DNA of 64,000 nt from Gemmatimonas sp. (GTDB taxonomy: Bacteria > Gemmatimonadota > Gemmatimonadetes > Gemmatimonadales > Gemmatimonadaceae): contig NZ_JAJTHI010000008.1 of the NCBI RefSeq assembly GCF_021298855.1, positions 1-64,000 on the forward strand. Direction: 5' to 3'. The translations under genes were made by a program, and so were the position numbers. Shown here in pieces: positions 1-64,000 of this stretch; positions within the stretch are counted from its first letter, which is position 1; each line of letters starts with the position of its first letter. Below the pieces are notes generated by a model. It had not been told where the DNA came from. It saw only the letters and a list, made by a program, of their open reading frames with translations, and did not search any database.

Positions 1-213
1 CGTGCCCCTCCACCAACTCGGTGCTCTCCGTGAGTGCGCGTTTCCCCCGCCCCTCCAGGAGGCAACGCGACGCGCGCCTCATCATTCCCCGGCAGGTGAG
101 TGACAGGGCGATGATGGTGGAGGCGATCATGGGGCATGACCACCTGCAGCTCGGCATCCGTCGCAGTTCTCCGTGCCCCTCCACCAACTCGGTGCTCTCC
201 GTGAGTGCGCGTT
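1..213. repeat. 42-bp direct repeat, two copies 171 bp apart
   Basis: Positions 1-42 and 172-213 are identical over 42 bp and diverge at the next base. The first copy touches the window edge, so the array may continue to the left. The 129 bp between the copies is not repeated. On the minus strand one frame reads RALTESTELVEGH in both copies. No convincing gene is visible in 1-287, so this looks like an interspersed non-coding repeat family or decayed repeat-bearing DNA downstream of tRNA-Gly. Confidence 0.7.
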
Positions 214-287
214 ACCTCACCCCTCGCGACTCGCCGCTCCCATCTCCACCCCCCGGTTTCGGCAAGCCGAACAGCCAGCCCGAACAC

Positions 288-320
288 AAAACGGCGGCCT
301 CCACGGGGAGACCGCCGTTT
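288..320 (-). terminator. Rho-independent terminator of tRNA-Gly
   Basis: Read on the minus strand, a 9-bp stem (AAACGGCGG / CCGCCGTTT) encloses a further CTCC/GGAG stem and is followed by TTTTGTG. It begins 12 bp beyond the 3' end of tRNA-Gly, so it should end that transcript. Confidence 0.75.
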
Positions 321-332
321 GCGAGCAAACAG

Positions 333-405
<73 letters not shown>

Positions 406-416
406 GATGTGAAGGG

Positions 417-445
417 AAGGTAGCGCGTGACAGCAGCCGTGACAA
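417..445 (-). promoter_or_regulatory. sigma70-like promoter of tRNA-Gly
   Basis: On the minus strand TTGTCA (440-445), a 17-bp spacer and TACCTT (417-422) lie 11 bp before the mature tRNA-Gly 5' end. This places transcription start just upstream of the tRNA. Confidence 0.6.
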
Positions 446-475
446 CGGGGCGCGCCGAGGTTCCGGTCCAGCCCG

Positions 476-1801
476 TCAGTCCACGGCGGCGATCCAGTCC
501 CGTGGCAGACGTCGAGAGGCCACCAGCATGAGCAGGCCGGCCACCCCGTAGAACGCCAATCCATAGGTGATGGCGACCCGCATGCTCTCCGCGCCATAGA
601 CGGGGGCGAGCCGGTCGGAGAGGAAGCCGAAGATCCACAACCCCACCCCCAGCCCCAGCAGGTTCACCACCAGCAGGAACAGCGCGCTCGCCGTGCTGCG
701 CATGATCGCCGGTACCAGATGCTGCACGGCGGTCATCACCGGGCCCATCCACGCGAGGTTGAGGCCCGTGGGCACGAGGAACAGCACCCAGGCCAGCGCG
801 GGCTCCGTGAGGTGCAACGCCAGCAGCAACAGCGGCAGCGCCACGGCGTAGCACACCGCCGGTGTTCGCGCGTACGCCCCCCGATCGCGCGGTCCCAGCC
901 GGTCGGCCACAACGCCTCCCAGCCAGATGCCGGCCAGCCCGCCGAACAGCTGAATGGTGCCGTAGTAGACCGACGTCTGCGCCAGCGTAAACCCCTCGCT
1001 GCGCATGAAATAGCTGGGCAGCCAGAACCCGAGCCCATAGCCGCAGATGGAGGAACAGGCCGCGCCGAGGGACAGGAGCCAGAAGCTGGGCGTCGCGCAC
1101 ACGCGGCGTGCCACCGAGAAAAACGGTGCCGTTCCCGGTGGCACGCCCACCACACCGCCGTCCAGCCCGCCGCGGACCGGATCGGCCACCACCCACTTGA
1201 AGAGGGGAGCGAAGAGGACCCCCGCCGCCCCCACCACGAGGAGCGCCCATCGCCAATCAATCCAGGCCGCCATGAGTCCGCCGAACAGAATGCCGGCCCC
1301 CGACCCCAGCGGCACGCCGAAGCTGTACACGGCCAGCGCACGCGCCCGTTGCTCCCGCGGGAAGTAGTCGGCGATGAGCGAATAGGCCGGTGCCACACCG
1401 CCCGCCTCGCCAAGCCCCACCCCGACGCGCGCCAGGAACAGCGACCAGAAGCCGGTGGCCAGACCGCACAGCATGGTGAACGCACTCCATGCGGCCACGG
1501 CGGCGGTGATGATCCACGTGCGACTCACGCGATCGGCCAACCACGCGATGGGGACCGCCACGGTGCTGTACAGCAGGGCGAACGCCAGCCCGCCCATGAG
1601 CCCGAGTTGCGTATCACTCAGCCCCAGATCGGCCTTGATGGGCTCCTTGAGAATCCCGAGGATCTGCCGATCGAGAAAGTTGAACGTGTACGCCACGAGC
1701 AGCATGAGCAGCACCAGGGCCCGCCGAGGCGGTGCCGCGGTTGCGCCCTCTGCCGGCGGTTCGGTGTTCGCGCGATGCATGAGCGCAATGTGCGCAGACA
1801 T
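476..1801 (-). CDS. MFS transporter
   Basis: A 441-residue integral membrane protein with about twelve hydrophobic segments, typical of the major facilitator superfamily and similar in style to spinster/sugar-phosphate type carriers. The loop after TM2 has LADRVSRTW, matching the MFS loop 2-3 motif, and NFLDRQILGILK lies in TM1. The substrate cannot be inferred. The chosen ATG at 1801 leaves a 24-residue cytoplasmic N-terminus. Longer in-frame extensions would run into the divergent exonuclease gene, whose ATG is only 15 bp away, so the two promoters must lie inside each other's coding DNA. An alternative ATG is at 1780. Confidence 0.85.
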   Translation of the reverse strand: MSAHIALMHRANTEPPAEGATAAPPRRALVLLMLLVAYTFNFLDRQILGILKEPIKADLGLSDTQLGLMGGLAFALLYSTVAVPIAWLADRVSRTWIITAAVAAWSAFTMLCGLATGFWSLFLARVGVGLGEAGGVAPAYSLIADYFPREQRARALAVYSFGVPLGSGAGILFGGLMAAWIDWRWALLVVGAAGVLFAPLFKWVVADPVRGGLDGGVVGVPPGTAPFFSVARRVCATPSFWLLSLGAACSSICGYGLGFWLPSYFMRSEGFTLAQTSVYYGTIQLFGGLAGIWLGGVVADRLGPRDRGAYARTPAVCYAVALPLLLLALHLTEPALAWVLFLVPTGLNLAWMGPVMTAVQHLVPAIMRSTASALFLLVVNLLGLGVGLWIFGFLSDRLAPVYGAESMRVAITYGLAFYGVAGLLMLVASRRLPRDWIAAVD

Positions 1802-1815
1802 GGTACGTTCCGGCC

Positions 1816-2727
1816 ATGGCGAACCGGCCCCACCTGCTCGTAATCGATGCGCAGTCGCTTGCCGCCCGTGCCGCCCATGTGGCCGGCGACGACCGCACGG
1901 CCGGCGTGCGCCTCTGGTGCCAGATGGCGCGCGGCACGGCGTCGGACATCGGGGCAACGCACCTGATCGCGGCGTGGGACCACGACGGCCCCACCTTTCG
2001 CCACGCGCTGTTCGCCGGGTACAAGCACCGCCGGACGGGAGACACGCGCGCGCGGGTGGCGCCCATTCGCACGGCGCTCGAAGGGGTCGGGGTGACGAGC
2101 GTGAGCGTGGAGGGCTTCGAAGGCGACGATGTGGTGGCCTCGATCATGGCCGGCTTCCGCGCGGTGCTGCCGGTGACGCTGCTCTCGAACGACTCCGACC
2201 TGCTGCAGTTCGTGGACGACGACGTGCAGGTGGTGTCGTATGTGGGCGTGGGAAAAGGCACCGACGGGTTGCGTGTGCGGCGCTGGTGTGCGGCCGACGT
2301 GCACGAACGCTTCGGCGTGAAGCCGTCGCAGCTCCCCGATTTCAAGGCGCTGTGTGGCGAAGACGGTGACGACATTCCGGGCGTTGCCCGCATTGGCAAG
2401 GGCACGGCGGTGAAGCTGCTGCGCCGCTGGCAGTCGCTGGAGAAGGCACTCGAGGCGAGCGAGTTCGTGAGCCATCGCGACGAGACGGCGAAGCTGGCGG
2501 GGCAGCACGACCATGCCCGGCTGATGCGTCAGCTCACCACCATTCGTCAGGACGCGCCACTCCCGCTGTTCGACCTGGCGCGCTGCGCCCTCGAGGCGGT
2601 CTCGTGGCCGTCGGGCAGCACCACGCGCGGTCGCGGCGGTGCCCCCGGGAACGGCTCGGGAGCGGCGGCACCGGTAACGCGGACGGCCGCGGGTCCTGGG
2701 CTGGAAGCAATTCCGTGGCCCGAGTGA
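1816..2727 (+). CDS. 5'-3' exonuclease (PolA N-terminal-domain type)
   Basis: A 303-residue protein with the PIN-like 5' nuclease fold followed by a helix-3-turn-helix DNA-binding motif. Visible signatures are VIDAQSL near residue 10, GFEGDDVVAS near residue 98, LSNDSDLLQFV (metal-binding acidic residues) near residue 123 and GEDGDDIPGVARIGKGTAVKLL in the H3TH region. It corresponds to the 5' nuclease domain of DNA polymerase I as a separate polypeptide, so it probably processes flaps or RNA primers. The last 40 residues are low-complexity Gly/Ala/Pro. Its start lies only 15 bp from the divergent MFS gene. Confidence 0.88.
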   Translation: MANRPHLLVIDAQSLAARAAHVAGDDRTAGVRLWCQMARGTASDIGATHLIAAWDHDGPTFRHALFAGYKHRRTGDTRARVAPIRTALEGVGVTSVSVEGFEGDDVVASIMAGFRAVLPVTLLSNDSDLLQFVDDDVQVVSYVGVGKGTDGLRVRRWCAADVHERFGVKPSQLPDFKALCGEDGDDIPGVARIGKGTAVKLLRRWQSLEKALEASEFVSHRDETAKLAGQHDHARLMRQLTTIRQDAPLPLFDLARCALEAVSWPSGSTTRGRGGAPGNGSGAAAPVTRTAAGPGLEAIPWPE

Positions 2728-2738
2728 CCGGAACGGGA

Positions 2739-2769
2739 AATCCCCGGCCCGCGAGGCGGACCGGGGATT
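2739..2769. terminator. Inverted repeat between exonuclease and tRNA array
   Basis: A perfect 9-bp inverted repeat (AATCCCCGG / CCGGGGATT, 13-bp loop) lies between the exonuclease stop and the 3' end of tRNA-Thr. It could end transcription from both sides, but neither strand shows a good T-tract, so the terminator call is tentative. Confidence 0.45.
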
Positions 2770-2773
2770 CGAG

Positions 2774-2845
2774 AGCCACAGATCGGGATTGAACCGATGA
2801 CCGCCCGATTACGAATCGGGTGCTCTACCACTGAGCTACTGTGGC
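2774..2845 (-). tRNA. tRNA-Thr(CGT)
   Basis: The acceptor stem is GCCACAG/CTGTGGC, the anticodon stem CCCGA/TCGGG and the loop TTCGTAA, so the anticodon is CGT. The T-loop has GGTTCAATCC. CCA is not encoded. It is the last gene of the seven-tRNA run. Confidence 0.95.
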
Positions 2846-2872
2846 GGTGACGCGACTGCACCAACACCTGCA

Positions 2873-2954
2873 TGCTCTGGAGCGGACTCGAACCGCTACG
2901 CCTTGCGGCACCGCCCCCTCAAGACGGCGTGTCTACCAATTTCACCACCAGAGC
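2873..2954 (-). tRNA. tRNA-Leu(GAG)
   Basis: A class II tRNA of 82 nt with a long variable arm. The acceptor is GCTCTGG/CCAGAGC with discriminator A, the anticodon stem CCGTC/GGCGG and the loop TTGAGGG, giving anticodon GAG. CCA is not encoded. Confidence 0.94.
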
Positions 2955-3026
2955 GAGGGGCTCGGCTTGCGACCGAGTTTGTGCGACCTGCTCCTGCAAC
3001 CTGCACCTGCTGAGCCCGAACAACGA

Positions 3027-3101
3027 CGGGAGCGACGGGGCTCGAACCCGCGACCTCTCGAGTGACAGTCGAGTGCTCTAACCAAACTGAGCTACGCCCC
3101 C
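3027..3101 (-). tRNA. tRNA-Asp(GTC)
   Basis: The acceptor stem is GGGGGCG/CGCTCCC with one G-U pair. The anticodon stem is CTCGA/TCGAG and the loop CTGTCAC, giving anticodon GTC. The discriminator is G, as expected for Asp. CCA is not encoded. Confidence 0.95.
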
Positions 3102-3147
3102 CAACACCACCAACACCTGCATCCTGCGCCGACTCTCGCGAGTCGAG

Positions 3148-3219
3148 TAGCTCCAACGGGAATCGAACCCGTCTCTCGACCTTGAAAGGGTCGCGTCCTA
3201 ACCGATAGACGATGGAGCC
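3148..3219 (-). tRNA. tRNA-Glu(TTC)
   Basis: The acceptor is GGCTCCA/TGGAGCT with G1-U72. The anticodon stem is CGACC/GGTCG and the loop CTTTCAA, giving anticodon TTC. CCA is not encoded. A CTC isoacceptor with the same G1-U72 feature lies 44 bp upstream in the same run. Confidence 0.94.
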
Positions 3220-3263
3220 GTAGATGTGATTCAGACCATCTGCCTGCAGCAACGTCCAGCGCA

Positions 3264-3336
3264 TAGCGGTAACGGGATTCGAACCCGTGTTCCAGCCTTG
3301 AGAGGGCTGTGTCCTAGTCCCCTAGACGATACCGCC
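3264..3336 (-). tRNA. tRNA-Glu(CTC)
   Basis: The acceptor is GGCGGTA/TACCGCT. The anticodon stem is CAGCC/GGCTG and the loop CTCTCAA, giving anticodon CTC. CCA is not encoded. Confidence 0.94.
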
Positions 3337-3382
3337 GTTGACAGTCGCCTTCGGCGAATGCCGACGGCGGAACAAACAGATA

Positions 3383-3455
3383 CAGGCCCGGAGGGAATCG
3401 AACCCCCAACCGCCGGTTTTGGAGACCGGTGCTCTACCAATTGAGCTACGGACCT
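3383..3455 (-). tRNA. tRNA-Trp(CCA)
   Basis: The acceptor is AGGTCCG/CGGGCCT with discriminator G. The anticodon stem is CCGGT/ACCGG and the loop CTCCAAA, giving anticodon CCA. The 3' terminal CCA is not encoded. Confidence 0.95.
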
Positions 3456-3496
3456 CCGGAGAGCGGCGATGGATCGCTGCCCGCCAGTGTGTTCAG

Positions 3497-3571
3497 GGTG
3501 ACCGACGGGAATCGAACCCGCAACCCCCGGAACCACAATCCGGTGCTCTAACCGATTGAGCTACGGCCACC
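3497..3571 (-). tRNA. tRNA-His(GTG)
   Basis: The acceptor is GTGGCCG/CGGTCAC. An encoded G at -1 faces C73, the tRNA-His identity pair. The anticodon stem is CCGGA/TCCGG and the loop TTGTGGT, giving anticodon GTG. It is the first gene of the minus-strand run His-Trp-Glu-Glu-Asp-Leu-Thr. No clear promoter motif could be fixed upstream, and none lies between the tRNAs, so co-transcription is likely. Confidence 0.95.
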
Positions 3572-3671
3572 ATGCTCGCCCGGGCCCGCCTGCGCCCGTT
3601 GCGATTTCCTACCGACGTGGCTCCGATCGTGACGATTGGAGCGGATTTCCGCAGGAGACGCCAAGAGTAAC

Positions 3672-3717
3672 CGGAGAAAAGGCCAAATTCAAGGGCTGAA
3701 CCCGGCCATTTTCTCCG
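3672..3717 (-). terminator. Rho-independent terminator of efp
   Basis: On the minus strand, starting 6 bp after the efp stop codon, CGGAGAAAATGGCC pairs with GGCCTTTTCTCCG around a 19-nt loop (one bulge). The descending arm contains TTTT, so the hairpin could fold as a shorter GGCC-based stem followed by the T-run. Confidence 0.55.
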
Positions 3718-3722
3718 TTCGC

Positions 3723-4289
3723 TCAATCCTTCGCGCGGTCGAGGTACTCGCCCGTGTTGGGATTGACGCGCACGCGCGTTCCCTGCTCCACGAACTCCGG
3801 CACGTTCACCGTGACGCCGTTCTCCAGCTTGGCCGGCTTCGAGGAGGCCGTCTTGGTCGCACCGCGCACCACCGGCGCCGTCTCCACGATCTCGAACACC
3901 ATGGAGTTGGGAAGCTGGATGCCAATGGGACGCCCGTTGTAGTACTCGGCCAGAATCTTGAGCCCCGACTGCATCCACGGCGCCGAATCGCCCAGCGCCT
4001 CCTCGTCGAGTTCGATCTGGTCGTAGTTCTCGGCGTTCATGAAGTGGTACGAGTCACCACCCTGGTACATGAACTCCAGCTCGTGCGTTTCCATGTCCGC
4101 CTTCACGATCGTGTCGGCAGCACGGAACCGATGCTCGAAGCTCGAACCCGTGCGCAGGTTCTTCAGCTTCGCCTGCACCATCGCGCGCAGGTTGCCCGGC
4201 GTGTGATGACGGAACTCGATGACTCGACACGGATCGCCCTCGAACACGAGCACCATGCCACGGCGGATCTGCGTAGCGGAAAAAGCCAT
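3723..4289 (-). CDS. efp: Elongation factor P
   Basis: A 188-residue translation factor that relieves ribosome stalling at polyproline stretches. All three beta-barrel (KOW-like, OB, C-terminal OB) regions are present, with landmarks VQAKLKNLRTG, YHFMNAENYDQI and the C-terminal NPNTGEYLDRAKD. The first-domain loop reads HTPGNLRA. The position matching E. coli Lys34 (PGKGQA) is Asn33, with Leu34 and Arg35 following, so the usual Lys or Arg that carries a post-translational modification is missing. No EpmA, EpmB, EarP or YmfI homologue is in the window. It has a putative terminator directly downstream and sits between the tRNA run and tesA. Confidence 0.95.
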   Translation of the reverse strand: MAFSATQIRRGMVLVFEGDPCRVIEFRHHTPGNLRAMVQAKLKNLRTGSSFEHRFRAADTIVKADMETHELEFMYQGGDSYHFMNAENYDQIELDEEALGDSAPWMQSGLKILAEYYNGRPIGIQLPNSMVFEIVETAPVVRGATKTASSKPAKLENGVTVNVPEFVEQGTRVRVNPNTGEYLDRAKD

Positions 4290-4435
4290 ATCTACGGCAC
4301 CTGCAAGCAGGAATGGAAAGCACGAACAGCGCGATGATCACACGACCTGCCCGGATCTCACGGGCAGCCTCAAAACGTAACCGGACGGATCGCGGGCTGG
4401 AAGTGTGAGCGCGCGCCCGCGGCCAGTTGACGCCA

Positions 4436-5233
4436 CTACGGTGCCACCAGCTCCCTGAGCAGCGGCCCCATGGCGCCCCATACCGTGCCGGCCACCACCC
4501 GCGCCCCTTCGGCGTTGGGGTGAATGCCGTCGCCCTGGTTCAACCGCGCCACGCCGGCCACCCCATCCAGCAGAAAGGGCCAGAGCGGAACCCCGGTTTC
4601 GCGGGCGGCCCGCCCATAGGCGTCGTGAAAACGGCGGGTATAGGAGGCGCCGAGGTTCGTGGGAGCTTCCATTTGCACCAGCGCCACCTTGGCCTCGGGG
4701 CGCTGCGCCTTCACCATCTGCACCAGCTTCACCAGGTTGGCGTAGGTGCTGTCAGGGTCCACGCCGCGCAGGCCGTCGTTGGCCCCCACCTCCAGCACCA
4801 CCACCGCCGCCGGCTGCTCCAGCACCCAGGAGGCGCGGCGCACGGCCCCGGCCGACGTTTCGCCGCTCAGCCCGGCGTTCACGATCGTCACGGGCAGCTG
4901 CGCCGAATCGGCCTTTGCCTGCAGCAAGGCGGGGTACGCCTGCTCCGGCGGCAACCCCAGCCCCGCAGTGAGACTGGTTCCCAGCAGGACCACCCGCCGC
5001 GGCCCCACCGCGGCGCCTTTGGCCCCCGCGGGTGTATTCTCCCCCACGGCGCGCGCGGCCACGGCAGACGTCGCGGAATCCGTTGGTGCGTCGCCGCCGT
5101 TGGTATTGGCAGCCGCCGCGTTCCCCGAAGCCCCGGTACCACACGCGCCCAGCAATCCCGCTCCGGCAAGCGTCACCACCATGGCGGCGGTGCGCCAGCG
5201 GCAGTGTCCCTCTTCCCTCTTCTGTCTTCGCAT
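4436..5233 (-). CDS. tesA: TesA-like SGNH hydrolase lipoprotein (lysophospholipase / thioesterase I)
   Basis: A 265-residue SGNH-family esterase. A basic N-terminus, a hydrophobic stretch and the lipobox LGAC (Cys31) predict a lipoprotein. Block I is LLGTSLTAG with nucleophile Ser87, but Asp of GDSL is replaced by Thr86. Blocks II (NAGLSGET), III (GANDGLRG) and V (DGIHP, Asp235/His238) match E. coli TesA. Substrates are probably acyl esters or lysophospholipids at the membrane. It is divergent from the ybbA-ybbP pair, the same arrangement as tesA-ybbA-ybbP in E. coli. Its ATG (5231-5233) and the ybbA ATG (5232-5234) share two bases within CATG. An internal Met18 start would lose the basic n-region. 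Confidence 0.85.
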   Translation of the reverse strand: MRRQKREEGHCRWRTAAMVVTLAGAGLLGACGTGASGNAAAANTNGGDAPTDSATSAVAARAVGENTPAGAKGAAVGPRRVVLLGTSLTAGLGLPPEQAYPALLQAKADSAQLPVTIVNAGLSGETSAGAVRRASWVLEQPAAVVVLEVGANDGLRGVDPDSTYANLVKLVQMVKAQRPEAKVALVQMEAPTNLGASYTRRFHDAYGRAARETGVPLWPFLLDGVAGVARLNQGDGIHPNAEGARVVAGTVWGAMGPLLRELVAP

Positions 5234-5921
5234 GCTCGTTGCTCGTGGGTTGACCAAGGAATATCTGAGCGGCACCCAGCGCCTCACGGTGCTGCGTGAC
5301 GTGTCGTTCGAGGTACCGGCCGGGGCGTTCGTCTCCATTGTCGGCCCCTCCGGCAGTGGCAAGACCACGCTGCTCGGCCTGCTCGCCGGTCTCGATACCC
5401 CGTCGAGCGGCACGGTATCCCTCGACGGCGAGGATTTCGGCCGCCTCGACGAAGATGCCCGCGCACGCCTCCGGGGAGAGAAAGTTGGGTTCGTCTTCCA
5501 AAGCTTTCAATTGATCCCCACCCTCACGGCGCTCGAAAACGTGCAGGTACCGCTCGAACTCGCCGGGCGCGTCCCGGTCCGTGAGGCGGCGGCGCGTGCC
5601 CGCGACCTGCTCGCGCGCGTCGGGTTGGGCGACCGCACGCACCACTTCCCGCAACAGCTCTCGGGCGGTGAGCAGCAGCGCGTGGCCCTCGCGCGCGCCT
5701 TCGTGAACGACCCCAAGATCCTCTTTGCCGACGAACCCACGGGCAACCTGGACGGTGCCACCGGTGAACGCATCGTGGAGCTGCTGCAGGCGCTCAACCG
5801 GGAACGCGGCTGCACCATCGTGCTGGTCACGCACGACGTGACGCTTGCGGCGCGCACGCAGCGGACCATTCGCCTCAAGGACGGCGTGATGGTGGAAGAC
5901 GTGCACCACACCCCCGCATGA
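5232..5921 (+). CDS. ybbA: ABC transporter ATPase, YbbA/LolD type
   Basis: A 229-residue ATP-binding subunit of a MacB/LolD-type (mechanotransmission) exporter. Walker A GPSGSGKTT is at 38-46, the signature LSGGEQQ at 143-149 and Walker B ILFADEPTGNLD at 163-174, followed by the switch His in LVTHD. It overlaps the downstream permease by ATGA, so the two are translationally coupled and should form one complex. The start at 5232 gives a family-typical N-terminus; longer versions would overlap the divergent tesA gene. Confidence 0.9.
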   Translation: MLVARGLTKEYLSGTQRLTVLRDVSFEVPAGAFVSIVGPSGSGKTTLLGLLAGLDTPSSGTVSLDGEDFGRLDEDARARLRGEKVGFVFQSFQLIPTLTALENVQVPLELAGRVPVREAAARARDLLARVGLGDRTHHFPQQLSGGEQQRVALARAFVNDPKILFADEPTGNLDGATGERIVELLQALNRERGCTIVLVTHDVTLAARTQRTIRLKDGVMVEDVHHTPA

Positions 5922-8650
5922 CCGTCCAGACCCTGCTCCGGCTGGCGTGGCGCGAAAGCCGTACGGCGCGTCGGCGGCTCGCGCTCTACATGTCGTCCAT
6001 TGCCTTCGGCGTGGCGGCGCTCGTGGCCATCGACTCCTTCGCCGGCAACGTCACGCGCTCCATTCGTGACCAGTCGCGCACCCTGCTGGGCGGCGACCTG
6101 TCGCTGCAGGCGCGGGCGAAGTTCCCCGCCGTCATCGACACCCTCACCGATTCGCTGCGCACCGCCGGCGTCCCGGCCTCGCGCGTGACCACCTTTGCCT
6201 CCATGGCGCTCGCCGAGCCCTCGGGGGGCACGCGCCTCGTGCAGGTGCGGGCGGTCTCCCCGGGATATCCGTTCTACGGCGCCATCGAAACGGTCCCCGC
6301 CAACGGCTGGTCGCGGGTGCACGACGATACGCTCGTGTTCGTCGACGCCTCGCTGCTCATTGCGCTCGACGCCAAGGTGGGAGACCGGCTCAAGCTGGGA
6401 CAGCAGCCGTTCACGATCGGCGGCACGCTGGGCAACGTCCCCGGGGATGCCGGCATCACGGCGGTGATTGGCCCGCGGGTGTACGTGTCCGACCGGTGGC
6501 TCCCGCAAATGGGCCTGCTGTCCTTCGGCAGCCGCGCCGAATACGAACTGGTGCTCAAGCTGCCCGCGGCGCAGGCCACACCCAAGCCGGCGGCGCAGGT
6601 GGCCCGCGCCCTGCGCCGGCGCATCGACCCGGTGGACGCGGCCCGCATCGAGGCCGCGGAGGCCCGCGGCGAACGGGAGCGCAACGCGCCCGGCGGCGAG
6701 GGGGAAGCGGGCGCGCGTGACACCGCATCCGCAGCCGCAGACAGTGCCGCGGCGGCGCCGACCGCCACCACGGCCTCCCGCACCCGCGTGCGCGTCCGCA
6801 CCGTGGCCGATACCGAACGGGAGTTCACCGAAGCGGTGGCGCGGCTCGCCGACTTCCTCAGCATCATCGGGCTCATTGCCCTGCTGCTGGGGGGCATTGG
6901 CGTGGCGAGCGGGGTGAACGCCTTCGTCTCGGCCAAAATCGACACCGTCGCCGTCCTGCGCTGCCTGGGCGCCACGAGCCGCCAGGTGCTGGCGCTCTAC
7001 GTGGTGCAGGCCGCCGCCATGGGGCTGGTGGGCGCCATCGCCGGCGCCGCCCTGGGGGTGGCCGTGCAGTTCCTTCTGCCGCAGGTCATGGGGGATTTCC
7101 TCCCCGTCGACGTGACCATCGCGCTCGAGCCACGCCCGCTGCTGCTGGGGCTGGCCACCGGGGTGTGGGTGTCGCTGGTCTTTGCGCTGCGCCCGCTGCT
7201 GGCGCTGCGCCGTGTGTCGCCGCTGCAGGCCATTCGCCGCAATGCCGATCCGGCGGCCCTGCCCAGCGAGTGGAAGGATGGGGCGCGCCTGCTGGTGGAC
7301 GCGCTGCTCGTGGGCAGCATCGTGGCCATCGTGCTCTCGCGCGTCGAATCGCTGCGCGACGGCCTCGCCATGACCGGCGGCATTGTGGCGGTCGTGCTCA
7401 TCCTGTGGCTGGCGGCCACCGCACTCATTGCCCTGGCGCGACGCAGCACGCACCCCTCGTGGCCGTTTCCGTTGCGGCAGGGCATCGCCAATCTCCACCG
7501 CCCGGCCAACCAGACACGCGCCGTGACGCTGGCTCTTGGCTTCGGCGCGTTCCTGCTCAGCACCGTGTACCTGGTGCAGGCCAATCTGCTGGGACGGCTG
7601 CAGACCACGGCCGATGCCGCCGCCGGCAACCTGCTGCTCTTCGACGTGCAGGACGATCAGGCGGCGCCCCTCGACTCCATGCTGCGCGTGCGTCAGCATC
7701 CCATCGTGCAGCAGACGCCCATCGTGACGATGCGCGTGGAAGCGATCAACGGCACATCGGTTACCAAGCTGCAAGGGGACAGCACCGTGCGGCGCGCCGG
7801 CTGGTCGCTGCGGCGCGAGTACCGCTCCACCTATCGCCACGACATGCAACCGTCGGAAAAGCTGGTGAGCGGCACATGGTTCCCCGATTCCGCCGCGCTC
7901 GCGACGCAGCGTGCCGCCGACCCGTCGCGCCCGTTCCTGCTCTCGCTGGAGCAGGACGTGGCCGGCGAGATGGGCGTGACCCTGGGCGACACCATCACCT
8001 GGAACGTCCAGGGGGTTCCCGTGACCACCGTGCTCACCAACACGCGATCGGTGAACTGGGGGCGCTTCGAAGCCAACTTCTTCGCCGTCTTCGAACCGGC
8101 CGCGCTGCGCCGGGCCCCGCAGCAGTACGTGATCGTGGCCAACGTGCCCACCGGGGCGCCGCTCGCGGAGATTCAGCGTGACATCGTGCGACGGTACCCG
8201 AACGTCTCCAGCCTCGACCTGACGCTGGTGAAGCAGACGATCGGCGCCATCGTCGATCGGGTCACGCTCGCCATCCGGTTCCTCGGACTGTTCTCCCTCG
8301 CCATGGGCATTCCCGTGCTCTTCAGCGCGGTGGCCGCCACACGCCGGGCGCGATTGCGTGAGGGGGTGCTGCTGCGCACCCTCGGCGCATCGCGCACGCA
8401 GGTGGCACGCGTGCTGCTCGCCGAGTACGGCGCGCTGGGGGCTCTGGGCGCCCTGACCGGCATGGTGCTCAGCTTCGGCGGCGCGTGGGCCATCACCACC
8501 TTCGTGTTCGAGGACCCCTTCGATCCGGCCGTGGGCCCCACGCTCCTCATTGCCGGCGGGATGCTGCTGCTCACCATGACGATCGGCCTGCTCACGTCGC
8601 GCGACGTCTACCGTGAGACGCCCATGATCGCCATTCGTGAACCGGGGTGA
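5918..8650 (+). CDS. ybbP: YbbP-like ABC transporter permease (FtsX/MacB fold)
   Basis: A 910-residue permease with an N-terminal membrane anchor, a large extracytoplasmic domain, an FtsX-type block of membrane helices near residues 305-430, further helices near 465-520 and 545, a second soluble domain, and a closing block of three helices after residue 780. This duplicated layout matches YbbP (about 800 residues in E. coli); the extra length includes an Ala/Arg-rich, charge-rich insert near 215-300. It probably moves lipids or hydrophobic compounds together with the YbbA ATPase and the TesA esterase next door. The start overlaps the ybbA stop by four bases. Confidence 0.87.
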   Translation: MTVQTLLRLAWRESRTARRRLALYMSSIAFGVAALVAIDSFAGNVTRSIRDQSRTLLGGDLSLQARAKFPAVIDTLTDSLRTAGVPASRVTTFASMALAEPSGGTRLVQVRAVSPGYPFYGAIETVPANGWSRVHDDTLVFVDASLLIALDAKVGDRLKLGQQPFTIGGTLGNVPGDAGITAVIGPRVYVSDRWLPQMGLLSFGSRAEYELVLKLPAAQATPKPAAQVARALRRRIDPVDAARIEAAEARGERERNAPGGEGEAGARDTASAAADSAAAAPTATTASRTRVRVRTVADTEREFTEAVARLADFLSIIGLIALLLGGIGVASGVNAFVSAKIDTVAVLRCLGATSRQVLALYVVQAAAMGLVGAIAGAALGVAVQFLLPQVMGDFLPVDVTIALEPRPLLLGLATGVWVSLVFALRPLLALRRVSPLQAIRRNADPAALPSEWKDGARLLVDALLVGSIVAIVLSRVESLRDGLAMTGGIVAVVLILWLAATALIALARRSTHPSWPFPLRQGIANLHRPANQTRAVTLALGFGAFLLSTVYLVQANLLGRLQTTADAAAGNLLLFDVQDDQAAPLDSMLRVRQHPIVQQTPIVTMRVEAINGTSVTKLQGDSTVRRAGWSLRREYRSTYRHDMQPSEKLVSGTWFPDSAALATQRAADPSRPFLLSLEQDVAGEMGVTLGDTITWNVQGVPVTTVLTNTRSVNWGRFEANFFAVFEPAALRRAPQQYVIVANVPTGAPLAEIQRDIVRRYPNVSSLDLTLVKQTIGAIVDRVTLAIRFLGLFSLAMGIPVLFSAVAATRRARLREGVLLRTLGASRTQVARVLLAEYGALGALGALTGMVLSFGGAWAITTFVFEDPFDPAVGPTLLIAGGMLLLTMTIGLLTSRDVYRETPMIAIREPG

Positions 8651-8654
8651 CCGG

Positions 8655-9506
8655 TCAGCGTGCTTCCACGAGGCCGTAGGCGTGCAGTTTGCCGTCCTTC
8701 ACGGCCACCCACACGCGGGCGCCACGCATCCCCTGCAAGGAGGCCGGCAGGGGCACACGCTGCAGGGTACCGCCGTCGGTGAGACGCACGGTGCGCGCGT
8801 CCACCACGACACCGTCAAAGGCCGGCACTTCATTGAAGGCGCGCACCACGTAGTCGGACACGACGAGATCGCGCGGGGTGACGCGCACACCGCGCACCAT
8901 GATCTCGCTCCCCACGAGCTTGCTGATGCCCGCGGTCGCCATGCCGCTCAGCGTCACCACGGTGGTGCCGGCGCGCAGCACGACGCTGCGCGTGGGCCCT
9001 GCGCCTTGCCAGACGAGCAGCCCGCGCACACTGTCGCCGCGCGCCCGGTCGCTGCCGGTTGCCCCGCCGGTGAGGCGCGAGGCGAACGCGCGCGCCATGG
9101 AGTCCCCGCGCGCCTGCGCGCGCCGGGACATGGTGCCGCCGGGAGTGCTGGCATCCTCCACGGCGCGGCGCGCGGCGCGCGCGGCAAGGGAATCGGAAGC
9201 CATGGCGAGAGAATCCTCGGGCACGGTGTCCCCCATCCGTCGAGCGAACTCGGCGCGTGACGCGGCACGCATGGAGTCGAGCACGAGCGGGGCGCGATCG
9301 GCCTCCCGGAGAATCTCACCACCACGGAAGGCCAGCGTATCGAGCCCCTCCACATCCCCGGAGACGCTGACCTCACCGGAACCGCACGCCCCCAACGCGA
9401 TGACCGCACACGGTACCACCCAGGCGAGGCGGCCGGCCATGCTGCGCGCGAGCACACCTGCGGCGCCGGCTGGCACACCCGTGGCGACCTCCGCTTTCCG
9501 CTTCAT
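8655..9506 (-). CDS. Predicted lipoprotein of unknown function
   Basis: A protein of about 283 residues that I do not recognise. A hydrophobic segment ends in the lipobox ALGAC (Cys41 with this start), predicting membrane anchoring. Residues 60-150 are rich in Ala, Arg, Asp and Ser with many DS pairs. The C-terminal 110 residues look like small beta-domains (VVLRAGTTVV, VRGVRVTPRDLVVSD, GVVVDARTVRLTDGG), suggesting an OB or DUF5666-like fold, but this is a guess. The start is uncertain: ATGs at 9518, 9506 and 9440 are all in frame and none has a strong ribosome-binding site. It converges on ybbP with 4 bp between stops. Confidence 0.6.
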   Translation of the reverse strand: MKRKAEVATGVPAGAAGVLARSMAGRLAWVVPCAVIALGACGSGEVSVSGDVEGLDTLAFRGGEILREADRAPLVLDSMRAASRAEFARRMGDTVPEDSLAMASDSLAARAARRAVEDASTPGGTMSRRAQARGDSMARAFASRLTGGATGSDRARGDSVRGLLVWQGAGPTRSVVLRAGTTVVTLSGMATAGISKLVGSEIMVRGVRVTPRDLVVSDYVVRAFNEVPAFDGVVVDARTVRLTDGGTLQRVPLPASLQGMRGARVWVAVKDGKLHAYGLVEAR

Positions 9507-9722
9507 CGTGAACTTCATGCAGTGGAAGCTACGATGGGTGACCATACCGTCAACGCGGCAAGTCGCCATATTTGTTGATGGCGCGCGCGATCAGGTTGCA
9601 ACGACGACCGTTCTGCCGTGCGCCCCCGTGCAACCTGTGATCCACCCTGCACAACCGTCACGCTCCCGGCCCATTCACGGTTTACGGGGTGACGTCGATC
9701 GTTACAGCGCGTCAACCAAGGC

Positions 9723-11171
9723 ATGGCAGACTTCCCATCCGATCGCCCCGTGGCGCGCCCCGAGCGTGACGCGTGGCCGCACGACAATCACCGCGGGCTG
9801 AGCCTCGCGGAGGCCGGCGACTGGGCGGAGGCCGCCGAGGCATTCGCCAGTGCGGCCGATTGTCTCGCGCGCAGTCTGCCCGATGATCGAGCCCTTGCCG
9901 GGGAGTCGCACCTCGAACCGCTGGCGTTGGTGCTTGGCAACCTCGCGCAGGCCTGCTTCCGCCTGGGGCGCCTGGATGAGGCGCTGCGCCATGCGCAGCG
10001 CGCCTGTGCCTTGCGCGTGGCCATCACCGGCGAAGATGGCATGCCCGTGGCGCGCACGCGCATGGATATTGCCGTCATGCTCGCCAGCGGTGGGCGCCTC
10101 GACGAAGCCACTGCACTTATCCAGCGGGCCATCGCCGGCATCGAACACCGGGTGGGTGAAGAAGATGAGCGCCTGGCTCCGGTGCTCGAGAACGCCGCCC
10201 GCATTGCCCTGGCGTCGGGGCAACCTGCCAACGCCGAGCCGCTGCTGCTACGTCTGCACGCCCTGCTGGACGCGCACGATCGGTCAACCGCCAGTGCCGA
10301 CCTGCTGCTGGCGCAGGTCGCGGCAGTGCGCGCACATCAGCGGGCGGCCGTGGCCGTGCCGGCGGCGGCGCCGGAACGCGTCGTGGCGGCAGTGCCGGAA
10401 CGCGTCGTGGCGGCGGCGCCGGAACGCGTCGTGGCGGCGGCGCCGGAACGCGTCGTGGCGGCAGCGCCGGAACGCGTCGTGGCGGCAGCGCCGGAACGCG
10501 TCGTGGCGCCGGCGCCGGCACCCGTGCCCGCCGCGGTTCCGGTGGAAACGCCCGTGTCGTCGGCGTACGTGGACGGCTTCGACGATGCCTCCCCACGCGT
10601 GTATGCGCACGCGAGCATCACCGATCGCGCGGACTGGGAAGACCAGCCACTGCGCGATGCGGTGGTCGTGACCGACCACTTGCTGCGCATCACGCCAACC
10701 GGGGTGCCCGTGGTTCCGACAACGGCACTGCTCGAACCGCCCGATCTCGCCGTGAACGACGAGACGGTCGACGAGGCCGAGGCGTTGCACGACCCCATCG
10801 ACGTGCCCGACGCGCTCCCCGCGCACTCGCTGCGGGACCCCGTGACCGAGCGGCTGCCCTCGGTGGATCCCGTGCTCGAATCCGAGGCGGACGGCGATGC
10901 GTCGATGGCCGACGACGAGGCCGCCGTGGTGCAAGCGGCACCCATCTCGCCGCCGGAACCCACCGCCGAAGCCGCCATGACTCCGGCGCCAGCGCGTTTC
11001 GCGCCCACGCCGGCGGGAGGGCAGCAACCGGTGGCGCGTCCCCCTGAGGCACGCGTGGTGCTGCCCGAGCCCACCGAAAGCCCGGGCCATCACCGACTCA
11101 TCGCCATCGTAGCGGCCGTCGTGGCCGCTGCGGCCGCCGGCGGCGCGGCGGCATTCTTCCTGCTGCGCTGA
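9723..11171 (+). CDS. Tail-anchored TPR protein with tandem-repeat linker
   Basis: A 482-residue protein. Residues 20-185 contain helical repeats of the tetratricopeptide type (LSLAEAGDWAEAAEAFASA, LGNLAQACFRLGRLDEALRHA and similar). A disordered linker follows, holding six 8-residue repeats built on PERVVAAA (residues about 217-264), then a long acidic, Pro-rich stretch. It ends in a single hydrophobic helix (about 456-480) that reaches the C-terminus, so it is likely tail-anchored with the TPR domain in the cytoplasm. A weak AAGG precedes the start. Function unknown; TPRs suggest a protein-protein scaffold. Confidence 0.75.
   Translation: MADFPSDRPVARPERDAWPHDNHRGLSLAEAGDWAEAAEAFASAADCLARSLPDDRALAGESHLEPLALVLGNLAQACFRLGRLDEALRHAQRACALRVAITGEDGMPVARTRMDIAVMLASGGRLDEATALIQRAIAGIEHRVGEEDERLAPVLENAARIALASGQPANAEPLLLRLHALLDAHDRSTASADLLLAQVAAVRAHQRAAVAVPAAAPERVVAAVPERVVAAAPERVVAAAPERVVAAAPERVVAAAPERVVAPAPAPVPAAVPVETPVSSAYVDGFDDASPRVYAHASITDRADWEDQPLRDAVVVTDHLLRITPTGVPVVPTTALLEPPDLAVNDETVDEAEALHDPIDVPDALPAHSLRDPVTERLPSVDPVLESEADGDASMADDEAAVVQAAPISPPEPTAEAAMTPAPARFAPTPAGGQQPVARPPEARVVLPEPTESPGHHRLIAIVAAVVAAAAAGGAAAFFLLR
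10371..10514. repeat. 24-bp minisatellite, six copies, in frame
   Basis: Six tandem 24-bp units beginning at 10371, 10395, 10419, 10443, 10467 and 10491, each starting CCGGAACGCGTCGTGG. Five are nearly identical, the sixth is degenerate at its end. The unit is a multiple of three and encodes PERVVAAA-type repeats in the TPR protein, so copy-number changes keep the frame. Confidence 0.92.
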
Positions 11172-11200
11172 CGGAGCGTCCGCGGGCGCGCGGGTGCGCG

Positions 11201-11422
11201 TCAGTTCTTGTGGCGGAACGTGATGCGACCGCGCGTGAGGTCGTAGGGGGACACCTCGACCGTGACGCGATCGCCGGCCAACACGCGGATCCGATTGCGA
11301 CGCATATTTCCGGCGAGCGTCGTCAGTACTTCATGGCCGCTCGGCACCGTCACCCGAAACGTGGCATTCGGCAACAACTCGGTGACGGTACCCTCGAGTT
11401 CAATCGCGTCCTGCTTCCCCAT
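11201..11422 (-). CDS. infA: Translation initiation factor IF-1
   Basis: A 73-residue S1/OB-fold protein that binds the 30S A-site during initiation. It aligns along its whole length with IF-1: [37 protein letters not shown] and [15 protein letters not shown]. The ATG at 11422 is the family-typical start; an upstream extension to 11539 would overlap the divergent gene. It is not next to ribosomal protein genes here. Confidence 0.95.
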
Positions 11423-11530
11423 GTATGCGTCGATCCTGTCCCCTTCGGTGGGACCGGCCCGGGAGTCGTGCCGGCCATGACGGTGACAAAGATATGATTT
11501 TCCCTGCGCGAGGCCAGCGGAGGGTACCCC

Positions 11531-12490
11531 GTGGGACATGATGCCGAGAGCGATGTCCTGCTCGTTGGCCCGGGGTGGCTGGGCGCACCGGCCGCGGCGG
11601 CGCTGGCTGCCGCCTCGCCCGCGCGGCGCGTCTGGACGGCGTCACGCACCGACCGGCCGGCGCCGGCGGGCTGTCACGCCCTGACCGCTGACGTGACGCG
11701 CGGCATGGACGACCCGGCCTTTGCCCGCGCGCTCGCCGCGCCGCTGGCGGCGGTCGTCGTGTGCGTGGCCCCGTCGCGTGCGCGTGGGGACAGCTATGCC
11801 GTGTATCCGGCCGCTGCACGCGGGGCGGCCACGATCGCCGCCGCGCTGGGCGCCGAGGCGCTGGTCTACGTCTCGAGCACCGGCGTGTACGATCGTCACG
11901 ACGGCAGTGCGGTAGATGAGCGGACGCTCATTGCGCCAGCCAACGACCGGGTGCGGGCGCTCTTCGATGCGGAGCTCACCGTGCTGGCGACGGCGGCGGC
12001 AGGCTGTCGGGCCACCGTGCTGCGCGCGGCGGGGCTGTACGGACCGGGGCGGGATCCCGGCCCCCGTTTCGCCGCCGGATCCGTTGAGCCGGACACGTGG
12101 TGCAACTTCTCCTGGCGCGACGATGTCATTGCGGCCATGCGGCACGTCCTGACGCTCCCCGCCGCCCATGCCGGCACGATCTACAACTGTACCGACAACA
12201 CGCCGGTACAGGCCGGAGCCATCACGCACGCCCTCACCGGGCTCCAGGCGGCCGTCACGGAGATGCCGGTCGAGGACAGTGCGGTCCGCGCCGGACGCAG
12301 CAACCAGCGCATCAGCAGCGCCGCACTGCTGGCCACCGGCTGGCGCCCCGCCATGCCCACCGTGTTCGATGGCCTGCGGGCTCTGGGGCACGCCCTTCCG
12401 GGGCACGCCCTTCCGGGGCACGCCCTTCCGGGGCACGCCCTTCCGGGGCACGCCCTTCCGGGGCACACCCTTCCGGGGCACACGGCGTGA
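11531..12490 (+). CDS. NAD(P)-binding epimerase/dehydratase-like protein
   Basis: A 319-residue Rossmann protein of the extended-SDR/NAD-epimerase type. The nucleotide-binding turn [11 protein letters not shown] is at residues 12-22. Strand-loop [10 protein letters not shown] and [10 protein letters not shown] match the family, and the former contains the Ser-Tyr part of the active site. The normal YxxxK lysine is not evident. It resembles the YeeZ-like group. The C-terminal 35 residues are a GHALP pentapeptide minisatellite and not part of the fold. The start is GTG at 11531, divergent from infA. The stop overlaps the GTG of the next gene. Confidence 0.7.
12386..12485. repeat. 15-bp minisatellite, six copies plus a remnant
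   Basis: Tandem units GGGCACGCCCTTCCG begin at 12386, 12401, 12416, 12431, 12446 and 12461, with a partial seventh at 12476. The first five encode GHALP and the sixth GHTLP. The array ends directly in the stop codon of the epimerase-like gene. Confidence 0.95.
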
Positions 12491-12885
12491 GCGCACAGCC
12501 CTATGGCCCCAATACCGCCGGCGTGCGCCGCTTTCTCGTGCAGCTGGCGGGGTTGGGGAAGGAAGACCGCGGCCTCGTCGTGGCGCGCTACGCGCAGGCA
12601 CGCACCACCGTCTCGTGGCGCGCGGCGGAGCAGCACTTGGCCACGGCGATCGCGCGCAGCGGACGCGAACCGCAGCGGGACGCCCTGACCGGGCCGCTGC
12701 TGCAGCTGGTGCGCCCCGTCAACGCGCCGGCCCCGGCCACCGACGACGATGCGCTGGCGCTCCTGGATCCGGTGGCGGAGCCGGCGCTGGCCGCCCTGCT
12801 GGCACTCCTGGTCGAGGAGCTGTTGCCACCGGAGGCGGTGGAGACGCTGAGTGCCCCGTTCGCCGGCGTGATCGCGCGCCGCTAG
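12487..12885 (+). CDS. Hypothetical protein
   Basis: A 132-residue soluble, mostly helical protein that I cannot assign. It starts with GTG at 12487, overlapping the previous stop codon (GTGA), which indicates translational coupling. The N-terminal half is rich in Arg and Leu (GVRRFLVQLAGLGKEDRGLVVARYAQA), the C-terminal half in Ala, Leu and acidic residues. No signal peptide or membrane segment is visible. The only contextual clue is its coupling to the epimerase-like gene. Confidence 0.6.
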   Translation: MSAQPYGPNTAGVRRFLVQLAGLGKEDRGLVVARYAQARTTVSWRAAEQHLATAIARSGREPQRDALTGPLLQLVRPVNAPAPATDDDALALLDPVAEPALAALLALLVEELLPPEAVETLSAPFAGVIARR

Positions 12886-12910
12886 CGCCGCGCACACGCC
12901 GGCGCCCGCG

Positions 12911-13321
12911 TCACGACACGGTGTCGGCGCGCGGTTCGGCGTCGAGGGTGAAGCGCGGGATCACGGCGGTGAAACCGGAGCCGTCGTCGCGCACGAAGCG
13001 GTAACTGCCTTCCATCCAACCGTTCGGCGCCTTGAGCACGCAGAAGGAGCGGTACTCGTGCACCTGGCCGGGGAGCAGATGCGGCTGCTCACCCACGACG
13101 CCCTCGCCCTCGACCTCCGTATCTCCCGCGGCTTCATCGTGAATGAGCCAGCGACGGGTGCGCAACTGCGCCGCCTGCTCCCCCACATTCTCGATGCGAA
13201 TGTGGTAGGCGAAGACGAACTGGCCAAGCAGCGGGTTGGAACGCTCCTTGAGATACCTCGGGCGCACCGTGATGCGGATGCCCGCGGTGATGCGATAGTA
13301 GAACGGGACGCGCTCGCTCAT
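12911..13321 (-). CDS. apaG: ApaG family protein
   Basis: A 136-residue DUF525/ApaG protein with a fibronectin III-like beta fold. Family landmarks are ITVRPRYLKERSNPLLGQFVFAYHIRIENVG, the TRRWLIHDEAAGDTEVEGEGVVGEQPHL region and PGQVHEYRSFCVLKAPNGWMEGSYRF. ApaG is linked in other bacteria to Co/Mg efflux phenotypes, but its biochemical role is unsettled. Its ATG overlaps the stop of the GHL10 gene (ATGA), so it is the last gene of the minus-strand operon that begins with HPPD. Confidence 0.9.
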   Translation of the reverse strand: MSERVPFYYRITAGIRITVRPRYLKERSNPLLGQFVFAYHIRIENVGEQAAQLRTRRWLIHDEAAGDTEVEGEGVVGEQPHLLPGQVHEYRSFCVLKAPNGWMEGSYRFVRDDGSGFTAVIPRFTLDAEPRADTVS

Positions 13322-15021
13322 TGGAACCGTCCAGTGGGCGCAGTGGTGGGTCGAGTCACGATGGGTAGCGACACCGGGGGGCTTTCCGTGCCGACCCGGT
13401 TGAGCGCCGACACCGTGACCTTGGTGGGGACCACCCCGGAGGGGATGGGCCAGTGGGTCGTCGTCCCCGGCAATATCATGGTAATCCATGCCGAGTCCGT
13501 GCGCAGCCGCACCACCCACTGCCACGGTGCCGTGCGCCCCTGCGGCGTGAGGCGCAGCGTGGTGGCGCCGGCCTCCCGCGCAAGCCGGAGGGCTGGCGTG
13601 GGCGGCGGCGGCGCCTTGAGCCACGGCGTGGGCGGCGGCAGCGCCACGGTGGCGTACGGCCCCACCAGCAGCGTGTCGTTCATGCCCGCCTGATTTTTCA
13701 GAAACGACGTCATGCTGAAGTGCACGTTCCCCGACGCCCCCGGCTGCAGCCGGGTAAGCCGAATCTGCTCCACGAGATCGCTCACCGGAAAAGCGGCGGC
13801 CCCCGGCAGCCCCGCTCGCGAGGCGTAGTTCCCCGGCCAGAGATGCCGCTGCATGATGTTCTCCGTGGCCCACCAGTCGAGCAGCACGGGATAAGCCTGT
13901 CCCACCTTGGTGGTGGGCCAGTACAGCTGCGGCGTGAAGTAGTCCACCCACCCTTCGCGCAGCCACTTCCGCGCGTCGGCATAGAGCTTCTGATAGGCGT
14001 CGAAACCGCGCACCGACGCCGGATACCCGGGACGCCAGATCCCGAAGGGGCTGATGCCGAAGCGCACGTGCGGCTTGGCACGGTGAATGGCCGCGTCGAG
14101 TTCCCGCACGAGCGTGTTCACGTTCTCCCGTCGCCAATCGTCGCGCGACAGCGCGCCGCCTTTCGCCCGATACTTCTTCCAGCTCGCCGCATCGGGGAAC
14201 GGGAGCGGCCGCCCCCGTCGGTCATTCTCCGGATAGGGGTAGAAGTAGTCGTCGAGATGCACCCCATCCACATCATAGCGCTTCACCACATCCACGATGA
14301 CGCGCACCGTGCGTGCCCGCACGGCGGCCTCTCCGGGATCCATCCACCAGTAGCTGCCGTACTTCTTCACGAGCGACGGGTTCGTGCGCCGAATGTGCGA
14401 AGCGGCAGCCGCAGAACGCCCGCGGACGAAGCCGGCGCGATAGGGATTGAACCACGCGTGCAGCTCCATGCCGCGGGCATGGGCTTCCTTGATCGCGAAG
14501 GCGAGCGGATCCCACGACGGCGAGGGCGCCCGCCCCTGCACTCCCGTGAGAAACTCCGACCACGGCTCGATGGACGACCGGTACAGCGCGTCCGCCGCGG
14601 GGCGTACCTGGAAGATCACGGCATTGAGCCGCAGCGCTTCCGCGCGATCGAAGAGTGTGCGCAGCTCCGCCTGCTGCTCCGCCACCGATAGCGTGCGCGC
14701 CGAGGGCCAGTCCATGTTCCCCACCGTGGCCACCCAGACGCCACGAAACTCCCGCAGCAACGGTGGGGCGTCGGCGCTGGCCGCGGGGCTGGGGGCCGTG
14801 TTGGCCCCAGCCTTGGCAGCGGCATTGGCTTTGGCCGGTGGGGACGCCGCCGGGCGCGGCGCCGTCTCGGGGCGCGGCGCCTCCGGCACCGCCGCTGGCG
14901 CGGCGGCGCCACGGTCGAGGGGCGGGACCGCCGGCGTGAGTCCGGTGCGGCAGGAGACGCTTCCCAGCAGCAGCAGCGACGCCGCCGGCCAGACGCCCGC
15001 GCGCCACGACCGGGCGCTCAT
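13318..15021 (-). CDS. GHL10-family glycosyl hydrolase-like protein (YngK type)
   Basis: A 567-residue exported protein. The N-terminus has Arg residues, a Leu-rich stretch and a Cys at 24 (LGSVSC), so it may be a lipoprotein, although the lipobox is not canonical. After a low-complexity Ala/Pro linker (about 30-85), a TIM-barrel of the glycosyl hydrolase-like 10 family begins at FRGVWVATVGNMDWP and continues through NAVIFQVRPAADALY, MELHAWFNPYR, DVDGVHLDDYFYPYP, RFGISPFGIW and WVDYFTPQLYWP. A fibronectin-like tail follows. Members are suspected to act on cell-wall or exopolysaccharide sugars. It overlaps both neighbours by four bases. Confidence 0.82.
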   Translation of the reverse strand: MSARSWRAGVWPAASLLLLGSVSCRTGLTPAVPPLDRGAAAPAAVPEAPRPETAPRPAASPPAKANAAAKAGANTAPSPAASADAPPLLREFRGVWVATVGNMDWPSARTLSVAEQQAELRTLFDRAEALRLNAVIFQVRPAADALYRSSIEPWSEFLTGVQGRAPSPSWDPLAFAIKEAHARGMELHAWFNPYRAGFVRGRSAAAASHIRRTNPSLVKKYGSYWWMDPGEAAVRARTVRVIVDVVKRYDVDGVHLDDYFYPYPENDRRGRPLPFPDAASWKKYRAKGGALSRDDWRRENVNTLVRELDAAIHRAKPHVRFGISPFGIWRPGYPASVRGFDAYQKLYADARKWLREGWVDYFTPQLYWPTTKVGQAYPVLLDWWATENIMQRHLWPGNYASRAGLPGAAAFPVSDLVEQIRLTRLQPGASGNVHFSMTSFLKNQAGMNDTLLVGPYATVALPPPTPWLKAPPPPTPALRLAREAGATTLRLTPQGRTAPWQWVVRLRTDSAWITMILPGTTTHWPIPSGVVPTKVTVSALNRVGTESPPVSLPIVTRPTTAPTGRFQ

Positions 15022-16226
15022 GACGTGTGCGCGCCCGGCGATCGGGGCTCGGCGGCGAGCATCGCCGACAGTACCACACCGGCGCGGCGGGCCGCCTCGG
15101 CAATGCGGGGGCCGTCCTGGATGAACGAGATGCGGAAGAACCCTTCACCACCCGCGCCGAATCCGGAGCCGGGCATGGCAATGACCCCCTGCTCTTCCCG
15201 CAGTCGGTCACAGAAATCGGCGCTCGCGATGCCTTCGGGGAGCGGGATCCACAGGTACATCGTGGCGGCCGGTGACTCGCACGAAAACCCGTTGGCCCGA
15301 AACGCCGCCACGGCGGCATCTCGCCGTTGGGCAAAGACGGCGCGATTGCGCGGGACGAACTCGCCCCAGCTTTCGATGGCTGCCACACCAGCCGCCTGGA
15401 TACCGAGATACTGGCCGGTGTCGGTGAACGACTTCACCTTCGTGAGCGCGCCGGCAATCTCCGGCTTGGCCACCGCCCAGGCGCACCGCCATCCCGTCAT
15501 GTTGTACGTCTTCGACAACGAGTGGAATTCGATGGCCACGTCACGGGCGCCATCGATCTCGAAGATGCTGGGCGGCACGTAGCCGTCGAAGCCCATCTCC
15601 GAGTACGCGTTGTCGTACACCAGCAGGATGTCGCGCTCACGGCACAGCCGCACCACGTGCTCGAGGTAGGCGCGTGGCGCAATGGCCGCCGTGGGATTGT
15701 TGGGATAGTTGAGATACAGCACCCGCGTGCGCGCCAGCACGTCGGCCGGGATTTCGTCGAGATCCACCAGGAACTCCGTGCGCGGCCGCAGGGCATACAC
15801 ATACGGCGTGGCATCGCTCATGAGCGCGCCGCCCAGATAGGCCTGATACGCCGGGTCCGGAATGATGGCCACATCGCCCGCCCCGAGATACGCGAAGGCG
15901 ATGTGTGCCAACCCTTCCTTGCTGCCGAGCAGGGGAACGACCTCGGTCAGGGGATCGACACGGTGCCCGAAGCGCGTCTGCATCCAGCCACTGATGGCTT
16001 CCCGAAAGGGCACGTGCCCGAGGCCGAAGCCGTAGCGCTGCATGGCTGGCACCTCGGCCGCGGCCTGCAACGCCGCCACGGCGCCAGCGGGCGGCGGGAG
16101 ATCGGCGTCGCCCGCGCCCAGGTCGATGACATCCACGCCCGCCGCCACGAGCGCCTTCTTGCGCGCCGGAATGTGCGCGAGCGGATAGACCGGGAAGGCC
16201 GAAAAGCGCGAGGAGAGGCGCGGCAT
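15018..16226 (-). CDS. Class I/II PLP aminotransferase (LL-DAP/aromatic type)
   Basis: A 402-residue fold-type I aminotransferase. PLP contacts are visible: YLNYPNNPT at 171-179, Asp205 in VYDNAYSE, the Schiff-base Lys239 in SLSKTYNMTGWR and Arg247. The overall sequence resembles LL-diaminopimelate aminotransferase-like enzymes. Because it is coupled (stop/start TGATG overlap) to homogentisate dioxygenase and lies in the HPPD operon, it may be the tyrosine aminotransferase that makes 4-hydroxyphenylpyruvate; this is inference. The ATG at 16226 is the natural start. Confidence 0.85.
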   Translation of the reverse strand: MPRLSSRFSAFPVYPLAHIPARKKALVAAGVDVIDLGAGDADLPPPAGAVAALQAAAEVPAMQRYGFGLGHVPFREAISGWMQTRFGHRVDPLTEVVPLLGSKEGLAHIAFAYLGAGDVAIIPDPAYQAYLGGALMSDATPYVYALRPRTEFLVDLDEIPADVLARTRVLYLNYPNNPTAAIAPRAYLEHVVRLCRERDILLVYDNAYSEMGFDGYVPPSIFEIDGARDVAIEFHSLSKTYNMTGWRCAWAVAKPEIAGALTKVKSFTDTGQYLGIQAAGVAAIESWGEFVPRNRAVFAQRRDAAVAAFRANGFSCESPAATMYLWIPLPEGIASADFCDRLREEQGVIAMPGSGFGAGGEGFFRISFIQDGPRIAEAARRAGVVLSAMLAAEPRSPGAHTS

Positions 16227-17419
16227 CAGGACGTGGGCGGACTGAACTGCGCGTGCTGCGCGTCGATCCAGCTCTGATGGTACCGCGGATCCTCGATCGA
16301 CAGCGCCGCCTTGGCCACCTTGAGCGGCCGGAAGCTGTCCATCATCACCGCGAGCTCGTTGGTGTACTTGGCCCCGATGCTCGCCTCCGCCCGCCCCGGA
16401 TGCGGCCCGTGCGGCAGCCCATCGGGGTGATGCGTGATGGAGCCGTACTCGATGCCCTTGCGGCTCATGAACTCGCTCGACGCGTAGAAGAGGACTTCGT
16501 CGGAGTCCACGTTGCTGTGATTGTACGGCGCCGGCACCGCCTCCGGATCGAAGTCGTAGGGGCGCGGGCAGAAGCTGCAGATCACGAACCCGTCGCCCTG
16601 AAACGTCTGGTGCACCGGCGGCGGCTGATGGATGCGCCCCACGATGGGCTCGAAGTCGTGGATGTTGAAGATCCACGGGTAGAAGTAGCCGTCCCACCCC
16701 ACCACATCGAACGGGTGGTGATCGAGCACCAGTTCGTTGAGCGCGTCGTACTGCTTCACCACGATCGGGAACGCGCCCTTCTCGTCGCGCGGCTCCAGCA
16801 GCATCGGGCGACGGATGTCGCGCTCGCTGAACGGCGCGCCTTCGAGCAACTGCCCGAAGTCGTTGCGATACCGCTTGGGGAACCGGATGTGCCCACGGCT
16901 CTCCATGACGAGGAACTTGCTGGGCCCCTGGCCGGGGTCGAGGCGCCAGCGATGGGTGATGTTGCGGTGAATCACCACGTAGTCGCCGGGCCGATACGGC
17001 AGGTCGCCGAACACCGACTCGAGCACCCCGTGCCCTTCCACCACGTACACCACTTCATCCGCCTGCGAGTTGCGATAGAAGTGGCCGTCGGTGACATCGG
17101 GCTCCACGTACAGCATGCCGATGTCGCTGTTGAAGAGCAGCGGCAGGCGATCGAGCGTGGGCGACCCGCCGCGGGCGACGCGCGACGTGAGGAAGTGGCG
17201 ATGCCGCAGCGACGTGTCGGTGTCTTCTTCCCACCGCAGGTCGCGCAGCTTGCGCGCCGACAGGACCGTGGTGGGCGGATGCGTATGGTACAGCAGCGAC
17301 GACGTGCCGACGAACCCCTCGTGTCCCATGAGTTCTTCGGCATAGAGGCCGCCGTCGGGACGCCGGAACACGATGTGGCGCTTGCGCGGGATGGCCCCGA
17401 GCTGATGGTAGATGGGCAT
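16226..17419 (-). CDS. hmgA: Homogentisate 1,2-dioxygenase
   Basis: A 397-residue cupin-type non-haem iron ring-cleavage enzyme converting homogentisate to maleylacetoacetate. Conserved family segments include MPIYHQLGAIPRKRH at the start, YVVEGHGVLESVFGD, DYVVIHRNITHRW, PYNHSNVDSDEVLFY with iron-ligand His and acidic residues, GLPHGPHPG with another ligand His, and TNELAVMMDSFRPL. The form with NHSNVDSDEVLFY resembles enzymes I associate with Bacteroidetes-like lineages. It follows HPPD after 15 bp and overlaps the aminotransferase by one base. Confidence 0.92.
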   Translation of the reverse strand: MPIYHQLGAIPRKRHIVFRRPDGGLYAEELMGHEGFVGTSSLLYHTHPPTTVLSARKLRDLRWEEDTDTSLRHRHFLTSRVARGGSPTLDRLPLLFNSDIGMLYVEPDVTDGHFYRNSQADEVVYVVEGHGVLESVFGDLPYRPGDYVVIHRNITHRWRLDPGQGPSKFLVMESRGHIRFPKRYRNDFGQLLEGAPFSERDIRRPMLLEPRDEKGAFPIVVKQYDALNELVLDHHPFDVVGWDGYFYPWIFNIHDFEPIVGRIHQPPPVHQTFQGDGFVICSFCPRPYDFDPEAVPAPYNHSNVDSDEVLFYASSEFMSRKGIEYGSITHHPDGLPHGPHPGRAEASIGAKYTNELAVMMDSFRPLKVAKAALSIEDPRYHQSWIDAQHAQFSPPTS

Positions 17420-17434
17420 GATCGGCTCGGAAGG

Positions 17435-18559
17435 TCAGAGATTGCCGCGCAGTGCCTGCTCGCGCTCGATGCTCTCGAACAGCGCCTTGAAGTTGCCCTT
17501 GCCGAAGCTCGTGGCCCCCTTGCGCTGAATGATCTCGAAAAAGAGGGTGGGGCGGTCTTCGACGGGCTTGGTGAAGATCTGCAGCAGATAGCCATCGGGG
17601 TCCCGATCGACGAGGATGCCGAGGCGGGCCAACTCGGCCACCGGTTCATCGATGTGCCCCACACGCGCCTGCAGCTCGTCGTAATACGACGTGGGGATCG
17701 ACAGGAACTCCACCCCGCGGTCGCGCAGCGCCGTGACGGTGGCGAGGATGTCATCGGTGGCCAGCGCCAGATGCTGCGCGCCGGGACCGCCGTAGAAGTC
17801 GAGATACTCCTCGATCTGCGACTTCTTCTTTCCCGAGGCCGGCTCGTTGATGGGGAACCGGATCTTGTCGTTGCCGTTGGCCATCACCTTGGACATGAGC
17901 GACGAGTACTCGGTGCTGATGTCGCTGTCGTCGAAGGTGATGAGGTTGCGGAAGCCGAGCACGGTGGCGTAGTACGCCACCCAGTGGTTCATGCGCCCGA
18001 GCTCCACGTTGCCAACACAATGGTCGACGTACTTGAGGCCCACGCTGGCCGGCTGATATTGCGGCGTGACCGGACGGAAGCCGGGGAGGAAGACCCCCTC
18101 GTAGTGGCGACGCTCGACCAGCGAGTGGATGGTGTCGCCGTAGGTCCCGATGGCCGCGAGCACCACCGTCCCGTGTTCGTCACGCATCTCGGTTGGCGGC
18201 TGCACGGGGATCGCGCCGCGTGAGAGCGCCGTCTCGTAGGCGAGCCGGGCGTCATCCACCCAGAGCGCGTAGTCCCGGACCCCGTCCCCGTGCCGGTGCA
18301 CGTGCGCGGCGATGGGCGACTCGGGGGACAGCGCCGTGGTGAGGACGAGGCGGATCTTCCCCTGCTGCATCACGTAGCTGGCGCGGTCGCGCACCCCGGT
18401 TTCGGGGCCGCGATACGCCACCAGGGAATAGCCGAAGGCGGCGCGATAGTAGTGGCTCGCCTGTTTGGCGTTCCCGACGTAGAACTCGACGTAGTCGGTG
18501 CCGTTGATGGGGAAGGCGTCCTGTTCGGCGCCCGTTTCGGGAAGCGTGAGCGTGGCCAT
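17435..18559 (-). CDS. hpd: 4-Hydroxyphenylpyruvate dioxygenase
   Basis: A 374-residue vicinal-oxygen-chelate enzyme that turns 4-hydroxyphenylpyruvate into homogentisate. The three iron ligands are His180 (YVDHCVGN), His263 (AQHLALATDD) and Glu342 (LFFEIIQRKG). The first, non-catalytic VOC domain spans about 20-155, and the C-terminal gating helix is present. It is the first gene of the tyrosine-degradation run. The 180 bp upstream (18560-18739) shows no clear promoter motif that I would defend. Confidence 0.95.
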   Translation of the reverse strand: MATLTLPETGAEQDAFPINGTDYVEFYVGNAKQASHYYRAAFGYSLVAYRGPETGVRDRASYVMQQGKIRLVLTTALSPESPIAAHVHRHGDGVRDYALWVDDARLAYETALSRGAIPVQPPTEMRDEHGTVVLAAIGTYGDTIHSLVERRHYEGVFLPGFRPVTPQYQPASVGLKYVDHCVGNVELGRMNHWVAYYATVLGFRNLITFDDSDISTEYSSLMSKVMANGNDKIRFPINEPASGKKKSQIEEYLDFYGGPGAQHLALATDDILATVTALRDRGVEFLSIPTSYYDELQARVGHIDEPVAELARLGILVDRDPDGYLLQIFTKPVEDRPTLFFEIIQRKGATSFGKGNFKALFESIEREQALRGNL

Positions 18560-18739
18560 GCGTGCCCCGGCAGAGTGAAGGACGATGAGGAAGACAACGC
18601 GAACAGGCGTGCGCCCGACCGGGGCGTCACGCGGCGTGCACCAACCTCTCGACTCTCAGATATGAGAACGGGGCAACGCGCCGATCCACGCGCGCTGCCG
18701 CTGATCCTCTGCCGGCGGGCTCAGACTCATGACACTAAC

Positions 18740-20815
18740 CTAAGGGGTAACTGCGGGGTTGGCGACGGGCCTCCGGGGGGACGGCGACGCCCCCGGGAGC
18801 TGCAAGGCCGGAAGATCCCGAAACAATGCGAGCGCGGCCGGGTTGGCGAGGGCATCCACGTTCTTCACCGGGCGCCCATGGATGACCTCGCGCACGGCCA
18901 GCTCCGTAATCTTGCCGCTGATCGTGCGCGGCAGGTCACCAACGGCCACGATCACCCTGGGGACATGATGGGGGCTGGCGTGCTCGCGGATGCGGTGGCG
19001 GATCTCCTGCTGCAACGTCTCCGTAAGGTCGTGCCCCTCACGCAGCCGCACGAAGAGCACCACGCGGGAGTCGCCTTCGCCGATCGTCTGCTCCACGACC
19101 AGCGACTCCACCACCGCGGGGATCTGTTCGACCTGCCGGTAGATCTCCGCGGTGCCAATGCGGACCCCGCCCGGATTGAGCGTGGCATCGCTGCGGCCGT
19201 GAATCACGAGTCCGTCGTGCGGCGTGATTTCCGCCCAATCGCCGTGGCGCCACACCCCGGGAATCTGTTCGAAGTAGGCGGCGCGATAGAGCGCCCCGTC
19301 GGGATCGTTCCAGAAGGCCACGGGCATGCTGGGAAACGGCTTCGTGCACACCAACTCTCCCGGCACGCCGCGCACGGCCACCCCCTGCTCATCGAACACC
19401 TCCACCGCCATGCCCAACCCGCGCATCTGCAGTTCGCCGCGATGCACCGGCCCCGTGGGATCTCCCAGCGCGAAGCAGCTGACGATGTCGGTGCCCCCGC
19501 TGATGCTCGACAGGCGAACCCCCGAGCCCACGGCGCGCGCCACGTAGTCGTAGCTGTGCGAGGCCAGCGGGCTGCCGGTGCTGAGCACCGCCTTGAGGGC
19601 CCGCAGATCGGCACACTCGCGTGGAACGACTCCCTCCTTCTCGCACATGGCCAGGTACTTCGCACTCGTGCCGAAGACGGTCACGCGCTCCGCCGCCGCC
19701 ATACGCCAGAGGATGGTGGGGTCCGGCGCCAGCGGCGCCCCATCGTACAGCACCACCGTGGCGCCAAGGGCCAGCCCTGACACCAGCCAGTTCCACATCA
19801 TCCACCCGCAGGTGGTGAAGTAGAAGAGCACATCACCGGCCCGCAGATCGGTGTGCAGCGCCAGCTCTTTCCAATGCTGCAGCAGCGTGCCGCCGGCCCC
19901 GTGCACCATGCACTTGGGCAGGCCGGTCGTTCCGCTGGAGTAGAGGATGTACAGCGGGTGATCGAAGGGGAGCCGCGCGAAGCGCGGCGTGTGCTCGTGG
20001 CCGTGGGCCGCCAGCACATCGGGGAACAAGACGGCACCGGGCACCGTGTCGAGCGAGGGCGCCGCGTGCCGATAAGGCACCACCCACACCGCCGCCAGCG
20101 ACGGGATGGCCGCCGCGATTTCGCGCAGCCGTGGCAGGCAGTCGATGTCCTTGCCGGCGTAGCGGTAGCCATCGGCAGCCACGAGCACCGTGGGGGCGAT
20201 CTGTCCGAAGCGGTCGAGCACCCCTTTGGTGCCGAAATCGGGGGAGCAGCTGGACCACGTGGCGCCGATTGCCGCGGCGGCAAGCATGACGACCACCGTT
20301 TCCGGCAGGTTGGGCATCCACCCGGCCACCCGGTCGCCGGGGCCGACCCCCAGGGCGCGCAGTGCCGCCGCGCACTGCGCCACCTGCGCGGCCAGCTCGG
20401 CATACGTGATGCGGCGCTGTGCGCCTTGTTCGTTCCACGCCACCAGCGCCACCCCCTCATCCCGGCGGCGCAGCAGCTGTTCGGCAAAGTTGAGGCGCGT
20501 GCCGGTGAACCACTGCGGCCCGATACGGCCCTGTGGTCCGGTGTGCGGCGGCTGCATGACGTCCCCCTGCTCGAGGACGGCGCGCCAGGGGGCGTGGGCC
20601 GGCCCCGGTCCATCGGCCATGACGTCAGCGGCCTGCCACACGGCCGCCCAGAACTCGGCGAGGTGCTCCACCGACCAGCGTTGCAGCGCGTGGGCGTCGT
20701 GCACCTCCGCCGGTACGAGGCCGCGCGCAATCAGTCCCTCGCGAAAGCGCGTGAGCTGTGCCGTGGCCACATCAGCCGCAGCGGGACGCCAGAGTGGCAG
20801 ATCGTCAGCAGGCAC
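18740..20815 (-). CDS. Acetoacetate-CoA ligase
   Basis: A 691-residue ANL-superfamily adenylating enzyme of the acetoacetyl-CoA synthetase group. The P-loop is YILYSSGTTGLPKCMVHG, followed by the group-typical FYFTTCGWMMWNWLVSGLALGA. The core VIHGRSDATLNPGGVRIGTAEIY and the catalytic Lys in LPRTISGKITE are intact. It should activate acetoacetate, the end product of homogentisate cleavage, so it fits the downstream hpd-hmgA genes, although 180 bp separates them. The start is GTG at 20815; no ATG lies nearby in frame. Confidence 0.92.
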   Translation of the reverse strand: MPADDLPLWRPAAADVATAQLTRFREGLIARGLVPAEVHDAHALQRWSVEHLAEFWAAVWQAADVMADGPGPAHAPWRAVLEQGDVMQPPHTGPQGRIGPQWFTGTRLNFAEQLLRRRDEGVALVAWNEQGAQRRITYAELAAQVAQCAAALRALGVGPGDRVAGWMPNLPETVVVMLAAAAIGATWSSCSPDFGTKGVLDRFGQIAPTVLVAADGYRYAGKDIDCLPRLREIAAAIPSLAAVWVVPYRHAAPSLDTVPGAVLFPDVLAAHGHEHTPRFARLPFDHPLYILYSSGTTGLPKCMVHGAGGTLLQHWKELALHTDLRAGDVLFYFTTCGWMMWNWLVSGLALGATVVLYDGAPLAPDPTILWRMAAAERVTVFGTSAKYLAMCEKEGVVPRECADLRALKAVLSTGSPLASHSYDYVARAVGSGVRLSSISGGTDIVSCFALGDPTGPVHRGELQMRGLGMAVEVFDEQGVAVRGVPGELVCTKPFPSMPVAFWNDPDGALYRAAYFEQIPGVWRHGDWAEITPHDGLVIHGRSDATLNPGGVRIGTAEIYRQVEQIPAVVESLVVEQTIGEGDSRVVLFVRLREGHDLTETLQQEIRHRIREHASPHHVPRVIVAVGDLPRTISGKITELAVREVIHGRPVKNVDALANPAALALFRDLPALQLPGASPSPRRPVANPAVTP

Positions 20816-20986
20816 GGTGCACCAGAAAGTGCCGGAGAAAGGGTCAGGTCAGCATCGGGCGAGGGAACGGCGCGCCCCCCGAATGCTCGCCAGCGCGCAC
20901 GCGGCGCGCCAGCGGATGGGGTGAGGAGCGCCGTAACGTCGCCGGTACGCCACCAAACGCCGGGGGACACCGGTGGGGCGTCAGCG

Positions 20987-22027
20987 TCATCCCCAGCGCA
21001 CCACGGTGGCGCACAGATCACGGCCCGCGCCCGCGCCGGCGAGCACCACGACGTCACCGGTCGCCAGGAGGCCGCGCGTGACGGCATCGTCGAGCGTCAG
21101 GGGGGTGCAGGCCGAACCGGTGAAGCCAAGGGCGGATCTCGTGCTGTGGACGCGCGCCATCTCCTCCCCCAACGCCTCCATGATCGCGGCAACGGCACCG
21201 TCGCCGATCTGCGCCCAGAGCCAGTGCTGCACCATGGCCGGCTCCAGGCCGAAGCGCGCCAACAGCGCACGCAACTGGTCGGCACAGGCCTCCACCGGCA
21301 GCGGTGGCGGCATGGGGCCGGTCCAGCGCAGACGATTCTGAATGCCGGCGTCGATCACCGCGTGCGTGACCGGCGTGCGGCTGCCACCGGCGAAGATGCC
21401 GAAGGTGTGCACGTCGCGCGCGGAGGTGCGCACGTCGCTGCCGAGCACGCCCACGGGTGCGCCCGCGCTCGTGCGGTGGCCGTCACCGTCGTTGTCGCGC
21501 TGCCCCACCTCGAGCAGGAGGGCACCGGCGCCGTCGCCAATGTACGGCACTGTGCGGTGGTCATGCCCATCGAGGTACTTGGAGAGGGTGCTCGCGCCCA
21601 CCAGCAGCGCCCGCTGCGGTGCCGACGCGCCGGCAAGGTACCCCCGCACCACCTCCAGCGCCGGGAGAAAGCCATCACCAGACGCGGTGAGGTCGAATGC
21701 CGGTACCGCGCGCATCTCGAGCCGTTCCTGCAGCACCGCCGCCGTGGCGGGCAGAATGTACTCCGGCGTATCGGTGGCCACGACGAGCAGATCGATGTCC
21801 GCTGCGGTGAGGCCGGCACGCTCGAGCGCCTGCAGCGCGGCTTCCTCGGCCAGGTCGACGGTGCTCTCGTGCGCGGCGCACCAATAGCGGGACCACGCCG
21901 TGTCGCCGGCATCCGGCCCGAGGGGTAGCGCGGCTGGCACCATGCGCCGCACCGCCTCGGCGTCGATGAGACGCGATGGCAGGGCACGTCCGGTGGACGT
22001 GATCGTAACGGAGTGGGATACGGTCAT
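20987..22027 (-). CDS. KASIII (FabH)-fold protein lacking the catalytic triad
   Basis: A 346-residue thiolase-fold protein clearly related to 3-oxoacyl-ACP synthase III: DIDLLVVATDTPEYILPATAAVLQ, AFDLTASGDGF, IGDGAGALLLE and ALGFTGSACTPLTLDDAV align with FabH. The three catalytic residues are all changed: Cys becomes Gly117, His becomes Gln273 and Asn becomes Phe302. It therefore cannot work as a normal condensing enzyme. It may be a binding or scaffolding homologue, an acyltransferase with new chemistry or a decarboxylase-like derivative. It lies 171 bp upstream of the acetoacetate-CoA ligase on the same strand. Confidence 0.75.
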   Translation of the reverse strand: MTVSHSVTITSTGRALPSRLIDAEAVRRMVPAALPLGPDAGDTAWSRYWCAAHESTVDLAEEAALQALERAGLTAADIDLLVVATDTPEYILPATAAVLQERLEMRAVPAFDLTASGDGFLPALEVVRGYLAGASAPQRALLVGASTLSKYLDGHDHRTVPYIGDGAGALLLEVGQRDNDGDGHRTSAGAPVGVLGSDVRTSARDVHTFGIFAGGSRTPVTHAVIDAGIQNRLRWTGPMPPPLPVEACADQLRALLARFGLEPAMVQHWLWAQIGDGAVAAIMEALGEEMARVHSTRSALGFTGSACTPLTLDDAVTRGLLATGDVVVLAGAGAGRDLCATVVRWG

Positions 22028-22130
22028 GCGCCAGGACGGTGTACGGAGGGTCGGGGCGAGGGGGACGTGCGCGGGGTCGGCGCCGTGCGGGTGCCACGGG
22101 CCGCTTGGTCACCTGCCTAAACTTCACCGG

Positions 22131-22928
22131 ATGACCACCCCGCGCACCACCAAGGAATGGTTGACGGCCGGCACGCCACCGGAACGCCGCCAGCGTTCGC
22201 TGTGGGTGCAGGTGCTCGTGGCCCTGACCTCCACGACGGCACTGGTCGGCACGGTGGCGCTGGTGGCTGCGGCCGCCATCGTGCCCCCCATTGGCGCGCG
22301 GCGCATGGCGCGGGATGCCGCCCTGGGGGAAGTCGAGTCGGCCATGGCTCCCGGCGAACGCATCGTGGCGCAGGCGTTCGCGTCGCAGCGCCGATGGACC
22401 GACATGTGGCGCGAGTCGTTCGGCGTGGTGGTGGCCACCGACCGACGGCTGCTGTATGTGGGTGCGCCCCCCACACCGCTGCTTCGGCCGCGCGACGACG
22501 GGCCGCTGGCGTTGCTGGTGGAGAGCTATCCCTACGACGCGGCGTTCACATTGGAGCCGCGGACCATCTTTCGCGGGCGCGGGCGCGGGCTCGTCCTGCG
22601 CACCCCCGGTGCACGCGTGGACTTCATCGTGGATGACGCCTCGTGGCCCGAGGCAGAGCGGGTGGCGCAGGCCAGCGCGCGCGCGCGCGGCGCGGCCACG
22701 CGGGAGCAGCAGGAATCGGAAGGGACCGCGCGCAGCGCGCCGCGCCCCATGGACGAGTACGTGTCGCACATCGTGCGACGCGGCGAAACGCTGACCGGGC
22801 TCGCCCGGCGCTACCGCACCTCGCCGGACGTGCTGCGCCAGCTCAACCGGCTGGGGCAGGACGACATCACGGTGGGGCAGCGCCTGCGGGTGCCCAAACC
22901 GGCACCGGGCGATACGAGTACCCGCTAG
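22131..22928 (+). CDS. Membrane-anchored LysM protein
   Basis: A 265-residue protein. One hydrophobic helix near residues 24-53 anchors it. Residues 60-180 form an unrecognised domain (GERIVAQAFASQRRWTDMWRESFGVVVATDRRLLYVG) that resembles bacterial PH-like domains. A C-terminal LysM domain (about 213-258: HIVRRGETLTGLARRYRTSPDVLRQLN, then VGQRLRVP) should bind peptidoglycan or related glycans. The combination suggests an envelope sensor or anchoring protein. It converges with the deoxyhypusine synthase-like gene with 3 bp between. Confidence 0.75.
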   Translation: MTTPRTTKEWLTAGTPPERRQRSLWVQVLVALTSTTALVGTVALVAAAAIVPPIGARRMARDAALGEVESAMAPGERIVAQAFASQRRWTDMWRESFGVVVATDRRLLYVGAPPTPLLRPRDDGPLALLVESYPYDAAFTLEPRTIFRGRGRGLVLRTPGARVDFIVDDASWPEAERVAQASARARGAATREQQESEGTARSAPRPMDEYVSHIVRRGETLTGLARRYRTSPDVLRQLNRLGQDDITVGQRLRVPKPAPGDTSTR

Positions 22929-22931
22929 CCG

Positions 22932-23918
22932 TTACTGGCCGAGGACGATGGCAAAGACGAGCGGCGCCACGATGCTGGCATCGGACTCGATGATGTACTT
23001 GGGCGTGTCGATGGCCAGCTTGCCCCACGTGATCTTCTCGTTCGGCACGGCGCCCGAGTAGGACCCGTACGACGTGGTGGAGTCGCTGATCTGGCAGAAG
23101 TAGCCCCACAGTGGCACCTCGGTGCGCTGCAGATCCTGATGCAGCATGGGCACCACGCAGATGGGGAAATCACCGGCAATGCCGCCACCGATCTGGAAGA
23201 AGCCGATGGTGGTGTCCTTCGTCATCTGCGTGTACAGGTCCGCCAGGTACATCATGTACTCGATGCCACTGCGCACGGTGTGGACATTCTTGATGTCCCC
23301 TTCCATGCAGTGCCCCGCGTAAATGTTGCCGTTGGTGCTGTCTTCCCAGCCCGGCACGATGATCGGGATGTTCTTCTCGGCCGCCGCGACCATCCACGAG
23401 TCCTTCGGATCGATCTGGTAGAACTCCTTGAGCTTCCCGCTGTTGAGGATGCGGTACATGAACTCGTGCGGGAAATAGCGCTCGCCCGCCCGGTCGGCGG
23501 CCTGCCACTCCTCGAGCACGGCCTTCTCGATGCGCCGGATGGCCTCGGCCTCCGGAATGCACGTGTCCGTCACGCGATTGAAGTGCTGATCGAGCAGCTT
23601 CTGCTCGTCGTCGGGCGTGAGGTCGCGGTAGTTGGGAACGCGGGCGTAGTGATCGTGGGCCACGAGGTTGTAGATGTCTTCCTCGAGGTTCGCCCCCGTG
23701 CACGTGATCAGGTGCACCTTGTCCTGCCGGATCATCTCGGCCAGCGAGATGCCCAACTCCGCCGTGCTCATCGCGCCGGCCAGGGTGATCATCATCTTGC
23801 CGCCCTGGTCGAGGTGGCGGATGTACCCGTCGGCCGCGTCGATGAGTGCCGCCGCGTTGAAGTGCCGATAGTGGTGACGCAGAAACGCCGTCACCGGCGC
23901 GGAAGTGGGCTGGGCCAT
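22932..23918 (-). CDS. Deoxyhypusine synthase-family protein
   Basis: A 328-residue protein of the deoxyhypusine/homospermidine synthase family. NAD-binding and active-site segments are recognisable: TLAGAMSTAELGISLAEMIR, TCTGANLEED, IPIIVPGWEDSTNGN, TIGFFQIGGGIAGDF and SYSGAVPNEKITWGKL, with Lys300 at the position of the catalytic lysine. In eukaryotes and archaea this enzyme modifies eIF5A/aIF5A. Bacteria lack eIF5A, so homologues probably work on free polyamines or an unknown target. The ATG at 23918 is chosen; a GTG at 23957 would add 13 residues. Confidence 0.85.
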   Translation of the reverse strand: MAQPTSAPVTAFLRHHYRHFNAAALIDAADGYIRHLDQGGKMMITLAGAMSTAELGISLAEMIRQDKVHLITCTGANLEEDIYNLVAHDHYARVPNYRDLTPDDEQKLLDQHFNRVTDTCIPEAEAIRRIEKAVLEEWQAADRAGERYFPHEFMYRILNSGKLKEFYQIDPKDSWMVAAAEKNIPIIVPGWEDSTNGNIYAGHCMEGDIKNVHTVRSGIEYMMYLADLYTQMTKDTTIGFFQIGGGIAGDFPICVVPMLHQDLQRTEVPLWGYFCQISDSTTSYGSYSGAVPNEKITWGKLAIDTPKYIIESDASIVAPLVFAIVLGQ

Positions 23919-23994
23919 GGAAGAGTCGGGTTCTGACGATGCACGGTGCTCCCACACCGGCAGCGGTGCCGGTGTGGTGCCGTTGGCAATCTAA

Positions 23995-25953
23995 TCAGTC
24001 CCGAGTGGTGGGCGCCGACGGTGTGCGTACCAGCAACCACATGGCGACGGCCCCCAGCACCGCGGCAACCGTGGCGGCACCGTTCATGGCGGCTCCGAGG
24101 GCGCCTGCCCCCAGGATGATCGCCGGCAGCGCCGCACCGCGTGCGGCATCGTGCGGCGAGTGCTCAACCGCAGCGCGCGCGCGTGCCTCCCCCCAGCCGG
24201 TACCGTTGAACGCACTCGACCGATCTGCGCCTGCCGAAACGTCCCAATCCGTCGGCGTCGTGCGCACGCTGCCGTGCGGAACGAAGGCGCCGAGCCCCTG
24301 GCCGGGGAGCGGAACCGCGCTTTCCAGCGGCTCCTGCGCCCGTTCCAGGGCCCTGGTCGCGGCGGTTTCCGCCAGCAGTGACAGCCCGAGACGCACCGGC
24401 ACGAGCGGCCCCTGCTCCACCTCGTGGGTGGCCACGCCGTCCACACCCGCCGCGCGTCGGGCGCGTATCGCGGCGGCGCCGGTGGCGGGCGTGCCTCCAG
24501 CCCGGTCATCCATGACCGTCGTGACCGGCGCCATCGGACCCGGGTCGCCGGCAGCACCCGCCACCAGAACTGCGAGGAGCGCGCGCGCCGCCGGGGGCAC
24601 GGTGGCGCCGTGACGCCGCAGCAGGCGCTCCGCTGCGGTCACCGCCGCGGTCACCTCCGGGGGTGGCGACGCCGCGCGAGAAAGTGCCGCGCGCGACGGT
24701 GCCGCAGGAGACGGTGCCGCAGGAGACGGTGCCGCGGGAGACGGAGCCGAGGGAGACGGAGCCGCGGGAGACGGAGCCGCGGGAGACGACGCCGCGGAGG
24801 CGTCGGCCATGCTTCGCCCCCGCCGCAGTACCGGAACCAACTGCCGGACCAGCGTGTGCAGCGGCGCCGGACTGTCGGGCGTGCTTGGCCGTGCCCCGCT
24901 GTCGATGGGCATGGGCACGCCGTGGTGCCGCGGCTCGTCGACGGCATCCGTCAGCGCAAGCAACAGCTGTCGACTTGCGTGCGCCTCGGACGGCGTACAG
25001 GCGCTGGCGAGTGTTCCGCCGGCCGAGCAGGCACGGAGCAGCGTGCGCAGATGGTGCTGCAACGCAGGGGCGTCCTCATGTCGGAGCCGGGCGCCCAGGC
25101 GCGCGAAGGCGCTCGTCACCATGTCGCCGTCCGGGGCGCCGTCCAGGGCGCCGTCCGGGGCGCCATTGCCGGCCACCTCGGGGTGGAGCGTGGCCTCGGC
25201 GCGTTCGGCCGCGACCGGTTCCGCGTGAGTGGTCGCACTGGTGACCGCCCGGGCCACGCTGCGGTCGCGGTCGCGGCCGGCCGTGCGCACCGCCGTGCGC
25301 GCCCATGCCAGCGCCGGGTGCTCCGGCACGTTGGCCGCGAGGACGGACAGGAGGGCAGCCGCGTCGTCTGCGTGGCCCTGTCGGGCCAGCAGGAGCGCCT
25401 GCTGCGCCAGCAGTACCGGGTCGGCAGGGGTGCGCTCGAGCGCCCCGTGCAGCGCCGCACGCGCCCCCGAGAGGTCACCAACCATGGCGCGCGCGACCGA
25501 CTGCAGCAGCCGCAGCGCCCGTGAATCGGGCTGCGCCTCCAACCCCTGTCCGGCCACGCGTTCGCCCTCGAGCGGATGCCCCAGCACGGTGAGTGCGCCC
25601 GATCGCAGGTACCAGCCCTCTTCGCTGTCGGCGGCTCCAGCCCAGATGGTATCGAGGACGGCCAGGGCCCCCTCCGGCTGGTGCTGGAGCAGTTGGCGGC
25701 GTGCGCTCTCCAGCCCCATTTCCATCGCCACGGGGGGCACCATCTCCCGCGTCTCCACGGCATCGCCAATGGCGAACAGCGCGTCGAGCGGCACCCCACT
25801 CCGCCCCAGAGGCGTGGTGGTGGGGGAAAGTCCCGTACCGGTGCGCTGGACCGGTACCACGGCGCGCGATGGCACCGCCGGCCGCACGGCGGCGGACGGC
25901 GGAATCGGGACGCCACTACCGGCGCCGCCCGTTCCGGCGACTTCTGAGGCCAT
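23995..25953 (-). CDS. TPR-like protein with low-complexity linker and C-terminal membrane segments
   Basis: A 652-residue protein of unknown function. Residues 75-220 hold helical repeats of the TPR type (ARRQLLQHQPEGALAVLDTIW, DLSGARAALHGALERTPADPVLLAQQALLLARQGHADDAAALL). The middle contains two repeat tracts: a GAPDGALDGAPDG segment and an Ala-Pro-Ser-rich 15-bp minisatellite. The C-terminus has two adjacent hydrophobic segments (LPAIILGAGALGAAMNGAATVAAVLGAVAMWLLV). Composition and layout resemble the TPR protein at 9723-11171. It probably acts as a membrane-associated scaffold; this is inference. Confidence 0.7.
   Translation of the reverse strand: MASEVAGTGGAGSGVPIPPSAAVRPAVPSRAVVPVQRTGTGLSPTTTPLGRSGVPLDALFAIGDAVETREMVPPVAMEMGLESARRQLLQHQPEGALAVLDTIWAGAADSEEGWYLRSGALTVLGHPLEGERVAGQGLEAQPDSRALRLLQSVARAMVGDLSGARAALHGALERTPADPVLLAQQALLLARQGHADDAAALLSVLAANVPEHPALAWARTAVRTAGRDRDRSVARAVTSATTHAEPVAAERAEATLHPEVAGNGAPDGALDGAPDGDMVTSAFARLGARLRHEDAPALQHHLRTLLRACSAGGTLASACTPSEAHASRQLLLALTDAVDEPRHHGVPMPIDSGARPSTPDSPAPLHTLVRQLVPVLRRGRSMADASAASSPAAPSPAAPSPSAPSPAAPSPAAPSPAAPSRAALSRAASPPPEVTAAVTAAERLLRRHGATVPPAARALLAVLVAGAAGDPGPMAPVTTVMDDRAGGTPATGAAAIRARRAAGVDGVATHEVEQGPLVPVRLGLSLLAETAATRALERAQEPLESAVPLPGQGLGAFVPHGSVRTTPTDWDVSAGADRSSAFNGTGWGEARARAAVEHSPHDAARGAALPAIILGAGALGAAMNGAATVAAVLGAVAMWLLVRTPSAPTTRD
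24686..24790. repeat. 15-bp minisatellite, seven imperfect copies
   Basis: Seven tandem 15-bp units begin at 24686 and every 15 bp to 24776, close to GCCGCGGGAGACGGA with one to three substitutions each. On the coding (minus) strand they give SPAAP-type pentapeptides within the TPR protein linker. Confidence 0.9.
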
Positions 25954-25980
25954 GCGTCTTATATCGGCCGCTGCCGCCGC

Positions 25981-26274
25981 CTAGACGAGCGCTTCGACCA
26001 ACGCTTCTTCATCATCCCCCCGCACGTAGCGCCCCACGCCGTCCAGCCAACGATAGGCCCCGCCGGTGGCGTCCAGTGCCAACCGACGCCTGGTCGCGCT
26101 GTGTTCGTACAGGCGCAGTTCGCCAACGTCCACCGGCCCTGGCACAAAGCCGATGAACCAGAAGGCTGCCGTGGCGTCGATGGCGTCCACGCCGAACACG
26201 CTCGCCAACGCGCGTTGCAGCGGGTACCAGTCGGGTGGGCGATACGAGGGGAATACGTCGTCGGACATGGGCAT
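25981..26274 (-). CDS. Small hypothetical protein
   Basis: A 97-residue protein that I do not recognise. It is compact and mixed in composition, with YRPPDWYPLQRALASVFGVDAIDATAAFWFIGFVPG near the start and an acidic end (GDDEEALVEALV). No membrane helix or signal peptide is convincing. The ATG at 26274 is preceded by AGG seven bases upstream. A second ATG at 26268 (MSDDVFP) is possible. It lies 27 bp upstream of the TPR protein gene on the same strand, so the two may be co-transcribed. Confidence 0.6.
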   Translation of the reverse strand: MPMSDDVFPSYRPPDWYPLQRALASVFGVDAIDATAAFWFIGFVPGPVDVGELRLYEHSATRRRLALDATGGAYRWLDGVGRYVRGDDEEALVEALV

Positions 26275-26380
26275 CTGGCTGCCTGCTGGACGCCCTGCGT
26301 TTCCCCTCGTCACGGATCGTCACGCCGGTGGTCGAGGTCGTTCGAACGTCCGTGCTGCCGGGATCACTCCGGCACGCAAA

Positions 26381-27355
26381 TCACCGACCTGCGGTGTGTC
26401 GCGCAATGAAGTCCCGAGTGCGCGCCAGCGATTCCCGGGCTTCGGGAAGCACCGCGGCGAAGAACTGCCACACATGCGGCACACGGGGCCAGAGGGCACA
26501 TTCCACCGGCACGCCCGCGTCGCGCGCGCGCTCGGCCACCCGCAGGGCATCATCGCGCAGGACCTCGTCGGCGCTGGCGTGCACCAGCAACGGGGGGAAC
26601 CCGCGATAGTCGCCGTACAACGGCGAGACCGTGGGCGCACGCGGGTCGCCGCCGCCCACGTAGAAGCCGGCCGCACGGCGGATCGTTTCGCCGGCGAACA
26701 TGGCACACCGCGCGCTGTTTTCGTTGAGCGACGCGCCGGTCGCCGCCATGTCCGTCCATGGACAGAAGGTGACCACGGCCGCCGGGAGCGGCTCGCCCGC
26801 GTCGCGGAGGGCCAGCACGAGGGCCAGGGCCAGCCCCCCACCGGCCGAGTCCCCGGCCACCACCAGTCGCTCGGGCGCCACACCCTGCTCGCGCTGCAGG
26901 AACCGGTAGGCCGACAGCGCGTCGTCGAGGGCGGCGGGATGCGGATGTTCGGGGGCCAGTCGGTACCGCGGCACCCAGGCCTCGCCGCCCGTGCGCCGCA
27001 CCAGGGACCCGACAAGAGACCGATGGGTCTCGGGGGAGCAGGCGATGTAGCCACCACCGTGCAGATACAGCAGCGTGGGAGCGCCGGGGGCGGCAGCGGG
27101 CCAGACCAGATGCTCCCCCCCTGGCCACCCCCCTGTTGGGGGGCGCAGTGCGAGCCGCGCCCCGGTGGATCGCGCCATGAGCTGGCGGGGACCGCGGGGT
27201 TTGCCCATGTTGGCGCGCACCCACTGGGGATCGATGGGGCGCAACGCATGCGGGCGCATGCGTGCCGCCACCAGCCAGTGCACGACATGCGCCTGCCAGC
27301 TGGGGCGGCTGGCGGCCAGATACGGCCGCAGGGACTCAGCCACGACCCCACCCAC
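26381..27355 (-). CDS. Alpha/beta hydrolase, hormone-sensitive-lipase group
   Basis: A 324-residue esterase. The oxyanion motif LYLHGGGYIA, the nucleophile elbow VAGDSAGGGLAL, the catalytic Asp in ASADEVLRDDA and the His in RVPHVWQFF define the HSL (family IV) lipase/esterase group. No signal peptide is seen, so it is probably cytoplasmic. It has an N-terminal cap region of about 85 residues. The start is GTG at 27355, which is weak; the real start may lie a little downstream. It follows the LytR-type regulator by 24 bp on the same strand. Confidence 0.88.
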   Translation of the reverse strand: MGGVVAESLRPYLAASRPSWQAHVVHWLVAARMRPHALRPIDPQWVRANMGKPRGPRQLMARSTGARLALRPPTGGWPGGEHLVWPAAAPGAPTLLYLHGGGYIACSPETHRSLVGSLVRRTGGEAWVPRYRLAPEHPHPAALDDALSAYRFLQREQGVAPERLVVAGDSAGGGLALALVLALRDAGEPLPAAVVTFCPWTDMAATGASLNENSARCAMFAGETIRRAAGFYVGGGDPRAPTVSPLYGDYRGFPPLLVHASADEVLRDDALRVAERARDAGVPVECALWPRVPHVWQFFAAVLPEARESLARTRDFIARHTAGR

Positions 27356-27379
27356 GTCGGAAGCGCATGCGCGACCCGC

Positions 27380-28243
27380 CTAGACGCCGACCTGCTTTTC
27401 CACCCGGTCGCGATAGTGGCGACTGAGGCGCAACCGCGTCCCATCCTCGAGAATCACGACGTAGTCACCCGAGAACCACTGTTGCATTTCGCGCACCCGA
27501 TTGAGGTTCACGATGGTCGAGCGGTGAATGCGGGCGAAGAGTCGCGGGTCGAGCGTTTCCTCGAGATGCGAGATGCGCTCCCGGATGGTGTGCGCCGTTT
27601 TCCCCACATGCAGGCGGACGTAGTTGCGATCGGCCTCGATCCAGTCGATTTCCGTGGTCTTCACGAAGAACATGCGGCCGTCCTGCTTCACCAGAATCCG
27701 GCTGGCGTAGCTGCCACTCGGCGCGGCGGCTCCTGCCGCCGGAGGCGCCGCCGCCGCGCTGCTGCCACCGGCGCCCAGTGCCAGACCGGCGAGGGCCGCA
27801 GCCCCGTCACGTGCTTCGCCACCGCCGTCGGCAAGGCGCCGTACCGTTTCGAGCAGCTCGCCCAGCCGTTCGGCCGCCACGGCGTTCGCGCGCTGCTTGC
27901 GCGCCTTCTCGAAGGCCGCGCGGAAGCGATCGCCGTCCACTGGCTTGAGCACGTAATCCACCGCGTGCACATCGAACGCACGCTGCGCATGCTCATCATA
28001 CGCCGTGACGAACAGGACCATGGGGACCGGGCCACCCTCGATCTCCCGCAGCACGCCGAAGCCGTCGAGTCCGGGCATCTGCACATCGAGGCACACCAGA
28101 TCCGGACGCAGCGCACGAATCATCTCGACCGCCTCGAGACCCGACTCGGCTTCGCCCACGATTTCCACGTCGCTTTCATTTTGCAGCAGGCGGCGTACGC
28201 GCTGGCGGGCCAGCGTTTCGTCATCCACAATCAGGACTCGCAC
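27380..28243 (-). CDS. LytTR-family response regulator
   Basis: A 287-residue two-component regulator. The receiver domain (1-120) has the acidic pair Asp7/Asp8, phosphoacceptor Asp53 (CLDVQMPGLDG), Thr in FVTAYDEHA and Lys in DYVLKPVDGD. A linker of about 50 Ala/Gly/Pro residues follows. The LytTR DNA-binding domain (about 185-285) has EIDWIEADRNYVRLH and RIHRSTIVNLNRV. The start is GTG at 28243, chosen for the strong purine-rich site GGGAGAAGG just upstream and because the receiver strand MRVLIVDDE begins there. It is divergent from its presumed kinase partner at 28600. Confidence 0.92.
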   Translation of the reverse strand: MRVLIVDDETLARQRVRRLLQNESDVEIVGEAESGLEAVEMIRALRPDLVCLDVQMPGLDGFGVLREIEGGPVPMVLFVTAYDEHAQRAFDVHAVDYVLKPVDGDRFRAAFEKARKQRANAVAAERLGELLETVRRLADGGGEARDGAAALAGLALGAGGSSAAAAPPAAGAAAPSGSYASRILVKQDGRMFFVKTTEIDWIEADRNYVRLHVGKTAHTIRERISHLEETLDPRLFARIHRSTIVNLNRVREMQQWFSGDYVVILEDGTRLRLSRHYRDRVEKQVGV

Positions 28244-28599
28244 TCGTGCCTTCTCCCCTCCCGTTGACGAACCGAAGCGCACCGGGCCATCACGTCGGGA
28301 GGCGCGACGTGACGGTGACGCTTCGACGACCATACCGCAGTGAGACCGATTTCGGGATCGCCAGCGGATACCCAGACCGGGGACCAACACCAAATTGCGA
28401 AGCGCGGTTGCACAGACGGTGGCCCCTGCTGTCCCGAACGGTTGCCCCAGACCCCGACGGAGGGAAGTGCCGCCTTGTTGCACGCGGTCCGCTGGTTCGC
28501 TGATACCCCGCTCCCGCTCCAGAGTTCGCCTGCGTGCCCGCGTGCTGTCCCGCCAGAGCGGATTCGTCCTGTCTCCCCTGAACGCGTCTTGTCTCACCC
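28244..28599. other. 356-bp divergent intergenic region of the two-component pair
   Basis: No gene, tRNA or strong hairpin is visible. It holds the regulator's ribosome-binding site at its left end and must contain both promoters. I could not pick defendable -35/-10 hexamers or paired LytTR-type sites by eye. Confidence 0.5.
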
Positions 28600-29745
28600 A
28601 TGACCAACTCGTCACTTCCCCTCACCATCGCGGATGAGGGCGCACGGCTGCGGCGGCTCACCCGCGTGCTGTTTGCCGGCATCTGGGTGGTGCCCTCATC
28701 ACTCGCCGCGCTGCAGCTCACCGTGGTGGGCGACACCTCCGGCGTCCACTACGGGATCGGCACGGCGCTGCTCTGGCAGGGCTCGGCGTGGATGTTGTGG
28801 GGACTCTGGTCGCAGCTGATCCTCACGCTCGTTGATCGCGTGCAGCTCGATACGGCCCGCGTCCTGCCGTGGCTGGCCCTGCACGCCGGGTTCACCGTGA
28901 TGATCAGTGCGGCCAACGTGCTGGCCATTGCCTGGCTCGACCACGTGTTCGGCGCCGTCGGACAGGTCACGACCTACGCGTTCGCCCTGCGCGTGGTGAT
29001 CGTGAATCATCTCGACATTCAGGTGGTGCTCTACTGGGCCGTGCTCGGGGCCGCGTACATGGTCGAGTTCGTGCGGCGGTATCGCGAGCGGGATCGCGCC
29101 GCCGCGGAGCTCGAGCAGAAGCTCGCGCGTACGCAGCTGGAGGCGCTGCGCATGCAGCTCAACCCGCACTTCCTCTTCAATGCCCTCAACTCGGTGGCCG
29201 AGCTGATGGAGATGAACGTGAAGGAGGCGCAGCGCACCCTCATTCGCGTCAGCGATCTGCTGCGCCTCTCGCTGCGGTCGGCCGGGCAATCGCTCATTCC
29301 CGTCTGGCAGGAGATCGAGCTGGTGGAGCTCTACCTGCAGATCGCCCGCGTACGCTACGGCCACGGGCTGGACGTGGACATCGACGTGGACCCCAATGCG
29401 GTCGATCTCATGGTGCCGAGTTTCCTGTTGCAGCCGATCGTGGAGAACGCCCTCAAGCACGGCCTGGCGCCGGGCCACCCCGATCAGTCGATCGCCGTGC
29501 GTCTGGCGCGCGTGGGTGGCAGTCTCGAGATCGTCGTGGAGGACAACGGCAAGGGACTCGACGGGCTGCTCACCACCAGCGGACGCTTTCTCGCGGCGGT
29601 GCCGTCGGTGGACGGGTTGGGCATTGGGCTCACCAACACGCGCTCCCGTCTCGCCATGCTCTACGGCGACCGCTATGCCTTTCGCATGAGCAACCAGCCC
29701 AGCGGGGGGTGTCGGGTGGACATCCGCCTGCCGGTGCAGAACTGA
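28600..29745 (+). CDS. LytS-type sensor histidine kinase
   Basis: A 381-residue membrane kinase. Four hydrophobic segments lie within residues 20-160. A short coiled coil follows, then the His_kinase dimerisation motif LNPHFLFNALNSV (phosphorylated His near residue 190) and an HATPase domain with LLQPIVENALKHG (N-box), VVEDNGKGLDG (G1) and GIGLTNTRSRLAMLYG (G2). It has no large sensor domain, so the signal is probably read within or near the membrane. It should phosphorylate the divergent LytTR regulator. Confidence 0.9.
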   Translation: MTNSSLPLTIADEGARLRRLTRVLFAGIWVVPSSLAALQLTVVGDTSGVHYGIGTALLWQGSAWMLWGLWSQLILTLVDRVQLDTARVLPWLALHAGFTVMISAANVLAIAWLDHVFGAVGQVTTYAFALRVVIVNHLDIQVVLYWAVLGAAYMVEFVRRYRERDRAAAELEQKLARTQLEALRMQLNPHFLFNALNSVAELMEMNVKEAQRTLIRVSDLLRLSLRSAGQSLIPVWQEIELVELYLQIARVRYGHGLDVDIDVDPNAVDLMVPSFLLQPIVENALKHGLAPGHPDQSIAVRLARVGGSLEIVVEDNGKGLDGLLTTSGRFLAAVPSVDGLGIGLTNTRSRLAMLYGDRYAFRMSNQPSGGCRVDIRLPVQN

Positions 29746-29844
29746 ACAGGGGCCTGACGGCTGGGGCATGGCACGCTTGCCACCCGACGGGTTTCCACGG
29801 AGAATCCCTATCTCCACCGTTCTCCACCCTTTCGTACACTGCCC

Positions 29845-30597
29845 ATGACGACGGTTGCCCCCCCCATCCCCCGCACGCCCCTGCTGCTCGGCGCTCTGGT
29901 GCTGGCCGTGGGCATGGCCGGCGCCGGTGCGTTGATTGGCACCGGCTTCGCCCGCATGCGCACCGCCGACCGCACCGTCGCGGTCAAGGGCGTCGCCGAG
30001 CGCGAGGCCAAGGCCGACCTCGCGATCTGGCCGCTGCGCCTGGTGGCCACCGACGATGACCTCGGGCGCGCGAACACCGCCCTCGAGCGCAACGTGCAGC
30101 AGGTGCGCGCCTTCCTGCGCGAGAACGGACTCGACTCCACCGCCGCGGAGATCACGGTGCAGGAGTTCCGGGTGGAAGACGCGCGCACCGTGGGCGGATA
30201 TGCCAACACCGCCCGCTACATCATTCGTCAAACGCTGGTGGTGCGCTCGGCCGATGTCGACAAGGTGCAGGCCGCCAGCCAGCGGGTCCCGGAGCTGGTC
30301 CGCAACGGGGTGGTGCTGTCGAGCGGTCAGGAGTACGGGGGTGGCGGCCCCACCTTCGTCTTCACCGGCCTCAATACGCTCAAGCCGGCCATGATTGCCG
30401 AAGCCACGGCGCGCGCGCGCCAGGGCGCCGAGCAGTTCGCACGTGACGCCAACAGCACCCTCTCCGGCATCCGTACGGCCAGCCAAGGCGTGTTCGAGAT
30501 CCTGCCGCGCGATCAGGCGGCGGGAATCACCGAGGAGAGCCAGGTGCGCAAGCGCGTACGCGTGGTGACCACGGTGGTGTACGGGCTCGACGACTGA
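29845..30597 (+). CDS. SIMPL (DUF541) domain protein
   Basis: A 250-residue exported or membrane-anchored protein. One N-terminal hydrophobic helix (about 12-33) is followed by a SIMPL domain: VAVKGVAEREAKADLAIWPL, LRENGLDSTAAEITVQEF, ARYIIRQTLVVRSADVDKV, LKPAMIAEATARARQGAEQFARDANSTLSGIR. Members are periplasmic or surface proteins with poorly known roles, in some cases linked to oxidative stress. It lies 99 bp after the kinase gene on the same strand. Confidence 0.88.
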   Translation: MTTVAPPIPRTPLLLGALVLAVGMAGAGALIGTGFARMRTADRTVAVKGVAEREAKADLAIWPLRLVATDDDLGRANTALERNVQQVRAFLRENGLDSTAAEITVQEFRVEDARTVGGYANTARYIIRQTLVVRSADVDKVQAASQRVPELVRNGVVLSSGQEYGGGGPTFVFTGLNTLKPAMIAEATARARQGAEQFARDANSTLSGIRTASQGVFEILPRDQAAGITEESQVRKRVRVVTTVVYGLDD

Positions 30598-30616
30598 GGC
30601 TCAGGCACGCCGCTCG

Positions 30617-31801
30617 TTACACGAACGCCGAGTGGCCGGTGATGGCGCGCCCCACGATCATGGTGTTGATCTCGTTCGACCCTTCGTAGCTGTAAATGGC
30701 CTCCGCGTCGGCAAACAGCCGTGCCACGTGGTACTCCAGCAGAATACCGTTGCCACCCAGCGCCTCCCGGGCCAGCGCCACCGTTTCCCGGCACCTGGCC
30801 GCGCAGAACTGCTTGGCCAGCGCCGAGTGTTCGTCGCGGGGGCCCAAACGGTCCTGCAACTCCGACGCCCGCAACGCCACGCCGATCATGGCCGTCACGT
30901 TGCCCAGCATCTTCACGAGCATCTGCTGCACCAGCTGGTAGGAGGCAATGGGACGACCGAACTGGGTGCGCTCGCCGGCGTACCGTAGCGCATGCTCGTA
31001 GGCGCCCATCGCACACCCCACCGCCTGCCATGCCGTCCCGCAGCGCGCCGTGACGAGCACCCGCTGGGTGTCGGCAAACGACGTGGCACGCTGCAGGCGG
31101 TCGGCTTCCGCCACCCGCAGGTCGCGCATGGTGATGAGGCCGTTGTGCACCGTGCGCTGCGCAATCTTGCCGCGCATGAGCTCCGCAGAGTAGCCCGGCA
31201 GTGCGGTGCGCACGATGAACCCCTTCACCGTCTGGTCGGCTTCGTCGCGCGCCCAGATCACCACCACGTCGCACCAGGTGGCATTGCCGATCCACTTCTT
31301 CTGGCCGTTGAGCACCCACGTGTCCCCATCGCGCCGACAGGTGGTCGTGAGTCCGCGCGCGACACCAGACCCGACATCGGGTTCGGTGAGCCCGAACGCT
31401 CCTACCAGATCCCACCGTCGCAATGCCGGCAGCCACTCTTCCTGCTGCTCCGGTGACCCGCAGAGCGCGATGGCGTTCATGCAGAGCCCGGCATGCACGC
31501 CGAAGAAGGTGGCAAGTGACGGATCGACACGCGCAAACTCCATGCTGAGCAGCCCATCCGAGACGGTGGCCACGGGCGCATGCGCCGGCGTGTACCGATG
31601 CTGCAGCAGGTCCAGCGCCTTCATGCGCGCCACGAGGTAGTCGCGCGGAAACTCGCCCTTCTCCCACCAGGCGTTGGCCTGCGGCTCCCACTCCTCGGTC
31701 ATGAACTGCCGCAGGGCGAGGCGCTCCGCGTTCACCGCGTCGGGCACCGTGGAAAACCAGTCGTAGAAGTCGCTGGTGGTGATGGCTGGGCGACGCGGCA
31801 T
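30617..31801 (-). CDS. Acyl-CoA dehydrogenase, glutaryl-CoA dehydrogenase-like
   Basis: A 394-residue FAD flavoprotein. Family signatures are GAFGLTEPDVGSG, WVLNGQKKWIGNA (substrate and FAD loop), ERTQFGRPIASYQLVQ and the C-terminal EALGGNGILLEYHVARLFADAEAIYSYEGSNEINTMIVGRAITG, where Glu in YEGSNEI is the catalytic base. The pattern around residues 55-100 is closest to the glutaryl-CoA dehydrogenase / plant ACX4 branch. No electron-transfer flavoprotein gene is nearby. The substrate is not settled. Confidence 0.87.
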   Translation of the reverse strand: MPRRPAITTSDFYDWFSTVPDAVNAERLALRQFMTEEWEPQANAWWEKGEFPRDYLVARMKALDLLQHRYTPAHAPVATVSDGLLSMEFARVDPSLATFFGVHAGLCMNAIALCGSPEQQEEWLPALRRWDLVGAFGLTEPDVGSGVARGLTTTCRRDGDTWVLNGQKKWIGNATWCDVVVIWARDEADQTVKGFIVRTALPGYSAELMRGKIAQRTVHNGLITMRDLRVAEADRLQRATSFADTQRVLVTARCGTAWQAVGCAMGAYEHALRYAGERTQFGRPIASYQLVQQMLVKMLGNVTAMIGVALRASELQDRLGPRDEHSALAKQFCAARCRETVALAREALGGNGILLEYHVARLFADAEAIYSYEGSNEINTMIVGRAITGHSAFV

Positions 31802-31950
31802 ACGGACTCGTGACGAGTGGGAACGTGCGAGGGCGCCGGGTTGGACGCTCCGCGAGCGGGACCGAAGGCGCGTACTGGCCCCCGGCGATGGCCTCGGCAG
31901 TATAATGCACGGGCCGCCCTCGATCCCCTGCCCTGCCTGCCGCTCCTCGC

Positions 31951-32688
31951 GTGTCCCTCGCCCGTTACCTCGCCCGTCTCGGCTACGGCCCCCGCAAGGC
32001 GTGCGAGCGCCTGATTGCCGGTCAGCAGGTCCGTTCGGCCAGCGGGGCCGTCCTGCGCGACGGGGATCCGTTTGCCCACGATGACGTGCGCGTGGACGGT
32101 GCCCCGCTCGATCCCCCGCCCGGGGCCGTGGTCCTGCTGCACAAGCCCGTGGGCTACGTCTGCTCCACGCGCGATCGACCGCCGCTCGTGTACGACCTGG
32201 TGCCGCCGCGGTGGCTGGTGCGCACGCCCGTGCTGGCCACCGTGGGGCGGCTCGACGCGGACACGAGCGGCCTGCTGCTGCTCACCGACGATGGGCCACT
32301 CAATCACCAGCTCACCTCACCCCGATGGCACCTGCCGAAGGGCTACGACGTGACGCTGGCCGACCCGCTGCGCGGGGACGAGGCCGAGCGCTTTGCCAGC
32401 GGGACGCTGCGGCTGCAGGGAGACGACGAGCCCGTGCGTGCGGCCATACTGACGGCGCACGACGGGGGACAGGTGCGCCTGACCATCAGTGAGGGTCGCT
32501 ACCACCAGGTGCGACGCATGTTCGCCGCCGTGGGCCACCACGTGACGGCCCTGCACCGCGCCACCTTCGGGCCGCTCGACCTGACCGGCGTGAACATCGG
32601 GAGCTGGCGGGTGCTTGCCGCCGACGAAGTCAGGGCACTGCGGGAGGCCGCGCAGTCGGCGGCCCGGGCGGCGAAGGGCGCGCGGTAG
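31951..32688 (+). CDS. RsuA/RluB-family rRNA pseudouridine synthase
   Basis: A 245-residue enzyme isomerising a uridine in rRNA. An N-terminal S4 RNA-binding domain (LARYLARLGYGPRKACERLIAGQQV) precedes the catalytic domain with GRLDADTSGLLLLTDDG, in which the Asp of RLDADT is the nucleophile, and SEGRYHQVRRMFAAVGHHVTALHRATFGPL. It is most like the RsuA (16S U516) subgroup. It starts with GTG at 31951. Its last 59 bp overlap the 3' end of the convergent TlpA-like gene. Confidence 0.9.
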   Translation: MSLARYLARLGYGPRKACERLIAGQQVRSASGAVLRDGDPFAHDDVRVDGAPLDPPPGAVVLLHKPVGYVCSTRDRPPLVYDLVPPRWLVRTPVLATVGRLDADTSGLLLLTDDGPLNHQLTSPRWHLPKGYDVTLADPLRGDEAERFASGTLRLQGDDEPVRAAILTAHDGGQVRLTISEGRYHQVRRMFAAVGHHVTALHRATFGPLDLTGVNIGSWRVLAADEVRALREAAQSAARAAKGAR

Positions 32689-33289
32689 CCGGAAGGCGCT
32701 CTGCCAGGAGCCGCCTGATCGCCGGCCGCAGCGTAAGCGGGCCCACCGGCCCCATCACGGTATGGCGCACCACGCCCTGCCGGTCGACGAGAAAGCTCGT
32801 GGGATACCCGCGCACGCCACCGAAGGCGGCGATGACCTCAGCGGTGACGATCGCCACCGGATAGCGGATGTCGCGCTCAGCCAGAAAGGCATCCACCGTC
32901 TGAGCCGGACCGCGATCCACCGACAGCCCCAGCACCACCAGGCCGTCGTCGGCGTAGGCGTTGGCCAATTGCTGCAGCGCCGGCATCTCCGCCCGACAGG
33001 GTGGGCACCAGGTCGCCCACACATTCACGAAGACGACCTGCCCGCGCAGGCTCTCGGCGGTGATCCGGTCGCCGCGCCGTGTGGTCACGGCGTAGTCCGG
33101 CTGCAGCGCGGCACGCTGCCGCACCCCCATCAGCGCCTCCATGTGCGGCCAGCAGCGTGGCGCCGCCCACAGCAGGATGGCCGCGGTCACGAGATTGGGC
33201 AGCGTGAGCCAGCGGACCAGCCCCACGGGGATCCACGCCGGCGCCCAGGTCGGCACCCGGGACGGTCGTGGCTCGTGCTCCTCAGGCAC
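32630..33289 (-). CDS. TlpA-like membrane-anchored thioredoxin
   Basis: A 219-residue redox protein. A hydrophobic segment (about 28-45) anchors it in the inner membrane. The periplasmic thioredoxin-fold domain has VVFVNVWATWCPPCRAEMPAL with the redox cysteines Cys95 and Cys98 and the cis-Pro region GYPTSFLVDRQG. Such proteins reduce disulphides during cytochrome c maturation or protect exported proteins. The GTG start at 33289 overlaps the upstream methyltransferase by eight bases. The Pro-rich C-terminus runs 59 bp into the convergent rsuA-type gene. Confidence 0.87.
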   Translation of the reverse strand: MPEEHEPRPSRVPTWAPAWIPVGLVRWLTLPNLVTAAILLWAAPRCWPHMEALMGVRQRAALQPDYAVTTRRGDRITAESLRGQVVFVNVWATWCPPCRAEMPALQQLANAYADDGLVVLGLSVDRGPAQTVDAFLAERDIRYPVAIVTAEVIAAFGGVRGYPTSFLVDRQGVVRHTVMGPVGPLTLRPAIRRLLAERLPATARPSPPGPPTARPPAVP

Positions 33290-34511
33290 GACGCACCCCG
33301 CCAATGACCTTGAACCGGCGCCCGTCGTGCGCCGTGCGCACCTCGCCAAACACCTCGGCGATGAGGCGCTCATACGGCAGCGTGCGGTTGGCCACCAGAT
33401 ACAGGCGCCCGCCACGATGCAGGTGCGCATGGGCCTGCTCGATGAACGCGCGCGGGATGGCCAGGTCGGTGCCCTTGCCAAGGTGAAACGGCGGATTGCT
33501 CACCACCACATCGAAGGCGCGCCCGGCGACGGCGCTGCACACGTCGCTGGCGCGCACGTCCACGTTGAGGCACTGCGCCATGCGGGCGGTGCGCTGTGCA
33601 CAGCGGATGGCATCGGCATCGGCGTCGAGCATGCACACCGAGCCGGCCGGGGTGAGGCGAGCAGCCACCACCCCGAGGATGCCGGCCCCACACCCCAGGT
33701 CGAGCACGGTCTCGCCATCGTCCACGCGCATGAGGTCGGCCAGCACGCGGGAAGCCTCGTCGAGATGCTCCCATGAAAACACGCCGGGGCGCGTGGCCAG
33801 GACGAACGCGGTGCCGCCCACCACCACCGGTTGTTCGAAGAACGTCTCGCAGTCGAGCCACGGTGTGGTCGCGAGCACGCCGTCCGCCGGCACGTCTGCC
33901 GTTTTCACCGCCAACAGCAGCCGACAGCCACTGTGCTGGTTCTCGAGCCGCGCCGCCCCGAAAAGCTGCTCCAGCAGGCGCGCCGCCGGTTTGGCGCCTT
34001 CGTCATTCGCCCCCGCCAGCAGACACCGTCCCCCCACCGCAAGCGCACGGAAGGCTTCCACCACGGCCAACTGCACGCCCAGCTTGTCGGTGGGAATGCG
34101 AATGGTCACCAACTCGCACGAGCCAGCCTCCACGTGCGGATTGACGCACGCCGTGTGGAACACGGCCGGCGGGCTCTGGCCATCGTGCGCGCCGGGCGAA
34201 GCGGAGGCGAGCAGCGACCGACGGGTGGCCTCGGCATTCGCCGCGTACCGGTCAACGGCGAGCGGCGCAAACCCCACGGCCTGTGCCACGGCGGGCACGA
34301 GCCCATTGCCGCTCCCCAGGTGGAGGGACAGTGCGCCGGCAGCCGACGGACGCCGGGTGGCCACCGCTTCGGCCAGCATGCCGGCGGGTGCGTCGGTACC
34401 GCCGTGGGCCAGGACGCCCGGCTTGGAGGCCACGGCCACCACCGCGTCCATGACGGACACCCGCCCCACCTGCCACGTGTCGTAGGCGGAGATTCCGCTG
34501 CGCATGGTCAT
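33282..34511 (-). CDS. RsmC/RlmG-like SAM-dependent methyltransferase
   Basis: A 409-residue protein with two methyltransferase-fold halves, as in RsmC. The C-terminal half is catalytic: VLDLGCGAGILGVVAA (motif I), MLDADADAIRCAQR, and VVVSNPPFHLG, the NPPF motif of N-methyltransferases acting on base amino groups. The N-terminal half retains LHLGSGNGLVPAVAQA but lacks an NPP motif, so it is probably structural. A guanine N2 in rRNA is the likely target. It overlaps the TlpA-like gene and is probably co-translated with it. Confidence 0.85.
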   Translation of the reverse strand: MTMRSGISAYDTWQVGRVSVMDAVVAVASKPGVLAHGGTDAPAGMLAEAVATRRPSAAGALSLHLGSGNGLVPAVAQAVGFAPLAVDRYAANAEATRRSLLASASPGAHDGQSPPAVFHTACVNPHVEAGSCELVTIRIPTDKLGVQLAVVEAFRALAVGGRCLLAGANDEGAKPAARLLEQLFGAARLENQHSGCRLLLAVKTADVPADGVLATTPWLDCETFFEQPVVVGGTAFVLATRPGVFSWEHLDEASRVLADLMRVDDGETVLDLGCGAGILGVVAARLTPAGSVCMLDADADAIRCAQRTARMAQCLNVDVRASDVCSAVAGRAFDVVVSNPPFHLGKGTDLAIPRAFIEQAHAHLHRGGRLYLVANRTLPYERLIAEVFGEVRTAHDGRRFKVIGGVRRA

Positions 34512-34563
34512 GGGCGCAAGCTACTGCGTGGTGTGACCGGCGAAACGCCCAGCCGGCGCCGCA

Positions 34564-37305
<2,742 letters not shown>

Positions 37306-37319
37306 GCAGTGAGCCTAAC

Positions 37320-37351
37320 GCAAAGGGCCCCGGAATGTCCGAGGCCCTTGC
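37320..37351 (-). terminator. Hairpin after tRNA-Ile
   Basis: On the minus strand GCAAGGGCC pairs with GGCCCTTTGC (one bulge) 30 bp beyond the tRNA-Ile 3' end and just before pulA. The T-tract is poor, so it may be a terminator or a processing hairpin. Confidence 0.45.
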
Positions 37352-37381
37352 GTACATGTGCGAAATGCGATGAACCGACAG

Positions 37382-37455
<74 letters not shown>

Positions 37456-37500
37456 GGTGCCAGGCGCCCGAACCGGGCCACCAATCCACCAGAGCCGCAT

Positions 37501-37529
37501 AATGTATCCTCTGGCGATCCTCGAGTAAA
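37501..37529 (-). promoter_or_regulatory. sigma70-like promoter of tRNA-Ile
   Basis: On the minus strand TTTACT (37524-37529), a 17-bp spacer and TACATT (37501-37506) lie 45 bp upstream of the mature tRNA 5' end. Confidence 0.55.
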
Positions 37530-37602
37530 GGGAGCCGCCCGCTTTTCCTCACGATCCCTGCGGCGGACGCTCGGCCAGCGCCACGCCTCGGCCAAACGCA
37601 CA

Positions 37603-37626
37603 ACGGGCGACCGGTAGGTCGCCCGT
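37603..37626 (-). terminator. Hairpin terminator after the acidic protein gene
   Basis: A perfect 10-bp inverted repeat ACGGGCGACC / GGTCGCCCGT with a 4-nt loop lies about 40 bp past the stop codon. Only a weak T-rich stretch follows on the minus strand. Confidence 0.5.
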
Positions 37627-37667
37627 CTTCCGTCCGCCTGCTCCCGTGCGGGAGGCCAGCGGACTGA

Positions 37668-37976
37668 TCACGCGTCCGGATCGTCCTCGTCGCCGTAGCC
37701 GAGGTCTTCGTCGAAGTCGTAGTCGTCGTCGTCGTCGTCGTCCTCGTCGTCGAGATCCTCATCATCGTCGTCGAGGTCGTCCTCGTCGTCCTCATCGTCG
37801 TCGAGGTCATCGTCGTCGAAATCGACGTCGTCGTCGTCGTCATCCTCGTCGAGATCGTCCTCGTCGAAGCCCTCGTCATCGAACTCTTCGTCGTCGTCGG
37901 CGGCGAGCATGAAGACCGACGACTGCACCTTCTCTTCGAGCGCGTCCATTGACGACGACCCGAACAGCTCCAACAT
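37668..37976 (-). CDS. Small, extremely acidic Asp/Glu-rich protein
   Basis: A 102-residue protein. The first 27 residues (MLELFGSSSMDALEEK, then VQSSVFMLAA) form a short amphipathic N-terminus. From residue 28 on it is almost entirely Asp and Glu, with occasional Phe, Leu, Gly and Tyr and a single Lys (16). It is probably disordered and could bind cations, basic proteins or act as a nucleic-acid mimic. I treat it as real because AGGAGA stands eight bases before the ATG and a good promoter lies upstream. GAC/GAT repeats in this tract could expand or contract in frame. Confidence 0.65.
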   Translation of the reverse strand: MLELFGSSSMDALEEKVQSSVFMLAADDDEEFDDEGFDEDDLDEDDDDDDVDFDDDDLDDDEDDEDDLDDDDEDLDDEDDDDDDDYDFDEDLGYGDEDDPDA

Positions 37977-38032
37977 GGGACGATTCTCCTGCGAGTGTGA
38001 AAGAAAGGGAACGCGTGTGCCTGCTGTGCGGG

Positions 38033-38061
38033 AGTATCGGCAGGCGACGCGCAGGGCGCAA
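38033..38061 (-). promoter_or_regulatory. sigma70-like promoter of the acidic protein gene
   Basis: On the minus strand TTGCGC (38056-38061), a 17-bp spacer and GATACT (38033-38038) predict a start near 38026. This leaves a leader of about 50 nt carrying the AGGAGA ribosome-binding site. Confidence 0.5.
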
Positions 38062-38108
38062 GCCGATCCAACGCACCGATACCCCGAAAAACGCGCCCGG
38101 ATACGCAC

Positions 38109-38137
38109 CCGGGCCCGCCGTGATCGGCTGGGCCCGG
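38109..38137 (-). terminator. Terminator-like hairpin after typA
   Basis: On the minus strand CCGGGCCC pairs with GGGCCCGG, extended by an inner GCC/GGC, 30 bp beyond the typA stop. TTTTT occurs about 17 nt after the stem, further than usual, so the call is moderate. Confidence 0.45.
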
Positions 38138-38166
38138 ATGGTGACTGCGGCAGCGGAGACGGGCGG

Positions 38167-40008
38167 TTACGCCGAGGCGCGGTCCCGTTCGCGCTTGACT
38201 TCGCGCGTGACGCGCTTGCGGTCGCTGGCGGCCAGCATGCGCTTGCGCAGGCGGATGCTCTGCGGGGTGACTTCGATCAGCTCGTCATCCTCGATGTACT
38301 CGAGGGCGCTTTCGAGGGTGATCTGGCGGGGCGGTTCCAGCACGATGGCCTCGTCCGCGCCCTTGGAGCGCATGTTCGTGAGCTTCTTCTCCTTGCAGGG
38401 GTTCACGTCCATGTCGCCCGGACGCGAGTTCTCACCGATGAGCATGCCCTCGTACACGGCGTCGCCCGGGGTGACGAAGAGCGTCGAACGCTCCTGCAGC
38501 GAAAAGAGCGCAAAGGCAATGATGGTGCCGTTTTCCATGGACACCAGCACCCCGCGCGAGCGTCCCGAGAGCGGCCCGGCCCACGGCCCGTACTCCAGGA
38601 ACCGGTGGTGCATGATGCCCGTCCCGCGCGTATCGGTCAGGAACTCCGAGCGGTAGCCGAAGAGCCCGCGCGCCGGCACACGGTACAGCAGGCGCACCAG
38701 CCCCTGCCCCGGGTTCTTCATTTCGATCATCTCGGCCTTGCGGGGGCCCAGCTTCTCGATGACCACGCCGAGATAGTCCTCGGGCACGTCGATCGCCAAC
38801 TCCTCGAACGGCTCGAGCTTCTGGCCATTGTCGTCGATGCGCGTGATCACGCGCGGGCGCGACACCTGGAACTCGAACCCTTCGCGCCGCATCGTCTCCA
38901 TGAGGATGGACAGGTGCAGCTCACCACGTCCCGACACGCTCCAGGCGTCGGTGGTGTCGCTGTCTTCCACCCGCAGGGCCACGTTGCGCTCGAGCTCCTT
39001 GTACAGCCGCTCACGGATCTGCCGCGAGGTGACGAATTTCCCTTCCTTGCCGGCAAAGGGCGAGTTGTTCACCACGAAGTCGACACTGATCGTGGGCTCC
39101 TCCACGCTGATCCCTTCCAACGCGTCCGGCGTGTTGGGATCGGTGAGCGTGGTGCCGATGTCCACGTTTTCGAAGCCGGCGAGCAGCACGATCTCCCCCG
39201 CCGATGCCTCCTGGATTTCCACGCGCTCCAGCCCTTCGTAACCGTACAGCTTCGTGACCCGGCCGCGCACGGGCGCCGCGCTGTTGTCGGGGGTGACGAG
39301 GGTGATGCTGTCACCCATGTGCACCGTACCGCGCTCGATGCGCCCGATCGCCATGCGGCCGAGATAGGCCGAGTAGTCGATCGTGGAGACGAGCATCTGG
39401 AAGGGCCCGTCCTTGTCGGTCGGCGGCGGCGGGACCGTCTTGACGATGGTCTCGAAGAGTGGTTCGAAGTCCACCGCTTCCTGGTCGAGATCGAGCGTCG
39501 AGATGCCGTTCTTGGCCGAGCAGTACACCACGGGTGAGTCGAGCTGCTCCTCGGTGGCCTCGAGCTCGATGAAGAGCGAGAGCACCTCGTCGTGCACGCG
39601 GAGCGGGTCGGCCCCCGGACGGTCGATCTTGTTGATGACGATGATGGGCGTGCGCCCGAGTTCCAGTGCCTTGCGCAGCACGAAGCGCGTTTGCGGCATG
39701 GGGCCGTCGAAGGCGTCGACGACCAGCAGCACCCCGTCCACCATGCGCAGAATGCGCTCCACTTCGCCGCCGAAATCCGCGTGCCCCGGCGTGTCCACGA
39801 TGTTGATCTTCGTGTCCTTCCACCGGATGGAGGTATTCTTCGCCAGAATGGTGATCCCCCGCTCCTTCTCGAGCGGATTGGAGTCCATCACGCGTTCTTC
39901 TACGACCTGATTTTCGCGGAAGGCTCCGGCCTGGCGGAGCATTTTGTCGACGAGGGTGGTCTTCCCGTGGTCGACGTGCGCGATGATGGCGACGTTGCGA
40001 ATTTCCAT
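38167..40008 (-). CDS. typA: Ribosome-associated GTPase TypA/BipA
   Basis: A 613-residue translational GTPase. G1 is AHVDHGKTT at residues 9-17, the switch region has [11 protein letters not shown]-like [13 protein letters not shown]3 is [10 protein letters not shown] and G4 is [11 protein letters not shown]-like domains III and V and the BipA-specific C-terminal domain (ending [14 protein letters not shown]) are present. It acts in ribosome assembly and stress adaptation. The ATG at 40008 is the family start. A promoter-like TTGTTT-N18-TATCTT sits so close that transcription would begin nearly at the start codon. Confidence 0.95.
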
Positions 40009-40016
40009 AGCCTTAG

Positions 40017-40046
40017 AAGATAGCGGGGACAGGGATACCAAAACAA
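40017..40046 (-). promoter_or_regulatory. Possible promoter adjoining typA
   Basis: On the minus strand TTGTTT (40041-40046), an 18-bp spacer and TATCTT (40017-40022) are followed only eight bases later by the typA ATG. If used, the message would be leaderless or nearly so. Confidence 0.35.
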
Positions 40047-40178
40047 CGGCCCGCCGGTTCGGAATGATCCCCGGCGGGAAAACCCGGCCCCCCGCCGCCG
40101 CCGCGACCTGACCGGCACCCCCTCAGCGTGCTCCCGGCGTCCATGCCGGGGCCGGGTCGCGGTCACGGCACACCGCCG

Positions 40179-41111
40179 TTACCGTCGGCTGTCTCGCGTC
40201 TGCCGACGCTCCACCATCTCCACCGCCACCGCCATCGCCCGCACCAGACTCTCGGCACTCGCAATCCCCTGCCCCGCAATGTCCAGCGCGGTGCCATGAT
40301 CCGGCGAGGTGCGCACGAAGGGCAGGCCGAGCGTGATGTTCACCGCGCTGCCAAAGCTCGCCACCTTGATGGCCGTCATTCCCACGTCGTGATACGGCGC
40401 GATGACCGCATCGAACTCGCCGCGCAGCGCGCGCACGAACACCGTATCGGCGGGAAAGGGGCCGAACATGCCGCAGGCGCGGGCCACCGGCGCCAGCAGG
40501 TCATCGTCTTCGTGACCGAAACGGCCACCGTCACCGGCGTGAGGGTTCATGGCGCACAGCGCGATGCGCGGCACGTCGATGCCCAGATCGCGGCGCAGCC
40601 CCTCGTGGGTCGTGCGGAACGTCTGCGCCAGCACCTCGCGGGTCAGCGCGGCCGGCACGTCGCGCAGCGCGATGTGCGTCGTGGCCAACACCACCCGCAG
40701 CCGGTCGCTGGCCAGCATCATGGCCGTGGGGACCCCCGCCAGCCGGGCCAGCATTTCCGTGTGCCCGGGAAAATCGAAGCCACCGGCCTGCAGCGCGTGC
40801 TTGTCGAGCGGTGCCGTCACCATGCCCGCGACCTCGCCGCGCAGCGCGAGTTGCGCCGCGAGCTCCACCGCACGCCCGGCAAAGCGCCCGCCGGCGGCTT
40901 CATCGCGCGCCGCATCGCCCGTGGGCGCCCACGCGCCCAGATCGTCGTGCACCGGCAGCCCGCAGCCGCGCGGGCCGATCACCCGCCACGCCACCGCGTT
41001 TGGCCCATGCGCCGAGGCGCTCAGCGCCGCAATTCGCGGATCACTGAGCGCCTTGCCGACGATCTCCGGACCGATGCCCCGCGGGTCCCCCAGCGTGAGC
41101 GCCAGCCGCAT
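40179..41111 (-). CDS. pdxA: 4-Hydroxythreonine-4-phosphate dehydrogenase
   Basis: A 310-residue enzyme of DXP-dependent vitamin B6 synthesis, oxidising 4-phosphohydroxy-L-threonine. Family landmarks are LTLGDPRGIGPEI at the N-terminus, TAPLDKHALQAGG, FPGHTEMLARLAGV, CAMNPHAGDGGRFGHED, APYHDVGMTAIK with metal-ligand histidines, and VRTSPDHGTALDIAGQGIA. Its ATG shares one base with the surA stop (TGATG). The surA-pdxA neighbourhood matches the E. coli surA-pdxA-rsmA-apaG operon. Confidence 0.93.
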   Translation of the reverse strand: MRLALTLGDPRGIGPEIVGKALSDPRIAALSASAHGPNAVAWRVIGPRGCGLPVHDDLGAWAPTGDAARDEAAGGRFAGRAVELAAQLALRGEVAGMVTAPLDKHALQAGGFDFPGHTEMLARLAGVPTAMMLASDRLRVVLATTHIALRDVPAALTREVLAQTFRTTHEGLRRDLGIDVPRIALCAMNPHAGDGGRFGHEDDDLLAPVARACGMFGPFPADTVFVRALRGEFDAVIAPYHDVGMTAIKVASFGSAVNITLGLPFVRTSPDHGTALDIAGQGIASAESLVRAMAVAVEMVERRQTRDSRR

Positions 41112-42514
41112 CACCGATTGCCACCCCCCTGCTTGGTGGGATCGTAGCGAACACTCACATAGGTCTGCTTCTTCAGATTGTCGATGAGGCGGCGCATCTT
41201 GCGCTCCTCCGACAGCTGATCGCGGATGCGATCGCGCGCCTCGTTCAGCGTCCACGCCCCCGCCTCGTCCAGAAACGTGACCTGGGCAATGACGAACTTC
41301 GCCACCCCGGCTGACGGATCGGGGAGCGGAAACGGATCGACGATCTGGTTGAGCGTGGCCCCCTCGAGCGCGTTCCGGTAGGGCTCGGGCAACTCACTGC
41401 GCGGATACTCCGGAATGGTCTTGTCCTCGCCACTCGCGTTGTCGTGGAACTTCACGCTGAGCGAGTCGAAGCTGCCGCCGGCACGCCACGCCAGCACGAT
41501 GCTGTCGGCCAGCTCCTTGGCGCGACGCTCGTCGCTCGAGTCCACCTGCGGGCGGATGAGGATGTGTCGCGCCTTCACCTCCGCCGGCTGCACGCGATCC
41601 ACGCGGATGATGTGAAACCCGAAGGCCGTCTCCACGATCGGACTGACGACGCCGGGGTTGAGGGAAAACATCATGCGGTCGAACTCCGGCACCATGCGCC
41701 CGCGGCGGTTCCAGCCGAGGTCGCCCCCCATTTCCGCCGAACCGTCCATGGAGTACTTCTTGGCCATCAGCTCGAAGTCCTCCGGCCGCGTCTGCAGCTC
41801 GTTCCAGAGCGAGTCGATCTTGTCGCGGGCGCGCTTCTTGGCCGCCTCGCTGGGCTTGGTGGCCACGACGATCTGCCGCAGGCCCACGCGGGCTTCCTTG
41901 GGGCCGATGCGCTGCTTGAACACCTCGAACGCGTCGCGGATCTCCTCCTCACTCACATTCACGGCGCTGACCTTGCCGTCGCGCTGCAGCTTCTGCATGA
42001 CCTGCTGCTGCATCTTGTCGCGGCGCAACTGATCGCCGGTGATCTTGCGCCACTCCTCGATGGTGCCCATGCCGGCTTCCTTGAGCGCCGCCCTGAACTC
42101 GGCGTCGCTCTGAAAGCGCTTGCGGATGTTCTTCTCCTGGTCATCCACCGCACTGGCCACGTCGCCGTCCTGCACCTCCACCTTCTCGTCTTTCGCCTTC
42201 TGCACCAGCAGCTCGGCGTCGATGAGGCGCTCGAGAATATCGGCCTCGAGCTTGGCGAGATCGGCGGCCGACTCCACCTTGGCGCCCGACGCCCGCGCCT
42301 GGTTGACCGCCGTCATGACCTCCGACACGAGGATGATCTGATCGCCCACGATGGCGGCGATGCCGTCAATGGGAAGACCGCGAATCGTGTCGGCCGCGGG
42401 CGCGGGCGCCGCAGCGGCGGGTGACGCGGAGGTCGCTTGGGCGCGCACGAGCGCGGGCGCCGCCGTGAAGGCGACAGCGGCAACAAGGAGGCGGTGGTTC
42501 ATGCGAGGCATCAT
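41111..42514 (-). CDS. surA: SurA-like periplasmic peptidyl-prolyl isomerase
   Basis: A 467-residue exported chaperone/isomerase for outer-membrane proteins. A Sec signal peptide (LLVAAVAFTAAPALVRAQA) is followed by a Pro/Ala linker, a SurA N-terminal chaperone region beginning DGIAAIVGDQIILVSEV, and two parvulin domains: the first canonical (RQIVVATKPS, MGGDLGWNRRGRMVPEFDRMMF, FGFHIIRVDR), the second divergent (KARHILIRPQ, SLSVKFHDNASGED). A C-terminal helix returns to the chaperone domain. In-frame ATGs at 42514, 42511 and 42502 cannot be told apart; none has a good ribosome-binding site. Confidence 0.88.
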   Translation of the reverse strand: MMPRMNHRLLVAAVAFTAAPALVRAQATSASPAAAAPAPAADTIRGLPIDGIAAIVGDQIILVSEVMTAVNQARASGAKVESAADLAKLEADILERLIDAELLVQKAKDEKVEVQDGDVASAVDDQEKNIRKRFQSDAEFRAALKEAGMGTIEEWRKITGDQLRRDKMQQQVMQKLQRDGKVSAVNVSEEEIRDAFEVFKQRIGPKEARVGLRQIVVATKPSEAAKKRARDKIDSLWNELQTRPEDFELMAKKYSMDGSAEMGGDLGWNRRGRMVPEFDRMMFSLNPGVVSPIVETAFGFHIIRVDRVQPAEVKARHILIRPQVDSSDERRAKELADSIVLAWRAGGSFDSLSVKFHDNASGEDKTIPEYPRSELPEPYRNALEGATLNQIVDPFPLPDPSAGVAKFVIAQVTFLDEAGAWTLNEARDRIRDQLSEERKMRRLIDNLKKQTYVSVRYDPTKQGGGNR

Positions 42515-42628
42515 TCGGGTAGGTACCCGCGGGCGGGAACAGGGTTGCAGCGCGGCCATCGTGGCCCCGTGTACAACGCGCCCCGGCCGGAAGCCGGCCG
42601 GGGCGCTGAGACCCACCGGAGTGGGCGG

Positions 42629-44068
42629 TTACTTCTTGGTCGTGTCAGGAGCCGGAGCCGGCGTGCTCGGCGCCGCCGCACCCGGCGCCGCCGGCGGACC
42701 CTGCTGCGCCTTGCTCGAATCGGCCTTGGCGCGCACGCCCTTGGCCAGCTCGATGACCTTGTCGAGCCCCGCCTCGTTGATGGCGAAGGTGTACTTCTTC
42801 TGCACCGCGCGGGCCACCGGGTACGGCACGTCCACGAACGGCACTTCGTTCTTCACGAGCTTGCTGAAGAAGGCTTCCACCTTGGCGCCGGCAATCTTCT
42901 CCTTGTCGCCGCCCGCCGCCTTGGCACTGTCGGCCAGCTTGGTGGGCTCCACCCCCAGCGATGCCCACGACTGCGTGACCGCGTTCTTGAAGTTCAGGAA
43001 CAGGTTCGACATCTCGGCCGTGTCCACCGTGGCCTTGGCGCTGTCGGCCTGACGCAGCACGAGCTCGTTGCGCACGATCTGCTTCACGAACTTCTCGACC
43101 AGCGTGTCCGGCGCCTGCACCAGCTGCGGGCGGATCTGCGACGACGGCGGATAGGCCGCGAGCCAATCGGCGAAGCGCGACGCGGTGAGCTTGCCCCCCT
43201 TGTAGGTGGCCATGGCGTCGTTGTCCTTCATGTAGCCCAGCGTGTTCTTCGCGATGGCCTTGGCCTTCACCGTGGCGTTGGCCTCGACCTTCACTTCGTT
43301 GCTCGCTTCGAGCTTGGCCAGGTACGTGCTCTCGGCAATGGCCACGTTCCGCTGCTTGGCGATGGGCGCGAACTTCTCCGCGACGTCGGCGTACGGCGAG
43401 CGGTAGATGATGTGGAAGCCGAACGACGACTGACAAAGCTCCTTGGAAATCTCGCCGGGCTTGAGCGCCGCGACACACTTCTCGAACTCCGGCACCATCA
43501 TGCCCTTGCCGAACAGCCCCAGATCTCCGCCGCGCTCCTTGGCGCCCGGCTCGTCGGAGCGGGCGGTCAGCGACACGAAATTGGCGGGGGTGGCCTGTTG
43601 CAGGATGCCCTGCGCCTTGCTCTTGGCGGCCGCGATCTGCTCGGGCGTCGCCCCCTGCTCGGTCTTGATGAGGATGTGCCGGGCGGCATATGCCTCACCG
43701 CTGTTGTACCGCTCCTCGTCGCTACCCGGGACCTGCGCCTGCCAGCCCTTGGAGACGTTGTCGTAGAACTTCTTCACGCGGATGTTGTCGAGATTCGACC
43801 ACAGTGCGTCCTGCATGACCTTCGGATCGGTGAGCGAGTCACCCTTGGCCGCCGCGAGCGCGACCAGCTGGTAGTTGACCCACAGCTCGGCAATGGAGCG
43901 CGCCACATCCTTCTCGAGGGGCGCCTGCGACTGCCCCACGATCTCCGCGAGTCGAGCCGCCGAGAGCTGCTGATTGCCGGCGGTCGCCGCCACGTCGGGA
44001 TTGGACGCTGCCCCGCAGGCAACGGCGAACGCGACGGCACCCAGCACGGACAAACGGTATGATTTCAT
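42629..44068 (-). CDS. PpiC-type peptidyl-prolyl isomerase lipoprotein
   Basis: A 479-residue protein. A short signal peptide ends in AVACGAAS, so Cys18 is a probable lipidation site although the lipobox (AVAC) is slightly unusual. A parvulin domain lies near residues 125-235 (ARHILIKTEQGAT, RGGDLGLFGKGMMVPEFEKCV, FGFHIIYRSPYADV), flanked by helical, Lys- and Ala-rich regions as in SurA/PrsA chaperones. The C-terminus is a Pro/Ala tail. It sits between mfd and surA on the same strand and may be a second envelope foldase with an overlapping role. Confidence 0.87.
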   Translation of the reverse strand: MKSYRLSVLGAVAFAVACGAASNPDVAATAGNQQLSAARLAEIVGQSQAPLEKDVARSIAELWVNYQLVALAAAKGDSLTDPKVMQDALWSNLDNIRVKKFYDNVSKGWQAQVPGSDEERYNSGEAYAARHILIKTEQGATPEQIAAAKSKAQGILQQATPANFVSLTARSDEPGAKERGGDLGLFGKGMMVPEFEKCVAALKPGEISKELCQSSFGFHIIYRSPYADVAEKFAPIAKQRNVAIAESTYLAKLEASNEVKVEANATVKAKAIAKNTLGYMKDNDAMATYKGGKLTASRFADWLAAYPPSSQIRPQLVQAPDTLVEKFVKQIVRNELVLRQADSAKATVDTAEMSNLFLNFKNAVTQSWASLGVEPTKLADSAKAAGGDKEKIAGAKVEAFFSKLVKNEVPFVDVPYPVARAVQKKYTFAINEAGLDKVIELAKGVRAKADSSKAQQGPPAAPGAAAPSTPAPAPDTTKK

Positions 44069-44098
44069 CAGGTCGGACTCCGGTAGCGGAGACGAAGG

Positions 44099-47000
44099 TC
44101 AGGGAACGAGGGCCTTGAGGGCGCGGACCAGCCCGTCGAGCATCTCGGCGCCCCCCAGGCGGGTGAGCTTGAGAGCCAACGGCTGCGCACGGCGGACATC
44201 CACCTGGAATTGTACCCCGTGGAACGCCGCAGACAGCCCCTTCAGGCGCGGAACTGCGTCAGCCCTGAAAGTAATACGCGCCTCGGAAGCGCGCACAAGC
44301 ACCCCCTCCACCCCCAGGGCGGCCCCGATCACCCGCAGCATGGCACTGCCGAAGAGCGCCTCGGCGGGGGCCGGCAGCGCCCCGAACCGGTCACGCACCT
44401 CCTGCCGCAGCGCCTCGATGGCGCTGGCATCCCGCAGCGCCGTGAGGCGGCGGTAGACATCCAGCTTGGCCTCCGGCGACGCGATATAGTCGTCGGGGAG
44501 GAAGCTCGGGAAGTCGAGGGTCACGTCGGCCGGGATCCACGCCTTCTGCGACCCGTCGTTGGACAGCTGCCGCACCGTTTCGTCGAGCAGGCGCAGGTAC
44601 AGGTCGAACCCCACCGAGTGCACGAACCCGGACTGCTCGGGGCCCAGCAGGTTGCCGGCGCCACGCAGCTCGAGGTCCTTGAGGGCCACCCGGTAGCCGG
44701 CGCCCAGTTCGGTATGGTGCTCCAGCACCGCCAGACGGCGCTCGGCGTCTTCGTCCACCCGGTCGGGGACGAGCAGGTAACAGTAGGCACGCCGGTGCGA
44801 CCGGCCCACGCGACCACGCAGCTGGTACAGCTGCGCCAGCCCCAGATGGTCGGCCCGGTTCACGAACATCGTGTTGGCATTGGGTACGTCGAGGCCGCTC
44901 TCCACGATGAGCGTGGAGACGAGGATATCGAGCTCCCCCTCCACGAACTGCCGCATGATCTTCTCGAGGTCGCGCTCCTTCATCTGCCCGTGCCCCACCC
45001 CCACGCGGGCACGCGGCACGATGCGGCGCAGGTGGTCGGCGATCGCCTCGATGGTCTCGATGCGGTTGTGCACGAAGAACACCTGCCCGCCGCGGTCGAG
45101 CTCACGGCTGACCGCCTCCTCGATGAGCGCGTCGTCGAACGGCTCCACGAAGGTGAGCACCGGCGAGCGGTCGCGCGGCGCCGTCTGCATGAGCGTGAGG
45201 TCGCGCAGCCCCGCCAGCGACTGGTGCAGCGTGCGCGGAATGGGGGTGGCCGTGAGCGTGAGCACGTCGGTGCTGAGCTTGAGCTGCTTGAGCCGCTCCT
45301 TGTGCTTCACGCCGAAACGGTGCTCCTCGTCAACGATGATGAGGCCAAGCTCGGCGAACGACACATCGGGGCTCAGCAGCCGGTGCGTGCCGATGATGAT
45401 GTCGATCTGCTTCTTCTTGAGCTTCTCCACCACCACCGCCTGCTGCCCCGCGGTCTGGAAGCGGCTCATGACTTCCACCGTGACCGGGAAGTCGGCCAGC
45501 CGATCGCCGAAGCTGCGCGCATGCTGTTCGGCCAGAATGGTCGTGGGCACCAGCACCGCCACCTGCCGTCCGCTCTGCACCGCCTTGAAGGCGGCACGAA
45601 TGGCGATTTCGGTCTTGCCGTACCCCACGTCGCCCACGAGCAGGCGATCCATGGGGCGCTCGCCTTCGAGGTCCCGCTTCACGTCTTCGGTGGCCTTGCG
45701 CTGGTCGGGGGTATCCTCGAAGAGGAAGCTGCTCGCCAGCTGGCGCTGCCACGCCCCGTCGGCGCCGTGCGGCGGCCGCGTGGTGACCTTGCGGCGCGCA
45801 TAGAGGTGCAGCAGCTCCTGCGTCATTTCCAGGATGGCCATGCGCGTCTTGTCGCGCTGCGCCTTCCACTTGTTGCCCCCCAGCTTGTGCAAGCGCGGCG
45901 GGGGCGCGTCGTCGCTCACATCGCTGGCGCTGCGATACCGCTCGATCTGATCGATGCGGTACAGCGGCACGTTCAGCCGGTCGCCCCCTTCGTACTCGAT
46001 GACGGCACTTTCGATGGTGGCCTCGCGCACGAACACCTGTTCGATGCCGCGATAGATGCCGATGCCGTGCTCGAGGTGCACCACGTAATCGCCCGGCTTG
46101 AGCGCCCCCAGCGACTCGAGCGACGCGCCGGTGCTGTAGCGGCGCGCGCGCCGGAGGCGGCGTTCGCGGCGGAAGATCTCGTGGTCGGTGAGCACCCGCA
46201 CCACGTTGGGCACGACGAAGCCGCCCCCCAGCACGCCGATGGCGAGCGACGCGGCCACGGGCCCGTCTTCGCCGAGCAGTTCCTCGAGGCGCTCGGCCTG
46301 GCCGGCGTTGTCGCACAGGATGACCGTATGCAGCCCGTCCCGCTGCAGGCGGCGCAGCACGCGCAGGTCGCGGGAGATCGTTTCCGGATGCCGAATGGGG
46401 AACACCACGTCGGGCTCCGGCCCCACCGGCACATGGTCGGCGGCATTGGTGCTGACGGCGCGCTGCGGCGGCGGGTTGAAGCGCACCGTGCCGAAGCGCG
46501 CGAGGGTGCTCGCCATCTTGGGCGGCTCCACGAAGAGCCGGTCGCGGTGCGTGTACTCCTCACCGCGGCGCAGGGCGAGCTCGATATGATGCGACGCTTC
46601 CTCCCAGGTGCGCACGAGTTCGGGCAGCACGCTGCTGCCGCTCGGCATGATCACCAGCGAATCGGCGGGCCAGAGCTCGGGGAGCGTGACGCGCTCCCCG
46701 CGGTCGTCGCCCAGCTGCACGCGACCGTCCACGGGCAGCACGAGCGCCACCGCGGCGTCGCGCGTGCTGCGCTGCGTGTTGAGGTCGAAGTGGCGCAGCT
46801 CGATGATGTCATCGCCCCAGAACTCGAGGCGCACCGGCTCCGCCATGCCGAACGAATAGATGTCGAAGATGCCGCCGCGCACACTGAACTGCGCCACGTC
46901 TTCGACCATGGGCACGCGCTCGAAGCCGATACCCTCCAGGTGCGCCGCCAGCTCCTCGGGGCGCCGCACATCCCCCTTGCGCAGTTCGAGCCGAGCCCCG

Positions 47001-47410
47001 GAGAGCGCCCTGGGGAGCGCGGTCTTTTCGAGCACCGCCCGCGACGTGGTGAGCAGCACGCGCACACCGCTGCGCCCCAGCTTCTCGAGCGTTTCCACCC
47101 GTTCGCCGGCCACTTCGGCGTGCGGCTCCACTTCCCCGAATCCTTCGCGCGGCGGGTAGAGCGCCACCGGCACATCGTCGACCAGCGCCTGCAGGTCGGC
47201 GAGCCACCGTTCGGCGTCACCCAGCTGGTCGGTGATGACCACGACCAGCCGCTGCGGCAGCGCGCGCGCGAGCGCGGCCACCAGCACCGCATCGGCGGAC
47301 CCTGCGAGGCCGCCAATACGAAGAGACCCACCCGGACCGGGGAGGGTCTTGAGCACACGGTCGAAGGCGGAGAGCCCGGCGACCGCGTCAAGCAGACGTG
47401 GAAGTGCCAT
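44099..47410 (-). CDS. mfd: Transcription-repair coupling factor Mfd
   Basis: An 1103-residue DNA translocase that removes stalled RNA polymerase and recruits UvrA. The N-terminal UvrB-like region (RGGIFDIYSFG, VRLEFWGDDIIELRHFD), the RNA-polymerase interaction domain (LGALKPGDYVVHLEHGIGIYRGI), and the RecG-like motor with Walker A GDVGYGKTEIAIR, IVDEEHRFGVKHKE, TLTATPIPRTLHQ and QLRGRVGRSHRRAYCYL are intact, as is the C-terminal TRCF domain. It is the first gene of the mfd-PPIase-surA-pdxA run. The ATG at 47410 lies 36 bp from the BatA-like gene's stop. Confidence 0.96.
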   Translation of the reverse strand: MALPRLLDAVAGLSAFDRVLKTLPGPGGSLRIGGLAGSADAVLVAALARALPQRLVVVITDQLGDAERWLADLQALVDDVPVALYPPREGFGEVEPHAEVAGERVETLEKLGRSGVRVLLTTSRAVLEKTALPRALSGARLELRKGDVRRPEELAAHLEGIGFERVPMVEDVAQFSVRGGIFDIYSFGMAEPVRLEFWGDDIIELRHFDLNTQRSTRDAAVALVLPVDGRVQLGDDRGERVTLPELWPADSLVIMPSGSSVLPELVRTWEEASHHIELALRRGEEYTHRDRLFVEPPKMASTLARFGTVRFNPPPQRAVSTNAADHVPVGPEPDVVFPIRHPETISRDLRVLRRLQRDGLHTVILCDNAGQAERLEELLGEDGPVAASLAIGVLGGGFVVPNVVRVLTDHEIFRRERRLRRARRYSTGASLESLGALKPGDYVVHLEHGIGIYRGIEQVFVREATIESAVIEYEGGDRLNVPLYRIDQIERYRSASDVSDDAPPPRLHKLGGNKWKAQRDKTRMAILEMTQELLHLYARRKVTTRPPHGADGAWQRQLASSFLFEDTPDQRKATEDVKRDLEGERPMDRLLVGDVGYGKTEIAIRAAFKAVQSGRQVAVLVPTTILAEQHARSFGDRLADFPVTVEVMSRFQTAGQQAVVVEKLKKKQIDIIIGTHRLLSPDVSFAELGLIIVDEEHRFGVKHKERLKQLKLSTDVLTLTATPIPRTLHQSLAGLRDLTLMQTAPRDRSPVLTFVEPFDDALIEEAVSRELDRGGQVFFVHNRIETIEAIADHLRRIVPRARVGVGHGQMKERDLEKIMRQFVEGELDILVSTLIVESGLDVPNANTMFVNRADHLGLAQLYQLRGRVGRSHRRAYCYLLVPDRVDEDAERRLAVLEHHTELGAGYRVALKDLELRGAGNLLGPEQSGFVHSVGFDLYLRLLDETVRQLSNDGSQKAWIPADVTLDFPSFLPDDYIASPEAKLDVYRRLTALRDASAIEALRQEVRDRFGALPAPAEALFGSAMLRVIGAALGVEGVLVRASEARITFRADAVPRLKGLSAAFHGVQFQVDVRRAQPLALKLTRLGGAEMLDGLVRALKALVP

Positions 47411-47446
47411 CTACAACCTGGAGCAAGAGAACAGGAAGCCGGAAAC

Positions 47447-49357
47447 CTAACGACCACTCACATAGGCTTCCGCCAACAGCGCGGCCAAGGCCAGCGCCAC
47501 GAGGGGTAACAGCAGGGCCTGCCCCGCTGCCCGGGAGAACACGGCGTCCTGCCACTGGGTTGCATCGGTGGCAGCCACCACGTCCCGACCAACCACGAGT
47601 CCCGCCACCGTGGCGTCGGCATTGGTGTTGGCGCTGGTGCCGGAGGCGGCGGCGAACTCCGATTCCGACGGCTCCCCGTTCACCACCAGGGCCCCCGCCC
47701 TCGCCTCCTGCCGGCGCAGGAAATAGACCCCGGCCTGCGCGGGGACCGTGAGCCGATCGGACGCCAACGGCGACACGGTGCCGTCGGGGGCCTCGAGACC
47801 GGAGATGTCGCGCAGGCCGCTCACCACCTGACCGGGGCTGGCCTCGATAAGGCGCCCGTCGTCGCCCAACCGCCTCGCCAGCGCCTCCAGCAGCCAGGGC
47901 ACGAACGCCGCGTCGAGCGGCAGGTCAGTGGCCTCGGGGTCCACCGGCGAGCCGAGCAGCACGTACCCCTCGCCAGCCACCACCCACGGCGCGCCGCCGG
48001 CCGTGGCGATGGTATCGGGGGCACTGGTCGGCGCCGCCGCCCCGCTTCCCGGGGAGTACTGCAGGGGATACCGGGTACGCACCGGGGTGCCGTCGAAGGC
48101 ACGGGCCGAGATGGAACTGGTGTCCGCGGCGCCGCCGCGCGCCGGCACGCGGGCCAGCACCTGTGAGCGGGCAATGGCGCCAAAGCGCCACGGGATGCCG
48201 AGGCGTTCGAGCTGGCGATTGGCCTCCCCCACCCCAATGGGGTCGCGTGGTGCCGTGAGCAGCACCGGCAACCGGGTACCGGGGGCGTCGGCCCCCGATA
48301 CGGTCACGGCACGCGATTCCCCGGCACGCGCACGGGCCAGCCGCCCTTCGTCCACGAGGGTGCCCAGCGCGGCGCCCAGAAACAGGCCACCCTCACCGCG
48401 CACGTTCACCGTGGGTGGCGGCGCGACGCGCACGGCAAACCACCGCGTGTCGTCGGCGCGCAACGCGTCGGCGTCCAACTCCACGCTGCCGCGCACCCAG
48501 CCGCTGCTGGTGCTGGCGAGACGCTGCGTAACGCGCGCCGGCGCGTCGAGGGTGGCGGGCGGCACCGTGCCACGCGCCACGGTGCGGCCATCGAGTGTCA
48601 GGCGCCACGCGGCCGCATCGGGGGAGGTGACGGCCAGCGTGACCGTACCACCGGGCGTCCAGCGTACCGGTTCCGGCGTGGCCTGCAGCACGGCGCGATT
48701 GCGCGGCAGGGGGCCGCCGCGCAGCAGCGTGACCACCGGGACCTCGTCGCTTTGTACGACCGAGTCGCTGCGAAACGAACTGCGCTGGCCGTCGCTGACG
48801 ATGGCCACCACCGGGGTGCGGGGCATCCCGCTGCGCGCCAGTCCCACGGCGCGGCGAGTGGCGGCGGCCAGGTCGCCGCGCCCTCCCACCGGTTGCAGCG
48901 CGTCGAGCCCGGCGCGCAGCGCCTCCGGCCCACCACCAATGACCCGGCCGTCGGCCGTCACGATCCACGCCCGATCGTCAGCCGTGAGTTCATCCACCAG
49001 GCGCCGTGCGTCGGTTCGCAGGCTGTCGAAGCGCACCTGTCCGTTCTGGACCACGCCGGTGCTCAGCGAATTGTCCACGACGATGGCCACGGCCATGGGC
49101 GCGTGCCCCACACCCAGCAGGCGCGCGATGGGGCGCGCCGCCGCCAACGCCAACGCCAGCACTGCAAGCAGCCGGAGCAGCAGCAGCAGCCGGTTGCGCA
49201 GCTTGAGATCGCGGCTGTGTTCCTGCTCCATGCGCTCGAGATAGCGCACGGCGGGGAAATCAATGACACGCCCGACGCGGCGGCGCAGCAGGTGCACCAG
49301 CAGCGGCACACCGGCCAGCAGGCCGAGGGCGAGGAAGGCGGGGGCAAGGAACGCCAT
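47447..49357 (-). CDS. BatA/VWA-domain membrane protein (aerotolerance type)
   Basis: A 636-residue protein. The N-terminal BatA domain has two membrane helices (FLAPAFLALGLLAGVPLLVHLLRRR and a Leu-rich helix at 55-75) around IDFPAVRYLER. A VWA domain follows with VAIVVDNSLST, a near-canonical MIDAS (DxSxS), and AIVSDGQR. Beta-rich regions and a glutamine-amidotransferase-like middle part come next, and a final helix (LLLPLVALALAALLAEAYV). Such proteins partner with DUF58 and MoxR ATPase proteins; DUF58 is encoded 800 bp upstream, beyond an inserted VapBC pair. No moxR gene is in the window. Confidence 0.83.
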   Translation of the reverse strand: MAFLAPAFLALGLLAGVPLLVHLLRRRVGRVIDFPAVRYLERMEQEHSRDLKLRNRLLLLLRLLAVLALALAAARPIARLLGVGHAPMAVAIVVDNSLSTGVVQNGQVRFDSLRTDARRLVDELTADDRAWIVTADGRVIGGGPEALRAGLDALQPVGGRGDLAAATRRAVGLARSGMPRTPVVAIVSDGQRSSFRSDSVVQSDEVPVVTLLRGGPLPRNRAVLQATPEPVRWTPGGTVTLAVTSPDAAAWRLTLDGRTVARGTVPPATLDAPARVTQRLASTSSGWVRGSVELDADALRADDTRWFAVRVAPPPTVNVRGEGGLFLGAALGTLVDEGRLARARAGESRAVTVSGADAPGTRLPVLLTAPRDPIGVGEANRQLERLGIPWRFGAIARSQVLARVPARGGAADTSSISARAFDGTPVRTRYPLQYSPGSGAAAPTSAPDTIATAGGAPWVVAGEGYVLLGSPVDPEATDLPLDAAFVPWLLEALARRLGDDGRLIEASPGQVVSGLRDISGLEAPDGTVSPLASDRLTVPAQAGVYFLRRQEARAGALVVNGEPSESEFAAASGTSANTNADATVAGLVVGRDVVAATDATQWQDAVFSRAAGQALLLPLVALALAALLAEAYVSGR

Positions 49358-49364
49358 CAGCAGA

Positions 49365-49405
49365 ACGCCATCAGGGGTGCGCCATCAGCGGGTGCGCCAT
49401 CAGCG
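49365..49405. repeat. 15-bp minisatellite between vapC and the BatA-like gene
   Basis: Two exact and one to two degraded copies of GGTGCGCCATCAGCG lie between 49365 and 49405. The array covers the end of vapC and the ribosome-binding region of the BatA-like gene. It duplicates the start context, so ATGGCGTTC occurs twice. Confidence 0.8.
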
Positions 49406-49801
49406 GGTGCGTTGCTTGGGGTGGAAGAGCACGTCGGGCAAGTCCGTAAAGTCGTCGTCCTGCGTCCACACCACACCGCCAACCATCTTCGCGGTGGCGT
49501 AGACGATGCTGTCGGCAAGCGGCAGGTTGTACTGCCGCCCGAGCTTGGCCGCCGTGAGGGCAAGACTTTCGTCCAGCGCCACGACCTGCCCCTGCTGCAT
49601 GACGGCCGTGACCTGCAAGGCGTCTCCTTCGCCACGCTGCCGGGCCACCACCTTGAACACCTCGGTGAGACAGATCGCGGGCACGACGAGATGCTCGGTG
49701 TGCTCAATGGGAGGTGCGAACACGGCCGCCGTCGGCTCATCGGCGAAGTAGGCCAGCCAGGCGGAGGAATCGACGACGTTGAGTCGCGCGCGCTTCACCA
49801 C
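49400..49801 (-). CDS. vapC: VapC-like PIN-domain toxin
   Basis: A 133-residue PIN ribonuclease. Acidic metal-binding residues are seen in VVDSSAWLAYF (Asp11), LTEVFKV (Glu) , LPLADSIVYATA (Asp) and TQDDDFTDL (Asp). The length is typical for VapC. The start is GTG at 49801 (or the next GTG at 49798), 30 bp after the antitoxin stop. It is expected to cleave tRNA or other RNA when freed from its antitoxin. Its end merges into a 15-bp minisatellite. Confidence 0.85.
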   Translation of the reverse strand: MVKRARLNVVDSSAWLAYFADEPTAAVFAPPIEHTEHLVVPAICLTEVFKVVARQRGEGDALQVTAVMQQGQVVALDESLALTAAKLGRQYNLPLADSIVYATAKMVGGVVWTQDDDFTDLPDVLFHPKQRTR

Positions 49802-49831
49802 GCCGCAGCCCCGACCGGGCCAACGTGCCTA

Positions 49832-50050
49832 TCAGACACGATCGGCGCCACGCCCGCCATCGCGAGCGATGGTGGTATCGAGACCCTTGAGGAAGCCGCG
49901 CAGGGCGCGTGCAGGGCGCAACGGGATGAACTCCACCCGATCGTCGTAGGCGATGGCCTGGACCTGTTGGCCCGGCTCGAGCTTGAGGCGTTCCCGCACC
50001 GCGCGCGGAATCACCACTTGGAACTTCGGCGAAATGGTCACGATGTCCAT
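49832..50050 (-). CDS. vapB: AbrB/MazE-type antitoxin (VapB)
   Basis: A 72-residue protein with a SpoVT/AbrB swapped-hairpin DNA-binding domain: TISPKFQVVIPRAVRERLKLEPGQQVQAIAYDDRVEFIPL. The C-terminal 25 residues (RALRGFLKGLDTTIARD) probably wrap around the toxin. It precedes vapC as usual and should repress the pair's own promoter in the 106 bp upstream. Confidence 0.88.
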   Translation of the reverse strand: MDIVTISPKFQVVIPRAVRERLKLEPGQQVQAIAYDDRVEFIPLRPARALRGFLKGLDTTIARDGGRGADRV

Positions 50051-50156
50051 GGTGTCTCCGGCGAAGGCGATCGATCGCGAAATCGTACAACAGAAGAATA
50101 CATCGATCCATCCGGCGGCACACCACCACGCCGCGGCGCGGCGCCTGGGGCACGGC

Positions 50157-51065
50157 TCACACCATCGCCCCGCGCCCGTTCACCCCCACCAGATGGCGCA
50201 GCGCCCGCCCGAATGGCTCGTCCGTGTAGGCCAGCGCGTAGCGGGCACCGGCCCGGCCGAGCGCCGCCTTCCAGTCGGCGAGCGCTTCCTGTACGGTGGT
50301 GCGGTAGGTGGTGCGCACGTCGCCCGGGCTGGCCGGCACTTCGTGGCCGCTTTCGGGATCGCGATAGCGCGCCTCGCCGCTCTCGGGGAAGTCGCGCTCG
50401 GCGGGGTCCATGACGTGCAGCACCAGCACCTCGTGGCCGCGGGCGCGCAACGTACGCGCGGCATCGGCCGCGGGCGCGGGGTCGGTGAGCAGATCGGAGA
50501 GCAGCACCACGAACCCCGGGCGGCGCACCAGCTTGCCGGCCGCGGCAAGGGCGTCGCTCACATTGGACGCCGTTCCGCCGCCGGGTTCACCAAAGGCCGC
50601 CACCAGCCGACGCCATTGCCCGCGCTGCGAGCGCGGGGGTACGACATCACGCAGCCCCGCGTCGAAGCGCACCAGCCCCACGGCGTCCCGCTGACGCAGC
50701 AGCAGCAGCGCCATGGCGCTGGCCAGCCGCTCCGCGTAGGCCAGCTTGGACAGGCGCGACGGGTCCCCGGTCCACTGCATGGAGGCGCTCACGTCGAGTA
50801 CGAGCATGGCGCGGGCGTTGGTCTCTTCCTCGAACTGCTTGACCACCCAGCGGTCGGCCCGGCCGGCGATGCGCCAGTCGAGGTAGCGCAGGTCGTCGCC
50901 CGGCATGTACGGGCGATGCTCGGCGAACTCTACGCTGAACCCCTTGCGCGGCGACCGGTGGAGCCCGGTAATGAAGCCGTCCACCACCCAGCGGGCGACG
51001 AGCTCGAGGTGGCCGAGTGCGGCGAGGACGGCGGGATCGAGTTGGTCGGCGCGGGGCTGGGACAT
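50157..51065 (-). CDS. DUF58 domain protein
   Basis: A 302-residue protein of the DUF58 family, a VWA-like fold. The hallmark segment is RPYMPGDDLRYLDWRIAGRADRWVVKQFEEETNARAMLVLDVSASM, containing a MIDAS-like DVSAS, followed by GFVVLLSDLLTD. It is cytoplasmic, with no membrane segment. DUF58 proteins are usually encoded next to MoxR AAA+ ATPases and BatA/BatB proteins and may form a chaperone-like membrane complex. The ATG at 51065 is chosen; one at 51092 is possible. Confidence 0.87.
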   Translation of the reverse strand: MSQPRADQLDPAVLAALGHLELVARWVVDGFITGLHRSPRKGFSVEFAEHRPYMPGDDLRYLDWRIAGRADRWVVKQFEEETNARAMLVLDVSASMQWTGDPSRLSKLAYAERLASAMALLLLRQRDAVGLVRFDAGLRDVVPPRSQRGQWRRLVAAFGEPGGGTASNVSDALAAAGKLVRRPGFVVLLSDLLTDPAPAADAARTLRARGHEVLVLHVMDPAERDFPESGEARYRDPESGHEVPASPGDVRTTYRTTVQEALADWKAALGRAGARYALAYTDEPFGRALRHLVGVNGRGAMV

Positions 51066-51253
51066 GCCACAACGTACGCCAATGGCAGGCATTTCGTTCT
51101 TCGGCCACGCGCGGGCGCCGGCACGGGCCGCGTTGGCTTGGGGACAGGCACGGCGCCGACTACCGTCGGGTTGCGGCCTTCTGCGACGTGAGTCTTATTT
51201 CACGAAGTGGGCAGCGAAGCAGTTCGGCGACAAAGAGCCTTCAGGGAGGGCAC

Positions 51254-52168
51254 GTGTTCCGATTGACGAGATTTCGCATGGCAGTGGCGGTGATCCTTCC
51301 CGCGCTGGCCCTCGCGCCTCTTGGCGCCCAGGCGCCGTCGGTGAGCGTGACGAAAGTCACGCCGGTCCGGGCGGTGGAGAAGTGGCCGGGGATGACGCTG
51401 GTCGCCGATCAGGATGCACACACGGTCGTTGTGGCGGTCACCCGCGGTCCGCGGCAGACGGCGGTGCAGGTGCTGTCGCCAGTCGCCCCCACGCGGGCGT
51501 CGTCGGTCCGCAGGGGCAAGCGACTCCCGGTGCGTTCGCTCCAGGCCGACGAACTCGCCCATTTGACGACGTATGGCTCGCGTCCCCTCATCCTGGCTTT
51601 CGCGTCCAGCGCGAAGCCCAATCTCGACGCGTTCGTGCAGCAGAACCGCTGGGCGCCCGACATGGTGCTGGACACGGCCGTCACGTCGGTGCAGGAAGTG
51701 ATCGGTGTGCTGGGACGGGAACTGTTCGACGAGGCAGCGGTCGTGAGCGTCACCGTGGCCGAGGCGGCGTCCCCCGTGTTGCTGTCCGCTCAGGCCAATG
51801 CCTTTACGTTCGTCGAGAGTTGCGGGAACGGGGCCGCGAGCTCGGTACCAAGCGGCAATGTGTCCTATACCGGCGCGCTCGGCATCGTCGGTTACCCGGA
51901 CTTCAACTGGGGTGCCGGAAAGCTGATCTCCGGGCAGTCCTTCAAGATCATCCCGGCTCGGTCCGTGGGGAGCGCCTGCATTGACGCTCGCATGGCGCTC
52001 TTTCCGATGCCGACTCCCGGTACGCCCCGGCGGCCCGTGCCCGCGAACATGCCGGCTGCGGCAGAACTGAAGATGCCCCCGGTCTCGGACAAGCCGGTGG
52101 AAGCGATACCGGCGCACATGGCGCCGGGGCCGGTGGTCAACCCGCCCGCGCCCAAGCCCCCCCGCTGA
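51254..52168 (+). CDS. Secreted protein of unknown function
   Basis: A 304-residue exported protein. The GTG at 51254 gives a good signal peptide (basic MFRLTRFR, hydrophobic core, cleavage after PLGAQA) and has GGAG five bases upstream; an ATG at 51278 would remove the basic residues. The mature part has no recognised domain: VEKWPGMTLVADQDAHTVVVAVTRGPRQ, then a region with two Cys (SCGNGAASS and GSACIDAR) that could form a disulphide. It ends in a Pro-rich tail (VNPPAPKPPR). A strong terminator follows directly. Confidence 0.65.
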   Translation: MFRLTRFRMAVAVILPALALAPLGAQAPSVSVTKVTPVRAVEKWPGMTLVADQDAHTVVVAVTRGPRQTAVQVLSPVAPTRASSVRRGKRLPVRSLQADELAHLTTYGSRPLILAFASSAKPNLDAFVQQNRWAPDMVLDTAVTSVQEVIGVLGRELFDEAAVVSVTVAEAASPVLLSAQANAFTFVESCGNGAASSVPSGNVSYTGALGIVGYPDFNWGAGKLISGQSFKIIPARSVGSACIDARMALFPMPTPGTPRRPVPANMPAAAELKMPPVSDKPVEAIPAHMAPGPVVNPPAPKPPR

Positions 52169-52197
52169 CGCCAAGGCGGACGCGCACGCGAACCAGG

Positions 52198-52237
52198 AAG
52201 GCCGGCTCCCCATCGTGACGACGGGAGCCGGCCTTTT
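52198..52237 (+). terminator. Rho-independent terminator
   Basis: A perfect 13-bp stem (AAGGCCGGCTCCC / GGGAGCCGGCCTT) with a 12-nt loop runs into TTTT, 29 bp after the stop of the secreted-protein gene. It separates that gene from the lepA promoter. Confidence 0.9.
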
Positions 52238-52247
52238 GCGTTCAGCC

Positions 52248-52276
52248 TTGGGCACGGTTCCCGGCCCTGCTATGTT
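52248..52276 (+). promoter_or_regulatory. sigma70-like promoter of lepA
   Basis: TTGGGC (52248-52253), a 17-bp spacer and TATGTT (52271-52276) predict a start near 52283. The resulting leader of about 35 nt carries AGAGGA before the TTG start codon. Confidence 0.65.
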
Positions 52277-52317
52277 GAAAGGTTATCCCAGTTTCGGTAC
52301 TTCAGAGGACGGCCCCG

Positions 52318-54114
<1,797 letters not shown>

Positions 54115-54118
54115 CCAC

Positions 54119-55171
54119 GTGATCTCGGCGGTCCTGCAAACCAGCTTTCTCGGCGACATGGTCCTCACCACCCCGCTCCTCGAGCGGCTGGCTGGTGAGG
54201 GCCGTGTGCATGTGGTGGCCACGCCGGCCAATGCGGCGCTGCTGAGCAACCATCCCGCCGTGGCCAGCGTCATCGTGTTCGACAAGCGCGGCGCGGATCG
54301 CGGGCTGGGCGGTTTGCGCCGTGTGGCGCGGCAGTTGCGTGCGGTCGGGGCGCAGCGCGCCTATCTCGCGCAGGGGTCGAGCCGTACCGCCGCGCTGGCC
54401 TTTCTGGCACGGATCCCGGAACGGATCGGGTTCGACACCAGCGGTGGGCGCCTGTTCAGCACGCGGCGGGTTCCGTTCGAGCCGTCGCTGCATCACGCCG
54501 CGCGCCTGTGGCAGCTGGCCAATGCGCCCGGTGACGCCACGGTCCCTCCGCCACTTCGCCCCTCGCTGTTTCCGGGGGAGCGCGAACAGGCCGCGGTAGC
54601 GGCGCTGCTGGCCGCGCACCAGGTGCACGACGGTGACCCGCTGGTGGCCCTCGCCCCCGGCAGCGTGTGGGCGACCAAGCGCTGGCCGTCGTTCGACGCC
54701 CTCGCTGCGGCGCTGGTGCGCTCCGCGACACTGCCCAACGCGCGCCTGGTGGTGTTGGGCGCCGCGAGCGATGCGCCGCTCGCCGCCGCCATTGACGCGG
54801 CCGCACGCACCGTGGGGGCACCGCCCATCATCGATGCCACGGGGCGCCTGTCGCTGCTCGGGTCAGCGGCGCTGCTGGCCCGCTGCCGCGTGCTCGTGAC
54901 CAACGACTCGGCGCCCCTCCACCTCGCCAGCGCCATGAACACCCCCACGGTGGCGCTCTTCGGCCCCACGGTCCCCGCACTCGGCTTCGGGCCACTGGCG
55001 GAGCGGCAGATCGTGGTGCAACACGACACTCTTCCCTGCCGCCCCTGCCATGCGCACGGCCCCATGCACTGCCCCCTTGGGCATTGGCGCTGCATGCGCG
55101 ATCTCTCGCCGGCAGCCGTGTGCGCGGCGGCGGAGCGCGCGGCGGCGGAGCGCGCGGCGGCGGCTCAGTAG
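54119..55171 (+). CDS. Glycosyltransferase family 9 (heptosyltransferase-like)
   Basis: A 350-residue GT-B enzyme resembling heptosyltransferase II (RfaF/WaaF). The N-terminus has QTSFLGDMVLTTPLLERL and the C-terminal nucleotide-sugar half has LAPGSVWATKRWP and VLVTNDSAPLHLASAMNTPTVALFGPTVP. It probably adds heptose or a similar sugar to the lipopolysaccharide core on the cytoplasmic side of the inner membrane. It starts with GTG, four bases after lepA. The end is a 12-bp repeat (AAERAAAERAAAA), and the last 7 bp overlap the convergent gene. Confidence 0.88.
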   Translation: MISAVLQTSFLGDMVLTTPLLERLAGEGRVHVVATPANAALLSNHPAVASVIVFDKRGADRGLGGLRRVARQLRAVGAQRAYLAQGSSRTAALAFLARIPERIGFDTSGGRLFSTRRVPFEPSLHHAARLWQLANAPGDATVPPPLRPSLFPGEREQAAVAALLAAHQVHDGDPLVALAPGSVWATKRWPSFDALAAALVRSATLPNARLVVLGAASDAPLAAAIDAAARTVGAPPIIDATGRLSLLGSAALLARCRVLVTNDSAPLHLASAMNTPTVALFGPTVPALGFGPLAERQIVVQHDTLPCRPCHAHGPMHCPLGHWRCMRDLSPAAVCAAAERAAAERAAAAQ

Positions 55172-56289
55172 CGGATCGCCTGACGCAACCGCTGCCAGAA
55201 CTGCTCATCGAAGGTACTCGACGCCAGCGGGTTGCCGCCGCCGACAGCGGCCTCGTCGCCGTGGCGCACCACCACGAGGTCGAGGCTGGGGACTACGTAG
55301 ATCTTCTTGTCGCCCTTGCCCAGCGCCGCCACCAGGTCACGGGGCGCCGCCGGGACCAGCGGGCCGCTGAGGGTGGGCAGCACAGAGGGCCCGGGAAGGC
55401 GGTGACGGTCGCTGCCGTTGAGCCACCAGAGCATGCCGTAGGCAGGATTGTCATGCGGCGCCGGGCGCCACATCTGCGTCACCCACGACGTATCGGTGAC
55501 GACGCGCGTGGTGCCCCATGCGCCGCGGGACAGCGTGAGCAGACCGAAGCGCGCCATGTCCCGGGCGCTGCAGCTGAGGACGAAGCCCGGTTCTCCGGTG
55601 TCCACGTTGAATCGCCAGGTGCACGACATGCCGATGCGATCGAACAGCCGCGTGCGCGAGGCCGTGGTGATGTCCTGTCCTGCGGCGCGCGTGACCACCG
55701 CAAAGAGCTGGTAGTAGGCCGGGTTGTTGTAGTAGAACCGCGTGCCCGGTGCGACGACCGTGCGCAGGGAGTCATCGAGCCCGGAGGACATCTGCAGCAG
55801 GTGCCGCACGGTAATGCGCCCCTCGGTGCCGGGGCTGCGCGACCATCCGGCGCCCAGATACTGGCTGGCCGGGGCCTCGAGCGAGAGGCGCCCTTCCGCC
55901 TGCAGCTGCCCGATCAGCGTGGCGAGCACGCTCTTGCCGGCGGAGGCGATGATGCTGTCCGTCTCCCCGGTCCATCCGCGCCAGTACCGCTCTGCCACCA
56001 GACGCCCGCGCCAGGTGATGACCACGGCGGTGGAGCGTTGCGTACCGGCCCAGTCGAGGGCGGCGCGCAGTGCCGTGGTGTCCCAGCCCAGGGCGCCGGC
56101 ACTCACGGTGGGCCACTCCGCCCCGGGCGCGGGGTGCACGAAGGGCAAGGCCCGCACATCGGCCGGCGGTGCCGGCAACGGTGACGGTGATGGTGCCGCC
56201 GGCGTCGGCGCTGGCGCGGTAGGGCCGCCGCCGCAGGCCATCAGCATTCCCGGCACGAGAAGTCGGCAGAGACGAGAGATCAAGGGCAT
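55165..56289 (-). CDS. Serine beta-lactamase-fold lipoprotein (class C/DD-peptidase type)
   Basis: A 374-residue protein with a signal peptide ending in LMAC (Cys19, probable lipidation) and a Pro/Ala/Ser linker. The beta-lactamase fold shows the SxxK motif ASAGKS (Ser116, Lys119), the YxN-like YYNN (186-189) and MSSGLDDS. It is most like the 6-aminohexanoate-dimer hydrolase / EstB-type esterase branch, so it may be an esterase or peptidase and not a resistance enzyme. The ATG at 56289 is taken because longer frames would cross the divergent ROK gene. Confidence 0.83.
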   Translation of the reverse strand: MPLISRLCRLLVPGMLMACGGGPTAPAPTPAAPSPSPLPAPPADVRALPFVHPAPGAEWPTVSAGALGWDTTALRAALDWAGTQRSTAVVITWRGRLVAERYWRGWTGETDSIIASAGKSVLATLIGQLQAEGRLSLEAPASQYLGAGWSRSPGTEGRITVRHLLQMSSGLDDSLRTVVAPGTRFYYNNPAYYQLFAVVTRAAGQDITTASRTRLFDRIGMSCTWRFNVDTGEPGFVLSCSARDMARFGLLTLSRGAWGTTRVVTDTSWVTQMWRPAPHDNPAYGMLWWLNGSDRHRLPGPSVLPTLSGPLVPAAPRDLVAALGKGDKKIYVVPSLDLVVVRHGDEAAVGGGNPLASSTFDEQFWQRLRQAIRY

Positions 56290-56341
56290 ACCCCATGGAC
56301 GCGCCAGCGCCCGGCGTGTTAACCGCGCCCCGTGGGACGTT

Positions 56342-57370
56342 ATGTTTCCGACCATGTCCTCACCGTCCCTCTCCCCCGCGTCGCAGTTCATCGTTGGTGT
56401 CGATCTTGGCGGCACCAACATTGTCGTGTCGTCCATGTCGCTCGATGGCTCGCGGCTCTTCGGCGCCCAGAGCGAACCGACCCACGCGCAGGAGGGGGCG
56501 GACGCCGTGGTGGCCCGCATGGCGCGTATGGTGAACACCACCATCGACGTCACGACGCGCGAGGCGGGGGTACCGCGGGGGGCAGTGTTGGGCGTGGGCA
56601 TCGGCGCCCCCGGCACCGTGGACCGCAAGCGTGGTCTGGTGCTCGCCGCCCCCAACCTCAAGTGGTACGACTTCCCCCTCATCGAGCGCATGGCTGCGCT
56701 CACGGGGTTGCCGGTGCGCATCGACAACGACGCGAATTGCGCCACCTACGGGGAGTGGTGGCTGGGCGCGGCACGCGGGGGGACCAACGTGGTGGGCGTC
56801 ACGATCGGGACGGGCGTGGGCGGGGGCATCATCGTGGACCGGCATGTGTACCACGGCTCGAGCGACGCCGCCGGAGAGATCGGGCACATCACCATCGACC
56901 TCAACGGACGTCGCTGCGGCTGCGGCAACTACGGCTGCCTCGAGGCGTACGCCTCCGGCAGCGCCATCGCCGAGCGGGCGCGCGAGGCGCTGCACAACAA
57001 TGAATCGTCGGTCTTGCCGTCGCTCGTCGACGGTGATGTCAGTCGCATCACGGCGGCGGTCGTTTATCAGGCTGCGGGTCAGGGTGACGCGCTGGCGCTG
57101 GAAATCGTGCGGGACACGGCGAAGTATCTGGGTGCCGGCATTGCGAATCTGCTCAACGTCTTCAATCCCGACGTGGTCGTGATCGCCGGTGGCGTGACGC
57201 AGGCGGGGGAAGCGCTCTTCGGCCCGTTGCGCACCGAAGTCCGCCGCCGCGCCTTCAAGAGTGTCTCCGACAGCTGCCGTATCGTGCCCGGCACGCTGCC
57301 GGGGACCGCCGGCGTGGTGGGTGCCGTGGCCTCGTTCATCTCGCAGACCACCGGCCAGCCGCCGGCGTGA
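56342..57370 (+). CDS. ROK-family sugar kinase (glucokinase-like)
   Basis: A 342-residue ROK protein without an N-terminal DNA-binding domain, so a kinase. The phosphate-binding loop VGVDLGGTN is at 18-26 and the catalytic Asp is in DNDANC (128-133). GTGVGGGIIVD follows, and the zinc site consists of EIGH (His182) and CGCGNYGCLEAYAS (Cys192, Cys194, Cys199). Glucose is the likely substrate. ATGs at 56342 and 56354 are both in frame. It overlaps the PfkB gene by four bases and is the first gene of the run leading to ftsEX. It is divergent from the beta-lactamase-like gene. Confidence 0.9.
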   Translation: MFPTMSSPSLSPASQFIVGVDLGGTNIVVSSMSLDGSRLFGAQSEPTHAQEGADAVVARMARMVNTTIDVTTREAGVPRGAVLGVGIGAPGTVDRKRGLVLAAPNLKWYDFPLIERMAALTGLPVRIDNDANCATYGEWWLGAARGGTNVVGVTIGTGVGGGIIVDRHVYHGSSDAAGEIGHITIDLNGRRCGCGNYGCLEAYASGSAIAERAREALHNNESSVLPSLVDGDVSRITAAVVYQAAGQGDALALEIVRDTAKYLGAGIANLLNVFNPDVVVIAGGVTQAGEALFGPLRTEVRRRAFKSVSDSCRIVPGTLPGTAGVVGAVASFISQTTGQPPA

Positions 57371-58413
57371 CGATGTCAGCCACGGCCGGTACCGGCGCGC
57401 CACGCAAACGCGTGGGGGTGATCGGCTCCTTCGTGTGGGATGTGCTGCATGGACGCGACCGGCGCAGCGTACCGATGGAGGAGTGGGGGGGCATTACGTA
57501 CTCGCTGTCGGCGCTCGACGCGGCACTGCCCGATGACTGGGAGATCGTGCCACTCGCCATGGTGGGTGACGATCTGGTGGAACGGGCGCAGCTGTACATC
57601 CGGGGGCTGCGTCGCATGGCCCCCGACGCCGCGCTCATTGGTGTGCCGTACCCCAACAACCGCGTCGAGCTGCGCTACCTCGACGACGAACGGCGCACCG
57701 AACATCTCACCGGTGGCGTCCCCGGATGGACCTGGCTGGGGCTCAAGCCGGTGCTGGACGCGGCGCGGCTCGATGCGCTCTACATCAACCTGCTCAGCGG
57801 GTGGGAGCTCGACCTCGAAACGGCGCAACTCATCCGCGCCCACTTCACCGGCCCCATCTACTGCGACCTGCACATGCTCGTCATGGCGGTCCAGGCCGAC
57901 GGCCTGCGCACGCCGCGCCCGCTTCCCAATGTCGCGGAGTGGTGCAGCTGCTTCGACGTGCTGCAGGTGAACGAGGACGAGATGCGCCTGATGGCCCCCG
58001 ATTCCATGGCGCTCGCGGCCACCGCGATGGCGGCCGGGGTCTCCATCCTCGGCGTTACCCTCGGCAAGCGCGGCGCGGCGTACTTTGCGGCGCCGGGCAT
58101 TGAACGCCTGCAGGATCTGCCACCGCGCCGAGGTCACAACGTTGCGCTGTCCACATCACCACGGGGTGGCGCTGGGGCGCTTGGCGCCGTGCGCACGGCA
58201 CTCGTGCCCGGCGTCGCGCCGCGCGTGGACGGCCCCGGAGATCCCACGGGATGCGGCGATGTGTGGGGCGCCACCCATTTCTCACGACTCCTCGCCGGTG
58301 ATAAGTTGACGGAGGCCATCGCGGCGGCGAATCGGGCTGCGTCGCGCAACGTCGAACATCGTGGGGCCAATGGTCTCGCGAATCATCTCCGCGGAGAGCT
58401 CAGCACCACGTGA
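57367..58413 (+). CDS. PfkB-family carbohydrate kinase
   Basis: A 348-residue ribokinase-fold enzyme. The N-terminus has VGVIGSFVWDVL and the substrate lid segment GGITYSLSALDAAL. The C-terminal signature is DGPGDPTGCGDVWGATHF (about 288-305), with the catalytic base Asp298. It is more divergent than typical sugar kinases and carries an insertion of about 25 residues around 255-285, so the sugar or nucleoside substrate is unknown. It starts with GTG overlapping the ROK stop (ATG alternative at 57373), and its stop overlaps the next GTG. Confidence 0.85.
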   Translation: MTMSATAGTGAPRKRVGVIGSFVWDVLHGRDRRSVPMEEWGGITYSLSALDAALPDDWEIVPLAMVGDDLVERAQLYIRGLRRMAPDAALIGVPYPNNRVELRYLDDERRTEHLTGGVPGWTWLGLKPVLDAARLDALYINLLSGWELDLETAQLIRAHFTGPIYCDLHMLVMAVQADGLRTPRPLPNVAEWCSCFDVLQVNEDEMRLMAPDSMALAATAMAAGVSILGVTLGKRGAAYFAAPGIERLQDLPPRRGHNVALSTSPRGGAGALGAVRTALVPGVAPRVDGPGDPTGCGDVWGATHFSRLLAGDKLTEAIAAANRAASRNVEHRGANGLANHLRGELSTT

Positions 58414-59354
58414 CGATCGTCATCAGCGTGCCGCCCTCGCTCGACGAACACTCGTTCGAGCAGGTCATCGAGCAGCTCGCCGCCGCCCCCGACGGATCGA
58501 AGATCCTGCTCGACGCGCGGCACGCGCGTTGGGCCTCGCCGTATGGGCTGACCGCCCTGTTGTGCGTGCCTCAAGCCCGCCCCGAGCCCATCGGCTTCGC
58601 GGTGCCCGAGCACCCCGACACGGTGCGCTACTGGTCGCGCGCCGGCTTCTTCCGCCATGCGGCCGAGTTGTACGAACTGCACGGCGCCGTGCCGCGCGCC
58701 CGCGAGGCGCACGAAAGCGAGGTGCTGCTGGAAATCACGCCCATCGCGAAGAGCGACGATGTGCACGGCGTGGTGGGACGCATCCAGCAGAAGGCCGCTG
58801 ACATTCTGCACGGCCAGCTCAACCTCGACACCGCGGTGACCGGCGCCTTCGGCATGACGCTGAGTGAGTCGTGCCAGAACATCGTCGAACATGCCGGCGT
58901 GGGCGGGTGGGTGGCGGTGCAGACCTACAATTACAAGCAGCGCCTGGGCCGTCGGGTGGTGCAGATCGCCGTGTGCGATGCCGGCGTGGGCTTCCGCACG
59001 TCGCTCGAAAGTTCGCCCGGTCATCGTCACAAGGATCGCTGGGATGACGCCATGGCCCTCGAGGATGCGGTGCTGCGCGCCGTGTCGCGCTTTCGGCACG
59101 GCGATGCCGGTCGTGGCCAGGGACTCGCGGGGATCCGGCGCTTCGTCGGGCGCTGGCACGGCAAACTCACCGTGCGCAGCGGCACGGCGCGCCTGGGGAT
59201 CATTCCCGAGTGGGACGAGGATGTGCCCATGACCGAGGGGCTGCCCTTCTTTCCGGGGTCCCAGATGCAGATCATCATCCCGGAGCGCTCGGCCGATGCG
59301 CCGGCCCGCGCCCGCAGCACGGCGGCGGCAACCCGCGGCCGGAGCCGCTTCTGA
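58410..59354 (+). CDS. STAS-like/HATPase fusion (anti-sigma-type ATPase)
   Basis: A 314-residue protein with two parts. Residues 1-95 (ISVPPSLDEHSFEQVIEQLAAA, KILLDARHARWASPYGLTALLC) look like a STAS or MlaB-type fold. Residues 125-290 form a GHKL ATPase: N-box ESCQNIVEHAG (Asn157), G1 VCDAGVGF (Asp190) and G2 GRGQGLAGIRR (234-244). No dimerisation His box is present, so it is of the anti-sigma/serine-kinase class and not a sensor kinase. It is coupled to its neighbours by overlaps (GTGA at the start, TGATG at the end). The last 25 residues are basic and disordered. Confidence 0.8.
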   Translation: MTIVISVPPSLDEHSFEQVIEQLAAAPDGSKILLDARHARWASPYGLTALLCVPQARPEPIGFAVPEHPDTVRYWSRAGFFRHAAELYELHGAVPRAREAHESEVLLEITPIAKSDDVHGVVGRIQQKAADILHGQLNLDTAVTGAFGMTLSESCQNIVEHAGVGGWVAVQTYNYKQRLGRRVVQIAVCDAGVGFRTSLESSPGHRHKDRWDDAMALEDAVLRAVSRFRHGDAGRGQGLAGIRRFVGRWHGKLTVRSGTARLGIIPEWDEDVPMTEGLPFFPGSQMQIIIPERSADAPARARSTAAATRGRSRF

Positions 59355-59938
59355 TGCACATCGACGTGGGTATGGTGCTGCGCGGCACGGTGTGCGACCT
59401 GTATTCCAATCTCGTCACCCGCCCCACCGGGGCGGCGGTGCGATCGGCGATCGAGCGCCAGGTCACCGAGATCGGGGCGCCGGTGGTCACCACCATCGAC
59501 TTCTCGCAGGTCAACCTGCTCGATTTCTCCTGCGCCGACGAAATCGTGGCCAAGCTGCTGCTGCGCTATGCCAGCGAGGACGGACCACCGGGGTATCTCA
59601 CCTTCCGCGGCATTCACGAAGGCCACATCGATCCCATCGAAACCGTCCTCGAACGGCACGCCCTGGCGCTGGTCTCCTGGCACGAGGGCGAAGCGGAGCT
59701 GTTCGGTTACGTGGACGACGACGAGCGCGATCACTGGCTCACCGTGCGGGATCACGGGCCGGTGCTCTCCGCGACCGTCGCGCAATTGTTGGGGGTGGCA
59801 CCGGAGTTCGCCGAAGGGCAGCTGGAGCGGTTGGCCCGCCGTCGCCTCGTCATGCGTCACGAGACGGGGTATTCGGTACCAGGCGTGGTGCATGGCGCGT
59901 CCGGTACGTTGCCGGGCCACGGACAGGGAGTACAGTGA
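59354..59938 (+). CDS. STAS-like (DUF4325-type) protein
   Basis: A 194-residue protein. Residues 25-110 resemble the STAS-like DUF4325 domain: SAIERQVTEIGAPVVTTIDFSQVNLLDFSCADEIVAKLL, with Ser59 where anti-anti-sigma factors carry the phosphorylated Ser/Thr. Residues 140-175 (SATVAQLLGVAPEFAEGQLERLARRRLVMRH) look like a small winged helix. Its partner is presumably the GHKL ATPase encoded just upstream, whose stop codon it overlaps. The substrate of any switch, sigma factor or otherwise, is not encoded nearby. Confidence 0.75.
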   Translation: MHIDVGMVLRGTVCDLYSNLVTRPTGAAVRSAIERQVTEIGAPVVTTIDFSQVNLLDFSCADEIVAKLLLRYASEDGPPGYLTFRGIHEGHIDPIETVLERHALALVSWHEGEAELFGYVDDDERDHWLTVRDHGPVLSATVAQLLGVAPEFAEGQLERLARRRLVMRHETGYSVPGVVHGASGTLPGHGQGVQ

Positions 59939-60285
59939 GCGACGACAAGAAGCGTCTCGGGGGCCCGGTGGGCGGGGCGAGCAAGCGGGGTCTGTTCAGC
60001 GGGTTCTCCCCCCCGCTGCAGGTGGTGGGGTTCATTGCCACCCGCATGGGCGATCCCGACCGCGGTCCCCTCGTCCGCATGCGCCCCGATGACGCGCTCA
60101 TTCGCCTCGTGACCGCGGGCGATCTGGTGCGTGTGGTATCGGACCGCTGCTCGGAGCTGGCCGTCCTGGAGGTCGATGAATCGCTCCCGCGCGGGGGCGT
60201 CGTGCTTCGGGACGTGGTGGGCGCGTCGCTGGCGGAAGTCATCCGGGTGCTCCGGGTGGACAGCGCCCCACGTCCTCGTCCCTGA
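59935..60285 (+). CDS. Small hypothetical protein
   Basis: A 116-residue protein that I do not recognise. A Gly/Lys/Arg-rich N-terminus is followed by a beta-rich core (VRMRPDDALIRLVTAGDLVRVVSDRCSELAVLEVD, then GGVVLRDVVGASLAEVIRVLRVD). The pattern is faintly like a double-psi or OB-type small barrel. The GTG at 59935 overlaps the previous stop and has AGGGAG upstream. It lies inside the ROK-to-EnvC run, between the STAS-like gene and the PLP-fold gene. Confidence 0.65.
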   Translation: MSDDKKRLGGPVGGASKRGLFSGFSPPLQVVGFIATRMGDPDRGPLVRMRPDDALIRLVTAGDLVRVVSDRCSELAVLEVDESLPRGGVVLRDVVGASLAEVIRVLRVDSAPRPRP

Positions 60286-60296
60286 TCCCCTCTTCT

Positions 60297-61253
60297 GTGT
60301 CTCACTCGCTGACCCGTCGGCTGGCCGAGTTGGAGGGCGCTGAAGCGGCCCTCGTGCTGGCCAGCGGTCGCGCGGCGGTTGCCTGCACGGCGCTCGCCCT
60401 GCTCCGCCCGGGCGATCACCTGCTTGCCGGATCGGCGCTGCAGGCCTCCACACGGGCGTTCTTCACCCGCGAACTGCCTGCGCTGGGCACGGAGGTGACC
60501 TACGTGGATCCGCGGGAACCGCGCGGCTGGCGACGCGGTCTGCAGCGAACCACCCGGGCCCTGTTCGTGGAGTCGCCGGTGATCGACAGCGGACGGCTGG
60601 TGGACCTGCGCCCGCCCCGCACGCTCGCCAATGAACTCGGGACCGCGCTCATCGTGGACGCCACCGGGGCATCGCCGGTCAACTTCACGCCGCTGGCGCA
60701 TGGCGCCGATGTCGTGCTGCACGACGCCACGGCGTTCATCGAACCGCATGGCAAGGGCGAGGTGGGCATCGTGGCCGGCACCGAGGCGCTGGTGGAGGAA
60801 GTGCGTCTCAAGATGAAGGCGTGGGGCGCTGACCCTCACCCGGCGGCCTACGCCCAGCTCGAGCGCGGCCTGGCCACCCTCGAGGTGCGTGTGCACCATC
60901 AGAACAGCGTGGCCCTCCAGGTCGCCCAGTGGGCCGGTACGCACCCACAGGTGTCCGGCGTGGTATACGCCGGCCTCCCCGACCACCCGGACCAGCCGTT
61001 GCTGGCGGAGTGGTTCAAGGGCGCCGGTGCGCTGGTCCTGCTGCAGCTGCAGGACGGGCACGACCCGGCGCGTGTGAGCGCGCACGCCACCGCGCGCCTG
61101 CGGGAGGGCGTCGAGCCCACGCGGGTGTCCACCCGGTTCCTTGCGCAGGGCGAGACCGGCTGGTTGCGCGTGGAGGTGGGGTTGGAGCCCGCCGAGCACC
61201 TCGCGGATGCCCTCGCCGCCGCGCTGGCCGTCGCGGCCTCGTCGCCCGCGTAG
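60297..61253 (+). CDS. Cys/Met-metabolism PLP-fold protein lacking the PLP lysine
   Basis: A 318-residue protein clearly of the cystathionine gamma-synthase group: RRLAELEGAEAALVLASGRAAVACTALALLRPGDH, VDATGASPVN (Asp121 equals the pyridine-ring Asp) and WLRVEVGLEPAEHLADAL. The lysine motif SATK is replaced by DATA (Ala146), so no Schiff base with PLP can form. The N-terminal 50 residues, including the Tyr/Arg loop that binds PLP phosphate from the neighbouring subunit, are also missing. It starts with GTG 11 bp after the previous gene and ends 3 bp before ftsE, suggesting a non-catalytic role there. Confidence 0.8.
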   Translation: MSHSLTRRLAELEGAEAALVLASGRAAVACTALALLRPGDHLLAGSALQASTRAFFTRELPALGTEVTYVDPREPRGWRRGLQRTTRALFVESPVIDSGRLVDLRPPRTLANELGTALIVDATGASPVNFTPLAHGADVVLHDATAFIEPHGKGEVGIVAGTEALVEEVRLKMKAWGADPHPAAYAQLERGLATLEVRVHHQNSVALQVAQWAGTHPQVSGVVYAGLPDHPDQPLLAEWFKGAGALVLLQLQDGHDPARVSAHATARLREGVEPTRVSTRFLAQGETGWLRVEVGLEPAEHLADALAAALAVAASSPA

Positions 61254-61256
61254 CCG

Positions 61257-61970
61257 ATGTCCGAGATTCTTCGCGTCACGAACGTGTCGAAGGAGTATCC
61301 GCGTTCGGGGATGGCACTGCGTGATGTGTCCTTCGAGATGCAGAAGGGCGAGTTCGTTTTTCTCGTGGGGCACTCGGGTGCCGGCAAGAGCACGCTGCTC
61401 AAGCTGCTCACGATGGCCGAGCGCCCCACCGCCGGCGAGGTGCGCGTCTCGGGGTTCTCCAGTTTCTCCATCCAGCCACGTGACGTGCCGCAGTTGCGCC
61501 GCCGGCTGGGCGTGGTCTTCCAGGACTTCCGCCTGCTTCCCGACCGCACGGCCGAGCAGAACATCGCCTTCGCGCTCGAGGTCACCGGGACGCCCGGCGC
61601 GCAGATTGCGCCGAAGGTGGCCCGACTGCTGACGCAGGTGGGGCTCGCCGCCCGGGCCACCGCGTACCCGCATGAGTTGTCCGGAGGCGAACAGCAGCGC
61701 GTGGCAATCGCGCGCGCCCTCGCCAACGATCCGTTCCTGCTGCTTGCCGACGAGCCCACGGGCAATCTCGACGACCGCGCCACGCACGCCATCTACCTGC
61801 TGCTGCGGGAGATCAACGCCCGTGGCACCTCGGTGCTCATGGCCACGCACGACGTGGCCATGATTCAGCGCGCGGGCATGCGCTGCCTCGAGCTGGATCA
61901 CGGGCAGCTCGTATTCGACGGCACCGACGTGGGGACCCTGGTGGCCAACATGCGCGGACGGCGCGGGTGA
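61257..61970 (+). CDS. ftsE: Cell division ATP-binding protein FtsE
   Basis: A 237-residue ABC ATPase. Walker A GHSGAGKST is at 38-46, followed by the signature LSGGEQQRVAIARALA, Walker B LLLADEPTGNLD and the switch His in ATHD. The FtsE-typical LGVVFQDFRLLPDRTAEQNIAFAL is present. With FtsX it forms a divisome complex whose ATPase cycle drives periplasmic murein-hydrolase activation through EnvC-like proteins. The linkage to ftsX (7 bp gap) supports FtsE over LolD. Confidence 0.95.
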   Translation: MSEILRVTNVSKEYPRSGMALRDVSFEMQKGEFVFLVGHSGAGKSTLLKLLTMAERPTAGEVRVSGFSSFSIQPRDVPQLRRRLGVVFQDFRLLPDRTAEQNIAFALEVTGTPGAQIAPKVARLLTQVGLAARATAYPHELSGGEQQRVAIARALANDPFLLLADEPTGNLDDRATHAIYLLLREINARGTSVLMATHDVAMIQRAGMRCLELDHGQLVFDGTDVGTLVANMRGRRG

Positions 61971-61977
61971 GCCGGCC

Positions 61978-62835
61978 ATGAAGCTTGCCCTGCGCGAGGT
62001 CATCCTCGCCTTCCGCCGCGCGCCGCTCATGGCGATCCTCGGGGTCGTCACCATCGGCTTCTCGCTGTTCGCCTTCGGGCTCTTCGGACTGGTGGCGCTC
62101 AACATCCGCACGGCGCTGCGCGAGGTCGAGGACCGGGTGGAGATCCGCGCGTTCCTCGTGGAGGGCGCGCGCGACACGCAGGTCGAGGCACTGATGCGGC
62201 GCCTGCAGGCCGATCCGGCTGTGGCGACCGTGGGCTACGTGTCGCCCGATTCGGCGCTCACGCGCGCACGGGCCGAGCTGGCGGAGTTCCGCGATGTCCT
62301 GGACGGCGCCTTCCTGCCCGGGTCGGTGGAATTGCGCCTGCGCGAAGGGCGTCGCGATCCGGAGACGGTGGCGGCGCTGTCGCGACGCCTGCAGACCTAT
62401 GCGGTGGTGGAGGACGTGCGCTACGGGCGGGAGTGGGTGGAGAAGCTGTACCGCATCCGCAACATCGCGGCGCTCGTGGGGACCGTGCTGGGCAGCGTCT
62501 TTGCGCTCGTCGCCGTGATCATCATCGGCAGCACCATCCGCATGGCCATTCTGGCGCGCACGCGCGAGATCGAGATCATGCGCCTCGTGGGTGCCACGAA
62601 CATGTTCGTGCGCCTCCCCTACCTCATCGACGGGACGCTCAAGGGGCTGCTGGGCGGCATCCTCGCCGCCATCCTGTCGTACGGCACCACCGTGGTGCTG
62701 GGGCGCTCGCTCATGCAGACACAGTTCTTCGACGCCCGGCAACTGCTCCTCGGCATTCTGGCGGGTGGGCTGCTGGGCCTGATCGGCAGTTGGGGGTCGG
62801 TGGGACGCCACCTGCGCCAGGTGTGGCGCGACTGA
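61978..62835 (+). CDS. ftsX: Cell division protein FtsX
   Basis: A 285-residue membrane protein with four transmembrane helices: one near 20-42, a periplasmic loop domain of about 110 residues (VEIRAFLVEGARDTQVEALMRRLQADP), then helices near 165-190, 215-240 and 255-275. The cytoplasmic coupling segment REIEIMRLVGATNMFVRLPYLIDGTLKGLLGG is typical. It is the membrane partner of FtsE; the periplasmic loop should bind the EnvC-like product of the next gene. Confidence 0.94.
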   Translation: MKLALREVILAFRRAPLMAILGVVTIGFSLFAFGLFGLVALNIRTALREVEDRVEIRAFLVEGARDTQVEALMRRLQADPAVATVGYVSPDSALTRARAELAEFRDVLDGAFLPGSVELRLREGRRDPETVAALSRRLQTYAVVEDVRYGREWVEKLYRIRNIAALVGTVLGSVFALVAVIIIGSTIRMAILARTREIEIMRLVGATNMFVRLPYLIDGTLKGLLGGILAAILSYGTTVVLGRSLMQTQFFDARQLLLGILAGGLLGLIGSWGSVGRHLRQVWRD

Positions 62836-62849
62836 TCGCCCCGGCCCGC

Positions 62850-64000
62850 ATGCGGGGGGTCCGGCACGTCGTGGCCACCATGGGCGTCGCGCTGCTGTCC
62901 GCCGGCGGCGTGGTGCCGTTGCCGCTGCGCGCGCAGCAGCCGCCCCCCGAACAGCGGTTGCGTCAGCAGCAGGACGAGCTGGACAAGCTGCGCAAGGAGC
63001 GGGCCGATCTGGAGGCGCGCATGACCGCACTGCAGCGCAGCGCCCGCTCCCTGACCGAGGAAGTGAACAACCTCGAGGCGCAGCGCCAGACCACGCTCCG
63101 CCTCGCGGCCGCGCTCGACCGGCAGCTGGAAACGATCAACAAGGAAGTGGCGAAGGCGGGCAGCGGCCTGAGCGGTGCCGAACGGGAGCTCGACACCAAG
63201 CGGGGCGCCCTGCGGCGCCGCATGGTGGAGATCTACAAGCGCGGCAGCCTGTACGACGTGGAAGCCATGCTGTCGGCCCAATCCTTCGCCGGCCTCGTCG
63301 CGCGCTACAAGTACCTGCACGAGCTGGCGCTGAACGATCGCAATCTCGTGCGCCGGGTGGAGGGGCTGCGCGATCAGATCATCACGCAACGCATGCTCCT
63401 GGTGCGGCTGCAGGACGAATTGCGCCGCAACCGTCAGGAAAAGGACCGCGAGGCGAGCCGGCTTGCCGACCTCGAATCGCGCCGCCAGCGCAACCTCATG
63501 GCTGTGCAGCTCACGGCCCAGCGCACGCGGGAGCGCCTGCAACAGCTGACGCGTGACGAGTCGCGTATTGCCAATGCGATCAGCACGCTCGAAACCGCGC
63601 GGCGGCGTGCCGAAATGGCGCCCAACGCGCGACCGGCGGCGCCGTCCACGATACGCACCAGTGACCTGGGCAAGCTCGACTGGCCGGTGGACGGCGCCAT
63701 CCTGTACCGCTTCGGGCGCGTGGTGAACCCCAACAATACGACGACCCGCTGGAACGGCATCGGCATTGGCGCCGCCGTGGGGACGGCCGTGAAAACCATC
63801 TCCGCCGGCGAAGTCGTGCTGGCCGACAACGTGGGAACCTATGGCCCCACGGTGATCGTGCAGCATGGTGGCGGTGACTACTCGGTGTACGGCTCGCTGC
63901 AGAACATCGGCGTGCGTCGCGGACAGCAGGTGAACAAGGGGCAGGTCATCGGCACCGTCGGGGACACCGATCCCGAGCTGCCGCCGCACCTGCACTTCGA
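62850..64000 (+). CDS. envC: EnvC-like murein hydrolase activator (M23 family), 3' end off window
   Basis: At least 383 residues, cut by the window edge. A signal peptide (about 1-28, ending RAQQ) leads to a long coiled coil (about 30-250, RQQQDELDKLRKERADLEARM onward) and a C-terminal LytM/M23 domain (from about 285). In the LytM domain the first zinc ligands of active enzymes (HxGxD) are replaced by WNGIGIG, while HLHF at the window end is kept. A degenerate domain is expected for EnvC, which activates amidases without cleaving murein. It follows ftsX by 14 bp. The ATG at 62850 is chosen; a GTG at 62823 overlapping ftsX is possible. Confidence 0.9.
   Translation, partial: MRGVRHVVATMGVALLSAGGVVPLPLRAQQPPPEQRLRQQQDELDKLRKERADLEARMTALQRSARSLTEEVNNLEAQRQTTLRLAAALDRQLETINKEVAKAGSGLSGAERELDTKRGALRRRMVEIYKRGSLYDVEAMLSAQSFAGLVARYKYLHELALNDRNLVRRVEGLRDQIITQRMLLVRLQDELRRNRQEKDREASRLADLESRRQRNLMAVQLTAQRTRERLQQLTRDESRIANAISTLETARRRAEMAPNARPAAPSTIRTSDLGKLDWPVDGAILYRFGRVVNPNNTTTRWNGIGIGAAVGTAVKTISAGEVVLADNVGTYGPTVIVQHGGGDYSVYGSLQNIGVRRGQQVNKGQVIGTVGDTDPELPPHLHF

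Follow-up and report, generated by a model that had tools for sequence, protein, structure and literature searches.

In the textbook picture of elongation factor P (EF-P) and its relative IF5A, proline synthesis depends on a residue at one loop position that is positively charged and in most cases modified. The window analysed here, a stretch of 64,000 nucleotides from Gemmatimonas sp., encodes an EF-P that carries asparagine at this position. The locus raises the question of whether this residue is an isolated oddity or part of a larger change, and of how an EF-P with such a loop might work.

The window encodes a complete EF-P with asparagine at the loop tip

The reading frame at positions 3723-4289 of the minus strand is complete, starts with ATG and encodes 188 amino acids. 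Its product passed the cut-offs of TIGR00038 (efp; 215.4 bits, cut-off 185.8) and PRK00529 (219, cut-off 161), exceeded the respective cut-offs of all three Pfam EF-P domains and stayed below those of both EfpL/YeiP models (135.5 against 216 and 124.5 against 264). An AlphaFold2 model, which was used for confidence and fold only, had a mean pLDDT of 88.6 (82 over residues 31–40) and matched several EF-P chains in Foldseek with TM-scores of 0.82–0.89 (e.g., 9a6x, 1ueb and 6s8z). By domains, scores and predicted fold, the window gene is an EF-P. Directly downstream of it, on the same strand, lie seven tRNA genes (Thr, Leu, Asp, Glu, Glu, Trp and His; 2773-3570).

The sequence-only reading had left room for a second, canonical EF-P in the same genome. 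A profile search of this Gemmatimonadota genome (4.09 Mb, 99.5% complete) returned exactly one EFP_N match, and no second canonical EF-P was matched by this profile; some relatives do carry such a second copy (e.g., G010, G008, G138, G130 and G271). The PPP motif is generally regarded as universal in ValS and served as an indirect marker of EF-P demand. The organism's own ValS retains it (VIPPPNVTA), which indicates that the need for EF-P has been kept.

The features of the gene are the following, with loop positions counted from the tip residue (position 0):

3723..4289, minus strand: efp, elongation factor P, 188 aa, Asn-tip type (reading frame, profile and domain matches)
4182..4202, minus strand: codons of the beta3/beta4 loop, T30-P31-G32-N33-L34-R35-A36 (agrees with the DNA pattern match at 4183-4205)
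4191..4193, minus strand: Asn33 codon, aligned to the tip Lys (E. coli Lys34; alignment)
4185..4187, minus strand: Arg35 codon at +2, coupled with the Asn tip (loop comparison)
4188..4190, minus strand: Leu34 codon at +1, where all Lys-tip proteins read have Gly (loop comparison)
4200..4202, minus strand: Thr30 codon at -3, where 55/56 Planctomycetota Lys-tip proteins have Lys (loop comparison)
4173..4208, minus strand: codons 28-39 (HHTPGNLRAMVQ), the longest invariant run of EF-P in 74 loci (alignment)

In the protein, this region reads R27 H28 H29 T30 P31 G32 N33 L34 R35 A36. The earlier proposal that Asn33 occupies the position of E. coli Lys34, with an arginine two residues later, was borne out: N33 aligned with the tip Lys of Lys-type EF-Ps without gaps and at equal loop length, and Arg35 stands at +2. 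A shift of the loop register caused by an indel was rejected on the grounds of this gap-free alignment. A chance motif can be dismissed: the DNA pattern for HTPGNLRA occurred once in the organism's own genome, and a search of 295 genomes with the reversed pattern as a control gave zero occurrences in each. The proposal also placed asparagine outside the known EF-P types, and here the residue and its alignment stand, but Asn tips are already in print as a count (PMC2821294, PMC6544042 and PMC11611912). Bailly 2010 gives Asn-tip EF-Ps as 2.2% and Volkwein 2019 finds the Asn tip in 2.23% of 1166 sequences (PMC6544042); by tip residue, these belong to the same class as the window EF-P.

The asparagine loop is conserved in Gemmatimonadota

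Residues 28–39 were invariant in 74/74 loci, where they were spelled by 54 DNA sequences, and the next longest invariant run comprised four residues. The EF-P loop is under strong purifying selection. The 74 loci belong to a set of 80 named ones found by similarity, of which 77 have TPGNLRA (the tally also takes in the window and L001, two entries of one gene), the exceptions being TPGKGRG (candidate division KSB1), TTGRGMG (a record titled Deltaproteobacteria) and TPGNWRG (Candidatus Kuenenia hertensis). One further record, a contig titled Candidatus Kuenenia stuttgartiensis (L015), carries an efp that is 89% identical to the Gemmatimonadota gene and is probably mislabelled or mis-binned.

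Across 295 genomes of the phylum, 278 had an EFP_N match and 117 carried the HTPGNLRA DNA motif. Within the window's own family (f1), the motif was found in all 94 genomes with an EFP_N match (hand tally), 92 of which had a single match; the 12 remaining f1 genomes lacked both motif and match, an absence that we read as assembly gaps. Outside f1, HTPGNLRA occurred in 13 genomes of family f2, eight of f4 and two of f5, and the variant HRTPGNLRA in a further 28 f2 genomes (24 read and 4 assigned by identity), so that at least 145 of the 295 genomes carry the Asn-type loop in either spelling. Because all 94 f1 genomes with a match carry the motif and residues 28–39 are invariant, the Asn loop reflects neither error nor decay, and a sequencing error or pseudogene was rejected on the same grounds. 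The Asn type is the sole EF-P match in the window's genome and in most of its family. Among the genomes with more than one homolog, G224 encodes two Asn-type EF-Ps (L357 and L358, both TPGNLRA), and G011 has a second homolog with the loop GAGQMKG (L180) alongside its Asn-type protein.

Asn and Lys types replace one another within families and phyla

The 51 f2 genomes comprised, by hand tally, 31 with the Asn type only, 9 with the Lys type only, 9 with both, 1 with the Asn type plus a Gln-tip copy (GAGQMKG) and 1 without a match. This typing rests on loops read in 37 of the 41 Asn-type genomes and in 5 Lys-type copies, and on identity for the others. Asn-only f2 proteins were 47–69% identical to the window protein and Lys-only ones 31–37%; G213, one of the 31 Asn-only genomes, had two partial Asn-type matches. 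In f4, where eight genomes carry the Asn motif as noted above, two proteins that are 50–53% identical to the window EF-P (L185 and L186) have the loop KPGKGPA. The 30 Lys-type loops of Gemmatimonadota were taken from best-scoring PF08207 matches only.

We also searched 108 genomes of Planctomycetota, sampled by family and not by motif, of which 105 had a match, and read all 134 EF-P homologs. In these 105 genomes, the Asn tip was present in 50 (as the only homolog in 31), the Lys tip in 55 and both in 1. The totals of 189 Asn and 97 Lys unique proteins fetched do not stand for frequencies, because similarity or the motif itself had guided the choice of many loci.

Several other loops were met in Planctomycetota. 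For the EfpL-like rows labelled G, S or A, as for rows labelled D, the letters are those of an alignment column and not reliable tip residues; the EfpL-like rows read P[S/T]xRxG, with Arg as the likely tip. A separate clade of EF-P paralogs (L338-L345; three tree rows, support 100/100) has [KR][NS]DRR replacing PGK and occurs in 7/8 genomes alongside an Asn-type EF-P. Six Lys-tip EF-Ps (L274, L309, L310, L314, L318 and L331) have the loop LSKGGG, with neither Pro nor Gly before the tip; P32S and G33S were reported to abolish the activity of E. coli EF-P (PMC6544042). Four Asn-type proteins (L332-L335) read TRGNLRT, without Pro at -2 and with both the Asn and the +2 Arg kept.

The tip residue and its neighbours are exchanged together and recurrently

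Reading the loops side by side revealed an exchange of Lys at -3, Lys at 0 and Gly at +1 for Thr at -3, Asn at 0, Leu, Trp or Lys at +1 and Arg at +2. In Planctomycetota, Arg at +2 was present in 48/50 Asn loops versus 0/56 Lys loops, the two exceptions being PGNKPA and PGNKGG. Gly at +1 was found in 0/50 versus 56/56, with Leu, Trp or Lys in its place in all 50 Asn loops, and Lys at -3 in 0/50 versus 55/56, the Asn loops having Thr (45) or Ala (5) instead. Pro at -2 was shared by 43/50 Asn and 47/56 Lys loops. Volkwein 2019 lets Pro accompany 100% of Asn tips (PMC6544042), a rule that has exceptions in Planctomycetota, since only those 43 of 50 Asn loops carry it. Over all unique proteins fetched, which were partly selected by motif, the coupling pattern held in 187/189 Asn and 97/97 Lys proteins. 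One Lys-tip protein, the PGKGRG loop of KSB1, has Arg at +2.

A maximum-likelihood tree of 88 proteins (9 from Gemmatimonadota, 77 from Planctomycetota and 2 others) was calculated with the loop columns 27–40 left out. On this careful tree the distribution of Asn tips requires 13 changes, and well-supported branches force at least 9 of them. A tree constrained to a single clade of all 33 Asn rows is worse by 300 log units, and a single Asn origin over these rows was rejected (p-AU 0.0002). For the four Gemmatimonadota Asn rows taken by themselves, a single origin is compatible with the data (p 0.31). When 123 rows with Asn or Lys tips were placed on a quick tree, only six pairs lay on supported branches, that is, six firm switches, so that the minimum number of interchanges is six by the quick and nine by the careful tree.

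Nine independent Asn/Lys pairs are joined by supported paths on the loop-masked careful tree. Across them, Gly at +1 went with Lys in 9/9 (p 0.004), Arg at +2 with Asn in 7 or 8 of 9 (median p 0.008), Lys at -3 with Lys in 7/9 (p 0.016) and Thr at -3 with Asn in 6.4 on average (median p 0.03), and Pro at -2 had no association with the tip residue. A scan of 187 columns, made on the quick tree and with the residue tested in each column picked after seeing the data, ranked columns 33, 34, 35 and 30 first; no comparable covariation outside the loop was found among the 187 columns, the next being column 26, where the difference averaged 2.8 out of 6 pairs. Judged from these comparisons, the loop exchange is coupled and recurrent, and Asn33 is one of four coupled positions and no single oddity.

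Tree error, paralogy, transfer or brief recombination events involving Asn- and Lys-type genes might have produced some of the apparent switches as artefacts. In favour of this speak the differing numbers of forced changes (9 on the careful and 6 on the quick tree), the genomes that hold both types, two rows with long branches on the careful tree and the pair L228/L207, whose domain-I flanks (0.42 and 0.38) are less alike than the rest (0.55). No sign of domain-I replacement was seen in the other two of the three sister pairs compared (L185/L350, flanks 0.50 and 0.58, rest 0.59; L319/L327, flanks 0.81 and 0.50, rest 0.52), and the AU test stands against one Asn clade. We consider such artefacts unlikely, though of some weight. 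They would touch the number of switches alone and are compatible with any of the mechanisms discussed below; the coupling is independent of the exact switch count.

Comparison with known EF-P types and search for modifying enzymes

The lysine-type EF-Ps (E. coli, with beta-lysyl-Lys34 made by EpmA/EpmB, and B. subtilis, with aminopentanol-Lys32) share with the window protein the three domains, the fold, the seven-residue loop, Pro at -2 and Gly at -1; unlike them, the window EF-P lacks Lys both at the tip and at -3, lacks the +1 Gly and carries an Arg at +2. With the arginine type (Pseudomonas and Thermus; rhamnosyl-Arg made by EarP in Pseudomonas) it shares a guanidino group in the loop, but its tip is Asn33, with the Arg two positions later, and it has Pro31 at -2, a residue nearly absent in Arg-type EF-Ps (PMC6544042). 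EfpL/YeiP is an EF-P family protein whose loop works unmodified; it differs in its extended loop, its Arg tip and its role as a second copy beside EF-P (PMC11611912), whereas the window EF-P loop has standard length. A hypusine-type substrate of deoxyhypusine synthase (DHS) needs a Lys acceptor, where the window EF-P has Asn33. The idea of a loop that works unmodified through its own shape is shared with the actinobacterial PGKGP type, which keeps the tip Lys and the +1 Gly that are both gone here. That type, reportedly the subject of work by Pinheiro in 2020, is said to be unmodified.

Neither of the two modification enzymes searched for was found in 121 genomes of the phylum, in contrast to E. 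coli (EpmA) and Pseudomonas (EarP). EpmA (TIGR00462) was over the cut-off in 0/121 phylum genomes and in 2/14 control genomes, and the best match to this model in the window's own genome was lysine-tRNA ligase. EarP (PF10093) was likewise found in 0/121 phylum genomes, with no match in the controls of that set; the same search recovered it in 2/195 Planctomycetota (best E 5e-143), which served as positive control. Beside efp, the window holds a GDSL esterase, an ABC transporter and the tRNA cluster, and no candidate modifying enzyme. In a clustering of the flanking frames of 137 loci, overlapping reading frames dominated the outcome, and no candidate enzyme emerged.

Farther away lies a gene of the DHS fold:

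22932..23957, minus strand: deoxyhypusine-synthase-like gene (PF01916), about 19 kb from efp, judged an unlikely modifying enzyme

Its product (341 aa) is over the Pfam DS cut-off and far below that of every NCBIfam equivalog of the fold (best 104.5 bits against 450). By hand tally, DHS-like genes were present in 65/67 Asn-type versus 10/15 Lys-type genomes, counts that are uncorrected for kinship and in which loops were read or motif-typed, with one Asn type inferred by identity. Three of the five Lys-type genomes without the gene belong to one outlying family (f10), two Asn-type genomes (G038 and G103) lack it, and some Lys-only genomes have one. With such counts on both sides, DHS-like genes are common with the Asn type but neither needed for it nor special to it. 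In six Gemmatimonas-like genomes (G000, G017, G037, G065, G071 and G076), efp and the DHS-like gene lie about 19–31 kb apart on one contig, and their proximity in this genus looks like shared synteny.

DHS attaches its group to the amine of a lysine, and asparagine has no such amine. A modification of the Asn-type EF-P by this bacterial DHS homolog, as Volkwein 2019 suggested for Lys/Asn loops, would fit the location of the gene in the window, its higher tally in Asn-type genomes and the DHS co-occurrence noted in the same paper (PMC6544042), which itself gives the acceptor as lysine. Given this chemistry, the occurrence of the gene in Lys-only genomes and its absence from the two Asn-type ones, and a product below every NCBIfam DHS cut-off in a fold whose relatives make homospermidine, we regard such a role as very improbable.

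The Asn or the +2 Arg could also be modified by an enzyme not yet known, with the coupled residues serving as its recognition motif, as the loop does for EarP. In most of the known EF-P types the tip is modified, EarP acts on an Arg of the same loop, over half of bacteria have none of the known modification enzymes according to Volkwein 2019 (PMC6544042), and the strictly conserved 12-residue stretch could be a recognition site. On the other side, the window has no candidate beside efp, PGNLR contains no N-X-S/T sequon, and many separate switches would require either a different enzyme or one enzyme that had spread repeatedly. Such a modification seems to us a minority prospect, though one of some weight.

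A possible lysine-free way of working

The reading that we prefer, and to which we attach an even chance, is that of an alternative, probably unmodified loop. The usual K-P-G-K-G loop is replaced by T-P-G-N-[L/W/K]-R; in this reading, the new loop would act without known modification, and the Arg at +2 together with a reshaped turn would stand in for the modified tip Lys. In its favour stand the single EF-P match in the genome, the selection on the loop, the coupled and recurrent exchange, the lack of EpmA and EarP matches in 121 phylum genomes and the PPP motif kept in ValS. A fuller claim would see in PGN-[L/W/K]-R a second catalytic solution that needs no lysine, was reached by convergence, works unmodified through the Arg at +2 and serves as the only EF-P in Gemmatimonadaceae and a large part of Planctomycetota; this claim is plausible but somewhat less likely than even. 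In E. coli, K34N is inactive, like K34A, K34M and K34Q (Volkwein 2019, PMC6544042), so a single Asn does not work in the canonical loop. Among the proteins read here, no Asn tip was met without accompanying loop changes, and the inactivity of K34N fits a need for these other changes. In the Thermus EF-P, the tip Arg contacts C75 (PMC2821294).

Several observations weigh against this alternative-loop reading. A guanidino group nearby or the loss of the +1 Gly is not obviously benign, as residual activities in E. coli EF-P are 20% for K34R and 3.8% for G35N (and 21.1% for Q36S; PMC6544042). Arg at +2 is missing from 2/50 Asn loops and present in one Lys-tip protein, DHS-like genes occur in 65/67 Asn-type and 10/15 Lys-type genomes, and there are long branches, with no more than six firm switches on the quick tree.

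The inactivity of K34N could also point to a weakened or specialised EF-P that has lost its catalytic contact, with other factors carrying polyproline synthesis; YfmR, YkpA/YbiT and YebC2 act on such stalls. Decay, however, would not hold 12 residues invariant or repeat the same coupled exchange, and 31 Planctomycetota genomes have no EF-P homolog other than the Asn type, which is also the single match of 92 f1 genomes. The window organism's own ValS keeps its PPP motif. We consider this explanation quite unlikely.

The sequence-only reading had also allowed for PGNxR to be a widespread and already characterised class. Widespread it is; a paper that characterises it was not found in our literature search. 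No paper turned up for PGNLR in the EF-P literature, the accessible text of Bailly 2010 and Volkwein 2019 does not describe the coupling of +1, +2 and -3 or repeated switching, and we found no account of an Asn-type EF-P or of a coupled, recurrent exchange, although one could exist in a subscription journal.

That the loop exchange was made several times suggests, as far as sequence comparison goes, a second way for EF-P to work. This is relevant to the finding of Volkwein 2019 that no known EF-P modification enzyme is encoded by over half of bacteria, and the question is directly testable, because the exchange is small enough to be transplanted into E. coli EF-P. A conserved, lysine-free class in which the tip residue has been replaced repeatedly would mean that a different route to this chemistry exists, and it would account for the failure of single substitutions in the E. 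coli protein.

Follow-up and report, generated by a model that had tools for sequence, protein, structure and literature searches.

A gamma-family gene between a conserved gene cluster and ftsEX

The window analysed here, a 64,000-nucleotide stretch of contig NZ_JAJTHI010000008.1 from Gemmatimonas sp., contains on its forward strand an open reading frame at 60297–61253 that begins with a GTG codon and encodes a 318-residue protein. The product matches the Cys/Met metabolism PLP-dependent enzyme profile PF01053 with 197 bits against a cut-off of 27 (E = 4.6e-58), in an alignment that begins at profile position 55 and runs on, which places it in that family. By sequence it is a relative of cystathionine gamma-synthase and methionine gamma-lyase (fold-type I PLP enzymes, gamma subfamily) in which the lysine that forms the Schiff base with PLP is absent. 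It scores under every NCBIfam equivalog cut-off listed, as do the two ftsE-linked, lysine-bearing orthologues tested. Three intact, lysine-bearing gamma-family paralogues are present elsewhere in the genome.

The genes of the locus stand in the order PfkB, HATPase, 59354 protein, 59935 protein, the 60297 gene, FtsE, FtsX and EnvC. Upstream, on the same strand, lie a PfkB-type sugar kinase (57367–58413), a conserved operon partner with synteny across the order; a GHKL ATPase-like protein (58410–59354), named from its synteny and from a match to HATPase_c (PF02518) of 23.3 bits, under the cut-off of 26.4; a conserved protein with no Pfam match (59354–59938), which reads like a STAS/DUF4325-type partner and is syntenic across the order and at most of the class-level loci read; and a small conserved protein (59935–60285) with a weak molybdopterin-dinucleotide-binding-like match (24.9 bits, cut-off 26.8), whose gene overlaps the end of the 59354 gene. 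The 60297 gene starts 12 bp 3' of the stop at 60285. Downstream, FtsE (61257–61970, forward strand, assigned by Pfam scan) starts 3 bp past its stop and is followed by FtsX (61978–62835, forward strand, FtsX_ECD and FtsX Pfam matches) and EnvC. The PfkB and EnvC labels are readings of the sequence with no family scan behind them.

Elsewhere in the family and order, other genera show the same arrangement, PfkB–HATPase–59354(–59935)–gene–FtsE–FtsX–EnvC. In sampled loci from the order's two remaining families, tblastn did not detect the 59935 protein. Several lysine-bearing genomes (e.g. L061, L284 and L300) have a gap of about 1.1 kb between the enzyme gene and ftsE. The initial annotation had described the gene as a neighbour of ftsE; it does adjoin ftsE, but its conserved context is wider, extending from PfkB through EnvC. 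In 10 of 12 class-level loci outside the order, a lysine-bearing homologue has the HATPase and 59354 genes close by; eight of these ten also have PfkB in the stretch read, and two are more loosely arranged. FtsE was sought beside these class-level homologues and gave no match in the stretches read. The deeper association is therefore with the PfkB–HATPase–59354 module, and the link to ftsE is younger. The cluster at 57367–60285, to which the 59935 gene is added within the family, is conserved across the class beside a gamma-family PLP enzyme; to our knowledge, what the cluster does has not been described.

Active site and predicted fold

Thirty genomes of the genus were searched for the gene. 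It was readable at the ftsE locus without the lysine in 26 sequences, the window included, and with the lysine in one (L070). In the window, HDATAFIEPHG aligns on HSVTKYINGHG of solved methionine gamma-lyases, so that Ala146 (codon gcg, 60732–60734, forward strand) occupies the PLP lysine position and HDATA replaces HSATK. The initial annotation had read SATK as DATA at this site, and the alignment bears it out. Lysine, which an active enzyme requires here, is found in 0 of the 26 sequences, and the serine of SATK is retained in 19% of them. Ten residues occur in place of the lysine (A, V, L, M, T, E, R, H, F and G).

The loss extends beyond the lysine, and the residues listed initially proved incomplete. 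SALQAST aligns on SAIYGAT of the solved enzymes, placing Gln49 (60441–60443, forward strand) at the position of the tyrosine that stacks against PLP (YGGT); this tyrosine is at least 95% conserved in lysine-bearing sequences and present in 0 of the 26 lysine-less ones. The C-terminal substrate segment SLGGVESLVSEPRxTSH has mostly disappeared as well. The N-terminal arm, which in relatives carries YxRYGNNPN and supplies the Tyr and Arg that bind the neighbouring subunit's PLP phosphate, is absent from the window protein. In the nearest relative, an in-frame stop stands a few codons 5' of the start. The arm is missing from all lysine-less members of the genus, where either in-frame stops or the end of the upstream gene leave no space for it, or the sequence at that place fails to match. 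The N-terminal phosphate loop had been reported as absent; this holds for the arm, but a second phosphate-binding loop, S-G-(M/R), persists as Ser23-Gly24-Arg25 (60363–60371, forward strand; Gly in 26/26, Ser in 23/26).

Two further active-site residues are retained, in agreement with the initial annotation, which had noted Asp121 and the C-terminal WLRVEVGLE segment. Asp121 (60657–60659, forward strand) is conserved in 26/26 sequences; in active gamma-family enzymes the corresponding Asp pairs with the pyridine nitrogen of PLP. Arg291 (61167–61169, forward strand), within WLRVEVGLE, is kept in 22/24 and corresponds to the Arg that binds the substrate carboxylate in active enzymes. The other positions conserved in the lysine-less set are mostly structural and include Gly residues, GDH, R76, W78, T86, R87, E92, D138, W176-G177, R198 and G295, whereas the positions lost are those of the PLP site and the substrate loop.

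Retention of Asp121, the SG loop and Arg291 is what might be expected if the protein still bound PLP or an amino acid as a sensor, or had altered its chemistry around a moved lysine. We regard this as very improbable, given that the stacking Tyr is lost in 26/26, the SATK serine is mostly replaced and the phosphate-binding arm is absent. K172, the one lysine that most lysine-less sequences share, was considered as a relocated catalytic residue and rejected, because the lysine-bearing family members checked already have Lys there. With the lysine lost, the protein would be unable to form an internal aldimine, as had been proposed.

The AlphaFold2 model of the 318-residue protein has a pLDDT of 94.2 and a pTM of 0.92. 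Its best match among solved structures is methionine gamma-lyase 5dx5 (Z 38.9, 1.6 Å over 305 residues), and the Foldseek result agrees. An intact gamma-family fold is thus predicted with confidence, upholding the earlier expectation that the fold is preserved; stability and production of the protein are a separate matter. Relative to methionine gamma-lyase and cystathionine gamma-synthase, the window protein is matched from enzyme residue 63 on and shares the predicted fold, the Asp and the carboxylate Arg, but lacks the PLP lysine, the stacking Tyr and the N-terminal arm, and its substrate loop is eroded. On the PF01053 match, the AlphaFold2 model and the 5dx5 match, we annotate 60297–61253 as a putative lysine-less gamma-family pseudoenzyme.

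Loss of the lysine within the genus

The lysine-less state is not an artefact. Sequencing or assembly error, including one that would restore SATK as the initial annotation had allowed for, has no point in its favour and is ruled out, at a vanishingly small probability, by the 26 lysine-less sequences, among them the closest relative (87% identical), which carries the same Ala. None of the 26 reading frames has an internal stop, two of them being cut by contig ends.

Outside the genus, orthologues from the family and order are full-length and carry RYGNNPN, YGGT and SATKYLNG. The first sample contained 31 lysine-bearing orthologues, one from inside the genus, and Lys was also found in 20 further genomes of the family, all in the same gene order; altogether, about 50 other genomes of the order have an orthologue at this gene order that retains SATK and the N-terminal arm. 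Examples such as L061, L069 and L295 are about 38–47% identical to the window protein and, unlike it, also keep SLGGVESL...PRxTSH. The lysine was therefore lost in place. Lysine-bearing orthologues beside ftsEX had been named as a finding that would overturn the original reading. They do exist, in these approximately 50 genomes, but they represent the ancestral state rather than a refutation.

The single lysine-bearing member of the genus, L070, retains SATKY and the C-terminal substrate segment SLGGVDSLVSEPRVTSH. Its contig begins at codon 58 of the gene, so the comparison covers codon 58 onward and the N-terminus is unsequenced; a second contig end carrying the N-terminus was looked for and not found. 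Quick trees with SH-aLRT support only were used to place it. In the tree of six neighbour proteins, L070 falls inside the genus with the lysine-less L066 and L084, and in the gene's own tree it lies inside the genus (support 99), adjoining L066 (85). Horizontal regain in L070 is ruled out by these groupings, with which the FtsE, FtsX and EnvC of the contig agree. Because joint regain of the lysine and the substrate loop is unlikely, the gene tree requires at least two losses in the genus and the neighbour tree at least three; plain parsimony with regain permitted needs two changes. The sequences thus point to at least two losses of the lysine in the genus, with three or four more likely, and the catalytic machinery is lost across almost the whole genus, probably more than once. 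In another genus, L272 has lost the lysine independently, the site reading VHAEATSLSG. This second lysine-less version of the gene (L272:5071–6177) has a degenerate N-terminus, and its SGM loop is changed to GGAV.

Probable retention of the protein without catalysis

The lysine-less gene remains under selection at the protein level. Its dN/dS is 0.06–0.30 in pairs within the genus, where its neighbours mostly show 0.01–0.15, and non-synonymous change is far under the neutral expectation in 9/9 pairs tested (Fisher p 1e-10 to 1e-43). In most of the genus pairs compared it is the fastest-evolving gene of the operon, whereas in lysine-bearing clades its pace is about that of its neighbours. The constraint on the lysine-less gene is relaxed but real. 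Lost catalytic residues, a predicted intact fold and protein-level selection are the features of a pseudoenzyme, and we consider it reasonably probable that the product of 60297–61253 is one kept for a non-catalytic role.

Clean deletions of the gene occur as well. In G027, a member of the genus, about 110 bp separate the 59935 and FtsE genes, and this interval contains neither a remnant of the gene nor any N; the gene likewise seems missing, less certainly, from G011, which sits on a long branch. It is missing at the locus in two genomes of genus g31, one of g28, one of g25 and three in family f2. These repeated deletions indicate that the gene is not essential throughout the order. In the g25 genome G222, a membrane protein (L276:2882–4285) occupies the place of the PLP-enzyme gene and may be read as an AI-2E-type transporter.

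The main rival to a retained pseudoenzyme is a dying relic, a redundant enzyme whose frame is held open mainly by polarity on ftsEX until the gene is deleted. The rapid evolution, the varied residues at the lysine site, the tight 3-bp spacing to ftsE and the repeated clean deletions all fit such a course. So does the finding that genomes of other genera in which the gene is lost or broken carry two or more further gamma-family enzymes, where many lysine-bearing genomes have one. Gain of paralogues as an explanation is suggestive rather than exclusive, several lysine-bearing genomes also having four or five family members. Polarity would guard against stops but not against missense change, yet dN/dS is held at the values given above; the 26 frames are open, the structural residues are invariant and the predicted fold is a high-confidence one. 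On balance we judge the relic unlikely, though it deserves serious weight.

Alternatively, the protein might be a dead subunit that pairs with one of the cell's active gamma-family paralogues and tunes it. Lysine-less subunits of fold-type I PLP enzymes are known in serine palmitoyltransferase (LCB1/SPTLC1) and glycine decarboxylase (GcvPA), where they pair with a co-functioning active subunit; the window protein resembles them in that a fold-type I protein has been kept although its PLP lysine is gone, but it has no co-encoded active subunit and its interface arm is missing. In cystathionine gamma-synthase and methionine gamma-lyase structures, a subunit's PLP site is completed by the N-terminal arm of the adjoining subunit, a contribution that the armless protein could not make. 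The three intact paralogues in the genome and the predicted fold are compatible with pairing, as is a precedent in an unrelated enzyme: activation of trypanosomatid deoxyhypusine synthase by a dead paralogue (PMC3663545). With no active paralogue encoded at the locus, we give this arrangement only a slim chance.

Retention as a pseudoenzyme is favoured by the residue losses, their occurrence in multiple lineages, the purifying selection, the predicted fold, the three intact paralogues and the class-level synteny. Against it stand the faster evolution in most genus pairs, the clean deletion in G027, less certainly in G011, and in other genera with the neighbours remaining, and the residues at the lost positions, which do not converge on a single solution of the kind that a specific new function might call for. 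The protein resembles pseudoenzymes in general (PMC10211241) in having lost conserved catalytic residues while its fold is retained; the main text of that review mentions neither PLP nor pyridoxal. No report of a gamma-family pseudoenzyme, or of Gemmatimonas together with ftsE, was found in the open-access literature searched.

On the pseudoenzyme reading, the ancestor would have been a PLP-dependent gamma-family enzyme with a full N-terminal arm, the YGGT tyrosine and the SATK lysine, encoded in the PfkB–HATPase–59354 cluster, which would later have been joined to ftsEX–envC in this order. Catalysis may then have become dispensable in the genus, plausibly as other gamma-family enzymes of the same genomes cover the chemistry. 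Several lineages then lost the PLP lysine along with the stacking Tyr, the arm that contacts the phosphate and the substrate loop. Selection held the fold, and PLP chemistry would be wholly gone. The remaining fold may serve a protein–protein role, as scaffold or regulator, most probably with co-encoded partners of the cluster and not with FtsE specifically. The initial annotation had suggested a binding or regulatory role tied to ftsE: non-catalytic retention is consistent with the selection and the predicted fold, but the tie to ftsE is weak because class-level lysine-bearing homologues sit in the PfkB–HATPase–59354 cluster with no FtsE in the stretches read and because the gene is cleanly deleted in lineages that keep ftsEX. 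A more specific proposal, that the dead enzyme is a PLP-independent adaptor between the kinase/GHKL-ATPase module and FtsEX–EnvC reached in parallel by several lineages, we consider improbable.

One gene in one place provides a natural series, in the genus and its relatives, from intact PLP enzyme through broken active sites to clean deletion, and it offers a direct way to study why selection still acts on a protein once catalysis is gone. Family-based annotation of the gene as a cystathionine synthase or lyase would be incorrect for most of the genus. Should a division-linked role be shown, the protein would represent a new kind of FtsEX partner.
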